From positions 1 through 64,000 of the forward strand of contig CANRFM010000010.1 of NCBI GenBank assembly GCA_947629905.1: a DNA stretch of 64,000 nt. The letters run 5' to 3'. The notes under the pieces were generated by a model. The model saw only the letters and a program-made list of their open reading frames with translations, did no database searches and was not told the DNA's origin. Source of the stretch: an uncultured Clostridia bacterium (GTDB taxonomy: Bacteria; Bacillota; Clostridia; Oscillospirales; Ruminococcaceae). A program made the translations under genes and the position numbers. Below, piece by piece: positions 1 to 64,000 of the stretch. Position 1 is the first letter of the stretch. Every line of letters starts with the position of its first letter.

Positions 1-196
1 GTCAACGCCGATCTGAGACATTACATTCCTATTCTTGCCAGAAGAAGCAGATGCTTTCCTCGCTCTCTTGAAACGCTTAGAGCTGTCCTTGCGCTTTTTG
101 CTTATGCTTACAATCGTTTCCATTTAGCTGTTTTTAATTTCAGACTTCGTTTTCCAAACCGTGAGTTTCCTCTTGGTCTTGTCGATTTTTTGTAAT
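1..196 (+). pseudogene. C-terminal end of an IS transposase (5' end outside window)
   Basis: Frame 1 is open from base 1 to a TAA at about 194-196 and encodes about 64 residues. It includes the segment LRHYIPILARRSRCFPRS followed by AYNRFH, a basic C-terminal pattern that I associate with IS1-like DDE transposases (an Arg/Cys-rich helix, then an aromatic YN motif). The start lies left of the window, so I cannot tell whether the gene is intact upstream. A short inverted repeat, TGTCC/GGACA at 196-211, follows directly and may be the IS end. The IS family assignment is tentative because only the tail is visible. Confidence 0.5.
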
Positions 197-231
197 GTCC
201 TTGTTTGGACACTCCCGGAGGGATTTTTCAG

Positions 232-260
232 TTGACAGCGCATACTAACTGTGATATAAT
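232..260 (+). promoter_or_regulatory. Consensus sigma-A promoter of the Rpn gene
   Basis: TTGACA (232-237), 17-bp spacer, TATAAT (255-260) with a TG one base upstream of the -10 box. It lies only about 20 bp beyond the probable IS end and 22 bp before the TTG start of the Rpn gene, so the untranslated leader is very short. Confidence 0.8.
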
Positions 261-281
261 AGAATTGAGGGGGTGTAAGCG

Positions 282-1292
282 TTGGCGGGCAAGAGCAAGG
301 ACACTGTCACAAAAGAGTATATGCAGGACAATGAGACGTTCGCAGATGTGTTCAATTTCATGCTGTATGACGGACAGCAGGTCATACAGCCTCAGCAGCT
401 CAGACAAATGGACACGACACTGATTGCACTCCCCTATGGCAGGGAAGGAACGCTCGAGCCGGTACAAAAGTACAGAGATGTCGTCAAGGTACTGACTGCA
501 AAGGAAGACGGCAGCACGGCATACTTGTTGCTGGGTGTAGAAAATCAGTCGGATATTCATTACGCAATGCCGCCCCGCAATATGCTGTACGATGCACTGC
601 AATATGTCCGGCAAATAGAGGAAGCGGCAAAACTGCACCGCAAGCAAAAGGACAGACCGGAGACAGGTGCGGAATACATTTCCGGTTTCTATCGGTCGGA
701 CAGATTGCTTCCTGTGATCACGCTTACCATTTATTTTGGTGCTGAAAAATGGGATGCGCCCAGAACGCTGCACGAGATGCTTTCTGTCCAAGATGAAAAG
801 ATCCTGAAATTTGTTCCGGATTACCAAATGAACCTGATCGTCCCGGCAGAGATCGCAGATGCGGATTTTGCAAAGTTCCACACCGAGCTGAATATTGTCC
901 TGAAATATATCAAATACTCAACGGATGCAAGGAAATTGATGCAGGTCGTCGAAGAAGATGCCAAGTACAGAAATGTTTCCAAAAGAACTGTGAACATGGT
1001 AAGTACGGTTACCGATTCACAGATCCGCTATACAGAAAGAGAGGAGAGAGTTGATATGTGTAAAGCACTTGAAGATTTAAGAGCCGAAGGCATGGCGAAA
1101 GGCAGAGCCGAGGGCATGGAGAAAGGCATGGCTAAGGGCAGAGCCGAAGGTATGGCTGAAGGCATGGCTAAGGGCATCCTATCAACATTGACCGATCTGG
1201 TAAGGAAAGGGCTGCTCACCATTACGCAGGCTGCGCAACAAGCAAATATGACGGAACAGGAGTTTGTGGAGAAAGCTGGACTGAAGCAGTAA
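282..1292 (+). CDS. Rpn family recombination-promoting nuclease (Transposase_31/YhgA-like)
   Basis: A 336-residue protein read from TTG at 282, placed 8 bases after the Shine-Dalgarno TGAGGGGG. The N-terminal two-thirds matches the Rpn/YhgA-like PD-(D/E)XK nuclease family: a KYRDVVKVL segment near residues 64-72, then LLLGVENQSDIHYAMP, which contains the E-x-Q signature, then a LPVITLTIYFGAEKWDAP strand. Rpn proteins are DNA endonucleases linked to recombination and phage defence. From about residue 259 the protein changes to tetrapeptide repeats of the form (M/R)A(K/E)G, then a helical tail ILSTLTDLVRKGLL. A strong internal ribosome-binding site and ATG at 1056 divide the gene at exactly this point. 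The family assignment is firm; nuclease activity is inferred. Confidence 0.85.
   Translation: MAGKSKDTVTKEYMQDNETFADVFNFMLYDGQQVIQPQQLRQMDTTLIALPYGREGTLEPVQKYRDVVKVLTAKEDGSTAYLLLGVENQSDIHYAMPPRNMLYDALQYVRQIEEAAKLHRKQKDRPETGAEYISGFYRSDRLLPVITLTIYFGAEKWDAPRTLHEMLSVQDEKILKFVPDYQMNLIVPAEIADADFAKFHTELNIVLKYIKYSTDARKLMQVVEEDAKYRNVSKRTVNMVSTVTDSQIRYTEREERVDMCKALEDLRAEGMAKGRAEGMEKGMAKGRAEGMAEGMAKGILSTLTDLVRKGLLTITQAAQQANMTEQEFVEKAGLKQ
1056..1292 (+). CDS. Internal in-frame ORF: probable Rpn small (antitoxin-like) product
   Basis: ATG at 1056 is in frame with the Rpn gene (codon 259) and is preceded at 7 bases by AGGAGAG (1042-1048) inside a longer GA-rich tract. It would give a 78-residue protein made of (M/R)A(K/E)G tetrapeptide repeats followed by a conserved helical tail. 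In described Rpn systems a small protein made from an internal start inhibits the full-length nuclease. Here the internal signal is better than many true starts in the window, and the same signal recurs in a second, free-standing copy. Translation from this start is inferred. Confidence 0.55.
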   Translation: MCKALEDLRAEGMAKGRAEGMEKGMAKGRAEGMAEGMAKGILSTLTDLVRKGLLTITQAAQQANMTEQEFVEKAGLKQ

Positions 1293-1322
1293 AGGAAGTA
1301 GAAAGAGAGGAGAGAGGTTGAT

Positions 1323-1535
1323 ATGTGTAAAGCAATCGAAGATTTGAAAGCCGAAAGCATGGCTGAAGGTATGGCTGAAGGCATGGCGAAAGGCAGAGCT
1401 GAGGGCAGAGCCGAAGGCATCCTTTCAACATTGACCGATCTGGTAAGGAAAGGACTTCTCACCATTACGCAGGCTGCACAACAAGCAAATATGACGGAAC
1501 AGGAGTTTATGGAGAAAGCTGGACTGAAACAGTGA
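1323..1535 (+). CDS. Free-standing duplicate of the Rpn C-terminal module
   Basis: A 70-residue ORF beginning MCKAIEDLKAES, with AGGAGAG (1308-1314) 8 bases upstream. It is a near copy of Rpn residues 259-336: the same N-terminus, two fewer tetrapeptide units, and a tail differing by one residue (Val to Met in EQEF-EKAGL). The copy starts at the GA-rich ribosome-binding tract, so it captures exactly the internal translation unit and none of the nuclease domain. It lies 30 bases after the Rpn stop and was probably created by tandem duplication. It could be a dedicated second inhibitor or a non-functional duplicate. Confidence 0.6.
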   Translation: MCKAIEDLKAESMAEGMAEGMAKGRAEGRAEGILSTLTDLVRKGLLTITQAAQQANMTEQEFMEKAGLKQ

Positions 1536-1624
1536 TCCATGCGGGAAAGATGGGCTTTTGTTTGCGCATTTCAATGTGCAGTACAAAAACGGATGTTGTA
1601 CGTTAAGGCTGTTGATCTCAGCGC

Positions 1625-1668
1625 AGAAGAGATCTCCCCTTACCTGATGGTGAGGGGAGATCTCTTCT
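1625..1668. terminator. Bidirectional hairpin terminator
   Basis: A perfect 15-bp stem (AGAAGAGATCTCCCC, 1625-1639, with its complement at 1654-1668) closes a 14-base loop. It sits between the convergent Rpn module and the end of the FHA-rodA-pbpA operon (stop at 1671). T-rich flanks are weak on both strands, but the stem is strong. Confidence 0.7.
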
Positions 1669-1670
1669 GT

Positions 1671-3035
1671 TTATAGGGCTTCTTTGAGCCGCTGTAGAAG
1701 CACCGAAGCAATATCGCTTGTGCTCACCTCTCCGGAGACACGGTCTTCAATGACAATGCAGAATGCCACCGGAAAATTGGGATCGTTGACGAAGCCCGTC
1801 AGCAGTGAATTTTCCTTGTCGCCGTTCTCCACCTGCGCCGTGCCGCTTTTGACACCGACTTCCGTACCGGGCAGCAGACCGGCGTAATGTTCCCGTCCGT
1901 TGTCCAGCATGATCTCCCGCACCTCAGAAGCTGTCTGTGCCGCAAACATGTTCGTGCCGTATGCCGTCTGCGCTTGTGCGGTAATGGTGCCTTTCACGTC
2001 AGTTGCGTGGTCGATCAGGTGCGGCAGTGTACACGTGCCGGTCTGGTTGGCAATGGCACTTTGCCAGACCATGAGCTGAAGCGGACTGGCGAGCGTTTCG
2101 CCCTGCCCCATGCACCCCCATTGGGTGTTGAAATCCCTTTTGTCTGTCAGCGTGGTCGAAGCCGTGTAGGCACTGATGCCGTTGATGTCGAAGTACCCCT
2201 GTTCGCCCTCTTCATTGACCCGGTAGCCCATTCGCTTGTAGAAGTTTTCGATGTTGTCCAGTGTCCAGCCATTGTCCTCTACAAGCTGTGCAAAGAACGG
2301 GTTGCAGCTATTGGCAAAAGCCTGCACAATGTCCTGTTCCCCGTGTCCGGCAGCATGGTGACAGCGGATGACCTCTCCGGTCAGGTTCGTGTAACTGCCC
2401 GCACAGGAAAACCGTTTTGCCATGACCGCATCATAACCCATTGTTTCGAGGGCTGCGGCGGTGGTTGCGATCTTTTGTGTTGAGCCGGGCACAGTCGGGT
2501 AAAAGACCTTGCACAGCAGACTGCCCGTTTCGAGGGTTTCCAAGTCGCTGTAGTGGTTGAGAATGTTCACACTCGGCTTGCTCAGACAGACGTAAATTTC
2601 ACCTGTCACGTAATTATAGGCGACCGCACAGCCGTTTTTCCTGCCGAACGCATCATAGACTTTCCGGTTGACAGCGTGGTCGAGCGTGCAGTAAATGGCA
2701 GCCTTGCCGTCCTGCTGTTCGCCGAGCAGAAAGCTGAAATTCGTCAGCAGCCCCTTGTTCTGCGCTACGATCGTATTCGTCATCTGCCGGGAGTCATCGC
2801 CGATGAGATTTCCCACGTCCAGAAAATGATCTGCCCCATACGTTTCGGCAGAAGCCTTCGGGTCAAACAGCACATCCCCTTTCCGGTCATAGACCAGCCC
2901 GAGCGAAGCATTGTCCGAGTGGGAAATATAAAAGCTTGCCTCCGATTGCAGTTTGTAGATCAGAACCCCGAACAGAACCAGAAACAGCAGCAGCATGATC
3001 GTGATGAGGTGCTGCCCTCTGCGGATGCTTTTCAT
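1671..3035 (-). CDS. pbpA: Class B penicillin-binding protein (PbpA/FtsI-like transpeptidase)
   Basis: A 454-residue membrane-anchored D,D-transpeptidase that cross-links peptidoglycan outside the cell. One N-terminal transmembrane segment spans about residues 10-28. All three catalytic motifs are visible: S185-T-Q-K188 (SxxK, nucleophile Ser185), S243-C-N245 (SxN) and K396-S-G398 (KSG in place of KTG). There are no PASTA repeats and the dimerisation domain is short, as in PbpA-type enzymes paired with RodA. The ATG overlaps the stop of the upstream rodA as ATGA, so the two are translationally coupled. Such enzymes work as SEDS-PBP pairs. The exact PBP class name (PbpA versus PBP2) is a judgement. 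Confidence 0.9.
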   Translation of the reverse strand: MKSIRRGQHLITIMLLLFLVLFGVLIYKLQSEASFYISHSDNASLGLVYDRKGDVLFDPKASAETYGADHFLDVGNLIGDDSRQMTNTIVAQNKGLLTNFSFLLGEQQDGKAAIYCTLDHAVNRKVYDAFGRKNGCAVAYNYVTGEIYVCLSKPSVNILNHYSDLETLETGSLLCKVFYPTVPGSTQKIATTAAALETMGYDAVMAKRFSCAGSYTNLTGEVIRCHHAAGHGEQDIVQAFANSCNPFFAQLVEDNGWTLDNIENFYKRMGYRVNEEGEQGYFDINGISAYTASTTLTDKRDFNTQWGCMGQGETLASPLQLMVWQSAIANQTGTCTLPHLIDHATDVKGTITAQAQTAYGTNMFAAQTASEVREIMLDNGREHYAGLLPGTEVGVKSGTAQVENGDKENSLLTGFVNDPNFPVAFCIVIEDRVSGEVSTSDIASVLLQRLKEAL

Positions 3036-4324
3036 GCGGTCTGCCTCCTTTCACGGGGTACTTTTGCTTTTTTGCCGGAAAGTGTATGGTGAAACAGCGG
3101 TGACTGCCCGGCTTTGAGCATACCCACTAAAAACCCGCAGGTGATCATGGAACTGCCCCCCTGCGAAATGAACGGCAGCGTAACACCCGTGAACGGGATC
3201 AGGTTGCACGACCCGAAGATATTCAGCGCCATCTGCGCTAAAAAGACAGCCACCACCCCTGCCGTCATGGTTGCATGGTAATAGCTTTTCGGGGGATTCA
3301 TCAGGCAGGTCGAAAGCATGATGAGGATGATCAGCACCGTAATGCCTGCATACAGCAAGCCCCATTCCTCGCAGATCGTTGTAAACACAATGTCCGATTC
3401 GTAGGCAAATACATGGCAGAGCTTGCCATTGCCCGGTCCCAGCCCGAGCCAGCCGCCCCTTGCCACGCCGATAAGGGCTTCACACTGCTGATAGCCGTCC
3501 CCATAGCGATCTGCCCAGATGTCCACGTGCAGCCGCCTTTGTACGTAGGCAGGCGCAAGCGACCATGCAGCGATCAGCACGATCACAGCCGCCACGCACA
3601 TGGCAGCAATGGCGGATTTGTTGATTTTGGCACGGGGATAGCACAGCCGGCAGACCAGCGCACAGGCAAACACCGCCGCAAAGGTCGGCAGGCTGCCTAA
3701 ATCATGACACCACCACTGCATGGCTAAGATCACGAGCGTGAAACCGCACAGGCAGAGAGTGTCTTTGGAGACGTAGAAGAACAGGATCTTCAGCTTCTTG
3801 TGCAGTTCCACAATGGAAGCCGCACAGACCAGCACAAAGCAGGGCTTGATAAATTCGGACGGCTGAATGGAGATGCTGCCGATCACGATCCATTTCCGCT
3901 CCTTGTTGGTGAGGAACACGACCGCCAACATCAGCAGGAAGATGAGGATGTAGATGTATTTTTTCTGTTTGCGGATCCATTCATGGTTGCGGGTGAGGAG
4001 AAAACCGACCTCACAGGCGACAAGCGACATGACACAGAACAGCAGGTGCTTCACCGAAAGCCCGATATGCCCGAAACAGGACTGGTAGATCAGACTCATA
4101 TTGAGGATACACAGCAGCATCAGATCGAGGGTGTAGGTCATCTGCCGGTAGCAGGCAAATGCCACAATACCGACAATATCCAGTCCCAGTACCGCTAACA
4201 CGAGCAGGAGAAATTCTTTCGGGTCCTCTATCGTGCTGCGCACCAGTACAATGCCAAGCATGGAAATATGTGTCAGGAGCATTAAAATAATTGTACCCGT
4301 ATAGGAAAGTCCGTTTTTGAACAA
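3032..4324 (-). CDS. rodA: SEDS family peptidoglycan glycosyltransferase (RodA/FtsW)
   Basis: A polytopic membrane protein that polymerises lipid II. About ten hydrophobic segments are present; family features include QPSEFIKPCFVLV in the middle and a C-terminal stretch, GVTLPFISQGGSSMI, typical of SEDS proteins. I choose TTG at 4324 as the start. It lies directly behind the FHA stop with AGAAGGTGAG upstream, and the encoded N-terminus (LFKNGLSYTGTI) leads straight into the first membrane helix. An ATG at 4387 would add 21 residues entirely inside the FHA gene and has no good ribosome-binding site. It forms an operon with an FHA protein upstream and a class B PBP downstream. Confidence 0.9.
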   Translation of the reverse strand: MFKNGLSYTGTIILMLLTHISMLGIVLVRSTIEDPKEFLLLVLAVLGLDIVGIVAFACYRQMTYTLDLMLLCILNMSLIYQSCFGHIGLSVKHLLFCVMSLVACEVGFLLTRNHEWIRKQKKYIYILIFLLMLAVVFLTNKERKWIVIGSISIQPSEFIKPCFVLVCAASIVELHKKLKILFFYVSKDTLCLCGFTLVILAMQWWCHDLGSLPTFAAVFACALVCRLCYPRAKINKSAIAAMCVAAVIVLIAAWSLAPAYVQRRLHVDIWADRYGDGYQQCEALIGVARGGWLGLGPGNGKLCHVFAYESDIVFTTICEEWGLLYAGITVLIILIMLSTCLMNPPKSYYHATMTAGVVAVFLAQMALNIFGSCNLIPFTGVTLPFISQGGSSMITCGFLVGMLKAGQSPLFHHTLSGKKAKVPRERRQTA

Positions 4325-4328
4325 AGTC

Positions 4329-4784
4329 TCACCTTCTTTTCTTGACAGGGGCGGTTTCCGGAACGAGGTAGAACTGCACATTGCCAAGCTTTACGCTGTC
4401 GCCGGGGGCAAGCCTTGCCTGCTGCACCCGCTTGCCATTGACAAACGTGCCGCCTTTGGAATTTAAGTCGGAAATGCTCCACACCCCGTTGGAAACGGTC
4501 ATGACCGCATGATAGCGGGAAACAGATGAATCCGCCAGCCGGATGTCTGCCGAAATATGCCGTCCGAGCAGAATTTCATCCGCCTCAAGGGGATAGCGTT
4601 TGTCCCAGATGCGCAGTTCCAGACCGCTGCTGACCTTGTGCCAGCGTTTCCGGCAGAGTTTGCTCTCCCGGTTGACGGCAAGAATGATCGCCAGTGCGAA
4701 CAGATCCAAAATCACGACCGCTGCCGCACACAGCACAAGATCGGGGATAGAAAGAGATTTCAGGTAGGAAAGCAGTTCCGACAC
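4329..4784 (-). CDS. Membrane-anchored FHA-domain protein
   Basis: 151 residues: one transmembrane helix near residues 15-37, then a cytoplasmic forkhead-associated domain that binds phosphothreonine peptides. Hallmarks in order are LGRHISADIRL, SRYHAVM and DLNSKGGTFVNGKRV, covering the conserved GR, S-x-x-H and NG positions. It is the first gene of FHA-rodA-pbpA. The same trio is known in actinobacteria (fhaB-rodA-pbpA), where the FHA protein links Ser/Thr kinase signalling to cell-wall synthesis. A similar scaffold role here is inferred, and no kinase gene is in the window. Confidence 0.88.
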   Translation of the reverse strand: MSELLSYLKSLSIPDLVLCAAAVVILDLFALAIILAVNRESKLCRKRWHKVSSGLELRIWDKRYPLEADEILLGRHISADIRLADSSVSRYHAVMTVSNGVWSISDLNSKGGTFVNGKRVQQARLAPGDSVKLGNVQFYLVPETAPVKKRR

Positions 4785-4817
4785 AAGATCAGCTCCTTTA
4801 CATGAAGTGTATTTACT

Positions 4818-4846
4818 ATTATAGTATATTTTGACAGATCCTGCAA
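4818..4846 (-). promoter_or_regulatory. Promoter of the FHA-rodA-pbpA operon
   Basis: On the minus strand TTGCAG (4841-4846), 17-bp spacer, TATAAT (4818-4823), about 35 bases before the FHA ATG. The -35 box belongs to the TTGCAN class seen repeatedly in this window. Confidence 0.65.
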
Positions 4847-4915
4847 GCCGTTTCGGCGCATTAAGGAAATCTTAAAGCGGGTTTTTATTATTTTTAATAA
4901 ATTTTCAAAAAAGAC

Positions 4916-4944
4916 TTGAAAATTTTTGGAAAATATGTTATACT
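4916..4944 (+). promoter_or_regulatory. Promoter of hpf
   Basis: TTGAAA (4916-4921), 17-bp spacer, TATACT (4939-4944) preceded by TGT (extended -10). It lies 46 bases before the TTG start of hpf. Confidence 0.65.
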
Positions 4945-4989
4945 ATTTCTATCAAGACGGAGCGATCCGTGCAGAAGGAGGAACCCACT

Positions 4990-5514
4990 TTGAAAATTAC
5001 AGTAAATGGTAAAAAAATGCAGATCTCTCAGGCATTTACCGAACACGCACAGAAACGCCTCGATGCCAAGCTGGACAAGTTCTTCGGAAACGAAGCCGAT
5101 GCCAAGCTCATGCTCACCGAGCAGAAAGGCAAGGTCGTTCTGGAGCTGACCGTCCGCTATGATCAGATGCTCTACCGTGCGGAGCAGACTGCCGCAGATA
5201 AGAACGATGCGCTCGATGCAGCCATTGACAAGATCATCCGCCAGATCCGCCGGAACAAGACCCGTCTCGAAAAGCGGCTCAAGGACAGCGCCTTCAAGCA
5301 GGAGTTCGAGGATACCGTGGAGGAGGCAGACATCACCCTCATCCGTACCAAGAAATTCCACCTGCGCCCGATGACCACCGAGGAAGCAATTCTCCAGATG
5401 GATATGCTCGGGCACAATTTCTTCCTGTTCCGCAACGCTGCGACAGGCGGCATCAATGTCGTTTACCGCCGTGAGGACGAGGGCTATGCGCTCCTCGAAC
5501 CGGACGAGAACTGA
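4990..5514 (+). CDS. hpf: Ribosome hibernation promoting factor, long form
   Basis: 174 residues. The N-terminal HPF/RaiA domain (KITVNGKKMQISQAFTEHAQ onward) binds the small subunit, and the C-terminal domain (about residues 118-168, KKFHLRPMTTEEAILQMDML then NVVYRREDEGY) dimerises ribosomes into 100S particles. The start is TTG at 4990, 8 bases after AGAAGGAGG, giving the usual M-K-I-T-V N-terminus. A GTG at 4969 would place seven extra residues over the ribosome-binding site. It is a single-gene unit with its own promoter and terminator. Confidence 0.93.
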   Translation: MKITVNGKKMQISQAFTEHAQKRLDAKLDKFFGNEADAKLMLTEQKGKVVLELTVRYDQMLYRAEQTAADKNDALDAAIDKIIRQIRRNKTRLEKRLKDSAFKQEFEDTVEEADITLIRTKKFHLRPMTTEEAILQMDMLGHNFFLFRNAATGGINVVYRREDEGYALLEPDEN

Positions 5515-5520
5515 ACAGCC

Positions 5521-5550
5521 ACCCCCTCTTCCGTGAGGGGGTTTCTCTTT
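5521..5550 (+). terminator. Terminator after hpf
   Basis: ACCCCCTC (5521-5528), 6-base loop, GAGGGGGT (5535-5542), then a T-rich tail TTCTCTTTT. Confidence 0.9.
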
Positions 5551-5574
5551 TCGGAAATTTTTCCGAAAAAACCC

Positions 5575-5603
5575 TTGACAAACGGAGCAGAGTGTGGTAT
5601 AAT
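5575..5603 (+). promoter_or_regulatory. Promoter of tRNA-Arg
   Basis: Exact consensus TTGACA (5575-5580), 17-bp spacer, TATAAT (5598-5603) with TGG before it. It lies 19 bases before the mature tRNA 5' end. Confidence 0.85.
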
Positions 5604-5621
5604 ACTATTTGTTGAGCAGAT

Positions 5622-5695
5622 GTGCCTGTAGCTCAGCTGGATAGAGTGACTGGCTACGAACCAGTAGGTCGGGGGTTCGAGTCCCTTCAGGCACG
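5622..5695 (+). tRNA. tRNA-Arg (anticodon ACG)
   Basis: The cloverleaf is readable: acceptor arms GTGCCTG (5622-5628) and CAGGCAC (5688-5694), a D-arm with AGCTCAGCTGGATAGAGT, anticodon stem ACTGG/CCAGT around the loop CTACGAA with ACG at 5656-5658, and a T-arm GGGGGTTCGAGTCCCTT. The discriminator is G5695. The 3' CCA is not encoded, so it must be added enzymatically. ACG (read with inosine) decodes CGU, CGC and CGA. Confidence 0.95.
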
Positions 5696-5706
5696 CTCCA
5701 ACAGAA

Positions 5707-5740
5707 GCATTCCGGTACAGCGTACCGGGGTGCTTTTTTT
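5707..5740 (+). terminator. Terminator after tRNA-Arg
   Basis: GCATTCCGGTAC (5707-5718), loop AGC, GTACCGGGGTGC (5722-5733) with two G-T pairs, then seven Ts. The same stem, read on the other strand, may also stop the convergent cobalamin adenosyltransferase transcript ending at 5749. Confidence 0.9.
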
Positions 5741-5748
5741 AGAATGCA

Positions 5749-6246
5749 TTAAAATTCGATTCCCTCACGGGCAGAAATGCCTTTCGTGTAGGGGTGTTTC
5801 ACGGCATGGATCTCGCTGACATAATCCGCACGGGCAAGAAAGCTCTCGTCGGGGTCACGCCCGGTGAGGACGATTTCTTTCTGCCACCCGAACACCAACC
5901 GTGCCGCCAGCGTGCGGTCGAGCAGGTTCTGCGTGTAGGCAGGAAAAAATTCATCCAAGATCAGCAGATCGCAGTCGCACCACATGGCATATTCGAGCAG
6001 CCTGTTGTGACAGGCGGTAAGCTGTTCTTTCGTTGTCTCATCCATGGAGAACGTAAAGCCATAATCCCGGTCGCAGCGTTTTACGGTGATCTCCGGGATA
6101 CGGGCAAGGGTGTGCAGTTCCGAGGTCGGTGCGCCCTTCAGGAACTGGATGATACAGACCCGCATCCCGCTTCCGGCAGCACGCAGCGCCAAACCGAGGG
6201 CGGCAGTGGTCTTGCCCTTGCCGTCACCGCAGTAGATGTGCAGCAC
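5749..6246 (-). CDS. cobO: Cob(I)yrinic acid a,c-diamide adenosyltransferase (CobA/BtuR family)
   Basis: 165 residues, the usual family length. It transfers the adenosyl group of ATP to reduced corrinoid cobalt to make adenosylcobalamin. The P-loop GDGKGKTT is at residues 7-14, and the family motif LLILDEFFPA lies in the middle. The start is GTG at 6246, 1 base after the anti-sigma stop, with AAAGAGG upstream, so it is the third gene of a sigma/anti-sigma/adenosyltransferase operon. No other cobalamin gene is nearby, which points to salvage or assimilation of corrinoids rather than synthesis here. Its place behind an ECF sigma factor is unusual. Confidence 0.9.
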   Translation of the reverse strand: MLHIYCGDGKGKTTAALGLALRAAGSGMRVCIIQFLKGAPTSELHTLARIPEITVKRCDRDYGFTFSMDETTKEQLTACHNRLLEYAMWCDCDLLILDEFFPAYTQNLLDRTLAARLVFGWQKEIVLTGRDPDESFLARADYVSEIHAVKHPYTKGISAREGIEF

Positions 6247-6247
6247 G

Positions 6248-6598
6248 TCAGACCTCTTTCCGGAGAAGGGCAGAATGGTTCATCATCATCAGTCCGACGA
6301 CCAGCATAATTGAGCCTGCCCCAATGGCAGCGCTTGTGCCGACGATCTCAAAGAATCTCCGGCGGCGCAGTTTCCGGGACAGATCGGCATAGAGCTTTGC
6401 CTGCATTTCTTCCATGCCGTCCGGCTGAACATCAATGTTCGGCTGCTGTCTGCGGACAGCGTCAAAGGTCCTGTAATACTGACGGCAGGCAGGACAGGTT
6501 TTCAGGTGGGAGCGAATCGCTTCGGCACTCTCCGCACTGACAAGATCTGCCTGATACAGTTCTGCCAAATCCATTGCAATTTTACAAGTCATACTCAT
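6248..6598 (-). CDS. Anti-sigma factor with zf-HC2 zinc finger and one membrane helix
   Basis: 116 residues. The N-terminal zinc-binding anti-sigma domain contains H-L-K-T-C-P-A-C near residues 31-38 (HxxxCxxC). A hydrophobic helix, about residues 84-106, follows and leaves a very short outer tail. Membrane-tethered proteins of this kind hold an ECF sigma factor inactive until a signal arrives. The ATG at 6598 overlaps the end of the sigma gene by 17 bases and has GGAGG 9 bases upstream. The cognate partner is therefore almost certainly the ECF sigma factor upstream. The short external part suggests the signal acts in or near the membrane. Confidence 0.82.
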   Translation of the reverse strand: MSMTCKIAMDLAELYQADLVSAESAEAIRSHLKTCPACRQYYRTFDAVRRQQPNIDVQPDGMEEMQAKLYADLSRKLRRRRFFEIVGTSAAIGAGSIMLVVGLMMMNHSALLRKEV

Positions 6599-7094
6599 CC
6601 TGAATAGCCTCCATCAACATTTTCTTAGCCCGGTAATAAATGACACGGGCGGAATTTTCACTGATATGCAGCGCATCGCTGATCTGCGCATAGCTCATGT
6701 CCGCATAAACACGCAAAATCATGACATCCCGGTACTTCTGCGGCAGAGTAAGGAGCGCCTGCCGGGTATTTTCTGCCAGCACCCGTTTTTCCACGGTTTC
6801 CGCCAAATGTTCGGTCGTGCTGCTCTCCTGTGCATCTAAGAGCTGTTCGGCGTTTCCGGTATGCAGCAGCCGTTTGTTCCGGCGCAGATAATGATAATAG
6901 GTATGCTTGCCAATGGAGGCAAGCCATGTGAACACATCACTGTCCCCCTTGAACCGATAGAACGACACGAACGCCTGATAAAAGGTCTCTTGTGTCAGCT
7001 CCTCGGCAAGGTCACGGCTTCCGGTCAGCTTAAAGAGAAAGGCGTAGATGCGGGGAAAGTATTCCTGATAAAGGGCTTCAAATTCCTGTTTCAT
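6582..7094 (-). CDS. ECF (group 4) RNA polymerase sigma factor
   Basis: 170 residues with the two ECF domains. Sigma-2 covers about residues 5-70 (YFPRIYAFLFKLTGSRDLAEELTQETF, then KGDSDVFTWLASIGKHTYYHYLR), and sigma-4 covers about 112-162 (LLTLPQKYRDVMILRVYADMSYAQISDALHIS with a helix-turn-helix). There are no sigma-1 or sigma-3 regions. It is first in the operon with its anti-sigma factor and cobO. The target genes cannot be read from the window. ECF promoters are often autoregulated, but I could not identify a convincing -35/-10 pair upstream. The 16-bp palindrome at 7157-7172 lies in this divergent region. Confidence 0.9.
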   Translation of the reverse strand: MKQEFEALYQEYFPRIYAFLFKLTGSRDLAEELTQETFYQAFVSFYRFKGDSDVFTWLASIGKHTYYHYLRRNKRLLHTGNAEQLLDAQESSTTEHLAETVEKRVLAENTRQALLTLPQKYRDVMILRVYADMSYAQISDALHISENSARVIYYRAKKMLMEAIQDEYDL

Positions 7095-7156
7095 TCTACA
7101 CCTCAGCTTTCTTTGGATTACCCTTTCGGGCTTCTGTCTGGTTAGTCACACGAACG

Positions 7157-7172
7157 GCTGTAATATTACAGC
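7157..7172. promoter_or_regulatory. Perfect 16-bp palindrome between ECF sigma gene and fabH
   Basis: GCTGTAATATTACAGC is fully self-complementary and lies in the 206-bp divergent region between the ECF sigma gene (minus) and fabH (plus). A further imperfect pair, GTAAC (7239-7243) and GTTAC (7259-7263), follows nearer fabH. It could be an operator for a dimeric regulator of either operon. No regulator gene is adjacent, so this is a positional inference only. Confidence 0.35.
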
Positions 7173-7300
7173 AGCGGACTTCGTGATTTTTCACAAAAAT
7201 GGCAGTAAAAAAATTCAATAATTTGGCAGGTGACGCTGTAACAAATCCCTGTCCAACTGTTACTAAATGCATGGACACTAAATCATTGGGAGGCAGTAAA

Positions 7301-8257
7301 ATGAGTTTTCGTATCTTAGGCACCGGAATGTATGTGCCGCCACGGGCTGTGACAAATGATGACCTGTCACAGATCGTAGAGACTTCGGACGAGTGGATCT
7401 CCAAGCGGGTCGGTGTCAGGGAACGCCGCATTTCCGAGAACGAATTCACTTCCGAAATGGGCGCAAAGGCAGCACAGGCAGCACTGGACGATGCAGGCTG
7501 CACAGCGGCAGACATAGATATGATCCTGTCGGCAACCGTCAGCGGGGAGACTTCCTCACCGTCCACAGCGTGCATGATCCAGCATTACCTCGGGGCGGCC
7601 TGTCCGGCAATGGAACTGAATGCCGCCTGTGCCGCATTCCTCTATCTGCTGGAGACGGCAGCAGCCTATTTTGCACTTCATCCGGAATACCAGAAAATTC
7701 TCGTGGTCGGCTGTGAGCGCATCAGCGGTATCCTTGACTGGGCAGACCGGAGCACCTGCGTGATCTTCGGCGACGGTGCAGGTGCAGCCGTGCTCGAACG
7801 TGGCAGCGGCTACCTTGATTCCGTCTGCAATGTCAAGGGCGGGGATGATGTCATCAAGATCCCCCACACCATTGGCTGTTCCCCGTTCTTCCACAGGGAA
7901 CAGGATTCCCCCTATATCCATATGCAGGGGCAGGAGACGTTCAAGTATGCGGTCAATGCCCTTGTGGCAGATATTACGATCCTGCTCGAACGCAACCACC
8001 TGACCATGGACGATATTGCCTATATCGTGCCGCATCAGGCAAATTTGCGCATTATCGATTTCGCAAGCAAGCGGTTGGGCATTGACCCGTCCAAGATGTT
8101 TGCGAACATCGACCGGTACGGCAACACGTCAAGCGCCTCCGTGCCGATCGCACTCCACGAACTGAAAGAAAGCGGCAAGATCCAGCGTGGCGACAAGCTG
8201 ATCCTCTGCGCATTCGGCGGCGGGCTTTCCGATATGGCTTGCCTCTTGACGTATTAA
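7301..8257 (+). CDS. fabH: 3-oxoacyl-ACP synthase III (KAS III)
   Basis: 318 residues. It condenses an acyl-CoA primer with malonyl-ACP to begin fatty-acid synthesis. The catalytic triad is visible: Cys110 in ELNAACAAF, His in VPHQANLR (about 240) and Asn in RYGNTSSAS (about 270). The start is ATG at 7301 behind GGAGG; longer in-frame starts upstream have no ribosome-binding site. It is first in a ten-gene operon (fabH to the acyl-CoA synthetase). Primer preference (straight acetyl versus branched acyl) cannot be read from the sequence, but the acyl-CoA synthetase at the operon end could supply branched primers. Confidence 0.95.
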   Translation: MSFRILGTGMYVPPRAVTNDDLSQIVETSDEWISKRVGVRERRISENEFTSEMGAKAAQAALDDAGCTAADIDMILSATVSGETSSPSTACMIQHYLGAACPAMELNAACAAFLYLLETAAAYFALHPEYQKILVVGCERISGILDWADRSTCVIFGDGAGAAVLERGSGYLDSVCNVKGGDDVIKIPHTIGCSPFFHREQDSPYIHMQGQETFKYAVNALVADITILLERNHLTMDDIAYIVPHQANLRIIDFASKRLGIDPSKMFANIDRYGNTSSASVPIALHELKESGKIQRGDKLILCAFGGGLSDMACLLTY

Positions 8258-8316
8258 GGGCGTACCCGGAATTTTCCGGTACACATATATTCTATCACAA
8301 AAAAGGAGAAAAGACA

Positions 8317-8544
8317 ATGGTAAAGGAAAAAATCATCGCTATGCTGGCAGAGGCTACCGACACCGACGCATCTGAGATCACCCTTGAGACCAAGTTTGCC
8401 GATCTGGGCATCGATTCTCTCGACATGACAGAGATGGCAATGGATCTCGAAGATGAGTTCGGCATTGAGTTCACACCGTCTCCGGAGCTGAACACGGTCG
8501 GCAAGCTGATCGAAGCTGTCGAGAAGCTGGCAGCTGAGGCATAA
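8317..8544 (+). CDS. acpP: Acyl carrier protein
   Basis: 75 residues, acidic, helical. The phosphopantetheine attachment site is Ser34 in DLGIDSLDMTEM. ACP carries the growing acyl chain between all enzymes of this operon. The start ATG at 8317 follows AAAAGGAG with an 8-base gap. It lies 59 bases after fabH and 4 bases before fabK. Confidence 0.96.
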   Translation: MVKEKIIAMLAEATDTDASEITLETKFADLGIDSLDMTEMAMDLEDEFGIEFTPSPELNTVGKLIEAVEKLAAEA

Positions 8545-8548
8545 GACA

Positions 8549-9499
8549 ATGATCACATCGCCTATTTGTGACTTGCTGGGCATTCAGTACCCGGTATTTC
8601 AGGGCGGCATGGCTTGGATCGCTGACGGCAAACTTGCCGCAGCGGTTTCCAATGCCGGCGGTCTGGGTATCATTTCGGCTATGAATGCGAATGCAGATTA
8701 TGTCAGAGAACAGATCCGACTTGCAAAAAGTCTTACAGATAAGCCCTTCGGCGTGAATATCATGCTGATGAGCCCCTTTGCGGCTGACTGCGCAAAGGTA
8801 TGTGCAGAGGAAAAGCCTGCTGTCGTCACGACCGGCGCAGGCAGTGCAGCACCCTATATCCAGATGTGGAAAGATGCCGGTATCAAGGTCGTTCCGGTCA
8901 TTGCTTCCGTGGCAATGGCAAAGCAGAGCGAACGTGCCGGCGCAGATGCCGTCATTGCTGAAGGGCAGGAGTCCGGCGGCCACATCGGGGAGCTGACGAC
9001 CATGGCACTCGTGCCGCAGGTCGTGGATGCCGTGAACATTCCCGTGCTTGCCGCAGGCGGTATCGGGGACGGCAGGGGCATTGCCGCTGCCTTGATGCTC
9101 GGGGCAAAGGGTGTGCAGATGGGCACACGTTTCCTCGTGGCAAAGGAGTGCGGCGTACACCAGAATTACAAGGACATGGTGCTTTCTGCCAAGGATATTT
9201 CCACACAGGTGACGGGCAGACGGTTCGGCGGCAATACCTGCCGGGGCATCAAGAACAGCTTTACCCGGAATTTCGTCAAAATGGAGTACGCTCCGGATGC
9301 AACACCGGAATCCGTTGCCGACCTTGGTGCGGGTTCACTCCGCAAGGCAGCCGTGGACGGTGACGTGAAAGAGGGCAGCGTGCTTGCCGGACAGATCGCC
9401 GGCATGGTGAACCGGGAGCAGACTTGTGAGGAGATCCTCACGGAGATCATGCAGGAGACAGAAGCCTGCCTGAAAGGAGCAGCAGCATGGGTAAAATAG
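8549..9499 (+). CDS. fabK: Enoyl-ACP reductase II (FMN-dependent, FabK)
   Basis: 316 residues, a TIM-barrel flavoprotein of the nitronate monooxygenase/FabK superfamily. It reduces trans-2-enoyl-ACP, the last step of each elongation cycle, in place of FabI. Features include the N-terminal YPVFQGGMAWIADGKLAAAVSNAG, the catalytic region GQESGGHIGELTTMALV (His near residue 144), and the flavin phosphate-binding stretch VLAAGGIGDGRGIAAALMLGA. The position directly between acpP and fabD favours FabK over nitronate monooxygenase. Its last 13 bases overlap fabD. FabK enzymes are insensitive to triclosan. Confidence 0.93.
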   Translation: MITSPICDLLGIQYPVFQGGMAWIADGKLAAAVSNAGGLGIISAMNANADYVREQIRLAKSLTDKPFGVNIMLMSPFAADCAKVCAEEKPAVVTTGAGSAAPYIQMWKDAGIKVVPVIASVAMAKQSERAGADAVIAEGQESGGHIGELTTMALVPQVVDAVNIPVLAAGGIGDGRGIAAALMLGAKGVQMGTRFLVAKECGVHQNYKDMVLSAKDISTQVTGRRFGGNTCRGIKNSFTRNFVKMEYAPDATPESVADLGAGSLRKAAVDGDVKEGSVLAGQIAGMVNREQTCEEILTEIMQETEACLKGAAAWVK

Positions 9500-10416
9500 C
9501 ATTTGTCTTTTCCGGACAGGGTGCACAGCACGTCGGCATGGGGCAGGCGTTCTATGAAAATATCCCTGCCGTCAAGGCACTGTATGACAGAGCGGAAGCG
9601 CTCCGCCCCGGTACACTGGAGCAGTGTTTCACCGGAGACGGCACAGCACTGAAGCAGACCGAAAACACACAGCCCTGCCTGTATTTAGCCGACATGGCAG
9701 CCGCTATGGCAATGACAGAAAAGGGCATCACACCGGACGGCGTGGCAGGATTTTCACTCGGGGAAATTCCGGCACTCGCAGTCGGCGGGGCTTATTCGGC
9801 TGAGGAGGGCTTTCAGATCGCCATGCAGCGTGGTGCGGCAATGGCAAAGGCATCCGAGGGTGTGGAAGCATCCATGATGGCTGTCGTGAAAATTCCGTCC
9901 GAACAGGCGGAAGAACTGGCAAAGCCCTATGACAAGATCTTCCCGGTCAATTACAATTCCCCGATGCAGCTTGTTTTTTCCGGTGACAAGGAACAGCTCG
10001 AAGCCCTTGCCAAGGATGTGAAAGCCGTAAAGGGCAGAGGCGTGATGCTTGCTGTCAGCGGTGCATTCCATTCGCCGTATATGACACCGGCAGTCGAGCC
10101 GTTCGGCAAGGCACTTGAAGTATTCAACATCCGGCAGCCGGAACAGGTGCCTGTCTATGCCAATTACACTGCAGCCCCCTACGAGGGCGACCCCAAGGAA
10201 ACGATGCTCCGGCAGATCGACCACCCGGTACAGTGGGTGAAGATCATCCGCCGCATGGCTGAGGACGGGTTTGATACTTTCGTGGAAACAGGTGTCGGCA
10301 CAACGCTGCAAAAGCTGATCTCACAGATTTTGCCGGAAGCAAAGGTTTTCCACGTGGAAGATATGGAAACGTTGGAAACCGCCGTTTCTGCCATAAAGGA
10401 GGGCACATCATGCTGA
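9487..10416 (+). CDS. fabD: Malonyl-CoA:ACP transacylase
   Basis: 309 residues. It moves malonyl from CoA to ACP, providing the extender unit. The nucleophile elbow is GFSLGE with Ser90; the catalytic His is in SGAFHSPYM (near residue 198), and QGAQ near residues 11-14 forms the oxyanion region. It overlaps fabK by 13 bases upstream and fabG by 7 bases downstream, indicating tight coupling. The Shine-Dalgarno AAAGGAG lies inside the end of fabK. Confidence 0.95.
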   Translation: MGKIAFVFSGQGAQHVGMGQAFYENIPAVKALYDRAEALRPGTLEQCFTGDGTALKQTENTQPCLYLADMAAAMAMTEKGITPDGVAGFSLGEIPALAVGGAYSAEEGFQIAMQRGAAMAKASEGVEASMMAVVKIPSEQAEELAKPYDKIFPVNYNSPMQLVFSGDKEQLEALAKDVKAVKGRGVMLAVSGAFHSPYMTPAVEPFGKALEVFNIRQPEQVPVYANYTAAPYEGDPKETMLRQIDHPVQWVKIIRRMAEDGFDTFVETGVGTTLQKLISQILPEAKVFHVEDMETLETAVSAIKEGTSC

Positions 10417-11144
10417 AAGGAAAAACTGCCGTTGTGACCGGCGGCACGCAGGGCATTGGCTTTGAGATCGCCAAGAAGCTTGCCGAAAACGGTGCAGCGG
10501 TCGCCATTGTGGACGTTTGCCCCCCCGAAAAGGCAGCCCCCGCAGCCGAAGCGATCTCTGCCCTCGGCGTGACCTGCCGCACGTATCAGTGCAATGTCGC
10601 CGATAGTGCACAGGTCGCAGAGACCTGCAAGCAGATCCTGACCGATTTTGGCAGGGTGGATATTCTTGTCAATAATGCAGGTATTACCAGAGATAATCTC
10701 ATCCTGAAAATGAGCGAAGCCGATTTTGATGCCGTGGTAGATGTCAACCTCAAGGGGGCATTCTACATGACCAAGCAATTCTACCGCACCATGATGAAAC
10801 AGCGGTACGGCAAGATCATCAACATCAGTTCCGTTTCCGGACTGTTCGGGAATGCAGGGCAGGCGAATTATTCTGCCTCCAAGGCAGGCATCGTCGGGCT
10901 GACCAAATCTACAGCGAAGGAACTGGCTTCCCGGGGCGTGACCGTCAATGCCATTGCACCCGGTTTTATTGCCACGAGCATGACGACCGCATTTCAGGAC
11001 AATGCGGAGCTGAAAAAAGCCATTCCCATGGGACGTTTCGGCAAGCCGGAGGAAGTCGCAGAGCTGGCACTGTTCTTAGCTTCTCCCATGTCGGATTATA
11101 TTACAGGGGAAGTCATCCGCATTGACGGCGGTATGGCAATGTAA
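10410..11144 (+). CDS. fabG: 3-oxoacyl-ACP reductase
   Basis: 244 residues, classical short-chain dehydrogenase. It reduces beta-ketoacyl-ACP with NADPH. The cofactor loop TGGTQGIG is at residues 10-17, NNAG at about 88-91, the catalytic Ser in NISSVSG (140/141), and Y154-SAS-K158. The C-terminus, ending TGEVIRIDGGMAM, is the usual FabG tail. It overlaps fabD by 7 bases, and a 49-base gap to fabF carries fabF's own ribosome-binding site. Confidence 0.95.
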   Translation: MLKGKTAVVTGGTQGIGFEIAKKLAENGAAVAIVDVCPPEKAAPAAEAISALGVTCRTYQCNVADSAQVAETCKQILTDFGRVDILVNNAGITRDNLILKMSEADFDAVVDVNLKGAFYMTKQFYRTMMKQRYGKIINISSVSGLFGNAGQANYSASKAGIVGLTKSTAKELASRGVTVNAIAPGFIATSMTTAFQDNAELKKAIPMGRFGKPEEVAELALFLASPMSDYITGEVIRIDGGMAM

Positions 11145-11193
11145 TTTAATTGGAATTCAAAAATCATTAACAAAAATGCAGGAGGCAGCATAC

Positions 11194-12414
11194 ATGAGAA
11201 GAGTAGTCGTCACAGGTATGGGTACCGTCAATCCCATCGGCAACAGCGTCACGGCGTTCCGGGATGCTTTGTTTGCCGGGCAGAATGGCATTGACATTAT
11301 CACCCGTTTTGATGTTTCGGAATCCCGGCACAAGGTTGCCGGAGAGGTAAAGAATTTTGATGCAGCGGAGCGGTTCGGCAAGCCCTTTGCCCGCAAGACC
11401 GACCTCTTTACTCTGTATGCCCTTGCTGCTGCTGAAGAGGCAATGCAGCAGAGCGGCATTGCAGGGACACTGGACGGAGAAAGGCTTGGCGTGTGCTTTG
11501 GTTCGGGGATCGGCGGCATTGAAACGCTGATGCAGGATCACCAGAATCTGCTCGAAAAGGGCGAACGCAAAGTCTCCCCCCATTTCGTCCCGAAAATGAT
11601 CTACAACATCGCTGCCGGCAATATCGCCATTGCCCACAAGGCATACGGACCGTGTACTGCCGTTTCGACTGCCTGTGCCACAGGTACGACAGCGATCGGG
11701 GAGGGCTACCGGACGATCGCACACGGCTATGCGGATGCGATGATCTGCGGCGGTTCGGAGGCTGCGATCACGCCGCTGTGCGTGGCAGGGTTCGGCAATT
11801 GTCAGGCACTTTCCGATTCCAACGACCCGGAGACCGCTTGCACCCCCTTTGACAAGCGCAGAAGCGGCTTTGTCATGGCAGAGGGCGCAGGGGCGCTGGT
11901 ACTGGAGGAATATGAACACGCCGTGGCAAGAGGGGCGCAGATCTTAGCTGAGATAGTCGGCTACAGTGCGACCTGCGATGCCTACCATGTCACTGCCCCC
12001 GACCCGGAGGCAAAACAGGTGGCAAGGGCATTCGCCGAGGCTTTGCCGGAGGGAACAGACCTTGCCAAGGTCTATGTCAATGCACACGGCACCTCCACAC
12101 CCCTCAATGACAAGACCGAAACGGTCGGACTGAAACGGGCTTTTGGGGCAGATGCTGCCAAGCTCCACATCAGCTCCACGAAATCCATGACCGGGCATAT
12201 GCTCGGCGCAACGGGTGCTGTCGAGGCGATCGCCTGTGTACTGGCATTGCTGAATAACACCGTACCGCCGACCATTCACTACAGCGAACCCGACCCGGAG
12301 CTTGACCTTGACTACACGCCGAACACGGCTGTACAGACGGAGCTGGATGTTGCCCTGTCCTCGAATCTGGGCTTCGGCGGACACAATGCCGTCATTGCAT
12401 TCAGAAAGGTGTGA
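11194..12414 (+). CDS. fabF: 3-oxoacyl-ACP synthase II (KAS II)
   Basis: 406 residues. It elongates acyl-ACP by condensation with malonyl-ACP. The thiolase-fold active site is Cys161 (VSTACATG), His in NAHGTSTPLNDKTE (about 297) and His in KSMTGHMLGATG (about 334), and the ending NLGFGGHNA is typical. ATG at 11194 follows GGAGG; an upstream in-frame start at 11122 would overlap fabG without a ribosome-binding site. In many Firmicutes accB follows fabF, but here fabZ starts only 4 bases later. Confidence 0.95.
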   Translation: MRRVVVTGMGTVNPIGNSVTAFRDALFAGQNGIDIITRFDVSESRHKVAGEVKNFDAAERFGKPFARKTDLFTLYALAAAEEAMQQSGIAGTLDGERLGVCFGSGIGGIETLMQDHQNLLEKGERKVSPHFVPKMIYNIAAGNIAIAHKAYGPCTAVSTACATGTTAIGEGYRTIAHGYADAMICGGSEAAITPLCVAGFGNCQALSDSNDPETACTPFDKRRSGFVMAEGAGALVLEEYEHAVARGAQILAEIVGYSATCDAYHVTAPDPEAKQVARAFAEALPEGTDLAKVYVNAHGTSTPLNDKTETVGLKRAFGADAAKLHISSTKSMTGHMLGATGAVEAIACVLALLNNTVPPTIHYSEPDPELDLDYTPNTAVQTELDVALSSNLGFGGHNAVIAFRKV

Positions 12415-12418
12415 GCCT

Positions 12419-12838
12419 ATGAACAGGGAAGAGATCATGCAGATCATTCCGCACCGGGACAATATGCTGCTGCTCGATGAAGTGACGGAAGAGAACGGCA
12501 CGGCACACGGCAAGCTGCATATTACCGGAGAGGAATGGTTTCTGAAAGGACATTTTCCGGGCAACCCGGTCGTGCCGGGCGTGATCCTGTGTGAAATTCT
12601 GGCGCAGTCTGCCTGTGTGCTCCTTGCGGGGACGGCAGAGGGGAAGACCCCTTTCTTCACAAGTCTGGACAAGGTGAAATTCCGTGCGCCCGTCAAGCCC
12701 GGTGATACCTACGAGACGGAATGCACGATCACCCGCAGCAAGGGTGCGTTCTATTTCTGTGAGGGAAAGGGCAGCGTCAACGGCAAGCTTGCCGTCAAGG
12801 CGGAATTTTCCTTTGCACTGGTGGATAAGGAGGCGTAG
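12419..12838 (+). CDS. fabZ: 3-hydroxyacyl-ACP dehydratase
   Basis: 139 residues, hot-dog fold. It dehydrates beta-hydroxyacyl-ACP to trans-2-enoyl-ACP. The catalytic pair is His45 in [10 protein letters not shown] and Glu59 in LCEILAQ. ATG at 12419 lies 4 bases after the fabF stop, inside the operon. It ends 2 bases before accD; in the streptococcal-type arrangement accC would stand here, but there is no room for it. Confidence 0.95.
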
Positions 12839-12840
12839 GC

Positions 12841-13653
12841 ATGGGATTGTTCAATGATGTGCTGCAAAAAGTGAGCGGTTCGGCGAAGATCACCTGTAAG
12901 AAGTGCGGACATGAGGATACGGAATATAATTTAGTCAAGAATTTCTATATCTGCCCGAATTGCGGATTTTACTACCGTCTCGGGGCAAGGGACAGGATCC
13001 GGCTGACCGTGGACAAGAAGAGTTTCCACGAACTGTGTACGGGGCTGACCAGTAAGAATTTTCTGGAATTTCCGGGCTATCAGGAAAAACTCGACAAGGC
13101 AAGATCGACCACCAAGGAGGAGGAAGCCGTTGTCTGCGGTACTGCGGAGATCGACGGCAATGCCTGTGCGGTGTTCGTGATGGATTCCAAATTCATGATG
13201 GCGAGCATGGGTTCTGTGGTGGGCGAGAAGATCACCCGCTTGTTTGAATATGCCACGGAAAACGGGCTGCCGGTCATCGGCTTTACCGCATCCGGCGGTG
13301 CAAGAATGCAGGAGGGTATCATCTCCCTGATGCAGATGGCAAAAGTCAGCGGTGCGGTCAAGAACCACAGCAACGCCGGGCTGCTGTATGTCACGGTGCT
13401 GACCGACCCGACCACGGGCGGCGTGACGGCAAGCTTTGCGATGCAGGGCGATATCATCCTTGCCGAACCGAGGGCGCTGGTCGGCTTTGCCGGGCGGCGT
13501 GTGGTAGAGCAGACGACCAAGAGCCAGCTGCCGGATAATTTCCAGAGTGCAGAATTTTTACTGGAGCATGGCTTTGTTGATGCCATTGTGCAGCGCAGTG
13601 AGCTGCGGGATACGCTTTCCGAGCTGCTGATCATCCATAAAAGGAGCGTGTGA
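12841..13653 (+). CDS. accD: Acetyl-CoA carboxylase, carboxyltransferase subunit beta
   Basis: 270 residues. With AccA it moves CO2 from carboxybiotin to acetyl-CoA to give malonyl-CoA. An N-terminal four-Cys zinc ribbon (CKKCGHE and CPNCGFY, about residues 20-43) precedes the crotonase-fold carboxyltransferase domain ([20 protein letters not shown], then GGVTASFAM). The Shine-Dalgarno AAGGAGG lies in the last codons of fabZ. The partner accA begins at the stop codon. The biotin carboxyl carrier and carboxylase subunits are not encoded here. Confidence 0.95.
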
Positions 13654-13655
13654 GT

Positions 13656-14459
13656 ATGGTTTCCTATGAAAAGCTGAAAACCGCAAGAAAGAACGGCAGA
13701 CCGACCGGGGCAGCCTATGTGAAAGAAATTTTCGAGCTGCCGCTGGAACTGCACGGAGACCGCCGTTTCGGGGATGATCTGGCGATCATGGGCGGTGTTG
13801 GTTTCATTGACAAGCGTCCGGTGACATTCATTGCCATGGAGAAAGGCACTGACCTGCAAAGCCGTATGGCAAGGAATTTCGGCTGTCCCAAGCCGGAGGG
13901 CTACCGCAAGGCACTGCGCCTGATGAAGCAGGCGGAGAAGTTCCACCGTCCGGTCATCTGCTTTGTGGATACACTGGGTGCTTACCCGGGGGCAGATGCC
14001 GAAGAACGGGGACAGGGACAGGCAATTGCAGAAAACATCATGGAAATGATGGGGCTGCGTACCCCGGTCGTTTCTGTCGTCATCGGGGAAGGCGGCAGCG
14101 GCGGCGCACTGGCACTGGCAAGCGCCAACAAGGTGTTCATCTTGGAAAATGCCGTGTATTCCGTCATTTCTCCGGAGGGCTGTGCAAGCATCCTCTGGAA
14201 AGAATCCAACCCGGAGAATGTCGCAAAGGCAGCGGACTGTCTGCACATTACGGCGGATGATATGCAGGCTTTTGGGGTGGCAGAGGATGTCATTCCGGAG
14301 AATTTTGAAAATTTCCCGGTGATGTGCCGTGCCATGAAGGCACAGCTTTCGGCAGCACTGGATGAACTGTGCGGACTTTCCGAGGAGGAACTGCTGGCGC
14401 AGAGATACCGGAGATTCCGGAAATTTGGTAATTTTGAGGAGAAAAACCGTCGTTCCTGA
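13656..14459 (+). CDS. accA: Acetyl-CoA carboxylase, carboxyltransferase subunit alpha
   Basis: 267 residues. It is the second half of the carboxyltransferase, which binds carboxybiotin. Conserved stretches are FELPLELHGDRRFGDD, VICFVDTLGAYPGADAEERGQ and VIGEGGSGGALAL. I choose ATG at 13656, 9 bases after AAGGAG; a GTG at 13650 is too close to that site. It begins 2 bases after the accD stop. The protein is somewhat shorter than the ~315-residue E. coli subunit because the N-terminal extension is absent, as in many Firmicutes. Confidence 0.94.
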   Translation: MVSYEKLKTARKNGRPTGAAYVKEIFELPLELHGDRRFGDDLAIMGGVGFIDKRPVTFIAMEKGTDLQSRMARNFGCPKPEGYRKALRLMKQAEKFHRPVICFVDTLGAYPGADAEERGQGQAIAENIMEMMGLRTPVVSVVIGEGGSGGALALASANKVFILENAVYSVISPEGCASILWKESNPENVAKAADCLHITADDMQAFGVAEDVIPENFENFPVMCRAMKAQLSAALDELCGLSEEELLAQRYRRFRKFGNFEEKNRRS

Positions 14460-14479
14460 CGGGTAGGGAGTGAGTTGCG

Positions 14480-16126
14480 ATGGAACCATTATTTCACAGA
14501 TACAGTACGACCACCTTTGATGAAAAGGGGCAGATGAAAGATTTTACACTGCACTATGAGGAGAATTTCAACTTCGGCTATGACGTGGTAGACATCATTG
14601 CCGATGAAGAGCCCGGCAAGCGTGCCGTTCAGTGGTGCGATGAAGCGGGCAATGAAAAAATGCTGACATTCGGGGACGTGGCAAGGCTGTCCTCGCAGGC
14701 GGGGGCTTACTTGATGGAACAGGGCATCCGCAAGGGCGACCGGGTGCTTGTCATGCTCAAACGGCACTACGAGTACTGGTATATTGCCACGGCACTGCAC
14801 AAGATCGGTGCGGTGCTCGTTCCGGCAACGCATATGCTGCGGACCCATGACATCACCTACCGCATTCAGGCGGCGGACATCCGGGCGATCATTTCGGCAG
14901 AGAGTGAGGATCTGTGCGAACGCATCCGGGAAGCTGCTGCGGAAACGCCGCAGAAGCCGAAGCTGTTCACCGTCCGTGCAGAACGTGAGGGCTTTACCCG
15001 GATCGATGACAAATTAGATGCCTATCCGGAACGGTTGGAACGTGTGCCGACCCACATTTCCGATCAGTTCCTGATCTACTTCACATCCGGCACGACCGGA
15101 AACCCGAAAATGGCAGTGCATACCTACTCCTATCCTTTGGGGCATATCGTGGCAGCTGCCTACTGGCACTGTGTACAGAATGACGGACTGCACCTGACCG
15201 TTGCGGACACCGGATGGGCAAAATGTTCGTGGGGGAAGATCTACGGACAGTGGCTGTGCGGTACGGCAGTTATGGTCTATGAGTTTGAGCGCTTCCATGC
15301 GGAACAGATGATGCAGGTGCTGGAAAAGTATCAGGTGACAACGTTCTGCGCACCGCCGACTTTGTACCGGCTGATGGCAAAGACCGGGATCCGCCGGGAG
15401 GCATTCGCAAGCGTGAAGCACGCTTCCACAGCGGGAGAAGCTTTGCAGGAGGAGATCATCCGCCTGTTCCATGAAGCGACCGGACTGGAGATCATGGAGG
15501 GCTTCGGGCAGAGCGAGACGACGCTTGTGATCGGCAATTTTGACGGGATGCAGCCGAAACGTGGCTCTATGGGCAAGCCGAATCCGCTGTACAAAGTGGT
15601 ACTCGTAGATGCCGGCCAGAACCCGGTCAAGGCAGGCGAACAGGGAGAGATCTGCATTGACACAAGAGAGCGGATGCCTGAAACGCTTTGCATCTGCTAC
15701 CTGAACAACGAGGAAGCCAACGAACGCTACTGGCGCAACGGCTTGTATCATACGGGCGATACGGCATATTTTGACGAGGACGGGTATTATTACTACATCG
15801 GGCGTGTGGATGATGTCATCAAGTCGAGCGGCTACCGCATCGGACCGTTCGAGGTGGAGAGCGTACTCATTCAGCACCCGGCAGTGCTGGAGTGTGCTAT
15901 TACCGGTGTTCCGGACGAGGAACGGGGACAGCTTGTCAAGGCGACTGTCGTGCTGTGTGAGGGCTACGAACCGACCGAGGAGCTGAAAAAAGAACTTCAG
16001 ACCTTTGTCAAGGAACGCACTGCGCCCTACAAATACCCGAGGGTGATCGCTTTCACGAAAGAACTCCCCAAGACCACCAGCGGCAAGATCTGCTACAATA
16101 TCCTGCGGCAGCAGGACTGGAAATAA
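14480..16126 (+). CDS. Acyl-CoA synthetase (AMP-forming, medium-chain/ACSM-like)
   Basis: 548 residues, ANL superfamily: it activates a carboxylic acid to acyl-AMP and then acyl-CoA. Motifs in order are the P-loop-like YFTSGTTGNPKMAVH (about 195-209), GFGQSETT (about 339-346), TGDTAYFDEDGYYYYIGR (about 423-440) with the hinge region that follows, and the catalytic Lys in KTTSGKI near the end. It is last in the fatty-acid operon, 20 bases after accA, with a terminator behind it. Substrate is not readable; ruminococci classically take up isobutyrate or 2-methylbutyrate, so activation of FabH primers or of exogenous fatty acids is a reasonable inference. Confidence 0.85.
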   Translation: MEPLFHRYSTTTFDEKGQMKDFTLHYEENFNFGYDVVDIIADEEPGKRAVQWCDEAGNEKMLTFGDVARLSSQAGAYLMEQGIRKGDRVLVMLKRHYEYWYIATALHKIGAVLVPATHMLRTHDITYRIQAADIRAIISAESEDLCERIREAAAETPQKPKLFTVRAEREGFTRIDDKLDAYPERLERVPTHISDQFLIYFTSGTTGNPKMAVHTYSYPLGHIVAAAYWHCVQNDGLHLTVADTGWAKCSWGKIYGQWLCGTAVMVYEFERFHAEQMMQVLEKYQVTTFCAPPTLYRLMAKTGIRREAFASVKHASTAGEALQEEIIRLFHEATGLEIMEGFGQSETTLVIGNFDGMQPKRGSMGKPNPLYKVVLVDAGQNPVKAGEQGEICIDTRERMPETLCICYLNNEEANERYWRNGLYHTGDTAYFDEDGYYYYIGRVDDVIKSSGYRIGPFEVESVLIQHPAVLECAITGVPDEERGQLVKATVVLCEGYEPTEELKKELQTFVKERTAPYKYPRVIAFTKELPKTTSGKICYNILRQQDWK

Positions 16127-16131
16127 GATCC

Positions 16132-16170
16132 ACGGCAGGAACGGCATATTGCGCTGTTCCTGCCGTTTGT
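16132..16170 (+). terminator. Terminator of the fatty-acid operon
   Basis: ACGGCAGGAAC (16132-16142) pairs perfectly with GTTCCTGCCGT (16156-16166), followed by TTGT. It marks the end of the fabH-to-acyl-CoA-synthetase operon. Confidence 0.85.
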
Positions 16171-16236
16171 ATCTGCATTTTATATGATCAGTTTTTGTGC
16201 TGAATGACAGTTTTACAGAAAAACAGGCTTTCCCTC

Positions 16237-16265
16237 TTGACATATTTTCCGAAATTGTTTATAAT
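16237..16265 (+). promoter_or_regulatory. Promoter of the hybrid histidine kinase
   Basis: Exact consensus TTGACA (16237-16242), 17-bp spacer, TATAAT (16260-16265). The kinase ATG is 64 bases downstream. Confidence 0.8.
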
Positions 16266-16329
16266 AGAAGAGACAACGTTTCACTTTTACGGTCAGCTGT
16301 CTCCGGACGGCTGTTGTGGGGGTAAGAAT

Positions 16330-18942
16330 ATGACAAAACAACCGAAAAAAGATACCGCACAAAAAAATAAAAATAAGCTCAGGGAAAAAAATATCGTAGT
16401 GGCAATCATTGTAATGCTGCTGACCTCTGCTGTCATGGCAGGGGCGTATGCCCGCATTTCCTACACGACCAAACAGCGGGGCTATGAACGGATGAGCGAT
16501 GTCGTGAATATGCTGACAGCTGACATCTGCGACAAGCTACAGCGTGACAGCGATATTCTCAATTCCCTTGCCGGGGTCATCACCATTGAGACGCAGGATG
16601 ACGGATCGTATGACTACGAGAATTTAGCGGCGATCATTGACGAGTACGACAATATCACACCGACCATGTCGCTGAATCTGCTGCTGCCTGATGATATGCT
16701 GATCTCCGGGAAACATTTTATCATGGATGTGTCCGGAAAGCTGTCCTTTGAGGAGGAGGCAAAGAAAGGCGAGTATGTCTCCGAAAAGATGCCGAATGTC
16801 ATGGACAACGGCAGAATGGTCATCCGCCATTTTGTGCCGATCGAAAAGAACGGCAAGACAGTCGGAATGCTCTATTCCTCGACGGCGCTCGAAGACCTGC
16901 CGCAGCTGCTGAGTGCGGACGATGTCTACAACGGGAATGTGGATATTTACCTGATCGACCAGAACACGGGCGAATTTCTCATGGATACGCTGCACAATGA
17001 AATGGGCAGCGTGGCGGATTTTGGCGGCGGGAAAACCAAGGACGGCGACAGCCCGGAAAAGATCCGGGAGAAATTCCAGAACGGCGAACCCGGTTATTCC
17101 GTCTTTTATTCCAAGACGGCAGGGGAGTATCTCTATTTCTACTACGAGCCGATGGTTACCAAGGAGAAAACGGACGACGGTACGCTGTTTGGCAGCAACT
17201 GGACGATCTGTATTTCTGTACCGGAGAAGGAAGTCCTTGTCAACGTGTACAGCACCCGCCGTACCTGCCTGACGATGATCGGCATTGAGTTCCTCATCAT
17301 GATCGCATTCCTTGTCTGGACGATCCGCAACACCAATGTCACACTCGAAAAGGCTGTCCTCGAAGAACGTCTGATCAAAGCCGAAAACGCCGAGCGTGCC
17401 AAGACCATGTTCCTCTCGAATATGTCCCACGACATCCGCACGCCTATGAATGCGATCATCGGCTATGCTACACTGGCAGCGACCAATATCGACAATAAGG
17501 AGCGCATACAGGACTATCTCTCCAAAATCCTTTCGTCCAGTAATCACCTGCTCAGTCTGATCAACGATGTACTGGACATGAGCCGTATCGAAAGCGGACG
17601 GGTGGACATTGAGGAAACCGAGTGCAGCTTGCCGGATATGCTCCACGACCTGCGGAATATCCTGCAAAGTCAGATCAATGCCAACCAGCTCAATTTCTAT
17701 ATTGACACCATTGATGTCATTGACGAAGACGTTTACTGCGACAGGCTTCACCTGAATCAGGTGCTGCTGAACCTGTTGAGCAATGCCATTAAATTTACCC
17801 CGGCAGGCGGGTCGGTTTCCCTGATTTTCCAGCAGAAACCCGGTGCGCCGGAGGGCTATGCAGCGTATGAGATCCGTGTCAAGGACACCGGCATCGGCAT
17901 GAGCCCGGAATTTCTCAAGCACGTGTTCGAGCCGTTTGAGCGGGAGCAGAATTCCACCGTCAGCGGCATTCAGGGTACGGGTCTGGGCATGGCGATCGCT
18001 AAGAACATCGTTGACATGATGGGCGGCACGATCGAGGCGAAGAGCGAACAGGGCAAGGGCACGGAGTTCATTCTCCATTTAGAGCTTCGTCTCCAGTCCG
18101 AACGCAAGAAAGTCGAGCCGGTCAAGGAACTGGAGGGCTTGCACGCTTTGGTGGTGGACGATGACTACACGATCTGCGACAGCGTTGCCAAAATGCTTGT
18201 GCAGCTCGGTTTGCGGGCAGACTGGACGATGTCCGGGCGGGAGGCAGTGCTTCACGCCAAGCACGCCTGCGAACTGGGGGATGAATTTGATGCGTATATC
18301 ATTGACTGGCAGCTGCCGGATTTCAATGGTATTGAAATTGCAAGGCGCATTCGTGCCGATATCGGCGATACCGTGCCGATTATCATCCTGACAGCCTACG
18401 ACTGGGCAAGCATTGAGGATGAGGCAAGGGCTGCGGGCGTGACAGCGTTCTGCAACAAGCCGATCTTCGTTTCCTCTCTGCGGGATGCCCTGCTGTCGGC
18501 ACTCGGCAAGCCGGACGAGACCGTGGAACACGCCGTTCTTCCCAAGCCGGATGTCAGCCTGAAAGGCAAGCGCATTCTGCTGGTCGAGGACAACGAGCTG
18601 AACCGGGAGATCGCACAGGAAATTCTTGCCGAAAGCGGCTTTGTTGTCGAAACGGCAGAGGATGGTTCGTATGCGGTCGAAATGGTGGCAAAGTCGGAAC
18701 CGGGCTATTTTGACCTGATCCTGATGGATGTACAGATGCCGATCATGAACGGCTATGAAGCGACCAAGGCGATCCGCAAGCTCAGCAAACCGGAACTTGC
18801 CAATATCCCGATCATTGCCATGACTGCCAATGCCTTCAACGAGGATAAGCGGGAAGCACTGGCAAGCGGCATGAATGACCACACCGCAAAGCCCATTGAT
18901 ATGGAACAGCTTTTTGAAACGCTCAAGAAATACCTGACCTGA
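16330..18942 (+). CDS. Hybrid sensor histidine kinase with two receiver domains
   Basis: 870 residues. Order: a transmembrane helix (about 20-42), an extracellular sensor region of about 280 residues (Cache-like in size, not identified), a second helix (about 312-332), HisKA with His367 in NMSHDIRTPMNA, HATPase with LLNLLSNAIKF and GTGLGMAIAKNI, then two receiver domains. REC1 has Asp659 (IIDWQLPDFNG) and REC2 has Asp800 (LILMDVQMPIMNG) with KPID near the end. There is no C-terminal HPt domain; instead separate HPt and REC-HD-GYP genes follow on the same strand, which suggests a multistep phosphorelay. The start is ATG at 16330 behind GGGGGT. The signal is unknown. Confidence 0.9.
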   Translation: MTKQPKKDTAQKNKNKLREKNIVVAIIVMLLTSAVMAGAYARISYTTKQRGYERMSDVVNMLTADICDKLQRDSDILNSLAGVITIETQDDGSYDYENLAAIIDEYDNITPTMSLNLLLPDDMLISGKHFIMDVSGKLSFEEEAKKGEYVSEKMPNVMDNGRMVIRHFVPIEKNGKTVGMLYSSTALEDLPQLLSADDVYNGNVDIYLIDQNTGEFLMDTLHNEMGSVADFGGGKTKDGDSPEKIREKFQNGEPGYSVFYSKTAGEYLYFYYEPMVTKEKTDDGTLFGSNWTICISVPEKEVLVNVYSTRRTCLTMIGIEFLIMIAFLVWTIRNTNVTLEKAVLEERLIKAENAERAKTMFLSNMSHDIRTPMNAIIGYATLAATNIDNKERIQDYLSKILSSSNHLLSLINDVLDMSRIESGRVDIEETECSLPDMLHDLRNILQSQINANQLNFYIDTIDVIDEDVYCDRLHLNQVLLNLLSNAIKFTPAGGSVSLIFQQKPGAPEGYAAYEIRVKDTGIGMSPEFLKHVFEPFEREQNSTVSGIQGTGLGMAIAKNIVDMMGGTIEAKSEQGKGTEFILHLELRLQSERKKVEPVKELEGLHALVVDDDYTICDSVAKMLVQLGLRADWTMSGREAVLHAKHACELGDEFDAYIIDWQLPDFNGIEIARRIRADIGDTVPIIILTAYDWASIEDEARAAGVTAFCNKPIFVSSLRDALLSALGKPDETVEHAVLPKPDVSLKGKRILLVEDNELNREIAQEILAESGFVVETAEDGSYAVEMVAKSEPGYFDLILMDVQMPIMNGYEATKAIRKLSKPELANIPIIAMTANAFNEDKREALASGMNDHTAKPIDMEQLFETLKKYLT

Positions 18943-18968
18943 AAAAAGAGCGGCAGAAGCCGCTCCGT
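18943..18968 (-). terminator. Hairpin between kinase and DUF gene
   Basis: GAGCGGC (18948-18954), loop, GCCGCTC (18959-18965). On the minus strand it is followed by six Ts, so it terminates the convergent gene ending at 18970. It may also stop the kinase transcript weakly. Confidence 0.75.
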
Positions 18969-18969
18969 A

Positions 18970-19404
18970 TCAGAGAAAGGGACGCATATCATTCGCAAGG
19001 CGTTCCTCAACCTTGACCAGCTTATCAGCGAGCTGCCGGGAAGAACGGTCGGCTGCCTGATATTGGTTGATATACTTGTGAAGTGACTTCACGCCCATGT
19101 TGCAGCCGTCGGTGATGAGATCGGCAATGGTGCTGTCGGATTCGTCCACAGCGAGTTTGACATTGGTCTTGAACCATGACATACCTTTGGCTATGGCAGC
19201 CGGTTCTTTGCCGTCGTCGTGATAGCTGTCGAGCAGCGCATTCAGTTCGTGCTTGATGTCGGAATTGTCATCAAGCCCCCGGCGCAGACGTTCACGCAGC
19301 TTTTCGCTCCTGACATAGGGCATGGTCTCTTCAATGGCGGAAACGCCCATTTTTACCCCTGCATCACATTCCCGCAGAAGCCGGATGGTATCTTGTTCGA
19401 TCAT
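18970..19404 (-). CDS. Conserved hypothetical protein, predicted helical bundle
   Basis: 144 residues, rich in charged amphipathic helices with no membrane segment or signal peptide. Segments such as ESDSTIADLITDGCNMGVKS and a C-terminal RLANDMRPFL resemble conserved clostridial proteins of ferritin-like or DUF2383-like shape, but I cannot assign a family with certainty. I choose ATG at 19404 because AAAGGAGG stands 8 bases upstream; the longer ORF lacks such a site. It lies opposite in direction between the hybrid kinase and its HPt gene, with its own promoter and terminator, so it interrupts the signalling cluster. Function unknown. Confidence 0.7.
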   Translation of the reverse strand: MIEQDTIRLLRECDAGVKMGVSAIEETMPYVRSEKLRERLRRGLDDNSDIKHELNALLDSYHDDGKEPAAIAKGMSWFKTNVKLAVDESDSTIADLITDGCNMGVKSLHKYINQYQAADRSSRQLADKLVKVEERLANDMRPFL

Positions 19405-19431
19405 GAATAGGACCTCCTTTCGGTTTCCGGT

Positions 19432-19461
19432 AGTATATGCAGTTCCGGGGCAATTATGCAA
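19432..19461 (-). promoter_or_regulatory. Promoter of the helical-bundle gene
   Basis: Minus strand TTGCAT (19456-19461), 18-bp spacer, TATACT (19432-19437), 28 bases before the ATG. Confidence 0.55.
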
Positions 19462-19505
19462 GCAATCGAAAACAGCAGATACAACAGCATTAAGGAGGAA
19501 ACATC

Positions 19506-19856
19506 ATGGCACTGATGGAGGAGTTACAGGCATTAGGCGTCAACACCGATGAGGCGCTTTCCCGTTTTATGAACAATGCGGGGCTTTATCAGAGAATGCT
19601 GGGGAAATTTATTGACAATGCGGAAAAAGTTCAGGTGCTGCCGTTTCTGGAAGCCGGTGATCTGGAAACAGCACAGAACAACGCCCACACCCTGAAAGGC
19701 GTGACGGGCAATCTGTCGCTGACACCGCTCTATGCGGGGTATAGTGATATGATGGTCGCATTCCGTGCCGGAGAGCCGGAAAAGGCGAAGCAGAAGCTGC
19801 TCGAGATCCTGCCGGTGCAGGAGCAGATCCTTGACTGCATCCGGAAAAATCAGTAG
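19506..19856 (+). CDS. Free-standing histidine phosphotransfer (HPt) protein
   Basis: 116 residues, a single HPt helical bundle. The phosphorylatable residue is His61 in NNAHTLKGVTGNL. Such proteins pass phosphate between receiver domains of a hybrid kinase and an output regulator. It stands between the hybrid kinase (two receivers, no HPt) and a REC-HD-GYP protein 27 bases downstream, which fits a role as the missing shuttle. ATG at 19506 follows AAGGAGG. Pairing is inferred from position and domain content. Confidence 0.88.
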   Translation: MALMEELQALGVNTDEALSRFMNNAGLYQRMLGKFIDNAEKVQVLPFLEAGDLETAQNNAHTLKGVTGNLSLTPLYAGYSDMMVAFRAGEPEKAKQKLLEILPVQEQILDCIRKNQ

Positions 19857-19883
19857 CCGTATGCGGCAAGGGAGGTGCATCCG

Positions 19884-20903
19884 ATGGAAAAGATACTTGT
19901 AGTAGATGATATGGAGATCAACCGTGCGATACTGGCAGAGGGATTCAAGGATGCCTACACGATCTTAGAGGCAGAGAACGGCGAGGAGGCAATGGAGATC
20001 CTGAAACGGGAACCCATTTCCGCCGTGCTGCTTGACCTCATCATGCCCGTCCGGGATGGGATCTCTGTATTGCAGGAGATGAATGAACTGGGCATGGTGC
20101 TGCATATTCCGGTGTTTATCATCACGGCTGCCAACGAGGATGAACTGCTGATGAAAGCCTATAATTTGGGTGCAGTGGATGTCATTGTCAAGCCGTTCCT
20201 GATGAACTTTCTGCGCTGCCGGATCAGCAATGTGATCGAGCTTTACAAGCATAGAAATGATCTGGAAGCGCTCGTCAAGGAGCAGGTGGAACGCCTTGAG
20301 ACGATCAACCAGTCCATGGTCGAGACACTGGCAACGCTGATCGAGTTCCGTGACTGCGAATCCGGTGAACACGTCAAGCGCATCTGCGGTCTGACGGAGA
20401 TCCTCATGAATGCAGCCAGCGAAATGTACCCGGAGTACCGCCTGCCGCAGGCGGAGATCGACAAGATCGTGACCGCTTCGGTGCTGCACGATGTGGGGAA
20501 GATCGCCATTCCGGACAATATTCTCCAGAAACCGGGCAGGCTGACGAAAGAGGAATTTGAGATCATGAAGCAGCACACCACAAGGGGCTGCGACATTCTC
20601 CAGAAAATTCCGGACATCATGGACAGCGATATTTATAACTACAGCTACGACATTGCCCGTCACCACCACGAACGCTGGGACGGCAGAGGATACCCGGACG
20701 GTCTGAAAGGTGACGAGATCACGATCTGGTCGCAGGTCGTTGCCGTGGCGGACGTGTATGATGCCCTGACCTCTCCGAGAGTGTATAAGGCAGCATTCAG
20801 CCACGAAAAGGCAGTGGAAATGATCTACAACGGCGAGTGCGGCGTTTTCAACCCGAAAGTGCTCGAAGTATTCAAGCAAAATATTGATAAGATCCGCAAA
20901 TAA
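19884..20903 (+). CDS. Response regulator with HD-GYP domain (c-di-GMP phosphodiesterase)
   Basis: 339 residues. REC domain (about 1-120) with Asp51 in VLLDLIMPVRDG and the conserved Lys in VIVKPF. A coiled linker leads to an HD-GYP domain (about 150-335) with metal ligands in LHDVGKIAIPDNIL, HH in IARHHHERWDGRGYPDG (the GYP signature) and VADVYDALTS. HD-GYP enzymes hydrolyse c-di-GMP. ATG at 19884 lies 8 bases after GGAGG; an upstream GTG overlaps the ribosome-binding site. It probably receives phosphate from the HPt protein encoded just upstream. Confidence 0.92.
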   Translation: MEKILVVDDMEINRAILAEGFKDAYTILEAENGEEAMEILKREPISAVLLDLIMPVRDGISVLQEMNELGMVLHIPVFIITAANEDELLMKAYNLGAVDVIVKPFLMNFLRCRISNVIELYKHRNDLEALVKEQVERLETINQSMVETLATLIEFRDCESGEHVKRICGLTEILMNAASEMYPEYRLPQAEIDKIVTASVLHDVGKIAIPDNILQKPGRLTKEEFEIMKQHTTRGCDILQKIPDIMDSDIYNYSYDIARHHHERWDGRGYPDGLKGDEITIWSQVVAVADVYDALTSPRVYKAAFSHEKAVEMIYNGECGVFNPKVLEVFKQNIDKIRK

Positions 20904-20908
20904 ATAGA

Positions 20909-20955
20909 TTGCCCGATGCGCTTAACGGCGTACCGGGCAGTTTTTTATTTTTTCA
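20909..20955. terminator. Terminator between HD-GYP and SDR genes
   Basis: TTGCCCG (20909-20915) can pair with CGGGCAG (20934-20940), followed by TTTTTTATTTTTT. It serves the HD-GYP transcript; the minus-strand SDR gene ends at 20945 inside the T-rich run. Confidence 0.75.
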
Positions 20956-21715
20956 AAGGCTCCCGCTGCTTCTGAAAGTGACAGAGGATGGCAGCGGATA
21001 TGGTTTCGGGACAAAGCTGCAATGCCGCATAGCCAAGTTTGATGGGGAGCGTAGGGAGGATGATCGCTTTCCCCGCAAGAGCGCATTCAATGGCATACTG
21101 TGCCACATAGCGTGGGTCGGCAGGTTTTGCGGCAAAGGTCACGCCCGTCCGGGCATTGAAATTGGTATCCACCGGTCCGGGGCAGAGTACACAGACCTGA
21201 ACACGGGAATGCATCTGCCGCAGTTCTTCCCGGATGGCAGTAGACAGACGGACGACGTAGTTTTTCGAGGCGTAGTAGCTGCTGAGGAGCGGCCCTGCCG
21301 CAAAGCCGGCAATCGAGCCGACATTCAGGATGATTCCGGCATCCCGTTTCACGAAGTCACGCAGGAACAGTTTCGTGAGGATGTGCAGGCTGCGGATGTT
21401 CACGTCGATCAGTTCCAGTTCCGTTTCGAGGGAAGTCTCCGTAAAAGCTCCGAATGTTCCGAATCCGGCGTTATTGATGAGAAAGTCGATCCTTGTCCCC
21501 TTGCAGAAGTCATACAGCCGCTGTGCCGCATCCCGTTCTGCAAGGTCGAGGGCGATGTATTTTGTCCCCGTGCCGAATTTGTTCGCCATGCGCCGCAGCA
21601 TCATTTCATTGCGCCCCGTGAGGACAAGCTGCCAGCCCTTGCGGTGGAGGTAAATTGCCATTTCCTTTCCAATGCCGGAGGTCGCTCCAGTAATCAGTGC
21701 TCGTTTCAAATGCAT
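20945..21715 (-). CDS. Short-chain dehydrogenase/reductase
   Basis: About 256 residues, classical SDR fold. The NAD(P)-binding TGATSGIG is near residues 8-15, NNAGFG in the middle, Ser in NVGSIAG, and the Y-A-S-K active-site motif in SSYYASKNYV. The C-terminal part is longer than FabG and has a hydrophobic stretch. The group resembles DltE/YqjQ-type dehydrogenases of unknown substrate. Start: ATG at 21715, or more likely by spacing the TTG at 21709, which lies 9 bases after GAAAGGA and gives M-K-R-A-L-I-T-G. It is a single-gene unit. The substrate cannot be predicted. Confidence 0.82.
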   Translation of the reverse strand: MHLKRALITGATSGIGKEMAIYLHRKGWQLVLTGRNEMMLRRMANKFGTGTKYIALDLAERDAAQRLYDFCKGTRIDFLINNAGFGTFGAFTETSLETELELIDVNIRSLHILTKLFLRDFVKRDAGIILNVGSIAGFAAGPLLSSYYASKNYVVRLSTAIREELRQMHSRVQVCVLCPGPVDTNFNARTGVTFAAKPADPRYVAQYAIECALAGKAIILPTLPIKLGYAALQLCPETISAAILCHFQKQREPLKK

Positions 21716-21749
21716 CATTCCTTTCAGGAGCAGAGATGCTCTTTTTATT

Positions 21750-21779
21750 AGTATAGCATATTTCCACAAAGGATTGCAA
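21750..21779 (-). promoter_or_regulatory. Promoter of the SDR gene
   Basis: Minus strand TTGCAA (21774-21779), 18-bp spacer ending TGC, TATACT (21750-21755). Confidence 0.55.
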
Positions 21780-21851
21780 GCGGTTTCTGAAAATTCTGTG
21801 AAAAACCAGAATTTTTTTGCAAAAACTATGGACTTATTTCCGGAATTGTAG

Positions 21852-21857
21852 TATAAT
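21852..21857 (+). promoter_or_regulatory. Probable -10 box of the acidic-repeat lipoprotein gene
   Basis: TATAAT stands 63 bases before the ATG at 21921. The -35 region (around 21829-21834) is poor, so the promoter may need an activator. The leader between them contains TGCCC...GGGCA, a small hairpin (about 21868-21891). Confidence 0.4.
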
Positions 21858-21920
21858 AGAAACGGACTGCCCCTGCACTGTACAGCGGGCATACATTCTG
21901 AAATTCCGGAGGTATTTGTT

Positions 21921-23375
21921 ATGTCTGTTTTCAAAAGAGCTGCGGCATTGCTGACGGCGGTCGGCTTGGCGGCTGCGTGCTCCGGCTGTGGGATGAATAC
22001 CAGAACGGCACTGACCGTGGACGGGTATGAAGTTCCTGCGGGCGTGTATATTTATTATGCCAATACTGCCTTGAATAATGCCCTCTCACAGCTTGCGGAG
22101 GAGAACCCCGACCTTGACACGACGGATCTCAAGGCTGTCAAGGCGGAAACCTTAGAGGGGCAGGACGTGCTGTCGTGGATTCAGGACAAGGCAACGGAAA
22201 TGTGCGTCAATTTCGTGGCAACGGAGAAGAAATTTGACGAACTGGGGCTTACCCTTGATGCCGATGCCAAGAACAATATCAGCATGATGATGGACTACTA
22301 CTGGTCGTCCAATCAGACAACCTATGAGAATAACGGCATCAGTGAAGCATCTTTCGAGAAGATCGTGACTTCTTCCTACAAGAGCGATATGCTCTTCATG
22401 CACTTCTACGGCGTGGACGGAGAAGAAGGTGTCACCGAGGACGAGCTGTATGACTACTATGCGGAGAACAATATCCGCTGCCAGTATGTTGCAGTTGACC
22501 TCAAGGACGGCGAAGGCAATCTCCTGAAATCCGACGGCAAGGCAGACATGATGGACATGGTGGAAGAATACCGTGACCGTGTGGAAGATGCCATGGACAA
22601 CGGCGGCGTGGGTGCTGTCATGACGGAGATGGACTATATTCAGGAGGATTACAACTACTATGTGACCTCTGTTTCGGAGGCGGCTGCCGGTGTGACCGGA
22701 GAAGCGGCTGCTACCACGACGAAGCGGACGACTACAGCGACCACCACCACTGCGGACGAGGATGAGACGGACGAGGAAGATGAAGAGACTACTGTAGCAG
22801 AGGACGAAGAATCCGAGGAAACGACCGAAGCAGAGGATGAAGAATCCGAGGAGACCACCGAAGCAGAGGACGAGGAATCCGAGGAAACGACCGAAGCAGA
22901 GGACGAGGAATCTGAAGAGACCACCGAAGCAGAGGACGAGGAAGTTGAGACGACTACCGGCACGGAGACAACGACTGCCGATTCTGAGACGGAAACGGAG
23001 ACAGAAACTGTTCCATTCCTGAATGAGCACATCATCAGCATCATTGACCCGGAGGACTACGAGGACGAGGAGGATATTACCTACACACCGAGCGAAGATG
23101 TGTACAACAAACTCCTTGAAATCGGGGAAAAGGACTATGGCAAGCCGTTCATCGTGGAGGAGGACGAGACCTATTATCTGGTTGTCCGCTACGACATCAA
23201 GGAGCGCATGACGGAGGATGACCTCTGGGGGGAATCTGCGGTGACAAATGCCGATTACACCAAATACGATGCCGATTTTCAGGCGGATCTGGATGAATGG
23301 AGTGCTGCACTGACGGTTCAGCGGAATGCTGCGGCATACAAGAGCTTTGACCCGTTCAAGTTTGATTTCAGCTAA
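21921..23375 (+). CDS. Foldase-like lipoprotein with acidic Thr/Glu tandem repeats
   Basis: 484 residues. A signal peptide with Cys near residues 20-23 (LAAACSGCG) indicates a lipoprotein. Residues about 25-255 are helical and resemble the N-terminal chaperone part of PrsA/SurA foldases (VDGYEVPAGVYIYY, then a YDYYAENNI region). Where a parvulin domain would be expected there is instead a low-complexity segment (about 265-365) of Thr tracts and four 11-residue AEDEESEETTE units. The end (SEDVYNKLLEIGEKDYGKPF onward) looks again like a foldase tail. Prolyl isomerase residues are not visible. It is probably an extracytoplasmic chaperone or wall-spanning protein; function inferred. Confidence 0.72.
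   Translation: MSVFKRAAALLTAVGLAAACSGCGMNTRTALTVDGYEVPAGVYIYYANTALNNALSQLAEENPDLDTTDLKAVKAETLEGQDVLSWIQDKATEMCVNFVATEKKFDELGLTLDADAKNNISMMMDYYWSSNQTTYENNGISEASFEKIVTSSYKSDMLFMHFYGVDGEEGVTEDELYDYYAENNIRCQYVAVDLKDGEGNLLKSDGKADMMDMVEEYRDRVEDAMDNGGVGAVMTEMDYIQEDYNYYVTSVSEAAAGVTGEAAATTTKRTTTATTTTADEDETDEEDEETTVAEDEESEETTEAEDEESEETTEAEDEESEETTEAEDEESEETTEAEDEEVETTTGTETTTADSETETETETVPFLNEHIISIIDPEDYEDEEDITYTPSEDVYNKLLEIGEKDYGKPFIVEEDETYYLVVRYDIKERMTEDDLWGESAVTNADYTKYDADFQADLDEWSAALTVQRNAAAYKSFDPFKFDFS
22797..22949 (+). repeat. 33-bp tandem repeat encoding AEDEESEETTE
   Basis: Four complete units of 33 bp (22797-22928) and a partial fifth unit. Units differ mainly at third codon positions (GAA/GAG, ACG/ACC), so the peptide is kept while the DNA drifts. 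All are in the reading frame of the lipoprotein. Confidence 0.9.
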
Positions 23376-23387
23376 TACGGACACAAG

Positions 23388-23420
23388 GGACTGCATATGT
23401 GAGGTATGCAGTCCTTTTTT
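23388..23420 (+). terminator. Terminator after the lipoprotein gene
   Basis: GGACTGCATA (23388-23397), 7-base loop, TATGCAGTCC (23405-23414), then six Ts. Confidence 0.92.
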
Positions 23421-23431
23421 GTGAAAAAAGA

Positions 23432-23460
23432 TTGACACCTTTTCAAAAATATGGTATACT
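23432..23460 (+). promoter_or_regulatory. Promoter of the membrane-anchored unknown gene
   Basis: TTGACA (23432-23437), 17-bp spacer ending TGG (extended -10), TATACT (23455-23460). Confidence 0.75.
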
Positions 23461-23496
23461 TTTAACAGTAACCTGTTTAGGGAAAGGATGATACCA

Positions 23497-24186
23497 ATGA
23501 AAAAACGCCGACTGTTTTTGCCGATAGCGTTGGCAGTGCTGGTGGTGATCGTGGCAGTTTCCGTACTGCTGCTGACAAATTTCGGGCGGACGGAAATTAA
23601 CCCGAGTCTCTATCTGCGTGTGGATTTTGCGGGGCAGAGTACCATGGGGACGGCAGAAAGCCGCTTTGATGCGGAGAGAATGGTTGCCGAAAACCTGCGT
23701 GCTTTCGGGCTGAACAAGAACGCTTCCGAATCCGATATCCGGACAACAGCGGCAGAGGTGACTGCCTGCCTGACCGGCAGACTGGACAAGACTGACCACC
23801 TTTCCAACGGCGGACAGGTGATCTTCATATGGGACGAGGAAGGCATTGCGGCACTGGAGGAGGCTTACCGTGTCACAGTGGAAGATACAGACCCCACTTT
23901 TATCGTGACCGGGCTGCAAAGGACGGAGCAGGTCGACCTGTTTTCGGGGATCGCTGTCACCTATACGGGCAAGGAACCGGACGGGAAGATCTCCCTCTCC
24001 ACCACAGGTGCAGCGGTGCAGGGGCTTGTGTACACGGCGGAACCGGCAGAGGGGCTGCGCAACGGCGACACCGTTACCGTGACCGTCACAGCACCGGACG
24101 GCGGCGATCTGCAGGCGTATCTGCTGACGCAGAACAAGACCGCTTCTGCCACGACCAAGCAGTATATCGTTGAGGGACTTTCGTAA
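23497..24186 (+). CDS. Membrane-anchored extracytoplasmic protein of unknown function
   Basis: 229 residues. A basic start (MKKRR) and one transmembrane helix (about 6-27) anchor a predominantly beta-rich outer part with conserved-looking blocks VDFAGQSTMGTAESRF and FSGIAVTYTGKEPDGKISL. The latter resembles a small Ig-like or DUF4352-like repeat, but I do not recognise a family. Starting at ATG 23497 gives a 9-base gap to GAAAGGA; the ATG at 23488 touches that site. It has its own promoter and terminator. No catalytic motif is visible. Confidence 0.65.
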   Translation: MKKRRLFLPIALAVLVVIVAVSVLLLTNFGRTEINPSLYLRVDFAGQSTMGTAESRFDAERMVAENLRAFGLNKNASESDIRTTAAEVTACLTGRLDKTDHLSNGGQVIFIWDEEGIAALEEAYRVTVEDTDPTFIVTGLQRTEQVDLFSGIAVTYTGKEPDGKISLSTTGAAVQGLVYTAEPAEGLRNGDTVTVTVTAPDGGDLQAYLLTQNKTASATTKQYIVEGLS

Positions 24187-24194
24187 AATACCTG

Positions 24195-24223
24195 CTGCCG
24201 GCTTACCCCAAGCCGGCAGTTTT
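24195..24223 (+). terminator. Terminator
   Basis: CTGCCGGCTT (24195-24204), loop ACCCC, AAGCCGGCAG (24210-24219), TTTT. It ends the single-gene unit upstream. Confidence 0.9.
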
Positions 24224-24297
24224 GCCTTGAAAATACCCTATCCGGAACGATTCGCCAAAATATTTTTCCGTTCTTTCAGAAATCCACCGTAAACCCC

Positions 24298-24326
24298 TTG
24301 CATTTTTCGTCAATATCGTGTATAAT
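24298..24326 (+). promoter_or_regulatory. Promoter of glyA
   Basis: TTGCAT (24298-24303), 17-bp spacer, TATAAT (24321-24326). The ~70-base leader contains a small hairpin, CGGGCTTTCTGCCCG (about 24363-24377); I see no known riboswitch in it. Confidence 0.7.
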
Positions 24327-24401
24327 GAAAGTGTATGGCTTCCGGGATACGGGGGCAAAGCACGGGCTTTCTGCCCGAATCAATGTAAAGGAGTTTTTCC
24401 C

Positions 24402-25658
24402 ATGTTCAATGATCTGATCGATACCATCGGCTATGTGGAGCAGGCTGACCCGGAGGTCGGTGCTGCCATGCAGAAGGAGCTTGCCCGCCAGAGACGGAAT
24501 CTGGAGCTGATCGCCTCCGAAAATATCGTCTCCCCGGCTGTCATGGCTGCTATGGGCAGCGTGCTCACCAATAAATATGCCGAGGGCTACCCCGGCAAGC
24601 GCTACTACGGCGGCTGCGAGTGCGTGGACATCGTGGAGCAGATCGCCATTGACCGTGCGTGCAAGCTGTTCGGGGCAAAGTTCGCTAACGTGCAGCCCCA
24701 TTCCGGCGCACAGGCAAATACTGCCGTCTATGTGGCAACGCTTCAGCCGGGCGATACGGTTTTAGGTATGAGCCTTGCGGACGGCGGACACCTGACACAC
24801 GGTTCTCCTGCCAATCTGTCCGGTAAGTATTTCCATTTTGTTTCCTACGGTCTGGACGATACCACGGAGATGATCAATTATGATGATGTACAGAAACTTG
24901 CCGAGGAGTCCCAGCCGAAGCTGATCGTTGCCGGTGCATCTGCCTATCCGAGAGCCATTGACTTCAAGCGGCTTTCTGAGATCGCCAAGTCTGTCGGCGC
25001 ACTGCTGATGGTCGATATGGCACACATTGCCGGACTGGTGGCTGCCGGACAGCACGAAAGCCCTGTACCGTATGCCGATATTGTAACGACCACCACCCAC
25101 AAGACCCTCAGAGGACCGAGAGGCGGTCTTATCCTCACCAATGACGAGGCACTTGCCAAGAAGATCAATTCTGCCATTTTCCCCGGTACACAGGGCGGAC
25201 CGCTGATGCATATCATTGCGGCAAAGGCAGTTTGCTTCGGGGAAGCACTCAAGCCGGAATTTAAGGACTATCAACGGCGCATTGTGGAAAATGCCAAGGC
25301 ACTTGCCGAGGGACTGGTCAAGCGGGGATTCAACCTTGTGTCCGGCGGTACGGATAACCACCTGATGCTGGTCGATCTGCGTCCGTTCGGCATCACAGGC
25401 AAGGAACTGGAGCACCGTCTGGACGAGGTATACATCACGGTCAATAAGAATGCCATTCACAACGACCCCGAAAAGCCCTTCGTGACAAGCGGTATCCGCA
25501 TCGGCACACCGGCTGTCACCACAAGAGGACTGGGTGTGGCTGAAATGGAGAAGATCGCAGAGTACATCTATCTCTGTGCAGTCGATTTTGAGAACAAGGC
25601 GGACGAGATCCGTGCGGGCGTGACGGAGATCTGCGAGAAATTCCCGCTGTATGCGTAA
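24402..25658 (+). CDS. glyA: Serine hydroxymethyltransferase
   Basis: 418 residues, PLP-dependent. It converts serine and tetrahydrofolate to glycine and methylene-THF. The PLP lysine is Lys234 in [14 protein letters not shown]; other family blocks are [17 protein letters not shown] near the N-terminus, [13 protein letters not shown] and [16 protein letters not shown] at 24402 follows AAAGGAG. It is a single-gene unit with its own promoter and a long hairpin behind it. Confidence 0.96.
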
Positions 25659-25720
25659 GCCGGACGTTCCGTGTCTCCTGCGCCGGGCTGTTCCGGGGCA
25701 GGAGGACTGTCCGGCTGTTG
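25658..25720 (+). terminator. Long hairpin after glyA
   Basis: AGCCGGAC (25658-25665) pairs with GTCCGGCT (25709-25716), and inside it TCTCCTGC pairs with GGCAGGAG. The stem starts at the last base of the stop codon. The downstream tail GTTGT is only moderately T-rich. Confidence 0.6.
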
Positions 25721-25800
25721 TCGGAGAGACAGGAAATTTGTCAGAAAACAGGAAACTCCATCATGGATTTCCGTCTGAGATGTGAAACGGAGGTCTTTGC

Positions 25801-26247
25801 ATGACCATTGCCATATACTCCCGCAAAAATATGGAGCGGCTTTTCGTGCGGGGATTTCCGGCGCATACGGCTGTGATCAGCTTCTGCGACCCGCCGGAAA
25901 CGGCAGACAGAGAGCCGCTGAATTATAAAAACAAAACAGACCGGGTGTTCCAGATCGAACTGGCAGATATTACCTATCAGGAACTTGCCGCACACGGCAT
26001 GACCTACGAGGGGTATTTCACGGAAGCGGAGGAGTTGGCAGAGTTCGTGTTTGCTGCCATCCGGGACGGCTATGACATCATTGTCCAGTGTGAGGACGGC
26101 AACCGCCGGAGTGCGGGCTGTGCGGCAGCGCTCCATGAATTTTTCACGGCGGACGGGGTGTTCATCTTTGCGGATTACCGCTATACACCGAGCCAGATGG
26201 TGTTCCACAAGGTCTACAATGCACTGTGGCTTTCGGGGAAACGGTAA
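25801..26247 (+). CDS. Phosphatase-like protein with a Cys-x5-Arg-Ser loop
   Basis: 148 residues, soluble. The only clear motif is C97-EDGNR-R103-S104 in IIVQCEDGNRRSAGCAAAL, preceded by a hydrophobic strand and followed by a helix; this matches the layout of the dual-specificity/tyrosine phosphatase P-loop (CX5R(S/T)). The usual His before the Cys is Gln here. The N-terminal half (AIYSRKNMERL, then VISFCDPPET) resembles small phage-type and clostridial proteins annotated as phosphatases. ATG follows GGAGG with 8 bases. It heads a cluster with a membrane protein and RarA. Activity is uncertain. Confidence 0.55.
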   Translation: MTIAIYSRKNMERLFVRGFPAHTAVISFCDPPETADREPLNYKNKTDRVFQIELADITYQELAAHGMTYEGYFTEAEELAEFVFAAIRDGYDIIVQCEDGNRRSAGCAAALHEFFTADGVFIFADYRYTPSQMVFHKVYNALWLSGKR

Positions 26248-26265
26248 GGCGGAAAGGAGTGTGCC

Positions 26266-27030
26266 ATGCAGCTTGACGATGTGACTGCCGGCTTTTTAGA
26301 GGATGAGGAGGCAGGAAAGCGCTTTGCCAAAACCGCCTGTGAGAATCTGCGGGGACGTGTCCGCAGAAGTTTCGGGGATGTGAGCAAGACCGTTCTGATA
26401 ATGGCAGTGCTGTTGGGGGTGTGGTATCTGGTGTTCCGTCATGCGCCGACCGTGCTGCTGATGCTGACGGCTGTGCCGGTGTGGCTGGGTGCGTTCGTGG
26501 CATTCTGGAACATGGTACGCTGGGAGCTGACCTTTGACGGGGAAACAGGCTGGTTCGGGTTCAGCTCGCTGTTCGGGACGGATCTGCGGTTTCACGTGTC
26601 GGAGATCTACCGCATCCGCCGGGAGAGTGTGCGGAGCATTTCCCATGGGCTGAAAAATTGGGATACGCTTTCCATCGAGGTCGGCAATACCGTCATCCCC
26701 GTTGTGCTGCGTAAATACTGGTTCGAGACGAAACACACGCACCGTCAATTCAAGGGCGGCTATACGGATGCGGAGAAGCTCTCGCAGTATCTGGAGCTGT
26801 ACCAGCGGTATTTAGCACCGCCGGATTTCGGGATGCAGCGTGCACAGCAGGGGGAGCTTGCGCCTGCCGTGGCGGCTGCCATTGCTGCACAGCGGGCAGA
26901 AATGCAGGAAAATCTCCCTGCCCCGGCAGAAACACCTGCCCCGGAACAAAAGCCCGCCCCCGAAAAGCCGCAAGTGGACGTGGATGCACTGTTCAACTCC
27001 ATTTTGCAGGAACACGGGAAAAAGAAATAG
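26266..27030 (+). CDS. Membrane protein with two helices and a C-terminal Pro/Ala-rich tail
   Basis: 254 residues. Two adjacent transmembrane helices (about 43-60 and 63-82) form a hairpin near the N-terminus. A beta-rich region follows, with an RWELTFDGETGWFGFSSLF start (PH-like or YcxB-like in appearance), and then a tail with PAPAETPAPEQKPAPEKP before a short acidic-basic end. I do not recognise a family with confidence. The start ATG follows AAAGGAG. It stands 18 bases after the phosphatase-like gene and 13 bases before rarA. Confidence 0.6.
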   Translation: MQLDDVTAGFLEDEEAGKRFAKTACENLRGRVRRSFGDVSKTVLIMAVLLGVWYLVFRHAPTVLLMLTAVPVWLGAFVAFWNMVRWELTFDGETGWFGFSSLFGTDLRFHVSEIYRIRRESVRSISHGLKNWDTLSIEVGNTVIPVVLRKYWFETKHTHRQFKGGYTDAEKLSQYLELYQRYLAPPDFGMQRAQQGELAPAVAAAIAAQRAEMQENLPAPAETPAPEQKPAPEKPQVDVDALFNSILQEHGKKK

Positions 27031-27043
27031 AAAGGAGCACGCC

Positions 27044-28318
27044 ATGGCTTCACCGCTTGCTGACCGTATCCGCCCGAAATCACTGGATGATGTGGTCGGG
27101 CAGCAGCATATCCTTGCACCCGGCAAACCGCTGCGGCGCATTATTGAGAGCGGAAACATTCCCAACATGATTTTCTACGGGCCGTCCGGCATCGGCAAAA
27201 CGACCGTTGCCGGCATCATTGCTGCCCGGACGAACATGACACTGCACATCCTCAACGGCACGCAGGCAGGCGTTTCGGACATCAAGTCCGTCATTGCGGA
27301 TGTGGGGACATTTGCGGGGATGAACGGGATATTGCTGTATCTGGACGAAATTCAGTACCTCAACAAGAAGCAGCAGCAGTCGCTCCTTGCCTATATCGAG
27401 AGCGGAGACATCACGCTGATCGCCTCCACGACCGAAAATCCCTATTTTGCGGTCTATAATGCCGTCATCAGCCGGAGTACGGTCTTTGAATTCAAGCCGG
27501 TAGACGCTGCCGAAATGGAAAAGGCTGTCATCCGGGCATTTTCGCTTTTGGAGGAAGAAACAGGTACACCGCTGCACCTTGCGGAGGGGGTCACGCACTG
27601 CATTGCACAGGGCAGCGGCGGTGACGTGCGCAAGGCGATGAATGCGGCAGAACTCTGCGTGCTGTCGGCAGAACCGACGGCGGAGGGGCTTGAAATTTCA
27701 CTGGAACTGGCGCAGTCCCTTACGCAGCGAAGCAATATGCGCTATGACCGGGACGGAGATGCGCATTATGACATTTTGTCGGCGTTACAGAAATCCATCC
27801 GGGGCAGCGATGAAAATGCAGCCCTGCACTATGCGGCAAGGCTGCTCGAAGCGGGAGATTTAATTTCGCTGACAAGGCGGCTTCTCGTGATCGCCTCGGA
27901 GGATGTGGGGCTTGCGTATCCGCAGGCGGCAATGATCGTGAAAGCCTGTGTGGACAATGCCCTTGCGCTGGGTATGCCGGAAGCGCAGATACCGATCGCC
28001 GAAGCTGTTATCCTGATGTGCACTGCCCCGAAATCCAACAGTGCCAACAATGCGATCAAGGCGGCATTTCAGGATCTGCACGCATACGGGGCACTGGATT
28101 TTCCACGGCATTTGCAGAATGTTCACCTTGACGGGGAGGGGGCTGCTGTGAGAGGGCAGCACTACCTCTATCCGCATGATTTCCGGAATCACTATGTAAG
28201 GCAGCAGTACCTGCCGGACGAGATCGCCGATCATGTCTATTATGAATTCGGGGAAAACAAGCAGGAACAGGCGGCAATGCTTTATCGGAAGAAAATTTTA
28301 GAGGAAAGCGAAGAGTAG
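27044..28318 (+). CDS. rarA: Replication-associated recombination protein A (AAA ATPase)
   Basis: 424 residues, clamp-loader-type AAA+ ATPase that acts at stalled replication forks (MgsA/RarA family). The N-terminal PLADRIRPKSLDDVVGQQHIL, Walker A GPSGIGKTT (about 46-54), Walker B LYLDEIQYL and a sensor-1 ASTTENPYF are all present. The C-terminal tetramerisation region includes RGSDENAALHYAARLLEAGD and a RLLVIASEDVGLA motif typical of the family. ATG at 27044 follows AAAGGAG; the longer ORF upstream overlaps the membrane-protein gene. Confidence 0.95.
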   Translation: MASPLADRIRPKSLDDVVGQQHILAPGKPLRRIIESGNIPNMIFYGPSGIGKTTVAGIIAARTNMTLHILNGTQAGVSDIKSVIADVGTFAGMNGILLYLDEIQYLNKKQQQSLLAYIESGDITLIASTTENPYFAVYNAVISRSTVFEFKPVDAAEMEKAVIRAFSLLEEETGTPLHLAEGVTHCIAQGSGGDVRKAMNAAELCVLSAEPTAEGLEISLELAQSLTQRSNMRYDRDGDAHYDILSALQKSIRGSDENAALHYAARLLEAGDLISLTRRLLVIASEDVGLAYPQAAMIVKACVDNALALGMPEAQIPIAEAVILMCTAPKSNSANNAIKAAFQDLHAYGALDFPRHLQNVHLDGEGAAVRGQHYLYPHDFRNHYVRQQYLPDEIADHVYYEFGENKQEQAAMLYRKKILEESEE

Positions 28319-28330
28319 CCTCAGACAAGA

Positions 28331-28358
28331 AACAGCCGGGATAGTCGTCCCGGCTGTT
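28331..28358. terminator. Shared terminator between convergent rarA and lysC
   Basis: AACAGCCGGGA (28331-28341) and TCCCGGCTGTT (28348-28358) form a perfect 11-bp stem with a 6-base loop; T-rich sequence is present but modest on both sides. Confidence 0.8.
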
Positions 28359-28392
28359 GTTGTAAGATTTTGAAGAAGAACGATACGCTGCA

Positions 28393-29718
28393 TTACAGCG
28401 TAGACAGTACAAATACGTCATAGATATAGCGGATCGCCTGATGCAGGTCATGTTCATTCACGCCCACGATGACGTTCAGCTCGCTTGAACCCTGATCGAT
28501 CATCTTGACATTGATGCGCCCGTGTGCCAGTGCTGCGAAAATTCTCGCTGCCGTGCCACGGGTTTTTCTCATGCCACGTCCTACCACGGCAAGCATGGCA
28601 ATATCCGGCTCGATTTCAAGGTGATCCGGCTCGACTGCCTTGCGCAGGGCAGAGAGAAGCTGTTCTTCCTTGCCCTTGAGGGATTCGCTGTCCGCAATGA
28701 TACTCAGCGTGTCAATGCCCGAAGGCATATGCTCCACATTGATGCCTAATTCCGCAAAGACATTCAGCACATCCCGCACAAAGCCGATCTCGCTGTTCAT
28801 CATGCCTTTTTCCATATTGATCGCAACGAAGCCCTTTTTCCCGGCAATGCCTGTAATTGTCCGCACCGGTTCGTCTACGGCATCGCTGTCCGGAATGATC
28901 ATCGTGCCGGCATCTTCCGGGGCGTTGGTGTTGCGGATGTTGATGGGGATACCTGCCGTGCGTACCGGAAAGATCGCATCCTCATGCAGCACGGAAAAGC
29001 CCATGTACGAAAGCTCCCGGAGTTCCTTGTAGGTGATGACGGGGATGACGACCGGGTCTTTGACGACACGGGGGTCTGCCACCAAAATGCCGGACACGTC
29101 CGTCCAGTTCTCGTACACCGCCGCATGGACTGCCCTTGCCACGAGCGAACCCGTCACGTCCGAGCCGCCCCTCGAAAACGTCCGCACGACACCGCTGACC
29201 GACTTCCCGTAAAAGCCCGGAATGACGGCGTGGGTCACACCTTTCAGGCGTTCCCGGAGTTTGGCAACGGTTTCATGGCGCAGCATCATGCCCTCATCAC
29301 TGAACACGATCACATCGGCTGCATCGATGAACGTGAAGCCTAAATATGCCGCAATAACGATACCGTTCAGGTATTCGCCACGGCTGGCGGCATATTCTCT
29401 GCCGGCAGAAGCTAAATTTGCCTGAATGCGGTCAAATTCCTCGTCCAGTGAGATACCCACCCCAAGGGAGGCGATGATCTCATTATAGCGTGCCTTGATC
29501 CGCCCGAAGTCCTCCGTAAAATCCTCGCCAAGGCTTGCTTTTTCGTAGCAGGCGTAGAGCATATCCGTGATCTTGACATCACTGCTGCTGCGCTTGCCGG
29601 GGGCAGAGGGCACAACATAGCGCCTGTCTGCATCGCTTTTTATGATAGCGGCTGCCTTCCGGATCTGGTCTGCATCCGCAAGACTGCTGCCGCCGAACTT
29701 GACTACCTTTACACCCAT
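28393..29718 (-). CDS. lysC: Aspartate kinase
   Basis: 441 residues. It phosphorylates aspartate as the first step toward Lys, Met, Thr and Ile. The N-terminal KFGGSSLADADQI contains the ATP/aspartate signature KFGG(S/T)S, and the middle has FSRGGSDVTGSLVARAVHA (substrate-binding region). Two C-terminal ACT-type regulatory repeats (about 310-440, including INMEKGMMNSEIGF and MLAVVGRGM) indicate feedback control. The length and layout match the Clostridial monofunctional type. ATG at 29718 follows AGGAGG. It has its own promoter; no lysine riboswitch fits in the short leader. Confidence 0.93.
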   Translation of the reverse strand: MGVKVVKFGGSSLADADQIRKAAAIIKSDADRRYVVPSAPGKRSSSDVKITDMLYACYEKASLGEDFTEDFGRIKARYNEIIASLGVGISLDEEFDRIQANLASAGREYAASRGEYLNGIVIAAYLGFTFIDAADVIVFSDEGMMLRHETVAKLRERLKGVTHAVIPGFYGKSVSGVVRTFSRGGSDVTGSLVARAVHAAVYENWTDVSGILVADPRVVKDPVVIPVITYKELRELSYMGFSVLHEDAIFPVRTAGIPINIRNTNAPEDAGTMIIPDSDAVDEPVRTITGIAGKKGFVAINMEKGMMNSEIGFVRDVLNVFAELGINVEHMPSGIDTLSIIADSESLKGKEEQLLSALRKAVEPDHLEIEPDIAMLAVVGRGMRKTRGTAARIFAALAHGRINVKMIDQGSSELNVIVGVNEHDLHQAIRYIYDVFVLSTL

Positions 29719-29760
29719 GTCTCTTTCCTCCTGAAAAGCATCAATTTTCTGTACTTTCTT

Positions 29761-29789
29761 ATTATATTCTATTTTCCCTGAAAAAGCAA
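29761..29789 (-). promoter_or_regulatory. Promoter of lysC
   Basis: Minus strand TTGCTT (29784-29789), 17-bp spacer, TATAAT (29761-29766), about 43 bases before the ATG. Confidence 0.6.
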
Positions 29790-29946
29790 GTGGAAATCCA
29801 TACAATTTTTTCCGGCATGAATGTGTTTTTTTGGTGAATACGGCTGTACGCCCGTGAAAAACACTGGCTTGCTCGGCGGAGAATGCGGCTTTACAGAAAA
29901 TTTACAAAAAATTTACGGCATCTTGTACAGAAAATGGTCAGCAGGC

Positions 29947-29975
29947 TTGCATTTTTACGGGAAACATGATATAAT
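29947..29975 (+). promoter_or_regulatory. Promoter of the sensor-GGDEF gene
   Basis: TTGCAT (29947-29952), 17-bp spacer ending TGA, TATAAT (29970-29975), 77 bases before the ATG. Confidence 0.7.
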
Positions 29976-30051
29976 GAATTTGTGTTTGCCGGACGGCAGA
30001 GGAATGCACGTCCGCTGTGTATGACCGATATTACGGCAAAGGAGGATCTAT

Positions 30052-31911
30052 ATGCTGCATGGATACAAAATTGCTGCTGTCTGTGTCTCCAAGATCCATG
30101 AAGCAGTCCTGATCGAATTTCTACAGTCCCTCAGTGATACGCTTGCCGCACAGAACTGGCGGGTACTTGTGTTTACGACCGGTACGGATCTGTTCTGGAA
30201 ATCCAAATCCAATATGGGCGAGGAATGCATTTTCGACCTCATCGACACGGACACAACGGATGCGCTTGTCATTTTCAATGACAAAATTCTGGATATTTCC
30301 TGTCTGGAATCGATCATCTCCCGTGCGCAGGGGCATGATATTCCTGTGTTTTTCCTCAACGGTATGCGGGAAAACTGCTGCTGTGTCAATTTTGATTATA
30401 AAAAGGGCTTTGCCAATGTTGTCAGACACCTGATCGAAGTACACGGGGTGCATGATTTTCACTACATAGGCGGCTTTGAAAATAACGAGTACTCGGACGA
30501 ACGCCGGGATGCCATGCGGAAAGTACTGGATGAGTATTCTATCCCGTTTGGGAACGACCGCATCAGCTATGGCAATTTCTGGTCTGTGCCAGCAAGGGAT
30601 GCAGCGAAAAAGCTCATAGACGAGCATCGTCTGCCGAGGGCAATCGTCTGTGCCAATGATACGATGGCAATTGCCGTCTGTGTGGAGCTGCACCAGAACG
30701 GCTACCGGGTGCCGGAGGATGTGATCGTGACAGGCTTTGACGGCATTGATGCCATTCATTATTCTATCCCGACCATGACTTCGGCTTTCTGCGATTACGG
30801 GGAATTGGGTGCGGCAGTCGGCAGCCTGATCGTCCGCAGCGGAAACGGCGAAGAGATCCCCGGCAGTTTGTTCCTTGAGCCGAAGCCCCTGTTGCAGGAG
30901 TCCTGCGGCTGTCAGGCGCAGAAAGCACTGGATATGGTGGACTTCATCAACGGGCTGAATAACACCTTCAACCGCTTCCAGACGGAGGATGAACTGTTGG
31001 GGGAGATCTCCTCGAAAATTCAGGGCAGCACCACGCTTGACGAAATTCACGACCAGCTTCACCATGAAGTGTTCTACAGCATGACTGCTGTCCTCAAAAA
31101 GGAGACCATAGATTTTTCGCTCGACCCCATGCGTATCCATTCCGGAACGGCATTCGGCGAGGAAGTCTATGTGGTGCAGGATACGGATGTGTGGGAGTCG
31201 GAGCGGCAGCTCATTCCCGTCCGTTCCCTTGTGCCGAGATTGGCAGATATGTTCCAGACGGGAAAAGCGATCGTGTTCATTGCGCTGCATCAGATCGACA
31301 TTCCGCTTGGGTATCTGAGCTTTCACTTTCAGGACTACGGCCGTCAGAGCTACCTCAAGATCAATCAGATCGCCCTTTCCCTGAGCAGTGCCATTGCCGG
31401 TTTCCGGAATGCGCAGTATCAGAAGCACCTACAGGCGAAAGTCGATGAAATGTACAAATATGATGCCCTCACCGGGCTGTATAACCGCATTGCTTTCCTC
31501 AAACGATTCCGGCAGATGATGGAGGGGACGGTCTCCCACAGTCTGACACTGGTGCTGTGCGATCTGGACGGGCTGAAATACATCAACGACCATTTCAGCC
31601 ACACGGAAGGCGACAATGCCATAGCCGTGACAGCGAATGCACTCCACGAAGCCTGCCGGGAAGGGCTGTGCTGCCGTTACGGCGGGGATGAACTGGTCGC
31701 TGTCCTGAACCGTGCCGCAGACCCGGCAGCTTTGCGGGCAGAAATTCTGCATTTGCTGGATAGTTATAACCAGACCTCCGGGAAACCCTATCAGGTGTCG
31801 GCAAGTATCGGCATCTACACCTCGTCATCGGAGGGCTTTGAGCAGATGTTTGAAAAGGCAGATGCCCTGATGTATCAGGACAAAACCGGCAAGCCGCACA
31901 GGCGGACATAA
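30052..31911 (+). CDS. LacI-type sugar-sensor domain fused to a GGDEF domain
   Basis: 619 residues, cytoplasmic: no signal peptide or membrane helix is visible. Residues about 1-290 form a periplasmic-binding-protein/LacI effector fold (YIGGFENNEYSDERRDAM, then AIVCANDTMAIAVC and VIVTGFDGIDAIHYS) without a DNA-binding head. A GAF-like middle region follows, then a GGDEF domain (about 450-615) with LCDLDGLKYINDHFSH and RYGGDEL at 542-548. The signature is G544-G-D-E-L548 rather than GGDEF; the acidic residues are kept. The layout suggests that an intracellular sugar or similar ligand controls c-di-GMP synthesis. Catalytic activity is inferred. Confidence 0.85.
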   Translation: MLHGYKIAAVCVSKIHEAVLIEFLQSLSDTLAAQNWRVLVFTTGTDLFWKSKSNMGEECIFDLIDTDTTDALVIFNDKILDISCLESIISRAQGHDIPVFFLNGMRENCCCVNFDYKKGFANVVRHLIEVHGVHDFHYIGGFENNEYSDERRDAMRKVLDEYSIPFGNDRISYGNFWSVPARDAAKKLIDEHRLPRAIVCANDTMAIAVCVELHQNGYRVPEDVIVTGFDGIDAIHYSIPTMTSAFCDYGELGAAVGSLIVRSGNGEEIPGSLFLEPKPLLQESCGCQAQKALDMVDFINGLNNTFNRFQTEDELLGEISSKIQGSTTLDEIHDQLHHEVFYSMTAVLKKETIDFSLDPMRIHSGTAFGEEVYVVQDTDVWESERQLIPVRSLVPRLADMFQTGKAIVFIALHQIDIPLGYLSFHFQDYGRQSYLKINQIALSLSSAIAGFRNAQYQKHLQAKVDEMYKYDALTGLYNRIAFLKRFRQMMEGTVSHSLTLVLCDLDGLKYINDHFSHTEGDNAIAVTANALHEACREGLCCRYGGDELVAVLNRAADPAALRAEILHLLDSYNQTSGKPYQVSASIGIYTSSSEGFEQMFEKADALMYQDKTGKPHRRT

Positions 31912-31932
31912 CAGAAAATTTGAAAAAACCCC

Positions 31933-31961
31933 TTGACAAATGCGGGAAGATGTTGTATAAT
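31933..31961 (+). promoter_or_regulatory. Promoter of the T-box leader and leuA
   Basis: Exact consensus TTGACA (31933-31938), 17-bp spacer, TATAAT (31956-31961). A strong promoter fits a gene controlled by attenuation. Confidence 0.82.
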
Positions 31962-31974
31962 AGATATAATAAAT

Positions 31975-32236
31975 GCGATGATGGGAAACAATTCACAGTC
32001 TCCCGGATTTCAGAGAGCTGCCGGTCGGTGCGAGGCAGTGTCCGCCCTGTGAAATCACTCGTCCCGGAGCAGATGTGCCGAACGTCCGTCCAGTAGGTGC
32101 ATACGGGTACTCCCGTTACAGAGCGATGCATTTTCAGGATGCAGCAGAGTGGGCGCTTATGCGTCAAGAAGAGTGGTACCACGGAGTGCATGACTTCGTC
32201 TCTTTTGTGTCAGTCCGGCATGAAAGAGATTTTTTT
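31975..32236 (+). promoter_or_regulatory. T-box riboswitch (leucine specifier CUC)
   Basis: Stem I base: GGGA (31983-31986) pairs with TCCC (32062-32065). Above an asymmetric loop TTCACAG (31992-31998) pairs with CTGTGAA (32047-32053). The right side of that loop reads ATCACTCG, and CTC (32058-32060), followed by G just before the lower helix, fits a Leu specifier. The T-box core GAGTGGTACCACGG is at 32171-32184; TGGT would pair with tRNA ends ACCA. A terminator follows: TCTCTTT (32199-32205) with AAAGAGA (32223-32229) and seven Ts. Uncharged tRNA-Leu should favour the antiterminator and leuA expression. Confidence 0.88.
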
Positions 32237-32275
32237 ATGCCGGAAATGCAAAACTTTCAGAAAGGCGGTAATACT

Positions 32276-33940
32276 ATGGAAAACTACCAGAAGTACACAA
32301 GACAGTATTTCGATGTCGTGGATCCGCCCATGCGCTGGGCAAAAAAATCTTACATCGATAAAGCCCCCTTATGGTGCAGCGTTGACCTGCGGGACGGCAA
32401 TCAGGCGCTCATCATCCCGATGAGTTTAGAGGAAAAGCTGGAATTTTTCAAACTGCTGGTGCGTATCGGTTTCAAGGAAATCGAGGTCGGTTTCCCGGCA
32501 GCTTCCGAAACGGAGTACGAGTTCTGCCGTGCTCTCATCGAACAGAACCTCATCCCCGATGATGTGACCATTCAGGTACTCACCCAGTCGAGAGAGCACA
32601 TCATCGCCAAGACCTACGAGGCACTGCGGGGCTGCAAGAACGCCATCGTACACCTCTACAACTCGACCTCCCTTGCACAGCGGGAACAGGTATTCCGCAA
32701 GAGCAAGGAGGAAATCATCGACATTGCCGTATTCGGGGCAAAGCTCTGCAAGGAGTACCGGGAAAAGACACCGGGTAATTTCCGGTTTGAGTACTCGCCG
32801 GAGAGCTTTACCGGAACAGAGCCGGAATTTGCAGCCGAGATCTGCAATGCCGTCCTCGACATCTGGCAGCCCACACCGGAGGATAAGGTCATCATCAACC
32901 TCCCTGTCACGGTCTCCCACTCCATGCCGCACGTCTACGCCAACCAGATCGAGTATATGTGCGACCACCTGAAAAACCGGGAGAACGTCATCGTTTCGCT
33001 CCACCCGCACAACGACAGAGGGTGCGCCGTGGCAGACAGCGAAATGGGACTGCTTGCCGGGGCAGACCGGATCGAGGGAACGCTGTTCGGCAACGGGGAA
33101 CGCACGGGCAATGTGGACATTGTGACCCTTGCCCTGAATATGTTCTCCCAAGGCGTTGACCCGGAACTGGACTTCTCCAACCTCCCGGAACTGACGGAAC
33201 TCTACGAGCGTGTGACACGGATGCAGGTCTACGACCGCCAGCCCTACAGCGGCAAGCTGGTCTTTGCGGCGTTCAGCGGTTCGCATCAGGATGCCATTGC
33301 CAAGGGCATGAAGTGGCGTGAAGAAAAGCAGTGCAGCACGTGGACAGTACCCTACCTGCCCATCGACCCGACCGATGTGGGGCGTGTTTACGAAGCGGAT
33401 GTCATTCGCATCAACAGCCAGTCCGGCAAGGGCGGTATCGGCTATCTGCTCGAAACGCAGTTCGGGCTTGACCTGCCCAAGAAGATGCGGGAGGAGTTCG
33501 GCTATATCGTCAAGGGCATTTCCGACCACGCCCACAAGGAACTGCTTCCGGCAGAGGTGCACGAGATTTTCGAGACGACCTATGTCAATATCCGGACACC
33601 GCTCGAATATCAGGAAATTCACTACGTCCAGAAGAACGGCATTCAGGCAGCTGTCACCCTCACCCAAAGCGGCGAGTCGTACACCATCAAGGCAGACGGC
33701 ACGGGCAGACTGGATGCGGTGAGCAACGCCCTCAAGGCATTCTTGGGGAAGAAATTCACCATCCAGACCTACACGGAGCACGCACTGACGGTTTCTTCGC
33801 AGTCCGATGCGGTATCCTATGTGGCAATTGAAGCGGACGGCAAGCTTTACTGGGGTGTCGGCATCAAGCGTGACATCACGGATTCTTCCGTTGCGGCACT
33901 GTTCAGTGCGCTCAACCGGTGGTTATCTGTAACAAAATGA
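32276..33940 (+). CDS. leuA: 2-isopropylmalate synthase (long form)
   Basis: 554 residues. It condenses acetyl-CoA with 2-oxoisovalerate in the first committed step of leucine synthesis. The TIM barrel begins with WCSVDLRDGNQALI (catalytic Arg and metal Asp) and includes SLHPHNDRGCAVADSEM with the metal-binding His residues and GNGERTGNVDIV. The ordering and length match the type-2 LeuA found in actinobacteria and some Clostridia. A C-terminal regulatory domain (about 425-550) is present, so leucine feedback is likely. ATG at 32276 follows AAAGGCGG. Expression is controlled by the T-box leader. Confidence 0.95.
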   Translation: MENYQKYTRQYFDVVDPPMRWAKKSYIDKAPLWCSVDLRDGNQALIIPMSLEEKLEFFKLLVRIGFKEIEVGFPAASETEYEFCRALIEQNLIPDDVTIQVLTQSREHIIAKTYEALRGCKNAIVHLYNSTSLAQREQVFRKSKEEIIDIAVFGAKLCKEYREKTPGNFRFEYSPESFTGTEPEFAAEICNAVLDIWQPTPEDKVIINLPVTVSHSMPHVYANQIEYMCDHLKNRENVIVSLHPHNDRGCAVADSEMGLLAGADRIEGTLFGNGERTGNVDIVTLALNMFSQGVDPELDFSNLPELTELYERVTRMQVYDRQPYSGKLVFAAFSGSHQDAIAKGMKWREEKQCSTWTVPYLPIDPTDVGRVYEADVIRINSQSGKGGIGYLLETQFGLDLPKKMREEFGYIVKGISDHAHKELLPAEVHEIFETTYVNIRTPLEYQEIHYVQKNGIQAAVTLTQSGESYTIKADGTGRLDAVSNALKAFLGKKFTIQTYTEHALTVSSQSDAVSYVAIEADGKLYWGVGIKRDITDSSVAALFSALNRWLSVTK

Positions 33941-33945
33941 CACAC

Positions 33946-33976
33946 AAAAAAAGGGGCGGCGCTGCTGCCCCTTTTT
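33946..33976 (+). terminator. Hairpin after leuA, immediately before the GH2 gene
   Basis: GGGGCGGC (33953-33960), loop GCT, GCTGCCCC (33964-33971), five Ts; flanking A5/T5 extend the stem. The next gene's Shine-Dalgarno begins at the end of the T run. Confidence 0.88.
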
Positions 33977-33988
33977 CAGGAGGATAAT

Positions 33989-36655
33989 ATGCTTGAAAAG
34001 CTTCAGCTTGACGGAGAATGGGCATTTCTTGCCGACGAGGCGGAACGCTTTGCGGGCTTTGCCCCGGCAGCGGAGGATTTTGCCGACACCATACAGCTCC
34101 CCGGCACAACCGCACAGAATCACAAAGGCACCCCGAACCCGAACCGGGAGGACGGCTGCCTGACCGAGCTGTATCCCTTTGCCGGGAACGCATGGTTCCG
34201 ACGTGTTGTAAATATCCCGGAATCCTGCCGGGGGCAGCACACAGAGCTGTTTCTGGAGCGCACCCGCCTGACAAGCCTGTGGGTGAACGGCAGCTTTGCC
34301 GGCACGCAGAACAGCCTTTGTACGCCGCATCGCTATGATATTTCCCGCTTTCTTGCAGACGGCAAAGCGGAACTCATCCTCTGCGTCAACAATACCCACT
34401 ACCCGACCAAAGGCGGACACATGACCTCTCCCGACACGCAGACGAACTGGAACGGCATCACTGGGCGCATGGAACTGCAATTCTCCGCACCGGATAGAAT
34501 TGTCTCCGTGAAAGCTGTCCCGGAACTGCCCGGCGACCTGCGGCTTTTCCTGCGCACGGAAGGACACGTGGAGAGCTGCATTGCGGAGGGCGAATGGCTC
34601 GGCGAACAGGGGCGCATGGCATTGATACCCGCAAGAACGCTGCACATCCGGAACGGCACGGCACTCCTCTCCCTTGGGGAAAATGCCCCCGTCTGGGATG
34701 AATATACCCCCGTTATCGCCCGCATCCGGCTGCGGTTGCAAAATGGCGAATGCTTCACGTTTGAAACCGGACTGACTGACTTCCGGGCGGAGGGGATGCA
34801 CTTCCTGAGCAAGGGCAGGCAAGTCATGCTCCGGGGCAAGCATGACGGCATGAGCTTTCCGCTGACGGGTGCAGCGCCGACGGATTTAGAAAGCTGGCTG
34901 CATATCTTCCGCACCGCCAAGACCTACGGCATCAATCACTACCGGTTTCACACGTGCTGCCCGCCGGAAGCGGCATTTGCGGCTGCCGACCGGACGGGGG
35001 TCTGGTTGCAGCCTGAAATTCCGTTCTGGGGCACAATGCAAGCCCCCGGTGAGGAGGGCTATGACCCGCAGGAACAGGCATACCTGATCGCAGAGGGTAG
35101 GCGCATATTGGAAACATTCGGAAATCATCCGTCTTTCTGTCTGTTCTCCCTCGGCAATGAACTGTGGGGAAACCCCGAACGGCTTGCGGACATCCTGAAA
35201 GCGTATCATACGCAGGAACAGCGCATTTTATTTACGCAGGGGAGCAATAATTTCCAGTTCTGCCCGGTGTTCCTGCCGGAGGATGATTATTTCACGGGAG
35301 CAAGACTAAACAGGCAAAGGCTGCTGCGGGGCAGCTGTGCTTCCTGTGATCAGCCATTCGGGCACGTGCAGACGGAACGCCCGGCTACGCTGCACAGCTA
35401 TGACCCGCTGATCTGTCCCGAAAATCAGCCCCACCCGGAAAAGCCCATTCTTGCCCACGAGATCAGGCAGTACTGTATGTACCCGGACTTCACGGAGATC
35501 CCGCAGTACACCGGTGTCCTGCAAGCCCGGAATTACGAGATTTTCCGGGAACGGCTGCAAGCGGCAGGCATGGGGGAACAGGCGGAGGACTTCTTCCGGT
35601 GTTCCGGGCAGCTTGCCGTGCAGTGCTACAAAGCGGAAATCGAAGCCGCTATGCGTTCGGCACTGATTTCAGGCTTTCATCTGCTCGATTTGCAGGATTT
35701 TCAGGGGCAGGGTACGGCAGTGGTCGGCATCCTCAATGCCTTTCTAAAAAACAAAGGGCTTGTCACCCCAGAGGTCTGGCGGGGCTTCTGCTCCGATGCC
35801 GTGCTGTTGGGGGAATTTGAGGACTACTGCGTGACGGATGCGCTGCGGATGACCATTCAGCTTCGCTATCACCGTCCCCAGCCCCTGCAAGACAAGCTCC
35901 GCTACACGGTAGAGCGTGAGGGTATCTGCCTGTACAGCGGTGAAATGGCGGTGAAAATTCACGGGCAGGGTTTGTTCACGCTTGGCAGCTTTTCCGTGCA
36001 GCTTCCGCCCGTGGAGGAAATTCAGCCCGTCACCGTGAAGCTTCATCTTCCGCAGACGGAAAACACCTACACCCTGTATCAGATACCCGACACGACTATG
36101 CCGGCAGGACAGGCAGAGGGTGTCTGCGTGACTACCCACCTGAAAGAAGCGGAGGCGGCTTTACAGAGCGGCGGTACAGTCCTGTTCCTGCCCGAAAAAC
36201 TGAAACAAAGCATCCCCGGTGCTTATTGTACGGATTTCTGGTGCTATCCGATGTTCCGTTCGATTTCGGAAAGCATGGGGTCGGAGCTGCCTGTGGGTAC
36301 GCTCGGACTTTGCATTGCAGCGGAACACCCGGCACTGCGTGGTTTCGGGAGTGAGACCTACACGACCCCCCAATGGTATGAGCTCATCACCCATGCCGAT
36401 TTTGCCGTTTTAGACGGACTGCCGGTGCAGCCTATTGTACAGGGGATCGACAATTTTGCACGCAATCACAAACTCGGACTGCTGTTCTCGTGTCAAGTCG
36501 GCAGCGGAAAGCTGCTAATCTGCACGGCAAGGCTTGCGGAATGCAGCCGCCCGGAATCCGCATGGTTTCTGCGTGGGCTGCTGCGGTATGCCGCATCGGA
36601 AGAATTTCAGCCCGAAGCGACCCTGACACCCGATGCACTGAAAAGCCTATGCTAA
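33989..36655 (+). CDS. Glycoside hydrolase family 2 enzyme (cytoplasmic)
   Basis: 888 residues without a signal peptide. The N-terminal jelly-roll sugar-binding domain (about 1-180; LDGEWAF, then LWVNGSFAGTQNS), an immunoglobulin-like domain, and the (beta/alpha)8 catalytic domain from about residue 270 (YGINHYRFHTCCPPEAAFAAAD) follow the GH2 order. The acid/base Glu391 is in SLGNELWG; the nucleophile is probably the Glu in AHEIRQY (about 492). A C-terminal ~300 residues is less typical. Likely substrates are beta-galactosides, beta-glucuronides or related oligosaccharides brought into the cell; specificity is not readable. AGGAGG is 5 bases before ATG. Confidence 0.82.
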   Translation: MLEKLQLDGEWAFLADEAERFAGFAPAAEDFADTIQLPGTTAQNHKGTPNPNREDGCLTELYPFAGNAWFRRVVNIPESCRGQHTELFLERTRLTSLWVNGSFAGTQNSLCTPHRYDISRFLADGKAELILCVNNTHYPTKGGHMTSPDTQTNWNGITGRMELQFSAPDRIVSVKAVPELPGDLRLFLRTEGHVESCIAEGEWLGEQGRMALIPARTLHIRNGTALLSLGENAPVWDEYTPVIARIRLRLQNGECFTFETGLTDFRAEGMHFLSKGRQVMLRGKHDGMSFPLTGAAPTDLESWLHIFRTAKTYGINHYRFHTCCPPEAAFAAADRTGVWLQPEIPFWGTMQAPGEEGYDPQEQAYLIAEGRRILETFGNHPSFCLFSLGNELWGNPERLADILKAYHTQEQRILFTQGSNNFQFCPVFLPEDDYFTGARLNRQRLLRGSCASCDQPFGHVQTERPATLHSYDPLICPENQPHPEKPILAHEIRQYCMYPDFTEIPQYTGVLQARNYEIFRERLQAAGMGEQAEDFFRCSGQLAVQCYKAEIEAAMRSALISGFHLLDLQDFQGQGTAVVGILNAFLKNKGLVTPEVWRGFCSDAVLLGEFEDYCVTDALRMTIQLRYHRPQPLQDKLRYTVEREGICLYSGEMAVKIHGQGLFTLGSFSVQLPPVEEIQPVTVKLHLPQTENTYTLYQIPDTTMPAGQAEGVCVTTHLKEAEAALQSGGTVLFLPEKLKQSIPGAYCTDFWCYPMFRSISESMGSELPVGTLGLCIAAEHPALRGFGSETYTTPQWYELITHADFAVLDGLPVQPIVQGIDNFARNHKLGLLFSCQVGSGKLLICTARLAECSRPESAWFLRGLLRYAASEEFQPEATLTPDALKSLC

Positions 36656-36772
36656 GCCACGCAAACGCCGCTTAGATTATGCATTCACCTTTTTCTCCGG
36701 ATGTCATACTATGTACTATGGACGGCGGAAGAAACGCCTTCCAAATACAATAGACTAAAGGAGTTACGACTT

Positions 36773-36910
36773 ATGAACGGATGCTTTGATGGTGGTTGCT
36801 GCTGGATCATTATCCTGCTCATTCTTGTTTGCTGCTGCTGCGGCAACAACAATGGCTGCGGGTGCGGCTGCAATAACAACAACAACAACGGTTGCGGCTG
36901 CGGCTGCTGA
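36773..36910 (+). CDS. Small Cys/Asn/Gly-rich membrane-associated protein
   Basis: 45 residues from ATG 36773, 8 bases after AAAGGAG. The sequence has an N-terminal MNGCFDGGCC, a hydrophobic segment WIIILLILV, a run of four Cys, then Gly-Asn-Cys repeats (NNNGCGCGC twice). About a quarter of the residues are Cys. Similar proteins in Clostridia are annotated as high-cysteine chorion-like proteins or compared with the small YjcZ-type spore proteins. It could be a metal-binding or cross-linked surface peptide. It is a single gene with its own terminator. Function unknown. Confidence 0.75.
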   Translation: MNGCFDGGCCWIIILLILVCCCCGNNNGCGCGCNNNNNNGCGCGC

Positions 36911-36923
36911 CCCACGTGCAGAG

Positions 36924-36955
36924 AAGCCCTGTTCCGGATGGAGCAGGGCTTTCTG
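36924..36955 (+). terminator. Terminator after the Cys-rich gene
   Basis: AAGCCCTG (36924-36931) pairs with CAGGGCTT (36944-36951), followed by TCTGCTG. Confidence 0.75.
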
Positions 36956-36980
36956 CTGTGTTTCAGGACGTTCTGCCATA

Positions 36981-37011
36981 AAAAAGGTGCAGCGGAAAAT
37001 CGCTGCACCCT
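36981..37011 (-). terminator. Terminator of the thrH transcript
   Basis: GGTGCAGCG (36986-36994) pairs with CGCTGCACC (37001-37009); on the minus strand the stem is followed by TTTTTTAT. It stops transcription from thrH (stop at 37017). Confidence 0.85.
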
Positions 37012-37016
37012 TTCGT

Positions 37017-37616
37017 TTATTTCACTGCCCGGATAGCTGCCAACAGGTCGTCAAATTCCTCGAATGCCGGGATCTCCGGGTGTTCCTGCCGGATCTGCGG
37101 TGTGCTCCGGAACAGGAAGCCTGCCTTGCTTGCTTGGATCATGGCAAGGTCATTAAAGCTGTCTCCGGCGGCGATCGTCTCAAAGCCGACAGACTGGAGT
37201 GCCTTGACGGTCGTGAGCTTGGATTTTTCGCAGCGCATCTGATAGCCGGTGATCTCCCCGTTTTCCGCAACGATCAGGGAATTGCAGAACAGGGTTGGAT
37301 AGCCTAACTTCTTCATCAGCGGCATGGCAAACTGCGTGAATGTGTCGCTTAAGATCAACACCTGCCCTTCTGCCCGCAGGGCATCGAGAAATGCCTTTGC
37401 ACCGGGCATGGGGTCGATTTTGGCAATGGTCTCCTGAATTTCTTTCAGCCCCAGTTTATGTTCTTTGAGTATGGCAAGGCGATACTGCATGAGCTTGTCA
37501 TAGTCCGGTTCGTCACGGGTCGTTCTGCGCAGTTCCGGAATGCCGCTTGCTTCCGCAAAGGCGATCCAGATCTCCGGAACGAGTACCCCTTCCATATCCA
37601 GACAGGTAATGTTCAT
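37017..37616 (-). CDS. thrH: ThrH-type phosphoserine phosphatase / homoserine phosphotransferase
   Basis: 199 residues, HAD superfamily. The nucleophile motif is D7-M-E-G in CLDMEGVLVPEIWIAF, which matches ThrH rather than the DxD of ordinary SerB. Motif II lies in LILSDTFTQFAMPLM, and motif IV in AAGDSFNDLAMI. ThrH transfers phosphate from phosphoserine to homoserine or hydrolyses phosphoserine. The adjacent upstream gene is homoserine kinase, so both routes to O-phosphohomoserine are side by side. ATG follows AGGAGG; it has its own promoter in the 78-base gap. Confidence 0.9.
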   Translation of the reverse strand: MNITCLDMEGVLVPEIWIAFAEASGIPELRRTTRDEPDYDKLMQYRLAILKEHKLGLKEIQETIAKIDPMPGAKAFLDALRAEGQVLILSDTFTQFAMPLMKKLGYPTLFCNSLIVAENGEITGYQMRCEKSKLTTVKALQSVGFETIAAGDSFNDLAMIQASKAGFLFRSTPQIRQEHPEIPAFEEFDDLLAAIRAVK

Positions 37617-37659
37617 CTTCCATTCCTCCTAATTATTTTTCAGGGAAAACCCTCTTCAT

Positions 37660-37688
37660 AGTATACCACATCCCGGAAAAAATTGCAA
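37660..37688 (-). promoter_or_regulatory. Promoter of thrH
   Basis: Minus strand TTGCAA (37683-37688), 17-bp spacer ending TGG, TATACT (37660-37665). It lies partly at the end of thrB, so thrH can be transcribed independently. Confidence 0.7.
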
Positions 37689-37694
37689 CCGATT

Positions 37695-38603
37695 TTAATG
37701 AATTTCCGGTGTTGTTTTTTGCAGGGTACAGCCTGCATTGTCAATGCTCAGCTCCAGCACCTGCCAGCCTTTCATGCCGGCATTGTCCAGAGAAAACCGC
37801 AGTTTTCCGGCAAAATAGGCATTGTCCTCGTCTGCGATCGCCATTACCGTAGGACCTGCCCCGGAAATGTATACGGCATATGCTCCGTGTGCGTAGGCAA
37901 TGTCAAACACCTCCCGTGCCCGTGGGATGAGTGCCATCCGGTAGGGCTGGTGCAGTTTGTCATGAACTGCCGTGCGCAGGTTCTCAAACTTTCCGGTCAG
38001 GAGAGAGGCGGAGAACAGGGCTGCCCGTGACAGATTATAGACCGCATCCTTGTGGGAAACTTCCGTGGGGAGACAGGCTCTTGCCCGTTCGGTTTTCAGC
38101 TCGAAGTCCGGGATCATTGCCGCAAAGCGGAGTTTTGTGTAGACTTCCTGCTTCACCCAGTGCACCCGCCGCCCGTCAAAGACTGCCGTCACGATACCGC
38201 CGAGCAGTGCCGGGGCAGTGTTGTCGGGGTGTCCCTCGATTTGTGCCGCAAGGTCAACAAGATCATCCGTTTGCAGCGGGTTGCCGAGGAGCTGATTCGC
38301 CCCCACAAGCCCTGCCACGATACACGCCGAACTCGAACCAAGTCCCCGTGTCATGGGAATGCGGTTCGTCTGCACCAGCCGCAGCCCTCTGAGGGTCTTG
38401 CCGCAGACCTGATACAGATCCTTTGCAGCCGTGTAGATCAGGTTGCTTTCATCCGTCGGGACGGGGGTATTGTCTGTCGAGGAAATGGCAACCGTGTCGC
38501 ATTCCTCCATTTCCACGTCATTGTAAAGCTGCAGGGCAAGCCCCAGCGCATCAAAGCCTGCGCCAAGATTTGCACTGGTAGCGGGAATTTGCAGTTTGAT
38601 CAT
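37695..38603 (-). CDS. thrB: Homoserine kinase
   Basis: 302 residues, GHMP kinase fold. It converts homoserine and ATP to O-phospho-homoserine for threonine synthesis. The N-terminal IPATSANLGAGFDALGLAL is the family's opening block, and the ATP-binding motif TRGLGSSSACIVAGL is near residues 83-97; GAGPTVMAI lies toward the C-terminus. ATG at 38603 follows AAGGGG. It is 53 bases downstream of the yfhO stop without a terminator between, so it may be cotranscribed with yfhO. Confidence 0.95.
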   Translation of the reverse strand: MIKLQIPATSANLGAGFDALGLALQLYNDVEMEECDTVAISSTDNTPVPTDESNLIYTAAKDLYQVCGKTLRGLRLVQTNRIPMTRGLGSSSACIVAGLVGANQLLGNPLQTDDLVDLAAQIEGHPDNTAPALLGGIVTAVFDGRRVHWVKQEVYTKLRFAAMIPDFELKTERARACLPTEVSHKDAVYNLSRAALFSASLLTGKFENLRTAVHDKLHQPYRMALIPRAREVFDIAYAHGAYAVYISGAGPTVMAIADEDNAYFAGKLRFSLDNAGMKGWQVLELSIDNAGCTLQKTTPEIH

Positions 38604-38656
38604 GGTATCATCCCCTTTTTGACAGGATATTCCGGCAAGCCGGAGAGGGTGACGCA

Positions 38657-41479
38657 TCAGGCAGCTGCTTTGACGGCTTTCTTCTTTCTGCGGCGTTCCC
38701 GGAGTACCTTGTTGTTTTCCCGGTCATAGCGGTAGAACAGCACCAGCATCCCCACGCCGATCACGAACAGGATCACACCTGCCACGAATCCGGGCGGTAT
38801 ATAGGAGAATGTCACAGTATGCGTTCCGGCTTCGAGCGGGACATAGATCATTGCCTTGATGCATTCCAGTGTTCTGACTTTTTTGCCGTCCACTTTCACC
38901 GTCCAGCCGGGTTCGTAGGGGATGGACGTGAACAGCATCTGCCCGTCCTGCGCCTCGACCGTACCCTTGATGTAGGTGTCGGAATACTTCGTCACCTGAA
39001 GCTGCCCGGCTTTGAGCTTGTCAATGTCGTTCTGGAACAGATCCCGGTTGAAGTAGTAGAAGAACGGCTTCTTGATGATGACCGCATTCTGATCATTATC
39101 GACCGTCAGACGCAGGGAGAGCTTTGTGCCAATGTCGTATTCTCCCATGCTGAAAACACAATAGTTGCTCTGTGCATCGAAATAAATGCCGTAGCCCTTG
39201 AAGTCATAGTCCGACTTCTCCTCGTTCCAGACACCGAGCCAGAGGTTGGCTTTCTGCTCGTTTTCGGTCTTGAGGAAGCAGAAGATCTCCTCCGTACTTT
39301 CCACAGTGAAGCGGTAGTCCACAGTCGGGTCGCCGCTGTCCATTTTGGTGTAAGTTACCTGTCCGTTGTAGTCCCCGACCGTGACCGCACCGAGCACTGG
39401 TTCGCCGAAGTCAATGGGCGTGTAGTATTCCGAATGCTCTGCGATCTGTCCCTCTGCATCAAAATTCGTCTGCCCCAGCATGGTGCTCAGCAGAATGTTC
39501 TGACTGTTGAACGGGTTGTCATTGCCGAGGTGATCGATGCGCAGCAGATCGTCACTGACCATATAGCCGATAGAGAGCGCATTCGGGTTTTCGTAGATGC
39601 TGATCGTCTTGTCGACCGAGGTAGGCTTTCCTTCGGCGTCCTTACCGCTTTTGTCGGTATAGTCGTACTGCCCGACCTTGACATATGCCTTATGCAGCAG
39701 CGGACGGGCGGGAGAATCCCCTCTGTCCAGCACATAGCGAATACCCATGAGCGAGTCCGCTAACTCTGTTGTGCCGTCATAGCGGGAATAATAGCTCCGG
39801 GTGTTGTAGCCGAGCGTTTCGATGAAAGCAAGCGTTTTCGCATTCATGACGGAGCTGGAGTGGGTGAGACCTTTCAGTCCGAAAGCAAGGTTATCATTGA
39901 TGCAGCGGGAGAAAGTTTTCTCCGAACGGTACAGCCCGTCGTTGAGTTTCTCCATGGTCTTTGTGGCAGCACGCCCGGACTGGATGTAGGTGCCATAGGA
40001 AGCTCTTGTGGAGTAGGTGACTTCCTCGTCCACGTCTTTCAGGGTGTTGACCGTGTTGAACACCAGCTCCCCGGAGATCACACAGAGGAGCATGACCGGC
40101 ACGACCCAGCTGGAAACCTTGCTTTTTTTCGGGTAGAGCATGATCAGGTACACGGCAGAAAGCCCGATGGTGAGCCAGATAGAGCCCATGATGTCAAGAT
40201 GTTCATAGCCCCTGCCCTGAATGTAGAGCACCACCGCCAAGATCCCGAAGAAGATCCCCCCGAAATGTCCCGGCGATATGCCGTCTATTTTCTCAAAGGC
40301 GGAAGCTGCCATACTCAGCAGGATGAACGAGATGATGAACGAATACCGGAACGGCAGCCAGTTCGGGACTTGTCCGCCGTGCCACCACATATCGACCGGC
40401 TTGATATACATACTGAAAAACATAGCAACCAACAGGAAGCCATAGCCCAGTTTGCGGCGCAGGGTGATCTTCCGGTTCAGGAAGAAAACGGGCAGCAGGA
40501 CAATGGTGAGTACCCCGCAGTAAATTTCCGGGCTGCCCTGTACATTGACGGAGTCGTACTGTGCCGTGAGCAGCTGTGCCAGTACGGTGACAGGCTCAAA
40601 CTGTACATGAAAGCTGTAGTCCGGGTCGGTGAAGTCAAATTTACCAAGCTGGAGCGCATTGTAGACCGGCAGGATCATAAAGGCGGAAAGCATGACGGCA
40701 ACCAGTGTCGAAACCCCGAAATTGCACACGGTATAGACATAATTCCCTACTTTGCCACGGCTGCCGTCCTTGCCGAAGAACAGGTAGTAGATAAAATACA
40801 GCGCCGTGAAAATGCCGATCATGTAGCCAATATAGAAATTGGCAACGAACATGATCGCCAGCGGAATGATATAATTCAGCTTGCGCCCGTCGTCGATGAG
40901 GTATTCCACGCCCAGTGCGACCAGCGGCAGCATCACCAGACCGTCCAGCCACATCGGGTCAATGGTCTGAATGACCATATACGCCATCAGCGCATAGCAC
41001 AGGGAAAAGATCGTTGCGTGCAGCGGCTTCATGCCCTTGGACTTTTGCAGGTAGAGACTGAATGTCACACCTGCCGAACCGATCTTGCACAGGATCATGA
41101 TGAGCAGGCTGGTGAGCATCCATTTTTCCGGCAGAAGCATGGGGATCAGCGTGAACGGGCTTGCCAGATAATAGCCGATGATGCCCATGTAGCCGCCGGA
41201 CAGGTTGCGTGACCAGCTGTAGAAGAAGCTGCCGTCTCCCCAGAAGGCATCCCGCAGCGCCTCAAAGTAATACACATACTGCGCATTCAGGTCGAGTGCG
41301 AGAACGGATTTTTCCCCGAACGGATACAGCCCGAAAATCGCATAGGAAATGTACATCAGCACGACCGGCAGAAAGAACGCCAGAAAATACCAGCGATTCC
41401 GGACAAACCAGTGCCGGACGGCTGTCAGGATACGGCTGCCGAGCGGGGCAGCGGATGCGGTTGTTTTTTCGTTTGCCAT
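38657..41479 (-). CDS. YfhO family membrane protein
   Basis: 940 residues. A polytopic membrane protein with about 13 hydrophobic segments in the N-terminal 520 residues, a large extracytoplasmic domain (about 520-895) and a last transmembrane helix near residues 900-922 before a very basic tail. Family blocks include NAQYVYYFEALRDAFWGDGS and YSWSRNLSGGYMGI. YfhO of Bacillus is a GT-C-type protein involved in lipoteichoic-acid glycosylation; that role here is inferred from family. The start is ATG 41479 behind AGGAGG; the 116-codon extension upstream is unsupported and includes the promoter. Confidence 0.88.
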   Translation of the reverse strand: MANEKTTASAAPLGSRILTAVRHWFVRNRWYFLAFFLPVVLMYISYAIFGLYPFGEKSVLALDLNAQYVYYFEALRDAFWGDGSFFYSWSRNLSGGYMGIIGYYLASPFTLIPMLLPEKWMLTSLLIMILCKIGSAGVTFSLYLQKSKGMKPLHATIFSLCYALMAYMVIQTIDPMWLDGLVMLPLVALGVEYLIDDGRKLNYIIPLAIMFVANFYIGYMIGIFTALYFIYYLFFGKDGSRGKVGNYVYTVCNFGVSTLVAVMLSAFMILPVYNALQLGKFDFTDPDYSFHVQFEPVTVLAQLLTAQYDSVNVQGSPEIYCGVLTIVLLPVFFLNRKITLRRKLGYGFLLVAMFFSMYIKPVDMWWHGGQVPNWLPFRYSFIISFILLSMAASAFEKIDGISPGHFGGIFFGILAVVLYIQGRGYEHLDIMGSIWLTIGLSAVYLIMLYPKKSKVSSWVVPVMLLCVISGELVFNTVNTLKDVDEEVTYSTRASYGTYIQSGRAATKTMEKLNDGLYRSEKTFSRCINDNLAFGLKGLTHSSSVMNAKTLAFIETLGYNTRSYYSRYDGTTELADSLMGIRYVLDRGDSPARPLLHKAYVKVGQYDYTDKSGKDAEGKPTSVDKTISIYENPNALSIGYMVSDDLLRIDHLGNDNPFNSQNILLSTMLGQTNFDAEGQIAEHSEYYTPIDFGEPVLGAVTVGDYNGQVTYTKMDSGDPTVDYRFTVESTEEIFCFLKTENEQKANLWLGVWNEEKSDYDFKGYGIYFDAQSNYCVFSMGEYDIGTKLSLRLTVDNDQNAVIIKKPFFYYFNRDLFQNDIDKLKAGQLQVTKYSDTYIKGTVEAQDGQMLFTSIPYEPGWTVKVDGKKVRTLECIKAMIYVPLEAGTHTVTFSYIPPGFVAGVILFVIGVGMLVLFYRYDRENNKVLRERRRKKKAVKAAA

Positions 41480-41533
41480 GTTGTTCCTCCTGTAACATTC
41501 AGCATTTCTCTTTTTGCAAAGACATACAGGAAT

Positions 41534-41562
41534 ATTATACCACGGTTTTCCTGTTTTTGCAA
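41534..41562 (-). promoter_or_regulatory. Promoter of the yfhO-thrB unit
   Basis: Minus strand TTGCAA (41557-41562), 17-bp spacer ending TGG, TATAAT (41534-41539). Confidence 0.75.
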
Positions 41563-41682
41563 GGAGATTTTTCTGTTTTTCGGTAAAAAGGCAAAGAATT
41601 TGCAGCTTTTCTGGATTTTTCGTGAAATTGCACAAATTTTGACTTCCGCACTGTGCAAATCGGGAACATTTGCCGGAATCAC

Positions 41683-41711
41683 TGGACAAATGCGCTGAAA
41701 CATGGTACAAT
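41683..41711 (+). promoter_or_regulatory. Promoter of the aldose epimerase gene
   Basis: TGGACA (41683-41688), 17-bp spacer ending TGG, TACAAT (41706-41711), 35 bases before the ATG. Confidence 0.6.
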
Positions 41712-41745
41712 GTAACTACTGACTGACTACAAAGGAGGATACCCA

Positions 41746-42753
41746 ATGAATACAACACAAATGATGCAGTGGGGCGGTATGCCCTGCGTACGGCTCGATG
41801 CAGGCGGCTATACAGCGCTGATCGCACCCGACCTCGGCTCGAATGTCATCCGGCTGCGTGACGAGAAAAACGGCGTGGAATTTTTCCGTTTCAAGCCGGA
41901 CAACACCTATGAGGCACTGCTGAAGTCCGCTGAAGTCTGGGGACTGCCCACCCTCTACCTGCCGAACCGCTTTGCGGACGGTGTCCTGAAAACATCCGAT
42001 GCCGTCTATCATCTCCCCGTCAACGAGAAAGCCCCCTACAACAACCACATCCATGGCTTTCTGCACAAGCGTTCCCACACCGTGACGGAACACAATGCCG
42101 ACGACAACTGCGCATGGTGCAAGACGGAATACCTCTACGATGAGAACGACCCGTTCTTCCAGTATCTTCCGGTACGGTTCAAGGCGGAGTTCCTGTTCAC
42201 GCTGTCATCCTGCGGACTGGAGTATGCCTTTACGCTGACCAATCTGTCCAATAAGCAGCTCCCGGTCTCCGTAGCGACGCATACCACCATCAATTCCCCG
42301 TTCGTGACGGGCGGCAAGGAAGCCGATGAACGTATTACCGTCCCGATCGGCAAGCGCTGGGTGCTGAATGAACGCTGCCTGCCTACCCTCGAAACGGCAG
42401 ACCTCACCATGCGTGACTTGGAATACCGCAGCGGCAGCCGCTGTCCGGTATTGCAGAATATTGACAACGAAATGTATTTTGCCGAGCATATGACACTCGA
42501 GGGTGAAGATTTCTACGGTATCATAGCCGAAGACCTGCAAAGCGGCAAGAAGATCGCTTACGAGGTCGGGGAAGAGTACAAATTCTGGATCATCTGGAAT
42601 GACAAGGGCTTCAACGGCTATTTCTGCCCCGAACCCATGACCGCCATGATCGATGCCCCGAATCTTGACCTGCCGCAGGGCGTTTCCGGTTACCGGGAAC
42701 TTGCACCGCAGCAGAGTGAAACATTCCACCAGCGGTTCTTCACGGTCGTCTGA
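41746..42753 (+). CDS. Aldose 1-epimerase (galactose mutarotase-like)
   Basis: 335 residues, beta-sandwich of the galactose mutarotase superfamily. It interconverts alpha and beta anomers of aldoses. Candidate catalytic residues are the His in YNNHIHGFLHKR (about 102-108) and the His in VATHTTINSPF (about 181), with a Glu in the C-terminal AYEVGEEYKFWI region or nearby. ATG follows AAAGGAGG. It is a single-gene unit with promoter and terminator. A sugar-metabolism role with the GH2 and cellobiose phosphorylase genes is plausible. The exact sugar is unknown. Confidence 0.82.
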   Translation: MNTTQMMQWGGMPCVRLDAGGYTALIAPDLGSNVIRLRDEKNGVEFFRFKPDNTYEALLKSAEVWGLPTLYLPNRFADGVLKTSDAVYHLPVNEKAPYNNHIHGFLHKRSHTVTEHNADDNCAWCKTEYLYDENDPFFQYLPVRFKAEFLFTLSSCGLEYAFTLTNLSNKQLPVSVATHTTINSPFVTGGKEADERITVPIGKRWVLNERCLPTLETADLTMRDLEYRSGSRCPVLQNIDNEMYFAEHMTLEGEDFYGIIAEDLQSGKKIAYEVGEEYKFWIIWNDKGFNGYFCPEPMTAMIDAPNLDLPQGVSGYRELAPQQSETFHQRFFTVV

Positions 42754-42769
42754 ACGCTTTCTGTCATCT

Positions 42770-42803
42770 ATGCCCGCATTCCCGTGCGGGCATTCTCTTT
42801 TCG
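42770..42803 (+). terminator. Terminator after the epimerase gene
   Basis: ATGCCCGCA (42770-42778), 6-base loop, TGCGGGCAT (42785-42793), then TCTCTTTT. Confidence 0.9.
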
Positions 42804-42883
42804 GCAGCGTAGAAATCGATTGTCTGAAATTTGTGCAGAACGATGAATTTCTTCAACAATATGCCGAAAGCATTGCAGGATGA

Positions 42884-42913
42884 TTGACAAAACGGCTGCT
42901 TTCGTGCTATAAT
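42884..42913 (+). promoter_or_regulatory. Promoter of the EAL gene
   Basis: TTGACA (42884-42889), 18-bp spacer ending TGC, TATAAT (42908-42913). Confidence 0.72.
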
Positions 42914-42974
42914 AATAGTGTATTAGGGCTGACATTGACAGCTTTGGAGGGGAGGGAGCACTACGAAAACGTTT

Positions 42975-44888
42975 ATGCTATTACAGGCGATTCCGGCAGT
43001 CATGGAAGGCTATACGCCCATTGGAGACATCACGGTCATCGGGCTGTGTCTGCTGATGGCAGCACTGCTGTCGCAGATGCATATTTTCAAGGACAAGAGC
43101 TTTCGGCTGCTGTTGATGATGCTGGTTTCCTGTGCTGCCGCTTCGATCACCAACGTAGTCCTGTACGGTGTGCGGATGCAGGAAAGCTGCCCGGTCATGC
43201 TGATCTATGGGCTCCGGCTGGTGCATTACATCATGCTGACACTGTCCATGCTGCTCTACATACGCTATCTGCTGAAAGCCATGTGGGTGCGCAGCTATGT
43301 CCGGAAACGCTATAATCTGGCTGCCACGCTCCTGCTGCTTGCCGGGGTCGCTGTGGACATTGCCGGGACGGTGTTCCGGTTCGGGTTCTATATTGCGCCG
43401 GACGGACAGATCGAGGACAGACCGAGCTTGTTCCTGATACCGAATCTTCTGTTCATGGCGCTGATGATGTGGCTGCTGATCCGCTATCGGAAGCGCCTGA
43501 TCCGGCAGATTTTCTGGTCGCTGATCGGCACGGATGTTATCTGCTTGCTGATTGTTGCCATACAGGAATATTTCGGGCAGATCTCCTATACGGGTGTTGC
43601 CCATTTCCTGCCGTTCCTGAGCATTCTGTTCCTGTTCCATTCCAACCCCTACGACATCAATACCGGGGCGATCTCCGAGAGCTTTTTCTACGACGAACTG
43701 GACGAAAACCGCAAGGATAAGCATACCCTGATCCTGATGAGCTGCATCATGCTGAATTTCTCCAAGGCATTGCAGCAGTCAAAAGACCTGAGCGATGTGT
43801 TCCGGGATTTTTTCCGGATGCATATGCGGCAGGCAACGCTGTACCGCTTCACGAATGACCGCTTTATCCTCTGCTTCCCGAAGTCCTACGATGTACGGCA
43901 GGACAGGGAAATGGAGGATATGCTGGAGGAATTTAAGGAGCATTATAAGCGTTTTGCACTTGACTATAAAATCGTCATCATGGAGACCAACCCGGAAATT
44001 GTATCCGGTGCGGACTATCTGCGGCTGATCGAATTTGCCGAGCAGACGATGCCGTTCAACGTCATCTATCGGGTCGGAGAGACGGACATCCGGCGGTTCT
44101 ACAGCAACAGCTACATCCTGAGCCAGCTCGAAGACATTGTGCAGAAGCATGATTTGGATGATGAACGGGTGCTTGTGTACTGTCAGCCGGTGTTCAACAT
44201 CAGCACCAACAAATATGACACCGCCGAAGCCCTCATGCGGCTGCGTCTCGAAAAGACGGGTATGGTCTACCCCGACCAGTTCATCCCGCTTGCGGAACAG
44301 CATGGGCTGATCCACATGATGAGCCTGATCATCCTCAACAAGACCTGCGGGGCGATCCGCACGATGATGGAGGACGGGTATGACATTTCCCGTATCTCCG
44401 TGAATTTCTCCACACTGGACATCCGGTATGAGGGATTCTGTCAGGAAGTGCAGCAGATCATCGACCGCAACCAGATCCCCTACAGCAAGATCGCCATTGA
44501 GATCACGGAAAGCCGGAGCGAGTATGATTTCAACATCATGAAGGGCAAAGTCATGGAGCTTCAGAAGCTTGGCATCAAGTTCTATCTGGACGATTTCGGG
44601 ACGGGGTATTCCAATTTTGAGCGTATCATGGAGATCCCGTTTGACATCATCAAATTTGACCGTTCCCTGCTGATCGAGTCCGGGCGGAGCGATTCGTCCC
44701 GGTACATGGTGAGCACGTTTGCCAGTATGTTCAACCAGCTCAAGTACTCCATCCTGTTTGAGGGTGTGGAAAATGATAACGACGAGGAAAGCTGCGTGAG
44801 CATGAGTGCGAAATACTTGCAGGGCTACAAATATTCCAAGCCCATTCCCATTGAGGAACTGCATAATTTCTTGGAGGTAAGGGCATAG
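42975..44888 (+). CDS. Membrane EAL-domain protein (c-di-GMP phosphodiesterase)
   Basis: 637 residues from ATG 42975. Seven or so N-terminal hydrophobic helices (about 18-225) resemble a 7TM sensor. A degenerate GGDEF-like region (about 250-370) lacks the signature. The EAL domain (about 380-630) has E418-A-L in TAEALMRLRL, ISVNFS, a Glu in IEITESRSEYDF, and LDDFGTGYSNFERI. It should hydrolyse c-di-GMP to pGpG. The only good Shine-Dalgarno (GGAGGGGAGGGAG, 42946-42958) is 16 bases from this ATG but 4-7 bases from an in-frame ACG at 42963, which would give MKTFMLLQ. The true start is therefore open. Confidence 0.87.
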   Translation: MLLQAIPAVMEGYTPIGDITVIGLCLLMAALLSQMHIFKDKSFRLLLMMLVSCAAASITNVVLYGVRMQESCPVMLIYGLRLVHYIMLTLSMLLYIRYLLKAMWVRSYVRKRYNLAATLLLLAGVAVDIAGTVFRFGFYIAPDGQIEDRPSLFLIPNLLFMALMMWLLIRYRKRLIRQIFWSLIGTDVICLLIVAIQEYFGQISYTGVAHFLPFLSILFLFHSNPYDINTGAISESFFYDELDENRKDKHTLILMSCIMLNFSKALQQSKDLSDVFRDFFRMHMRQATLYRFTNDRFILCFPKSYDVRQDREMEDMLEEFKEHYKRFALDYKIVIMETNPEIVSGADYLRLIEFAEQTMPFNVIYRVGETDIRRFYSNSYILSQLEDIVQKHDLDDERVLVYCQPVFNISTNKYDTAEALMRLRLEKTGMVYPDQFIPLAEQHGLIHMMSLIILNKTCGAIRTMMEDGYDISRISVNFSTLDIRYEGFCQEVQQIIDRNQIPYSKIAIEITESRSEYDFNIMKGKVMELQKLGIKFYLDDFGTGYSNFERIMEIPFDIIKFDRSLLIESGRSDSSRYMVSTFASMFNQLKYSILFEGVENDNDEESCVSMSAKYLQGYKYSKPIPIEELHNFLEVRA

Positions 44889-44904
44889 GGTTTTCAGACA
44901 AATT

Positions 44905-44935
44905 GAGCGCACCGCAAAGGGTGCGCTCTTTGTTT
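44905..44935. terminator. Shared terminator between convergent genes
   Basis: GAGCGCACC (44905-44913), loop, GGTGCGCTC (44920-44928), followed by TTTGTTTATTT on the plus strand. It probably serves both the EAL gene and the membrane-protein gene ending at 44934. Confidence 0.85.
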
Positions 44936-47291
44936 ATTTCCAGAAAATCAACATATCCTCCGTCAGGTCAAGTATATAGGGCGCATCCCGGAAGAAACTG
45001 TACATACTGCTCAGGAGCAGGCAGTACATCAGCCCCATAGTGACCGGCAAGGAAACAGCAGAAACCGCATACCGCAGGCCATGCCGTTCCGGGTCGGCAG
45101 TGTGCTGCATTACGATCACCGTCCCCAATGTCAGCAGCGGCAGGATATCGATGATGTACCGCTGATTCACACCGCCTATGCAGAAGTCCATCCACGCCAG
45201 CACGACCGGAACGGCAAAGCACAGCAGCAGGAAGAGATAGCGCACCCGGCGGGTACTTTGTTTCAGGAAAGGCATATGCCGGCGGCGGATCGTGAACAGC
45301 AGGAGCGTTCCCACCGATAGCATCGGGAAAGCAAGCGCACCGCAGATCTCTGCCTGATACTGGTATTTTCCGTAGTTCCGCAGGGAGAAAGTCCGCAGCT
45401 CCACAAAGGGGAATGTTGTCCGCAGATTTGGTGTCTGACAGAAATAGTGGAACACCGCAGCCGGGAGCTGATCAAGCTGCACAGTGTTCGCATGGACATC
45501 ACTGACCGTGAGCTGATACGCTGCCCCGAAATCGAGCGGCGACCCGAACCGTGCAGTATTATACGCAAAAATCACGCCCAAACCCGCAAACAGCGGCACG
45601 AGGAAACAGGCAGCCTGCCGGATGCGGCGGACAAGGGGTACAGATTTCCGGAACAGGATGCCGAAGAAAAACGGCAGCAGCACAGCCGCATTGACAGCCA
45701 CACCCGGACGGGATGCCACACAGAATGCCAGTGCCGCACCGCTGCCGGCAAACAGCACATAGCGCAGCCATTCCCGCTTGACGAGACAGCCCCACAGCCC
45801 CAGACAGAGCGTCATAGAGATAAAGCACAGCGCCGAGGCAACGGCGACATAATACTTATCCCCGTACTGCATCGCAAAAAGCGCCCCGAAACAGCTTGTT
45901 CCTGCCGGGAGGCTCAGCAGCAGAAGCAGGAAATTCGGGCGGCGTATCATCAGGCGTACTGCGGCGATCAGTGCCAGACAAAAACAGAAGATCGCTGCCC
46001 CGGAGAGAATATCAGACGTAACATTCGTGGTCGGCAGTTTTCCGGTGAGTGCATAGAACGGATAGTAGACCGCTATCACCGGTGCAGCCCCGAAATAGCT
46101 GTAATACTTCCCCTCAAAATAGGCAAAGTCCCACCGGGCAGGAATGCCGCTTTCGTTGCGTTCACTGTTGTCATAGGGGTTGTCCAGTTCCGCCAGTCCG
46201 GGGTCGGGGGCATCATCCAAGGCAACCTCTCCATGCAGGAACGCATCGAACATTTCCACATAGGGGTCTGGTCCGGTATAGCGTTTCTCCGCATCGTAGT
46301 CGATCAACGGCTCATCCGGCCGGTAAAACATTCCCACGCTTGCCGTGCAGATCATTGTCATCACGGCAAGGGCAGCGATCTGCACAGGTTTCCGGGTGTA
46401 GGTCACGGTATGCAGCCGGTAGACGAGAATAATCGCCAGCGCAGCCCCTGCTAAAAGCAGGAACAGATAGCGTTCCGGAATAAAGGCATAGGGCACAGCC
46501 TTGCTGAAACAAATGCCTTTCAGTGTCACGGGTTCGCTGATCTCCCGGAAATTCAGTTTCAGCGAACGGATATCCCCGTAGGGGGAAAGCTGCACGCTGT
46601 AGGGGGCATCCAAGGCAGTGAGACGGGTCTCAGAAACAGCGATATAGGCTCTGGAAAAATTGCCGTCCTCCATTTCGATATTCAGGAAAAACGGGAAAGA
46701 CTTGTTCGTGAATTTCTGCTGCATATCAAACGTCAGCGCAGACATACCGGCAGGAATATCGTTCAGGGTGAGCGTGGTATTTCCGGTGATGACGATACTG
46801 TCCGCATCGGCGGCAGCTTCTCCTTCCATGACCGGAGCAAGTTCGGAAATGGTACAGTCGGCAAGGGTTTTGTCCGTTGTAAAGCTCTTGGCATTGAACA
46901 GAAACACCTCCGCCGGCAGCAGCAGCAGGGCAATGGCTGAAATGACGGCATAGGTTTTCCGGAGGCGGTTCTGTTTCGGGCAGAAGAGCCACAGCCATAT
47001 GGCATACATGGGCAGACAGGCTGCAAGCAGCAGACAGCCCGGATGCAGTGCAGTTTCCTCTCCGGAAATCGTAAATGCAGAAACCGCCAGTGTCAGCAGC
47101 AGAAACAGCACAATCTCTGCTCCTGCCATCATACCGGCGATGAGCAGCAGCGTTCCGGTGCGGCAGGTGTCGGTTTTCAGGAAACGGCGGAGCGGTTCGG
47201 GGGTGTGGGCAGGCTTTCCGGCATTGGCGCAGAGGGACATGATACAAAACACCAGTGCCGCCGCCAACGGCATACCGAGCGCAGTCAGCAT
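44934..47291 (-). CDS. Large polytopic membrane protein, GT-C-like
   Basis: 785 residues. Four N-terminal hydrophobic helices (about 5-125) are followed by an extracytoplasmic beta-rich domain (about 135-265), then about nine more helices. The layout and loops (a long first outer loop with RPDEPLIDYD, PVIAVYYPFYALTGKLP) recall GT-C membrane glycosyltransferases of the PMT/DUF family, but I see no decisive catalytic motif. The C-terminal half has the typical MDFCIGGVNQRYIIDILP segment before the last helices. ATG at 47291 follows GAAAGGAG. It lies 40 bases after the HD gene, with a terminator between. Likely function: sugar transfer to a cell-surface polymer (inferred). Confidence 0.62.
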   Translation of the reverse strand: MLTALGMPLAAALVFCIMSLCANAGKPAHTPEPLRRFLKTDTCRTGTLLLIAGMMAGAEIVLFLLLTLAVSAFTISGEETALHPGCLLLAACLPMYAIWLWLFCPKQNRLRKTYAVISAIALLLLPAEVFLFNAKSFTTDKTLADCTISELAPVMEGEAAADADSIVITGNTTLTLNDIPAGMSALTFDMQQKFTNKSFPFFLNIEMEDGNFSRAYIAVSETRLTALDAPYSVQLSPYGDIRSLKLNFREISEPVTLKGICFSKAVPYAFIPERYLFLLLAGAALAIILVYRLHTVTYTRKPVQIAALAVMTMICTASVGMFYRPDEPLIDYDAEKRYTGPDPYVEMFDAFLHGEVALDDAPDPGLAELDNPYDNSERNESGIPARWDFAYFEGKYYSYFGAAPVIAVYYPFYALTGKLPTTNVTSDILSGAAIFCFCLALIAAVRLMIRRPNFLLLLLSLPAGTSCFGALFAMQYGDKYYVAVASALCFISMTLCLGLWGCLVKREWLRYVLFAGSGAALAFCVASRPGVAVNAAVLLPFFFGILFRKSVPLVRRIRQAACFLVPLFAGLGVIFAYNTARFGSPLDFGAAYQLTVSDVHANTVQLDQLPAAVFHYFCQTPNLRTTFPFVELRTFSLRNYGKYQYQAEICGALAFPMLSVGTLLLFTIRRRHMPFLKQSTRRVRYLFLLLCFAVPVVLAWMDFCIGGVNQRYIIDILPLLTLGTVIVMQHTADPERHGLRYAVSAVSLPVTMGLMYCLLLSSMYSFFRDAPYILDLTEDMLIFWK

Positions 47292-47310
47292 GAAGATACT
47301 CCTTTCTGAT

Positions 47311-47345
47311 TCAAACGAAAAGCCGGAGCTGTTAATGCTCCGGCT
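47311..47345 (-). terminator. Terminator overlapping the stop of the HD gene
   Basis: AGCCGGAGC (47337-47345 on the minus strand) pairs with GCTCCGGCT (47321-47329), followed by TTTTCGTTT. The first arm includes the last codons of the HD gene. Confidence 0.82.
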
Positions 47346-47913
47346 CCGGCAGGCATTTCTGTGCCAGTTCGGCAATGCGTCTCTCCAACCCGGCAATAAC
47401 ATTTTCCAGCGAGTAGAGATGCCAGATCTCACTTGCGGCGCAGCATTTGTCCGCTATGGTGATGATGAAGCTTTCCTTGTAACGGGGGGGCGGAAAGCAG
47501 AGGGGGAACATATGCTTCCGGATGATGTCCTGTTCCACGGGATTCAAGTCAAATTCCGCAAGCGCATTGCGCAGTGCCACCATGGGATGACGGAACGTGT
47601 GAAAGCGGCAGGCGACATTTTTGTCATGCCAGTCATACAGGAAATAATCATGCAGCAGGCTGCCACGTACCATGCTGCGCACGTCAATTTTTACCCGCAG
47701 ACATTCAGCGACCCGCAGTGCCATATACGCCACGCAGACAGAGTGCGTATAGCAGCTTGTAATGCCGTGCTGCATAAAATTGCGCTCCGACTGCATACGG
47801 GGGGAGCGGAGAATTTCTGCACCGTGTTCCAGCACAAGGTCGATCAGACGGGTGCTTGCTTTGATATCATACAATGCCTCTGCACGGCGGTGCAGCAGGA
47901 TGTGATGCGCCAT
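47332..47913 (-). CDS. HD-superfamily phosphohydrolase-like protein
   Basis: 193 residues. The HD motif is visible in GSLLHDYFLYDWH, with a preceding TSCYTHSVCVAYMALRVAE (first metal His) and a later KHMFPLCF and TIADKCCAASE that would supply further ligands. The fold is that of small HD phosphohydrolases; the substrate is unknown. ATG follows AAAGGAGG. It has a consensus promoter and its own terminator, so it is a separate unit between the membrane protein and cellobiose phosphorylase. Confidence 0.78.
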   Translation of the reverse strand: MAHHILLHRRAEALYDIKASTRLIDLVLEHGAEILRSPRMQSERNFMQHGITSCYTHSVCVAYMALRVAECLRVKIDVRSMVRGSLLHDYFLYDWHDKNVACRFHTFRHPMVALRNALAEFDLNPVEQDIIRKHMFPLCFPPPRYKESFIITIADKCCAASEIWHLYSLENVIAGLERRIAELAQKCLPEPEH

Positions 47914-47949
47914 TGTGTCGCCTCCTTTGCGGATAACATTTCATTTTCT

Positions 47950-47978
47950 ATTATAATACAGATCGCAGGATTTGTCAA
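47950..47978 (-). promoter_or_regulatory. Promoter of the HD gene
   Basis: Minus strand exact consensus TTGACA (47973-47978), 17-bp spacer, TATAAT (47950-47955). Confidence 0.82.
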
Positions 47979-47982
47979 GGGG

Positions 47983-48022
47983 TAAAAAGCGCCCAGCCGT
48001 ACATAGATGCGGCTGGGTGCTG
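47983..48022 (-). terminator. Terminator of cellobiose phosphorylase
   Basis: CCCAGCCG (47993-48000 on plus) pairs with CGGCTGGG (48010-48017), extended by one or two bases; on the minus strand TTTTT follows at 47984-47988. It is 36 bases after the stop. Confidence 0.88.
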
Positions 48023-48057
48023 TGAAATGTAAGAAGGAATTATGGTATGGAAAATAC

Positions 48058-50514
48058 TTAACCCAAAGTAACGGTCACTTCATGTACGCCGCCGTCAAAT
48101 GCCGGAATGACATTGCCCTCGACAGCATTGCCGTCAACGGTCATTGCCTTGACACCCTTGCAGACGTGGTTCGGGTTCTCGACCTTGATATTATAAGTCG
48201 CACCTCTGTACTGCCGTGTTGCCGTGAAGCCGTCCCACTCGTGCGGAATGGACGGATCGATCTTCAGACCATCCCAATCCGCAGCAATGCCGAGGATGTA
48301 CTGCGAAATGGCAACCATATTCCATGCTGCCGTACCAGTCAGCCACGAGTTCTTGCCCTCGCCGAAACGGCTTGCATCCTTGCCGGCGATCATCTGCCCG
48401 TACACATACGGTTCTGTCTTGTGCAGGTCGGAGATCTCCTCGTTGAATGCGGGAGCGATCTTGCTGTAGTACTCAAATGCCTTGTCCCCTCTGCCGGCAT
48501 ATGCCTCAGCGCAGATGATCCATGCATTGTTGTGCGTAAAGATGCCGGCATTTTCCTTGTAACCGCCGGGATAGGTGGAAATTTCACCGTACTGGATGTA
48601 GTACTTCGAGTAAGCCGGATTGTTCAGCACAAGCCCATGCTTGGTGTTGAGGTACTTGTCAATGGAATCGAGTGTCCGGATATCTGCACCGACATCCTTG
48701 CCGATCTCCGACATAACAGCGAAGCCCTGCGGTTCGATGAAGATCTTGCCCTCTTCGCACTCCTTCGAGCCCATTTTTGCACCCGTGGAGTCGTAAGCAC
48801 GCAGGAACCAATCCCCGTCAAAGGCAGATTCCATGACGTTTTTCTTCATCTTGTCGATCTCAGCCTGTGCCGCAGCAGCCTCGTCATCCTTACCGAGGTG
48901 CTTCAGGATAGCGACATAATTCGGTCCGACATAGGTGAACAGGGTAGCGACCATGACGGATTCTGCGATCTTGGAGTAACCGCCCTCTGCGGCGAATTTC
49001 GGGTTCGTGTAGGTCTGGAAGCTTTCGCCGGGCGTATCGGAATAGCAGGAGAGGTTGATGCAGTCGTTCCAGTCAGCACGCATTGCGAGCGGCAGTCCGT
49101 GCGGTCCGAGGTTGTTGACGATCTTGTAGAAGGAGACCTTGAGGTGGTCAAGCATGGGCTTTGCCTTGGAGGTATCATTGTCGTAGGGAACGAGTTCGTC
49201 CAAAATTGCCCAGTCGCCCGTCTCCTTGATGTAAGCGGAAACGGAAAGGATCATCCACAGCGGATCGTCCGAGAAATCGCCGCCGATGTCGGAGTTACCC
49301 TTCTTGGTGAGGGGCTGGTACTGGTGATAGCAGCCGCCGTCCTCGAGCTGCGTGGAAGCGATGTCGATGATACGCTCTCTTGCCCGATCCGGGATCTGAT
49401 GTACAAAGCCGAGAATATCCTGATTCGAGTCACGGAAGCCCATACCTCTGCCGATACCGCTTTCAAAGTAGGAAGCCGAGCGGGAGAGATTGAACGTTAC
49501 CATACACTGGTACTGGTTCCAGATATTCACCATGCGGTTGACCTTATCATCACTGGTGTTGACGGTGAGAATGCCGAGCAGCTTATCCCACGATGCTTTC
49601 AGCTCTGCAAAGCCTGCCTGCACCTTTTCGGGGGTGTTGTACTGCTCCATCATGGCAAGGGCTTTTTCCTTGTTGATGGTCACGCCGTCAGCCTCAAACT
49701 TCTTGTCCGCAGGCATTTCCACATAGCCGAGGATGAAGATGAGGGTCTTGCTCTCACCGGGCGCAAGGGTGATCTTCTTATAGTGCGAAGCCACCGGCGA
49801 CCAGCCGTCCGCAAAGGAATTGCCGGGCTTGTCAGCCGTTACCGCCTGCGGATCGCCGAAGCCATTGTAAAGCCCGATGAACGAATCCCTGTCGGTATCG
49901 TAGCCGTCGATCGTGTCATTGACCGTATAGAAAGCAAAGTGATCCCGGCGGTCTCTGTACTCCGTCTTGTGGTAGATCGTCGAACCTACGACCTCAACAC
50001 GTCCGGTACTGAAATTCCGCTGGAAGTTGGTGCAGTCGTCCTGCGCATCCCACAGACACCATTCCGCAAAGGAGAACAGCGAGAAAGACTTGCTCTCCGC
50101 ACTCTCGTTCGTGAGGACAAGCTGCTGCACCTCTCCGTTGTAGTTCTGCGGTACGAAGAACGTCACTTCCGCTTTCAGCCCGTTCTTCTTGCCCGTGATA
50201 ATGGTATAGCCCATACCGTGGCGGCACTCATAGGCATCGAGTTCCGTCTTGACAGGCGACCAGCCGGGGTTCCAGATGGTACCATTGTCGTTGATGTAGA
50301 AATATCTGCCGCCCATGTCAATGGGGACATTGTTGTAGCGGTAGCGGGTAATTCTGCGCAGACGGGCATCCTTATAGAAATGATAACCGCCGGCAGTGTT
50401 GGAGATCAGGGAGAAAAACGCCTGCGTACCGAGGTAGTTGATCCACGGATACGGCGTTCTGGGAGAAGTGATGACGTATTCCTTGTTCACGTCGTCAAAA
50501 TAGCCGAACTTCAT
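48058..50514 (-). CDS. cbpA: Cellobiose phosphorylase (GH94)
   Basis: 818 residues, cytoplasmic. It cleaves cellobiose with phosphate to glucose 1-phosphate and glucose, saving ATP. Family blocks are the N-terminal [27 protein letters not shown], the catalytic-loop [18 protein letters not shown] with the general acid Asp, [21 protein letters not shown], and the phosphate-binding [15 protein letters not shown]. The length is typical. ATG 50514 follows AAAGGAG. It is a single-gene unit; the cellobiose transporter is not in the window. It is strong evidence for a cellulose- or glucan-degrading gut organism. Confidence 0.95.
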
Positions 50515-50573
50515 AGCTTTAACTCCTTTTACATTTTTGATAAGATTCTGTACGAACACAGAACACCATATAT

Positions 50574-50602
50574 ATTATACCATATTTTGTGTGCAATGGC
50601 AA
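50574..50602 (-). promoter_or_regulatory. Promoter and leader of cellobiose phosphorylase
   Basis: Minus strand TTGCCA (50597-50602), 17-bp spacer ending TGG, TATAAT (50574-50579). The leader contains the hairpin TTCTGT...ACAGAA (about 50545-50563). Confidence 0.65.
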
Positions 50603-50784
50603 TAAGTTTTTGCAGGTTTCTATTCAGAAAAAAGTGATAAATTTTTGTGTAAATTGCACAAATGTTGTTAAATTTCAAAACGAATAATCGACATGAAAGA
50701 AGCCCCCGCCCTGTTGCCTTCCCATGATTTCGTGTGATTAGCGGGCAATTTTTCAAAATATGCCCGGCATCGACAGATTTCCCC
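50603..50784. other. Intergenic region between divergent cbpA and pth
   Basis: The 344-bp space between the two start codons holds the two promoters. In the remaining part I see only an AT-rich tract with AAATTGCACAAAT (50651-50663), a 13-mer also present upstream of the epimerase gene (41625-41640 region), and a G/C-rich patch around 50703-50712. No ORF or RNA gene is supported. Confidence 0.5.
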
Positions 50785-50813
50785 TTGCAATTTCGGAAAA
50801 GGCGTGGTATAAT
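50785..50813 (+). promoter_or_regulatory. Promoter of pth-mfd
   Basis: TTGCAA (50785-50790), 17-bp spacer ending TGG, TATAAT (50808-50813), 45 bases before the pth ATG. Confidence 0.75.
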
Positions 50814-50858
50814 TGTATAGACAACATCGGACACTTTCCGTTAAAGGAGAAGAAAAGC

Positions 50859-51482
50859 ATGGGGATCATGGATATTTTTGCACAGATCGAACAGAACAGC
50901 CGCACTGCCGGCAAGCCGCAGTGGCTGATCACCGGGCTTGGCAATCCGGGCATGGTCTATGAGAATACCCGGCACAATGCCGGATTTATGGCACTGGACA
51001 CCCTTGCCGCACAGGAACAGGTGAAGATCGACCGCATGAAATTCAAGGGCTATATCGGGGACGTGACACTTGCCGGACAGCGCTGTCTGCTCCTGAAACC
51101 TGCGACCTATATGAACAACAGCGGCGAAGCAGTCGTGCAGGCGATGCAGTTTTACAAGCTGGACATTTCACAGCTCATTGTTGTCTTTGATGATATTTCC
51201 CTGCTCCCCGGCAAGCTGCGCATCCGCCGGAAGGGTTCGGCAGGCGGGCATAACGGCATCAAGAGCATTATTGAACTGACCGGGTCGGAAGAGTTTGCCC
51301 GTATTAAATTAGGTGTCGGCGCAAAGCCGCACCGGGAAATGTCCCTTGCCGACTGGGTACTCAGCAAATTCCGCCCGGAGGAACTGGAGAAAATGGAACA
51401 GTCCTGCACCCATGCCGCCGAATGCCTGCGCCTGATGGTCAATGACAAAACGGACGAAGCCATGAACCGCTTCAATGCATAA
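50859..51482 (+). CDS. pth: Peptidyl-tRNA hydrolase
   Basis: 207 residues. It releases tRNA from stalled peptidyl-tRNA. Core motifs: TGLGNPGMVYENTRHNAGF with Asn and the catalytic His (about 42), KPATYMNNSG, and GSAGGHNGIKSII. A 24-residue N-terminal extension (MGIMDIFAQIEQ...) precedes the usual start of the fold and has a proper ribosome-binding site (AAAGGAG). It is first in the conserved Firmicute order pth-mfd; mfd begins next to its stop. Confidence 0.95.
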   Translation: MGIMDIFAQIEQNSRTAGKPQWLITGLGNPGMVYENTRHNAGFMALDTLAAQEQVKIDRMKFKGYIGDVTLAGQRCLLLKPATYMNNSGEAVVQAMQFYKLDISQLIVVFDDISLLPGKLRIRRKGSAGGHNGIKSIIELTGSEEFARIKLGVGAKPHREMSLADWVLSKFRPEELEKMEQSCTHAAECLRLMVNDKTDEAMNRFNA

Positions 51483-51498
51483 CGAGGTATACTATACT

Positions 51499-54400
51499 AT
51501 GAATTTCTTTACACAGACATTTGCGGAGCTGCCGGACTACGGGCGGCTCTGTTCTGCGCTTGACAGCGGGGAAGTGCCCGTCTGCGTGACAGGGCTGTCT
51601 CCCGTACATAAGGCGCAGCTTGCCCTGACACTTGCGGAACGGGAAGATGCGCCCCTGCTCCTGCTGACCGGAACGGAAGCCGAAGCAATGCGTCTCAGCG
51701 CTGACATCAATGCCATGGCAGGAAAGACCGTTTCACTTCACTTCCCTGCGAAAGAATTGCTGTTCACTGCCGCCGAGAGCAAGTCCTCTGCCTACGAGCA
51801 TGAACGGCTGCACGTGCTTTCGGCAATTTCCGAAAACAGTGTACGCATCGTCACCGCCGGAGCGGAAGCCGTCATGCAGCCGACCATTCCCCCGGACGTG
51901 CTGAAACAGGCGCATATCTCGCTGCACAAGGACAGCACGGTCGACCTCAAAGCCCTGACTGCCCGCCTCATTCAGGCGGGCTATGTCCGTTGTGAAACAG
52001 TCGAGGGCAAGGGGCAGTTTGCCATCCGGGGGGCGATCGTGGACATTTTCCCGGTGCAGTCGGAATTTCCCGTCCGTATGGAACTGTGGGGGGATTCTGT
52101 CGATTCCCTGAACTACTTCGACACCGAGTCACAGCGCCGCACGGAAGCGATCGACAGCATTACCATTTCCCCGGCTGCGGAACTGCTCGCTTCCCCGGAA
52201 GAAATGAAAGCCAAAATTCTTGCCTTTTCTGCGAAAGTGCGTGGCAAGCACACCGCTGCCGTCCGGGAAAAGCTCGAACACGACATAGCACGCCTTGATG
52301 CCGGGCTATGGCTTGCGAATGCGGACAAATACTACACGCTGCTCTATAAGCCGACCTACCTGACCGCCTACCTGAACGGGGTCATTCTGATCAGTGAAGC
52401 GGCTGATGTACACCGACAGGCGCAGGGTGTCACGGCGCAGATGCGTGAGGACTTGCAGCTCCTCTTTGAGGACGGCACACTCTGCCGGGGACTGGACGGC
52501 GGCGTACTGGACTATGCCGCATTGCAGGAACTGCTTGCCGAACGAAACTGCGTGTATCTCAGCCATTTTTTGCAGGGTAGTGAGCGCATTCCGTTCCGGA
52601 AGATCATTTCCATTCAGGCAGAACAGAATGCCTCGTGGGGCGGTGAGATCCGGCAGCTGATCGAGGATTTGCAGGAGTACATCCGTGACCATTACCGCAT
52701 TGTACTGGCTGCCGGCAGTGAAAAAACGCTTCCCATCCTCGTGAATGATTTGCAGGAAAGCGGCATCCGCTGTTCCATTGCACAGGAGGACGATCTCTGT
52801 CCGCCGGGGGCTGTCCTTGTCACGGCAAGGCGCATCAGCAGCGGTTTCTCCTACCCGGACAATAAGACTGCCCTCATCGTGCAGACCGGCGTGAATACTT
52901 CCCGGAAGCACAAGACCCGCCACAAGGCAGGTATGGAGCTGCAAAGCCTTTCCGACCTGCATCCGGGCGATTTAGTCGTCCATGCCATGCACGGCGTGGG
53001 GCGGTTTTTAGGCATTCACAAGCTCGAAATGGAAGGCATTGCCAAGGACTACATCACCATCCAGTATGCCGGAACGGAAAAACTATATGTCCCCGTCACA
53101 CAGCTGGACTTGGTGAGCCGCTACATCGGCGCAGGGGATGACAATGCCGTCCGCCTGAATAAGCTCTCCTCTCCCCAGTGGCAAAAGACCTGCAATAACG
53201 TCCGCCGTGCCGTCAAGGATATGGCGGAGGAGCTGATGCAGCTCTACGCCAAGCGGGAAAAGAGCGAGGGATATGCCTTTTTCCCGGATGATGAGTTGCA
53301 GCGGGAATTTGAGAGCCGTTTCCCCTACGTGGAAACAGACGACCAGCTCCAGAGCATTGAAGAGATCAAAGCCGATATGCAGCGGACACGCCCCATGGAC
53401 AGACTGCTCTGCGGCGATGTGGGCTTCGGGAAAACAGAAGTCGCTTTCCGGGCTGCCATGAAATGCGTGCTTTCCGACCGGCAGTGCGCCATTCTTGCAC
53501 CGACCACGGTGCTTGCCTTGCAGCATTACCGGACGGCAGTGCAGCGGTTCGACCGGATGCCGGTGCGCATTGAAATGCTCTCCCGCTTCCGCTCCCCGAA
53601 GGAACAGAAAAAAATCTTAGAGGACACTGCCAAGGGCAAAATCGATATTCTTATCGGCACACACCGGATCGTTCAGAAAGATGTGAAATTCCGTGCTTTA
53701 GGGCTTGCAGTCATTGACGAAGAACAGCGGTTCGGGGTAGCACACAAGGAACGCTTCAAGGAGATGTTTGCCGGCATTGATGTGCTGACACTTTCGGCGA
53801 CCCCCATTCCGAGAACGCTGAACATGGCGCTTTCCGGTATCCGGGATATGTCCGTCCTGAGCGAACCGCCGCAGGACAGATACCCCGTACAGACCTATGT
53901 TGCCGAATATCAGGACGGCGTTGTCGCACAGGCGATCTCCCGTGAACTGAAACGGGGCGGACAGGTCTACTACATCCATAACCGTATTGACACCATCATG
54001 AACTGCGCTGCCCGCTTACAGGCACTTGTGCCCGATGCCAGAATTGCCGTAGCACATGGACGGCTGACCGAGGATGAAATTTCCGACATCTGGCAGCAGG
54101 TCGTGGACGGTGAGGTGGATATTCTCATCTGCACGACCATCATTGAAACGGGTGTGGACGTGGCAAATGTCAATACCCTCATCATTGAGGATGCTGACCG
54201 GCTGGGGCTTTCACAGCTCTATCAGCTCCGGGGGCGTGTGGGGCGTTCTAACCGGCGTGCCTATGCGTATTTCCTCTTCAAGCGGGATAAGGTGCTCACA
54301 GAGATCGCTGCCAAACGGCTTGAAGCCATGCGGGAGTTCACGCAGTTCGGGTCGGGTTTCCGCATAGCCATGCGGGATCTGGAAATACGGGGCGCAGGCA

Positions 54401-54960
54401 GTATTTTAGGCGGCAGACAGCACGGACACATGGAAACGGTCGGCTATGATATGTATATGCAGATGCTCTCCGAAGCGATCGCCGAAGTCAAGGGCGAAAA
54501 GATCCAGACCGCCAGCAGCTGCACGGTCGACATCCGCATTGAAGCCTACATCCCTGAAACCTATATCAGTGACTCCCCGTCCCGGATCGCTATGTACCGG
54601 AAGATCGCTGCCGTCCGGGATGCAGCGGATGAGTCGGAGCTGATCGATGAACTGATCGACCGCTACGGCGAACCCCCGAAAGCCATTTTAGGGCTGATAC
54701 AGGTCTCCCTGCTGCGCAATTCGGCAGCTTCTTTAGGCATCACGGAAATTACCCAACGCTCCGGCAGCCTGCAATTCTACATTCAACAGCCCGAACCGGA
54801 ACAGATCGCAGCCCTCTCCGCCAAATACGGGCGGCGCATTCTCTTTTCCTGCGTGGATAAGCCCTATATCGGGGTAAAGCTGCTCCCCGGTCAGGAACCT
54901 GCGGCACTCATACAGGAAGTCGTCAGCACAATGACGGAGGCAAACCATGTGGAAACCTGA
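51499..54960 (+). CDS. mfd: Transcription-repair coupling factor
   Basis: 1153 residues. It displaces RNA polymerase stalled at DNA lesions and recruits UvrABC. UvrB-like N-terminal domains (about 1-340), the CarD-like RNA polymerase-interaction domain (about 480-560; LHPGDLVVHAMHGVGRFLGI), and the RecG-like translocase with Walker A GDVGFGKTEVAFRA (about 637-650) and DEEQ box VIDEEQRFGV at Asp740 are all present. The TRG motif region and C-terminal TRCF domain complete it. ATG at 51499 is preferred over an ATG at 51475 inside pth. It ends overlapping the next gene. Confidence 0.95.
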   Translation: MNFFTQTFAELPDYGRLCSALDSGEVPVCVTGLSPVHKAQLALTLAEREDAPLLLLTGTEAEAMRLSADINAMAGKTVSLHFPAKELLFTAAESKSSAYEHERLHVLSAISENSVRIVTAGAEAVMQPTIPPDVLKQAHISLHKDSTVDLKALTARLIQAGYVRCETVEGKGQFAIRGAIVDIFPVQSEFPVRMELWGDSVDSLNYFDTESQRRTEAIDSITISPAAELLASPEEMKAKILAFSAKVRGKHTAAVREKLEHDIARLDAGLWLANADKYYTLLYKPTYLTAYLNGVILISEAADVHRQAQGVTAQMREDLQLLFEDGTLCRGLDGGVLDYAALQELLAERNCVYLSHFLQGSERIPFRKIISIQAEQNASWGGEIRQLIEDLQEYIRDHYRIVLAAGSEKTLPILVNDLQESGIRCSIAQEDDLCPPGAVLVTARRISSGFSYPDNKTALIVQTGVNTSRKHKTRHKAGMELQSLSDLHPGDLVVHAMHGVGRFLGIHKLEMEGIAKDYITIQYAGTEKLYVPVTQLDLVSRYIGAGDDNAVRLNKLSSPQWQKTCNNVRRAVKDMAEELMQLYAKREKSEGYAFFPDDELQREFESRFPYVETDDQLQSIEEIKADMQRTRPMDRLLCGDVGFGKTEVAFRAAMKCVLSDRQCAILAPTTVLALQHYRTAVQRFDRMPVRIEMLSRFRSPKEQKKILEDTAKGKIDILIGTHRIVQKDVKFRALGLAVIDEEQRFGVAHKERFKEMFAGIDVLTLSATPIPRTLNMALSGIRDMSVLSEPPQDRYPVQTYVAEYQDGVVAQAISRELKRGGQVYYIHNRIDTIMNCAARLQALVPDARIAVAHGRLTEDEISDIWQQVVDGEVDILICTTIIETGVDVANVNTLIIEDADRLGLSQLYQLRGRVGRSNRRAYAYFLFKRDKVLTEIAAKRLEAMREFTQFGSGFRIAMRDLEIRGAGSILGGRQHGHMETVGYDMYMQMLSEAIAEVKGEKIQTASSCTVDIRIEAYIPETYISDSPSRIAMYRKIAAVRDAADESELIDELIDRYGEPPKAILGLIQVSLLRNSAASLGITEITQRSGSLQFYIQQPEPEQIAALSAKYGRRILFSCVDKPYIGVKLLPGQEPAALIQEVVSTMTEANHVET

Positions 54961-55663
54961 ACCCATCGGCGGCGGTATCTTCGTCTGCACTTCAAAGGAA
55001 CACCGTTTCGGGACGGATGCTTTCCTGCTGACCCATTTTTCACGATACAAGGAAAAGGATACGGCAGCGGAACTGGGAACAGGCTGCGGCATCATTCCCC
55101 TGCTCATGCAGAAGCACCGACCGCCGAAATGCATCTATGCTGTGGACGTACAGGCAAATGCTATCGAACAGCTGAAAGAGGGCATCCGTCTCAGCGGCGT
55201 GACGGGTATTATTCCTGTGTGTGCGGATATGCGGGAACTCTGGGCAGGTGCACCGCTGGGGCAGTGCAGTCTGGTACTGTGTAATCCGCCCTATCAGCCG
55301 CCGGGTTCGGGGAAAGAGGCAGCAAATGCCTCACAGCGGCTCGCAAGGCACGGCATTGTCTGTACGCCGGAGGACGTGTGCAGGGCTGCCGCTAAACTCC
55401 TGAATGCGGGCGGACGGCTCTGTGTCTGCGGCAGACCGGAACGCTTGCCGGACTATATCTGCGCCATGCGGGCTGAAAAGCTTGAACCGAAGCGTCTGCA
55501 ATTTGTCTCAAAAACAGCCGTGGACAGACCGTGGCTTTTTCTGCTCGAGGGGAAACGGGGTGCAAAGCCGTTTCTGCAAACCGAAAAGCCCTTTATCATG
55601 TACGAAAACGGCACACTCACCGGAGAAGCTGCCGCACTCTACACACAGGAGGAACAGCCATGA
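54947..55663 (+). CDS. tRNA1(Val) (adenine(37)-N6)-methyltransferase-like protein
   Basis: 238 residues, Rossmann methyltransferase. The AdoMet loop is AAELGTGCGIIPLLM (about 41-55), and the adenine-specific N6 motif LCNPPYQPPGSG with NPPY lies near residues 113-116. The N-terminal FGTDAFLLTHF matches the TrmN6/YfiC family, which methylates A37 of tRNA or a similar target. It overlaps mfd by 14 bases and rsmI by 4 (ATGA), so the four genes pth to rsmI form one operon. The exact RNA target is not certain. Confidence 0.85.
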   Translation: MWKPEPIGGGIFVCTSKEHRFGTDAFLLTHFSRYKEKDTAAELGTGCGIIPLLMQKHRPPKCIYAVDVQANAIEQLKEGIRLSGVTGIIPVCADMRELWAGAPLGQCSLVLCNPPYQPPGSGKEAANASQRLARHGIVCTPEDVCRAAAKLLNAGGRLCVCGRPERLPDYICAMRAEKLEPKRLQFVSKTAVDRPWLFLLEGKRGAKPFLQTEKPFIMYENGTLTGEAAALYTQEEQP

Positions 55664-56490
55664 GCGGAACGCTTTACATCACAGGAACGCCCATCGGGAA
55701 TTTAGAGGACATCACCCTGCGGCAGCTGCGCATCCTGAAAGAGGTGGACTTCATTGCCGCTGAGGACACCCGTGTGACGAGGAAACTCCTGCTGCATTAC
55801 GAGATCCGCACGGAACTGGTGAGCTGCCATGAACACAGCCGCCGGCAGGACGTTGCTGCCATTGCCGACCGCATTGCTGCCGGGGAAAACTGTGCCGTTG
55901 TGACGGATGCCGGTATGCCGTGCATTTCCGACCCCGGTGCAGTGCTGCTTCAATGCTGCCGGGAACGGGGTGTTCGTGTAGAGACCGTACCCGGTCCGAG
56001 TGCGGTCGTGACGGCGCTGGCGATTTCGGGGGCGGATACAAGGGCATTTGCGTTTTACGGATTCCTGCCGGTCGAAACGGCACCCCGTGCGGCAATGCTC
56101 GAGGCACTCTCCCGGGAACACAAGACCTGTGTCCTCTACGAAGCCCCCCACAAGCTGAAAAAGACCCTCTCCGACCTCTGCAAAACGCTGGGCGGGGGGC
56201 GGGTACTTTCCCTCTGCCGGGAGCTGACGAAACTTCATGAAGAGGTGCTGCGCATGACACTGGACGAAGCAATTGCCTATTATGCGGAGCGAAACATTCA
56301 GGGGGAATTTGTGCTGGTCATCGACGGCGCACCGGAGGACGAACAGCAGCTCACGCTCGAGGATGCGGTCAGCATGGCACGGGCTGCGGCAGCACAGGGA
56401 CTTTCTGCATCGGCTGCCGCAAGACAGGCGGCAAAGGAAAGCGGTTTCCCGAAGTCGGAAATTTACCGGGCACTCTGTGAGAATGGATAA
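55660..56490 (+). CDS. rsmI: 16S rRNA (cytidine(1402)-2'-O)-methyltransferase
   Basis: 276 residues, SPOUT-unlike tetrapyrrole-methylase fold. It 2'-O-methylates C1402 of 16S rRNA in the decoding centre. Hallmarks: GTLYITGTPIGNLEDITLRQLRIL near the N-terminus, the AAEDTRVTRKLL block, and DAGMPCISDPG. ATG at 55660 overlaps the upstream stop. The last 80 bases (56401-56480) occur again at 56632-56711, with five silent differences, after which the two ends diverge (this copy ends ALCENG; the second would end ALCET). The gene's C-terminus may therefore have been supplied by a second allele. Confidence 0.95.
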   Translation: MSGTLYITGTPIGNLEDITLRQLRILKEVDFIAAEDTRVTRKLLLHYEIRTELVSCHEHSRRQDVAAIADRIAAGENCAVVTDAGMPCISDPGAVLLQCCRERGVRVETVPGPSAVVTALAISGADTRAFAFYGFLPVETAPRAAMLEALSREHKTCVLYEAPHKLKKTLSDLCKTLGGGRVLSLCRELTKLHEEVLRMTLDEAIAYYAERNIQGEFVLVIDGAPEDEQQLTLEDAVSMARAAAAQGLSASAAARQAAKESGFPKSEIYRALCENG

Positions 56491-56711
56491 TCAGGGAGCT
56501 TTTTAATGTATTCCGACTGACAGTACTGCTTAATTCGGCTTACTCGAATACTACTTAAACTTACCTGATAGCAGTCGCCCTTTGTGCCGCAAGGCACATT
56601 GGGCGACAAGACGGGTGCAGCGTCACGCTGCCTTTCCGCCTCGGCTGCTGCAAGACAGGCGGCAAAGGAAAGCGGTTTTCCGAAGTCGGAAATTTACCGG
56701 GCACTCTGTGA
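56401..56711 (+). repeat. Direct duplication of the rsmI 3' end around a ~150-bp insert
   Basis: Copy 1 is 56401-56480, copy 2 is 56632-56711 (offset 231). Over 80 bases they differ at five sites, all third codon positions. Copy 2 keeps the reading frame through a stop (GAA ACA TAA). Between them lie 151 bases (56481-56631) with the hairpin GTCGCCC...GTGCC GCAA GGCAC...GGGCGAC (56573-56608). Confidence 0.85.
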
Positions 56712-56719
56712 AACATAAG
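56632..56719 (+). pseudogene. Orphan 3' end of a second rsmI allele
   Basis: The stretch reads in frame as LSASAAARQAAKESGFPKSE followed by IYRALCET and a TAA at 56717-56719. It is the C-terminal 28 residues of an RsmI protein without a start or the rest of the gene. The amino acids match the intact gene's tail while the DNA differs silently. Confidence 0.75.
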
Positions 56720-56750
56720 GACATTTTCTGTGCCAGAAAAGAATTTACGG

Positions 56751-56779
56751 TTGACAAATCTTCTGTGATATTGTATAAT
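56751..56779 (+). promoter_or_regulatory. Promoter of the amidase operon
   Basis: Exact consensus TTGACA (56751-56756), 17-bp spacer, TATAAT (56774-56779), 71 bases before the ATG. Confidence 0.8.
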
Positions 56780-56850
56780 AAAATAAGAAATGGGAATACC
56801 GGAGCAGAAATTTTCCCATAAAATTTAATGATCAAAAAGAGGGACAACAC

Positions 56851-57651
56851 ATGGATCAGAATGAATTCAAAGCACTGATGAGGCGGGCAAGATGGGACAG
56901 AATTGGCGGTGCGTTTGCCGTACTGGTCATCCTCATCGTCCTGATCGTCTGCATCGCATCTTCCTGCGGCAAGAAAGAGGACACAGAACCTGCGGACACC
57001 AATTCCGTGATCCCGCCCGTTGCCACGGAAGCTGTCACGGAACCGCCTGTGGACAATTCCATGGCGGTCTATCTCAGTCCGTCCACACAGTTTGACAATG
57101 TGTATGCCTGTGATGAGACGGTAACGGAAGAATCCTCCATGTTTGAACTTGCCAACAAGGTGAAGGCACTTCTTGAGGCAGACGGTTTCAAGGTCTATAT
57201 GTGCGGTGAGGACGACAGCGTAAAAGACAAGGTCGAGCAGGGCAATGAACTGAAATGCGGCGCTTATGTCGCCCTGCATTCCAATGCCGGCGGCGAAAGC
57301 GGCGACGGGCAGGGGACGGAGTGCTACTACAATGCCACAGTACCCGGCAGTCAGGCACTGGCTGAAAATGTCTACAACCGTGTTGCCGATGCGACCCCGA
57401 CCGAGGACAGAGGGCTGAAAGATCAGACACAGCGTGATCTGTATGAAATTCTCAAAAACGAGTCGCCCTGCTGTCTGGTTGAGGTGGAATTTCACAATCA
57501 GGTCGAACTTTCCCAGTGGATCCTTGACAATCAGGACACGCTTGCCAAGGCGGTCAAGGAGGGCATTGAAGCCTATCTCAACGGCACGACGACTGCCCCG
57601 GCAGAAACCGTTTCCGGTGAGAGCACTTCCGGGGAGGATACGGCAGAATGA
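56851..57651 (+). CDS. N-acetylmuramoyl-L-alanine amidase-like protein, membrane anchored
   Basis: 266 residues. One transmembrane helix (about 20-41) is followed by a short linker and an Amidase_3-like domain (about 70-240): YLSPSTQFDN, a central ALHSNAGG (metal His), RGLK near residue 190, and CCLVEVEFHNQ containing the catalytic Glu. The first metal-binding motif of the family (DPGHGG) is replaced by SPSTQ, and a Thr/Ser/Glu tail ends the protein. A peptidoglycan-remodelling role is likely, but activity is not certain. It is first in an operon with queH (ATGA overlap). Confidence 0.75.
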   Translation: MDQNEFKALMRRARWDRIGGAFAVLVILIVLIVCIASSCGKKEDTEPADTNSVIPPVATEAVTEPPVDNSMAVYLSPSTQFDNVYACDETVTEESSMFELANKVKALLEADGFKVYMCGEDDSVKDKVEQGNELKCGAYVALHSNAGGESGDGQGTECYYNATVPGSQALAENVYNRVADATPTEDRGLKDQTQRDLYEILKNESPCCLVEVEFHNQVELSQWILDNQDTLAKAVKEGIEAYLNGTTTAPAETVSGESTSGEDTAE

Positions 57652-58265
57652 TCCAGAATCACCAGCTTGCTATGGATAAGCTCCTTGATGCGGCAGAGAC
57701 TCTGCCGCATATTCTTTTACACGTGTGCTGTGCGCCCTGCTCCAGTGCTGTGCTCGAGCGCATCAGCGCAAGGGCAAGGCTGACACTGTTCTTCTACAAC
57801 CCAAATATTTTACCGGAAACAGAATACGATTTCCGCCTTGCCGAGCTGAAACGGCTGCTGACCCAAATGCCGCTGCCGGGGGAAATTTCCCTGATCGAGG
57901 GGAACTATGAGCCGGAACGCTTTCTGGCATTTGCCGAAGCATTGGCAGACGAACCGGAACGGGGGCTGCGCTGTCAGAAGTGCATCCGCCTGCGCCTTTC
58001 GGAAGCGGCAGCCAAGGCACGGGAGACGGGGGCAGACTATTTCGCCACGACCCTCACCGTCAGCCCGCATAAAGATGCCGCTTTCATCAATGCGGCAGGC
58101 TACGAGATCGCAGAACAGACCGGGATGGCATGGCTGCCGTCCGACTTCAAGAAAAAGGACGGCTACAAGCGTTCAGTCGCCCTGTCCGCAGAATACTGCC
58201 TGTACCGGCAGAACTACTGCGGCTGTCCGTTCAGCCGTCAGAATTCCCGTCACCCCGACCAGTAA
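57648..58265 (+). CDS. queH: Epoxyqueuosine reductase QueH
   Basis: 205 residues, DUF208. It reduces epoxyqueuosine to queuosine in tRNA, as the non-orthologous alternative to QueG. Conserved Cys/metal motifs are HVCCAPCS (C27, C28, C31), RCQKCIRLRL in the middle, and YRQNYCGCPFS at the end. ATG overlaps the amidase stop by 4 bases and uses GGAGG inside that gene. Other queuosine genes are not in the window. Confidence 0.92.
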   Translation: MIQNHQLAMDKLLDAAETLPHILLHVCCAPCSSAVLERISARARLTLFFYNPNILPETEYDFRLAELKRLLTQMPLPGEISLIEGNYEPERFLAFAEALADEPERGLRCQKCIRLRLSEAAAKARETGADYFATTLTVSPHKDAAFINAAGYEIAEQTGMAWLPSDFKKKDGYKRSVALSAEYCLYRQNYCGCPFSRQNSRHPDQ

Positions 58266-58307
58266 AACCGCATAGGCTGTAGTATTACCATATGAAGGGG
58301 TGATACT

Positions 58308-58529
58308 ATGCTTTGTAAAGCGGTTTTGCCGTCGGAGACCTATGCGTACAAGGCGCAGCGGGTGCTGGCTGCAAACGGCTATCCAAGTGAAATCATCCGC
58401 AGCACCGGACAAAAAGAGGGCTGCGGCTTCGGCTTGCGTATCGCAGGCAATTGTGAACAGATACACGCCCTGCTCATCCGGGAGGGCATCCCCGTGCAGC
58501 TTGTCAGAAAAGAGCGTGGGGATGGATGA
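58308..58529 (+). CDS. DUF3343 protein (putative Se/S carrier)
   Basis: 73 residues, small alpha/beta protein with two Cys: one near the start (MLCKAVL) and one in the centre (KEGCGFGLRI). DUF3343 proteins are often encoded beside cysteine desulfurases and are annotated as putative Se/S carriers. ATG follows GAAGGGG. The next gene, a class V aminotransferase, starts inside its stop codon (ATGA), which supports a shared function. The role in sulfur or selenium transfer is inferred from position. Confidence 0.75.
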   Translation: MLCKAVLPSETYAYKAQRVLAANGYPSEIIRSTGQKEGCGFGLRIAGNCEQIHALLIREGIPVQLVRKERGDG

Positions 58530-59668
58530 TGGTCAATTTTGACAACGCTGCCACGACGTTCCCCAAACCGCCGGAAGTGCGGCTTGCCGTGGAAAAGGCA
58601 CTCGTGCGCTGCGGCAGTGCCGGCAGAGGCGGACATCCCCTTGCCGCACGCAGCTCGGAACTGGTGTATGCGGCACGGGAAGAGGCGGCTTCTTTTTTCG
58701 GGGCAGAGCCGGAACAGGTGGTCTTCACATCCAACTGCACCCACGCCCTTAATATTGCCATTCAGGGGCTTGCCAAGGGCGGCGGACACGTCATCATCAG
58801 CCGCATCGAGCATAATTCCGTGCTGCGCCCCGTCTATGCACAGGCAAAAGCCGGAAAGCTCCGCTACAGCATTGCGGATGTGTACCCGTCCCCTGCGGAT
58901 ACCCTTGCGAGTTTTGCACGGCTGATCCGCCCCGATACACGGGCGATCATCTGCACCCTTGCCGGCAATGTCACCGGGCAGATTTTGCCGTGGAAAGAAA
59001 TTGCTGCCCTCTGCCGGGAAAAGGGGCTGTGCTTCGTGGCAGACGGGGCACAGGCTTGCGGGGTGCTGCCGGTGAAAGTAACGGACGGCATCAATATCCT
59101 CTGCACTGCCGGACACAAAGGACTGTACGGCATCACGGGAACGGGGCTGCTGCTTTCAGACGGGAAATTTGACATTCCGCCGCTGATGCAGGGCGGTTCG
59201 GGCAGTCTGTCCAACCTGCCGGAAATGCCGCCATTTTTGCCTGATGCTCTGGAAAGCGGCACGGTGAATGTCATCGGGGCTGCTTCCCTCCGGGCAGGTA
59301 TCCGCTTCGTGAAAAGCAAGGGAACAGACAACATTTTCCGCCATGAGACCGCCCTCTGCGAACGGCTGATCCAGCGGCTGCAAAAGCTGCCCGCTGTTAA
59401 GATCTACCGGGAGGCAGGTGCTTCGTATGCGCCCATCGTTGCGTTCAATATCGGGGCACGCCCCTCGGAAGAAATCGCCGCAAAGCTTGCGGAAAAGGGC
59501 TTCTGTCTGCGGGCAGGGCTGCACTGTGCGCCGCTGACACATCAGGCACTCGGCACAAAGTCCGGGGCAGTACGGTTTTCACCGTCTGTCTTTTCCCATA
59601 TGCAGGACACGGAACGTCTGGCGGATGCTATACGGGAATTATGTGAAAAGGAAAAGGAAATTTTGTGA
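58526..59668 (+). CDS. Cysteine desulfurase family protein (aminotransferase class V)
   Basis: 380 residues, PLP-dependent. It takes sulfur (or selenium) from cysteine to an enzyme persulfide. The N-terminal VNFDNAATTFPKP opening, the PLP-lysine Lys198 in AGHKGLYGITGTG, and Cys334 in GLHCAPLTHQALGTKSGAVRFSPS fit the SufS/CsdB-like subgroup that accompanies DUF3343. It overlaps the DUF3343 stop. No Fe-S scaffold gene is adjacent, so the sulfur acceptor is probably the DUF3343 protein. Confidence 0.9.
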   Translation: MMVNFDNAATTFPKPPEVRLAVEKALVRCGSAGRGGHPLAARSSELVYAAREEAASFFGAEPEQVVFTSNCTHALNIAIQGLAKGGGHVIISRIEHNSVLRPVYAQAKAGKLRYSIADVYPSPADTLASFARLIRPDTRAIICTLAGNVTGQILPWKEIAALCREKGLCFVADGAQACGVLPVKVTDGINILCTAGHKGLYGITGTGLLLSDGKFDIPPLMQGGSGSLSNLPEMPPFLPDALESGTVNVIGAASLRAGIRFVKSKGTDNIFRHETALCERLIQRLQKLPAVKIYREAGASYAPIVAFNIGARPSEEIAAKLAEKGFCLRAGLHCAPLTHQALGTKSGAVRFSPSVFSHMQDTERLADAIRELCEKEKEIL

Positions 59669-59705
59669 AATGTGAAATTTTTTAGTCATATTTTCAGAAA
59701 GACAC

Positions 59706-59734
59706 TTGCAAAACCGGACAAATCGTGTTATAAT
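59706..59734 (+). promoter_or_regulatory. Promoter of cdaA-cdaR
   Basis: TTGCAA (59706-59711), 17-bp spacer ending TGT, TATAAT (59729-59734). A perfect hairpin TGTCCTCCGGG...CCCGGAGGACA (59746-59771) follows at the likely transcript start, and then the MITE-like element before the gene. Confidence 0.7.
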
Positions 59735-59780
59735 AAAATAGGATATGTCCTCCGGGCTGTCCCGGAGGACAAAGCACATA

Positions 59781-59979
59781 AGGCAGCACCGCACAAAGAC
59801 CGCCTAACGGCTTTGTACGGCATCTGCGGCGACCGAAGGGAGTGCCCTTGGGTACATATTTTCCGTCATCTTGCACATAAACTCCTTGAAATACACAAAG
59901 TATTCCTGCGTCGTTTCTGCACAAGCTGACGAAAAATCTGACGGCGCATCTGCCGCACAATCTTTGTGCGGTGCTGCCT
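59781..59979. mobile_element. MITE-like element with 19-bp perfect terminal inverted repeats
   Basis: AGGCAGCACCGCACAAAGA (59781-59799) and its exact reverse complement (59961-59979) bound a 199-bp segment without a coding ORF. Interior homology between the arms is weaker (both contain a GGC-ATCTGC block). The element lies in the 5' leader between the cdaA promoter and its ATG at 59998. A clear target duplication is not visible. The size, the TIRs and the lack of a transposase fit a miniature inverted-repeat transposable element. Confidence 0.7.
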
Positions 59980-59997
59980 AAGAAAGGACGTGAACCG

Positions 59998-60891
59998 ATG
60001 CATTTTCCTTCTCTGCACGATATGTGGGAAACTGTTTTCAGCGTATTGCAGACAATGACAGTCGTGGATGTTCTGGACATTATCCTATTGTCCTATGTCA
60101 TCTATTATTTCAGCAAGCTGATACGGGAGACGAGAGCCGGACAGCTTCTTAAGGGCATCGCTTTTCTGGTCATTGTCTATGTGCTTAGCAAATTTGCCCA
60201 GCTGAAAGCAATTCCCTTTATTCTGGAACAGCTGTTTAATATCGGTCTGCTGGCGATCCTGATCGTCTTTCAGCCGGAAGTGCGGCGTACCGTGGAAAAG
60301 CTCGGTCACTCGCAGTTTGGTCTGAAAGCACTGGGGCTGGTCGGTTCGAGTGATGAAGTGGCTGCCCGGTGGGCATATGCCATCGAGGAGATCTGTGATG
60401 CCTGTGTAGAGCTGAGTTCTACCTGTACGGGTGCGCTCATCGTCATTGAACAGCAGACGCACCTCGGCGAACAGATCGAAAACGGCACGATTTTGAACGC
60501 CTCCCCCAGCAAGGAACTGTTCGGGAACATCTTCTACCCGAAAACGCCCCTGCACGATGGTGCGGTCATCATGCGGGACGGCATGATACTTGCGGCTGCC
60601 TGCTTCCTGCCTAAACCGCAGAAAGAGGAGCTGATCAACAAAAAACTCGGCTCCCGTCACCGTGCTGCCATCGGCATGAGTGAAAATTCGGATGCCATTG
60701 TCATTGTCGTTTCAGAGGAAACAGGGCAGATCTCTGTGGCGGAGAACGGTTCGATCACCCGGAATTTTACCCGTGAGAACCTGCATCACCTGCTGACCGA
60801 ACGGCTGCTGCCTGCGCCGTCAGAGAACAAGCTCCGTCTGCCCCGGCACCGTGGAAAGGAGAAGCGTAACAAGGATGAAAAATCTGCATGA
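59998..60891 (+). CDS. cdaA: Diadenylate cyclase CdaA
   Basis: 297 residues, DisA_N domain. It makes c-di-AMP from two ATP. Three N-terminal membrane helices (about 20-100) precede the catalytic domain with D187-G188-A189 (LHDGAVIM) and R220-H221-R222 (SRHRAAIGMSE), both required for activity in the family. A C-terminal basic tail ends the protein. ATG at 59998 follows AAAGGA. The next gene, a YbbR-domain protein, overlaps it by 17 bases; glmM, often third in this operon, is absent. Confidence 0.95.
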   Translation: MHFPSLHDMWETVFSVLQTMTVVDVLDIILLSYVIYYFSKLIRETRAGQLLKGIAFLVIVYVLSKFAQLKAIPFILEQLFNIGLLAILIVFQPEVRRTVEKLGHSQFGLKALGLVGSSDEVAARWAYAIEEICDACVELSSTCTGALIVIEQQTHLGEQIENGTILNASPSKELFGNIFYPKTPLHDGAVIMRDGMILAAACFLPKPQKEELINKKLGSRHRAAIGMSENSDAIVIVVSEETGQISVAENGSITRNFTRENLHHLLTERLLPAPSENKLRLPRHRGKEKRNKDEKSA

Positions 60892-62212
60892 ACTGCGCAG
60901 CTCTGTGGTTGCGCTGCTGAACCGGAAACCTGCTACCATTCTTTTTTCGGTGTTCTTTGCCATTATCATCTGGTTTGCGATCGTTGTGAACGTCTATCCG
61001 AGTACGCCTGTGAGCTTTTATCAGGTGCCGCTCGAAATTGATCTGACCGGAACGGCTGCGGAACAGAACGGGCTGAGTCTTGTCTCCTGCGATGTGGAAA
61101 CCGTTAATGTGGAGCTGACCGGAAACCGTTCCCAGATCGGTATCCTGACAGCGGAGGATCTGACCGCCACGGCAGACCTTGGCACGATCAATGCGGCAGG
61201 GGAATACCCGGTGAGCCTGACCGTCAAGGCGAGCAACGGCATTTCGTTTCAGGTGGATTCCATTACACCGGCAACTGCGACTGTGCAGCTCGATAAGATC
61301 GAGACCCGGAGCTATCCGGTCGAGCCGTCTTTTCCGGGCGTGGTGGTGACTGCCGGACACGCCCTGAACCGGGATGAAGTCGTATGCGAACCGTCTGAGA
61401 TCGAGATCACAGGTCCTGCGGCACAGCTCGACGAGATCAGCAAGGTGGAGGTCTATTCGGACAAGCGGCAGGAGATCGACAGCGCCTATCTGCTGTACAC
61501 CAGCGATGTCCGGCTGTATTCCAAAAGCGGCGCACTGATCGATGATGAGGCGCTGGAGATCCCGAAGGTCGATTTTCAGATCAATCTGCCTGTACTCACA
61601 CAGCGGGAATTGCAGCTTACCTACGGGGTGACAGGCGCACCGCAGGATTTCGATCTGTCGTGGCTTCAGGAACGGCTGCAGCTCTCGGAAGATACCATTA
61701 CCATGGCTGCCCAGAACAGTACAGCTTTTACGGATGTGGACACGTGGAATGCCGGCTTTGTGCGGCTGAGTGATATTGATCTCGACTACACCGGCACGCT
61801 GACACTTGCCGAGGAAGAGGGCTACATCAACGAAAGCGGCATTCAGGAAGTCACGCTGTCCCTTGACAGTGAAGGGCTGGATAAACGGACTTTCCGGGTG
61901 ACGAGTGATAATATTTCGATCGTCAATGCGCCTACGACATACGATTTCAGGCTTGTGACAAAGCAGCTTGAGGTTACAGTCATCGGCGAGGCATCACAGT
62001 TAGAGGAATTGCAGGCAGAGGATATTATCATCACGGTCAATCTGATGAATTATGCCAATGCTGATCAGAGTGCTTCTTTCCCGTGGTCACCGTCCATTTC
62101 GTTCCACCAGAAAAATCACCTCTGGGCGGTCGGGTCATACAGCATCTCCCTCGAACGGTCAGAACCGGAGACCACGCCGGAAAGCAGCAGTACAGACAGT
62201 GAAAACGGCTGA
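60875..62212 (+). CDS. cdaR: YbbR-domain regulator CdaR
   Basis: 445 residues. One N-terminal transmembrane helix (about 20-42; ATILFSVFFAIIIWFAIVV) is followed by four YbbR-type extracytoplasmic repeats rich in beta strands (for example VPLEIDLTGTAAEQNGLSLV and, in later repeats, LPVLTQRELQLTYGVTGAP). CdaR binds CdaA and modulates c-di-AMP synthesis. ATG at 60875 overlaps the end of cdaA. A terminator follows at 62277-62305, and a short Thr/Ser-rich tail ends the protein. Confidence 0.9.
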   Translation: MKNLHELRSSVVALLNRKPATILFSVFFAIIIWFAIVVNVYPSTPVSFYQVPLEIDLTGTAAEQNGLSLVSCDVETVNVELTGNRSQIGILTAEDLTATADLGTINAAGEYPVSLTVKASNGISFQVDSITPATATVQLDKIETRSYPVEPSFPGVVVTAGHALNRDEVVCEPSEIEITGPAAQLDEISKVEVYSDKRQEIDSAYLLYTSDVRLYSKSGALIDDEALEIPKVDFQINLPVLTQRELQLTYGVTGAPQDFDLSWLQERLQLSEDTITMAAQNSTAFTDVDTWNAGFVRLSDIDLDYTGTLTLAEEEGYINESGIQEVTLSLDSEGLDKRTFRVTSDNISIVNAPTTYDFRLVTKQLEVTVIGEASQLEELQAEDIIITVNLMNYANADQSASFPWSPSISFHQKNHLWAVGSYSISLERSEPETTPESSSTDSENG

Positions 62213-62276
62213 AAGCCGTAGAAAATTGCTGCTTGCTTCAGGCTTGAAAATGATGTGCTGAAACAGTAGCCTGTCA

Positions 62277-62305
62277 AAAAAGTCCAGCCGAACGCTGGAC
62301 TTTTT
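62277..62305. terminator. Bidirectional terminator after cdaR
   Basis: AAAAAGTCCAGC (62277-62288) pairs with GCTGGACTTTTT (62294-62305). T runs stand on both strands, so it also serves the minus-strand P-type ATPase gene ending at 62388. Confidence 0.92.
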
Positions 62306-62330
62306 CATATATAAGTGGGATGATAGAGAA

Positions 62331-62372
62331 TGAATTGCCCCCAAAAAGTTAGATAAGTTTTTTGGAAAGTAC
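62331..62372. mobile_element. Possible solo terminal inverted repeat of an IS3-family element
   Basis: TGAATTGCCCCCAAAAAG with the continuation TTAGATAAG and TTTTTTGG resembles the start of IS3-family terminal repeats (TGA-n-CTG-CCCCC-AAAAGTTAGA type). No transposase is next to it and the second end is not visible, so it would be a relic. The A5/T6 stretch may also form a hairpin (CCAAAAA...TTTTTGG). Confidence 0.35.
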
Positions 62373-62387
62373 AGATATTCAGCCGTT

Positions 62388-64000
62388 TTATGCGGTTTGC
62401 CCGCTTTGTGGTTTTTTACGGTAATACGCATAAATGCGCCACAGCACGAACAGCACGCACAGAATTGTCACGCCCGTATCCGCAAAGACCGATACCCACA
62501 TATTGGCAAACCCCAAGAATCCGGCAAGCATGATGCCAAACTTGACAGCCAGTGCAAACACGATACAGAACATCGCTGTCCGGTTCACACGTTCTGCCAT
62601 TTGTACGGCGAACAGGATCGACTGCGGGTCAGAGCCAAGCAGAACCATATCTGCCGCTTCCATGGCAGCATCCGCACCGCTGCCCATAGCTGCCCCGACA
62701 TCCGCCCCCGAAAGTACCGGCGCATCATTGATGCCGTCCCCCACGAACAGCACAGCACCGTGTTCCTGCCGGATCTGTTCCATGTGCTTTGGCTTTTCGT
62801 CCGGCAGCAGTCCGGCGTGTACTTCCGCAATACCAAGCGTTTTTGCAACGGTCTTTGTGTGGGCAGGGCTGTCGCCTGTCAGCAGCACCGTGTAAAGTCC
62901 ACGCTGCGCCAGTGCCTGTACGGTTTCGGCGGCATGGGGTTTCAGGGTGTCAGATAGGAGCAGCTTGCCGGCATAGCTGCCGTCCACTGCAACATACACA
63001 CAAGTACCCTCTGCCCCCGGGACAGTAACACCCTCGTCCATCATCAGCCTGTCATTGCCGCACGCAATGCGCTTGCCGTCCACCGTGCCGATGATGCCCT
63101 TTCCGGCGATCTCCTGAATGGATTCCGCCTCCGGAATGACGATGCCCTGCGCCTGTGCCTGCTTCACGATACAGCCTGCGATCGGGTGGGTGGAGAACGC
63201 TTCACACGCTGCCGCAAGGCGCAGTACTTCGCTGCCGCCTTCGGATTCTGTCACGGAAAAGCTGCCCTTTGTGAGGGTTCCGGTCTTATCCATGACCACT
63301 GCTTTGACTTTGGCAAGGGCTTCAAGCGAGATGCCGTCCTTGAATAAAATGCCCTTCGAGGCAGCTGCCCCGATGCCGGAGAAAAATGCCAGCGGCACAC
63401 TCAGTACCAGCGCACACGGACAGCTGATCATCAGGAAATTCAGCGCCGTGTAGATCCAGTGTCCCCAGTCCCCCCCGAACAGCGGCGGAACAAGGGCAGT
63501 CACGATGGCAATGCCCACCACAACGGGCGTGTAGACCCTTGCAAAGCGGGTGATGAAGCGGTCGATCTTCGGCTTGCCGGCGGCAGCATTTTCCACGCTG
63601 TCTAAGATGCGCTGCACCATGGAATCTCCAAGGGCTGCCGTGGTCTCCACCTCAAGCACGCCTGAAAGATTCACGCAGCCGGACATGACGCTGTCGCCTG
63701 TCTGCACTGCCACGGGGAGCGACTCGCCCGTCATTGCTGCGGTGTCAAGCGTACTCTGCCCTTTCCGGATAATGCCGTCTAAGGGTATCCTGTCCCCCAC
63801 ACGAACCAACAGCAGCGAACCCGGCTTGACCTCTCCGGCGGGAACTGTTTCGGGCTTGCCGTCCACAAGAAGCTGCACTGTTTCCGGGCGCATATCGACG
63901 GCTTCTGTGACAGATTTCCGGCTGCGCTCCACGGCAAGGTGTTCAAACAGCTCACCGATGCGGAAAAACAGCATGACACCTGCGGCTTCCTCAAAGCAGC
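62388..64000 (-). CDS. Heavy-metal-transporting P1B-type ATPase (5' end beyond window)
   Basis: At least 537 residues are visible; the frame stays open to base 64000 (AFEEAAGVMLFFRIGE), so the N-terminus is missing. A P-type ATPase that exports or takes up metal. Motifs: TGES in MTGESLPVAVQ, the metal-binding CPC in ISCPCALVLSVPLAFF, DKTGTLT with the phosphorylated Asp, and the hinge VGDGINDAPVLS. CPC fits the Zn/Cd/Pb or Cu group; a nearby polar SCPC-ALVLS context is most like Zn/Cd enzymes. N-terminal metal-binding domains, if any, lie outside the window. The metal is uncertain. Confidence 0.92.
   Translation of the reverse strand, partial: CFEEAAGVMLFFRIGELFEHLAVERSRKSVTEAVDMRPETVQLLVDGKPETVPAGEVKPGSLLLVRVGDRIPLDGIIRKGQSTLDTAAMTGESLPVAVQTGDSVMSGCVNLSGVLEVETTAALGDSMVQRILDSVENAAAGKPKIDRFITRFARVYTPVVVGIAIVTALVPPLFGGDWGHWIYTALNFLMISCPCALVLSVPLAFFSGIGAAASKGILFKDGISLEALAKVKAVVMDKTGTLTKGSFSVTESEGGSEVLRLAAACEAFSTHPIAGCIVKQAQAQGIVIPEAESIQEIAGKGIIGTVDGKRIACGNDRLMMDEGVTVPGAEGTCVYVAVDGSYAGKLLLSDTLKPHAAETVQALAQRGLYTVLLTGDSPAHTKTVAKTLGIAEVHAGLLPDEKPKHMEQIRQEHGAVLFVGDGINDAPVLSGADVGAAMGSGADAAMEAADMVLLGSDPQSILFAVQMAERVNRTAMFCIVFALAVKFGIMLAGFLGFANMWVSVFADTGVTILCVLFVLWRIYAYYRKKPQSGQTA

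Follow-up and report, generated by a model that had tools for sequence, protein, structure and literature searches.

In Escherichia coli, RpnL is described as a toxic DNA endonuclease, and RpnS, its separately translated C-terminal domain, forms a two-and-two complex with RpnL and blocks it (Zhong et al., PMC10327210). According to the same study, RpnCS with one added repeat no longer counters RpnC, and the reverse also holds; phage defence is published there for RpnP2; and the clostridial rpn gene of C. difficile, to which we liken the present gene by description, makes RpnS when cloned in E. coli. Downstream copies of the small gene, repeat variation, and intragenic RpnS have likewise already been published for E. 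coli rpn (PMC10327210).

We analyzed an rpn-like locus at one end of a 64,000-nucleotide stretch of DNA from an uncultured Ruminococcaceae bacterium (hereafter, the window; coordinates refer to it, and features lie on the + strand unless stated otherwise). The locus has in common with E. coli RpnL/RpnS a PF04754 nuclease, an internal start at the C-terminal module, the D..ExQ active-site pattern, a three-helix small product, and variable 4-amino-acid repeats 8 to 20 residues after the Met, whereas RpnL of the window belongs to a diverged clostridial branch outside TIGR01784. As in E. coli RpnE/YpaA (RpnES) and rpnC/rpnCS, the small gene recurs as a second, free-standing copy immediately behind the first, and the repeat lengths of the two copies differ (by +1 in K-12 rpnE/ypaA); the arrangements differ in being of separate origin, with each downstream copy derived from its own upstream gene (PMC10327210). 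Furthermore, the window copy has two units fewer, unlike that of K-12, and the two units appear to recombine in the sister genome. We consider it likely that a conserved start at 1056 yields a 78-residue RpnS from the tail of a predicted toxic RpnL; the product of the duplicate at 1323 to 1535 is predicted to fit that toxin poorly. The original prediction of an Rpn gene with an intragenic RpnS antitoxin gains support from the conservation of the start column, the D..ExQ pattern, the three-helix module, and the 4-amino-acid repeats, all of which point to such a system by analogy with E. coli.

The rpnL-like gene (282 to 1292) encodes 336 amino acids from a TTG start with a Shine-Dalgarno (SD) energy of -12.6, and its product is predicted to be a PD-(D/E)XK nuclease toxin with a C-terminal RpnS module. 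It is preceded by a promoter-like site (232 to 260) composed of TTGACA, a 17-nt spacer in which TG precedes the second hexamer, and TATAAT, which agrees with the consensus at 12 of 12 positions and is the sole promoter-like match in positions 1 to 1700; the closest relative, genome G035, carries the same sequence upstream of its rpnL, both hexamers included. The window protein scored 26.7 bits against PF04754 (Transposase_31), above the gathering score of 21. Besides, D66, E87, and Q89 were invariant across 30 aligned homologues, and their order and E-x-Q spacing are those of D63, E82, and Q84 in RpnA, as taken from its published description. The full-length protein did not reach the cutoff of the TIGR01784 model, its AlphaFold2 model found no match at an E value of ≤0.001 with Foldseek, and a PDB sequence search returned one row only (E value, 0.62). 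The three pattern matches in a scan of viral contigs contained no relative. Two further candidates were rejected: NCBIfam matches to FliH (flagellar) fell on the G/E/K repeats far below the cutoff and were regarded as composition matches, and a weak PADLOC match to a "putative invertase" (C3a178; E value of 0.0016 for the full protein) sits on the C-terminal repeats.

As for the surroundings, an antisense open reading frame (ORF; 1028 to 1540) mirrors the repeats, and a weak terminator-like stem-loop lies 3' of both genes (1652 to 1667). Terminator-like sites numbered 2, against 1.3 expected by chance, and the stem-loop is at most a hint. Judging by their translations, the genes downstream of the rpn locus resemble cell-wall genes, and the ORF convergent with the locus (1671 to 3035, - strand) looks like a penicillin-binding protein. 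The open frame at the contig end (1 to 195) looks like the tail of a transposase, and a Pfam search of this frame gave no match; at its place G035 has instead a pilus-retraction-ATPase-like gene.

Within the frame of the ORF at 282 to 1292, the SD sequence AGGAGAG (1042 to 1048; -9.1 kcal/mol) and the ATG at 1056 to 1058 are present as originally described, and the frame from 1056 to 1292 has the claimed length of 78 residues, constituting an rpnS-like reading frame for a predicted antitoxin. The start codon corresponds to M259, the first residue of a long C-terminal helix (residues 259 to 308; AlphaFold2, mean pLDDT of 86.7), which is followed in the model by helices 314 to 320 and 325 to 332. 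In this model, the ATG does open the C-terminal helix, whereas the repeats, which had been placed at the ATG itself, start only with codon 9 of the small frame (1080). The first helix contains eight 4-amino-acid units (1080 to 1175; RAEG MAKG RAEG MEKG MAKG RAEG MAEG MAKG), and the predicted small product fits the published form of RpnS, with a long first helix, a helical bundle, and repeats 8 to 20 residues after the Met.

The internal SD had also been held to be better than most start sites in the window, but it is about as good as that of an ordinary gene start: among 47 long ORFs, the first start codon has an SD that equals or surpasses it in 11, and 23 have a start with such an SD within their first quarter. 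Of 339 in-frame internal ATGs of these ORFs, 5 have an SD at least as strong as -9.1 kcal/mol. Protein-preserving codon shuffling of the window rpnL gave an equal SD in 19% of trials (P = 0.19), because the RpnL protein is rich in E and R under the SD; the window gene alone is therefore suggestive rather than proof, and a family-wide test decides. The five ATG codons inside the repeats (1092 to 1166) stand behind GAAGG-like stretches with SD energies from -2.1 to -6.4; a ladder of shorter antitoxins started there is conceivable, but we do not favour it. Transcription starts internally as well in rpn genes of E. coli, whereas a consensus scan of positions 1 to 1700 found no second promoter-like site ahead of 1056, although such scans miss many promoters.

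The original account ended at 1292, and, while its intragenic unit stands, it missed a duplicate of 1056 to 1292 lying immediately beyond. This free-standing rpnS-like gene (1323 to 1535; 70 amino acids) has its own ATG and its own SD, AGGAGAGAGG (1308 to 1317; -9.1 kcal/mol), and its homology to the intragenic unit starts at the SD. A 24-nt gap in the alignment leaves it with six repeat units (1347 to 1418), two fewer than in the intragenic unit. One extra G ahead of GTTGATATG breaks the upstream frame, and a TAG lies upstream at 1299, so that the free copy cannot be read on from the nuclease.

The closest relative, G035 (88% protein identity), has a free copy at the same place. The free copies of the window and G035 share a TGA stop and the flank, whereas the intragenic copy of G035 keeps a TAA stop; the duplication is therefore likely to be older than the split of the two. 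In G035, other sequence interrupts the free copy inside the repeats, where the contig breaks, and the SD of this copy is -4.5, against -9.1 in the window, implying that the free copy is dispensable in that lineage. The insert that splits it (L003, 2585 to 2660, and L016, 1 to 71, at the end of contig C9 and the start of contig C8) has ends that look like inverted repeats and a short target duplication, and both contigs break inside the insert. Over the 113 nt after the repeats, the free and intragenic units of G035 are identical, whereas the intragenic units of the window and G035 differ at 6 of 113 positions, as do the window's own two units, which suggests gene conversion in G035. Thus, G035 cuts both ways: its copies recombine, yet this lineage can do without the free one.

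Free RpnS copies were found behind 6 of 60 non-redundant RpnL genes with at least 350 nt of downstream sequence (the window, L050, L070, L123, L133, and L155), and L163 (an ortholog of L155) and G035 supplied two more in lineages already counted. The number of repeat units in the free copy minus that in the intragenic one was -2 in the window, -2 in L050, +1 in L123, -2 in L163, -7 in L155, and 0 in L070; counts by eye gave -1 in G035 (with the duplicated target counted once) and about -3 in the repeat region of L133, behind which other changes follow. Repeat length hence differed in five of six lineages, and the matching copies of L070 are 98% identical in DNA and therefore recent. The free copies of genomes G275 and G1159 (L163 and L155) have a common 3' end peculiar to the free copy, and their repeat numbers are six apart.

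In E. coli, ten rpnE-ypaA pairs, representing six (at most seven) distinct length pairs, gave differences of +1 (K-12 and two others), -2, -3, -3, -4, -4, -4, and -8 units. Length also differed in five of five rpnC pairs, in which the free copy was the shorter by 10 to 32 residues; since 10 and 14 residues do not make up whole repeats, those copies have diverged further. All 15 E. coli pairs thus differed in length, in a non-random sample in which free copies were preferred and which came from 30 listed of 5371 and 30 of 5390 records. In 4750 of 5426 E. coli genomes, some locus covers 80% or more of the query used for rpnE/ypaA, a count that takes in single-copy forms. The three single-copy E. 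coli rpnE genes that were fetched (L179, L180, and L181) have a 3' end typical of the free copy, which would fit either copy loss by crossover (fusion) or an ancestral state that was never split. Since independent variation also makes matches rare, the E. coli values oppose enforced matching but not drift, and neutral drift is a serious rival as the source of the repeat mismatch.

If the locus works as E. coli Rpn does, RpnL would be a toxic DNA-cutting nuclease, RpnS would inhibit it by binding through the shared helix module, and the number of 4-amino-acid repeats would decide which pairs of RpnS and RpnL fit. As the toxin tail and the intragenic antitoxin are encoded by one stretch of DNA, these two would always be matched, with eight repeats each. 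The six-repeat free product would then fit the adjacent eight-repeat toxin poorly, and the free copy may be an antitoxin with a different specificity, may recombine with the toxin tail as its partner, or may do both. Given that one added repeat abolishes neutralisation in the published case, length-mismatched free copies are predicted to be non-cognate, and by this analogy we favour, with modest confidence, a second-specificity or donor role over an extra dose. In CDI/Rhs polymorphic toxins, orphan modules of displaced specificity are kept 3' of the active toxin gene and can serve as recombination donors. The likeness to the rpn locus is one of outline, and no homology is claimed; in the rpn locus, a single module doubles as antitoxin and as the tail of the toxin itself. 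A wider extension, namely, that free RpnS copies are spare specificities that confer immunity to Rpn toxins of other lengths and act as crossover cassettes, by which a single crossover gives the toxin a new repeat length and its intragenic antitoxin changes with it, so that the two stay matched, is put forward tentatively, and as stated we think it unlikely.

The free copy may instead merely raise the dose of one and the same antitoxin, if a change in repeat number is too minor to make it non-cognate. Consistent with this, the SD of the free copy is as strong as that of the intragenic site, the divergence of the window pair is mostly synonymous, and the L070 copies are matched in repeat length; moreover, E. 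coli YpaA is made, and the published repeat rule was tested for one toxin, with overexpressed proteins (PMC10327210). An extra dose accords poorly, however, with the length differences in most lineages and in every E. coli pair given above, and with the reported loss of blocking on the addition of a single repeat (PMC10327210). We regard it as possible, although rather doubtful.

Alternatively, the free copy may be a functionless by-product of tandem duplication that is drifting, its repeat number being shifted by slippage. The interrupted G035 copy with its weak SD would be expected of such a remnant, as would the presence of a free copy behind so few RpnL genes (6 of 60), and repeat tracts are described as unstable (PMC10327210). 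Outside the repeats, however, the two units of the window differ by 7 synonymous and 3 non-synonymous changes, whereas drift of the free copy alone would give about 12 non-synonymous ones (P = 0.002, a value that ignores the error in the synonymous rate). Furthermore, the free copies of G275 and G1159 differ outside the repeats by 3 synonymous and 0 non-synonymous changes, and SD and ATG are retained. We therefore doubt this explanation too, without discounting it.

The preferred reading, translation of RpnS from the internal start at 1056 in addition to the free copy, was assessed across the family. Homologues were drawn from the genus (38 genomes, 12 with a match at an E value of ≤0.001), the family (396 genomes, 20 at ≤1e-8), the order (394 genomes, 2 at ≤1e-20), and the class (391 genomes, 11 at ≤1e-20), each of these draws including the window's own genome, as well as from two other genera (with matches at ≤1e-15 in 7 of 11 genomes of one and 2 of 8 of the other) and from 54 named loci. 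ORFs at an E value of ≤1e-10 in which the site was preceded by 100 codons or more and flanked by 60 nt in both directions gave 90 usable intragenic sites, which were reduced to 63 non-redundant ones at 80% identity. Three weaker rows under the E cutoff (L041, L021, and L018) were looked at separately, together with L113 and L020.

The start column of the 63 homologues contains ATG in 56, GTG in 5, GTT in 1, and GAA in 1, that is, ATG or GTG in 61. Valine at this column is GTG in all five Val-GTG rows, which are partly non-independent (L112 and L124 come from one genome), and the further Val row, L113, has GTT with an ATG one codon before; at other positions of these ORFs, GTG accounts for 392 of 1252 Val codons. 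The SD energy averaged -9.6 at the 61 sites, whereas codon shuffles that preserve the protein averaged -6.99 and the 558 in-frame ATGs elsewhere -2.42. Along the ORF, the mean energy was strongest at the start column and its two neighbours. An SD of -6 kcal/mol or stronger was found at 58 of the 61 sites and at 50 of the 558 other ATGs; the three weaker sites include L050, at -4.5. The SD was stronger than the mean of its own synonymous shuffles in 55 of 61 cases (P values of 1.1e-7 by Fisher and 3.7e-10 by Wilcoxon, both optimistic because the sequences are related), with 12 of 61 sites individually below 0.05. The residues under the SD vary (EE, KE, KG, GG, ER, and EG) and the SD persists; since it is spelled via different residues, constraint on the protein alone is insufficient as an explanation.

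The five rows without a start at the column (L113, L020, L041, L021, and L018) each have an internal ATG further upstream, at a distance of one to about 15 codons (one in L113 and seven in L020), with an SD of -10.8 to -12.4. Thus, in the relatives on which the original prediction had staked the internal SD, the SD is kept apart from the three weak sites, and both exceptions among the 63 have a strong start nearby. We take the internal start to be near universal in this Rpn branch, and from these sequence comparisons we infer that it is used for translation. The SD and ATG might otherwise merely follow from the conservation of an E/K/G-rich peptide and of the MCKA motif, with no separate product, as the frequency of equal SDs among shuffles of the window gene would allow. 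This is very unlikely given the excess over shuffles in most homologues, the use of GTG for the start-column Val, and the persistence of the SD under changing residues, and the free copy, which is out of the nuclease frame, keeps both SD and ATG.

Several observations concern the module elsewhere. L018, L020, L021, and L041 are Rpn-like but of other subfamilies; their similarity to the window lies chiefly in the C-terminal module, and each has a strong internal start of its own a few codons upstream, as if this module moved between nuclease types. At L130 (518 to 3357; G275 C111), three tandem RpnL genes have tails that differ mainly in repeat number, each with an internal SD and ATG. In the Rpn genes L007 (212 to 1042) and L014 (1465 to 2402), a stop or a change of frame disrupts the nuclease part, and the C-terminal module is still recognisable. 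The window's own genome has, at L185 (G000 C16:50910-51056) and L184 (G000 C38:248-481), a 68-amino-acid orphan frame that resembles TIGR01784 at its C-terminal end, and a further, incomplete frame that is Rpn-like; neither reaches the family cutoff.

That the window gene is a transposase or recombination enzyme rather than a toxin-antitoxin gene, as its Pfam name (Transposase_31) and the rise in RecA-independent recombination reported on overexpression of E. coli Rpn (PMC5350276) might suggest, is highly improbable in view of the later study, which found neither terminal repeats nor target duplications and described toxin-antitoxin behaviour for E. coli Rpn (PMC10327210).

We found no further RpnL/RpnS study among the literature matches listed, in which a 2025 review (PMC12707154) mentions Rpn twice, and no statement, in the available main text of PMC10327210, that free copies and the genes beside them are mismatched in repeats. 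New here is the predicted intragenic-antitoxin Rpn in a diverged clostridial branch, the mismatch being the fresh part. The comparative evidence, namely, start-codon swaps and an SD held through changing residues, extends intragenic antitoxins independently of expression data, and it suggests a simple genome-search rule for such internal products. Furthermore, it raises the testable question of why the repeat number of a second antitoxin copy is so often one that, under the published rule, should not suit the adjacent toxin; the answer would show how a toxin and its antidote can change specificity together.
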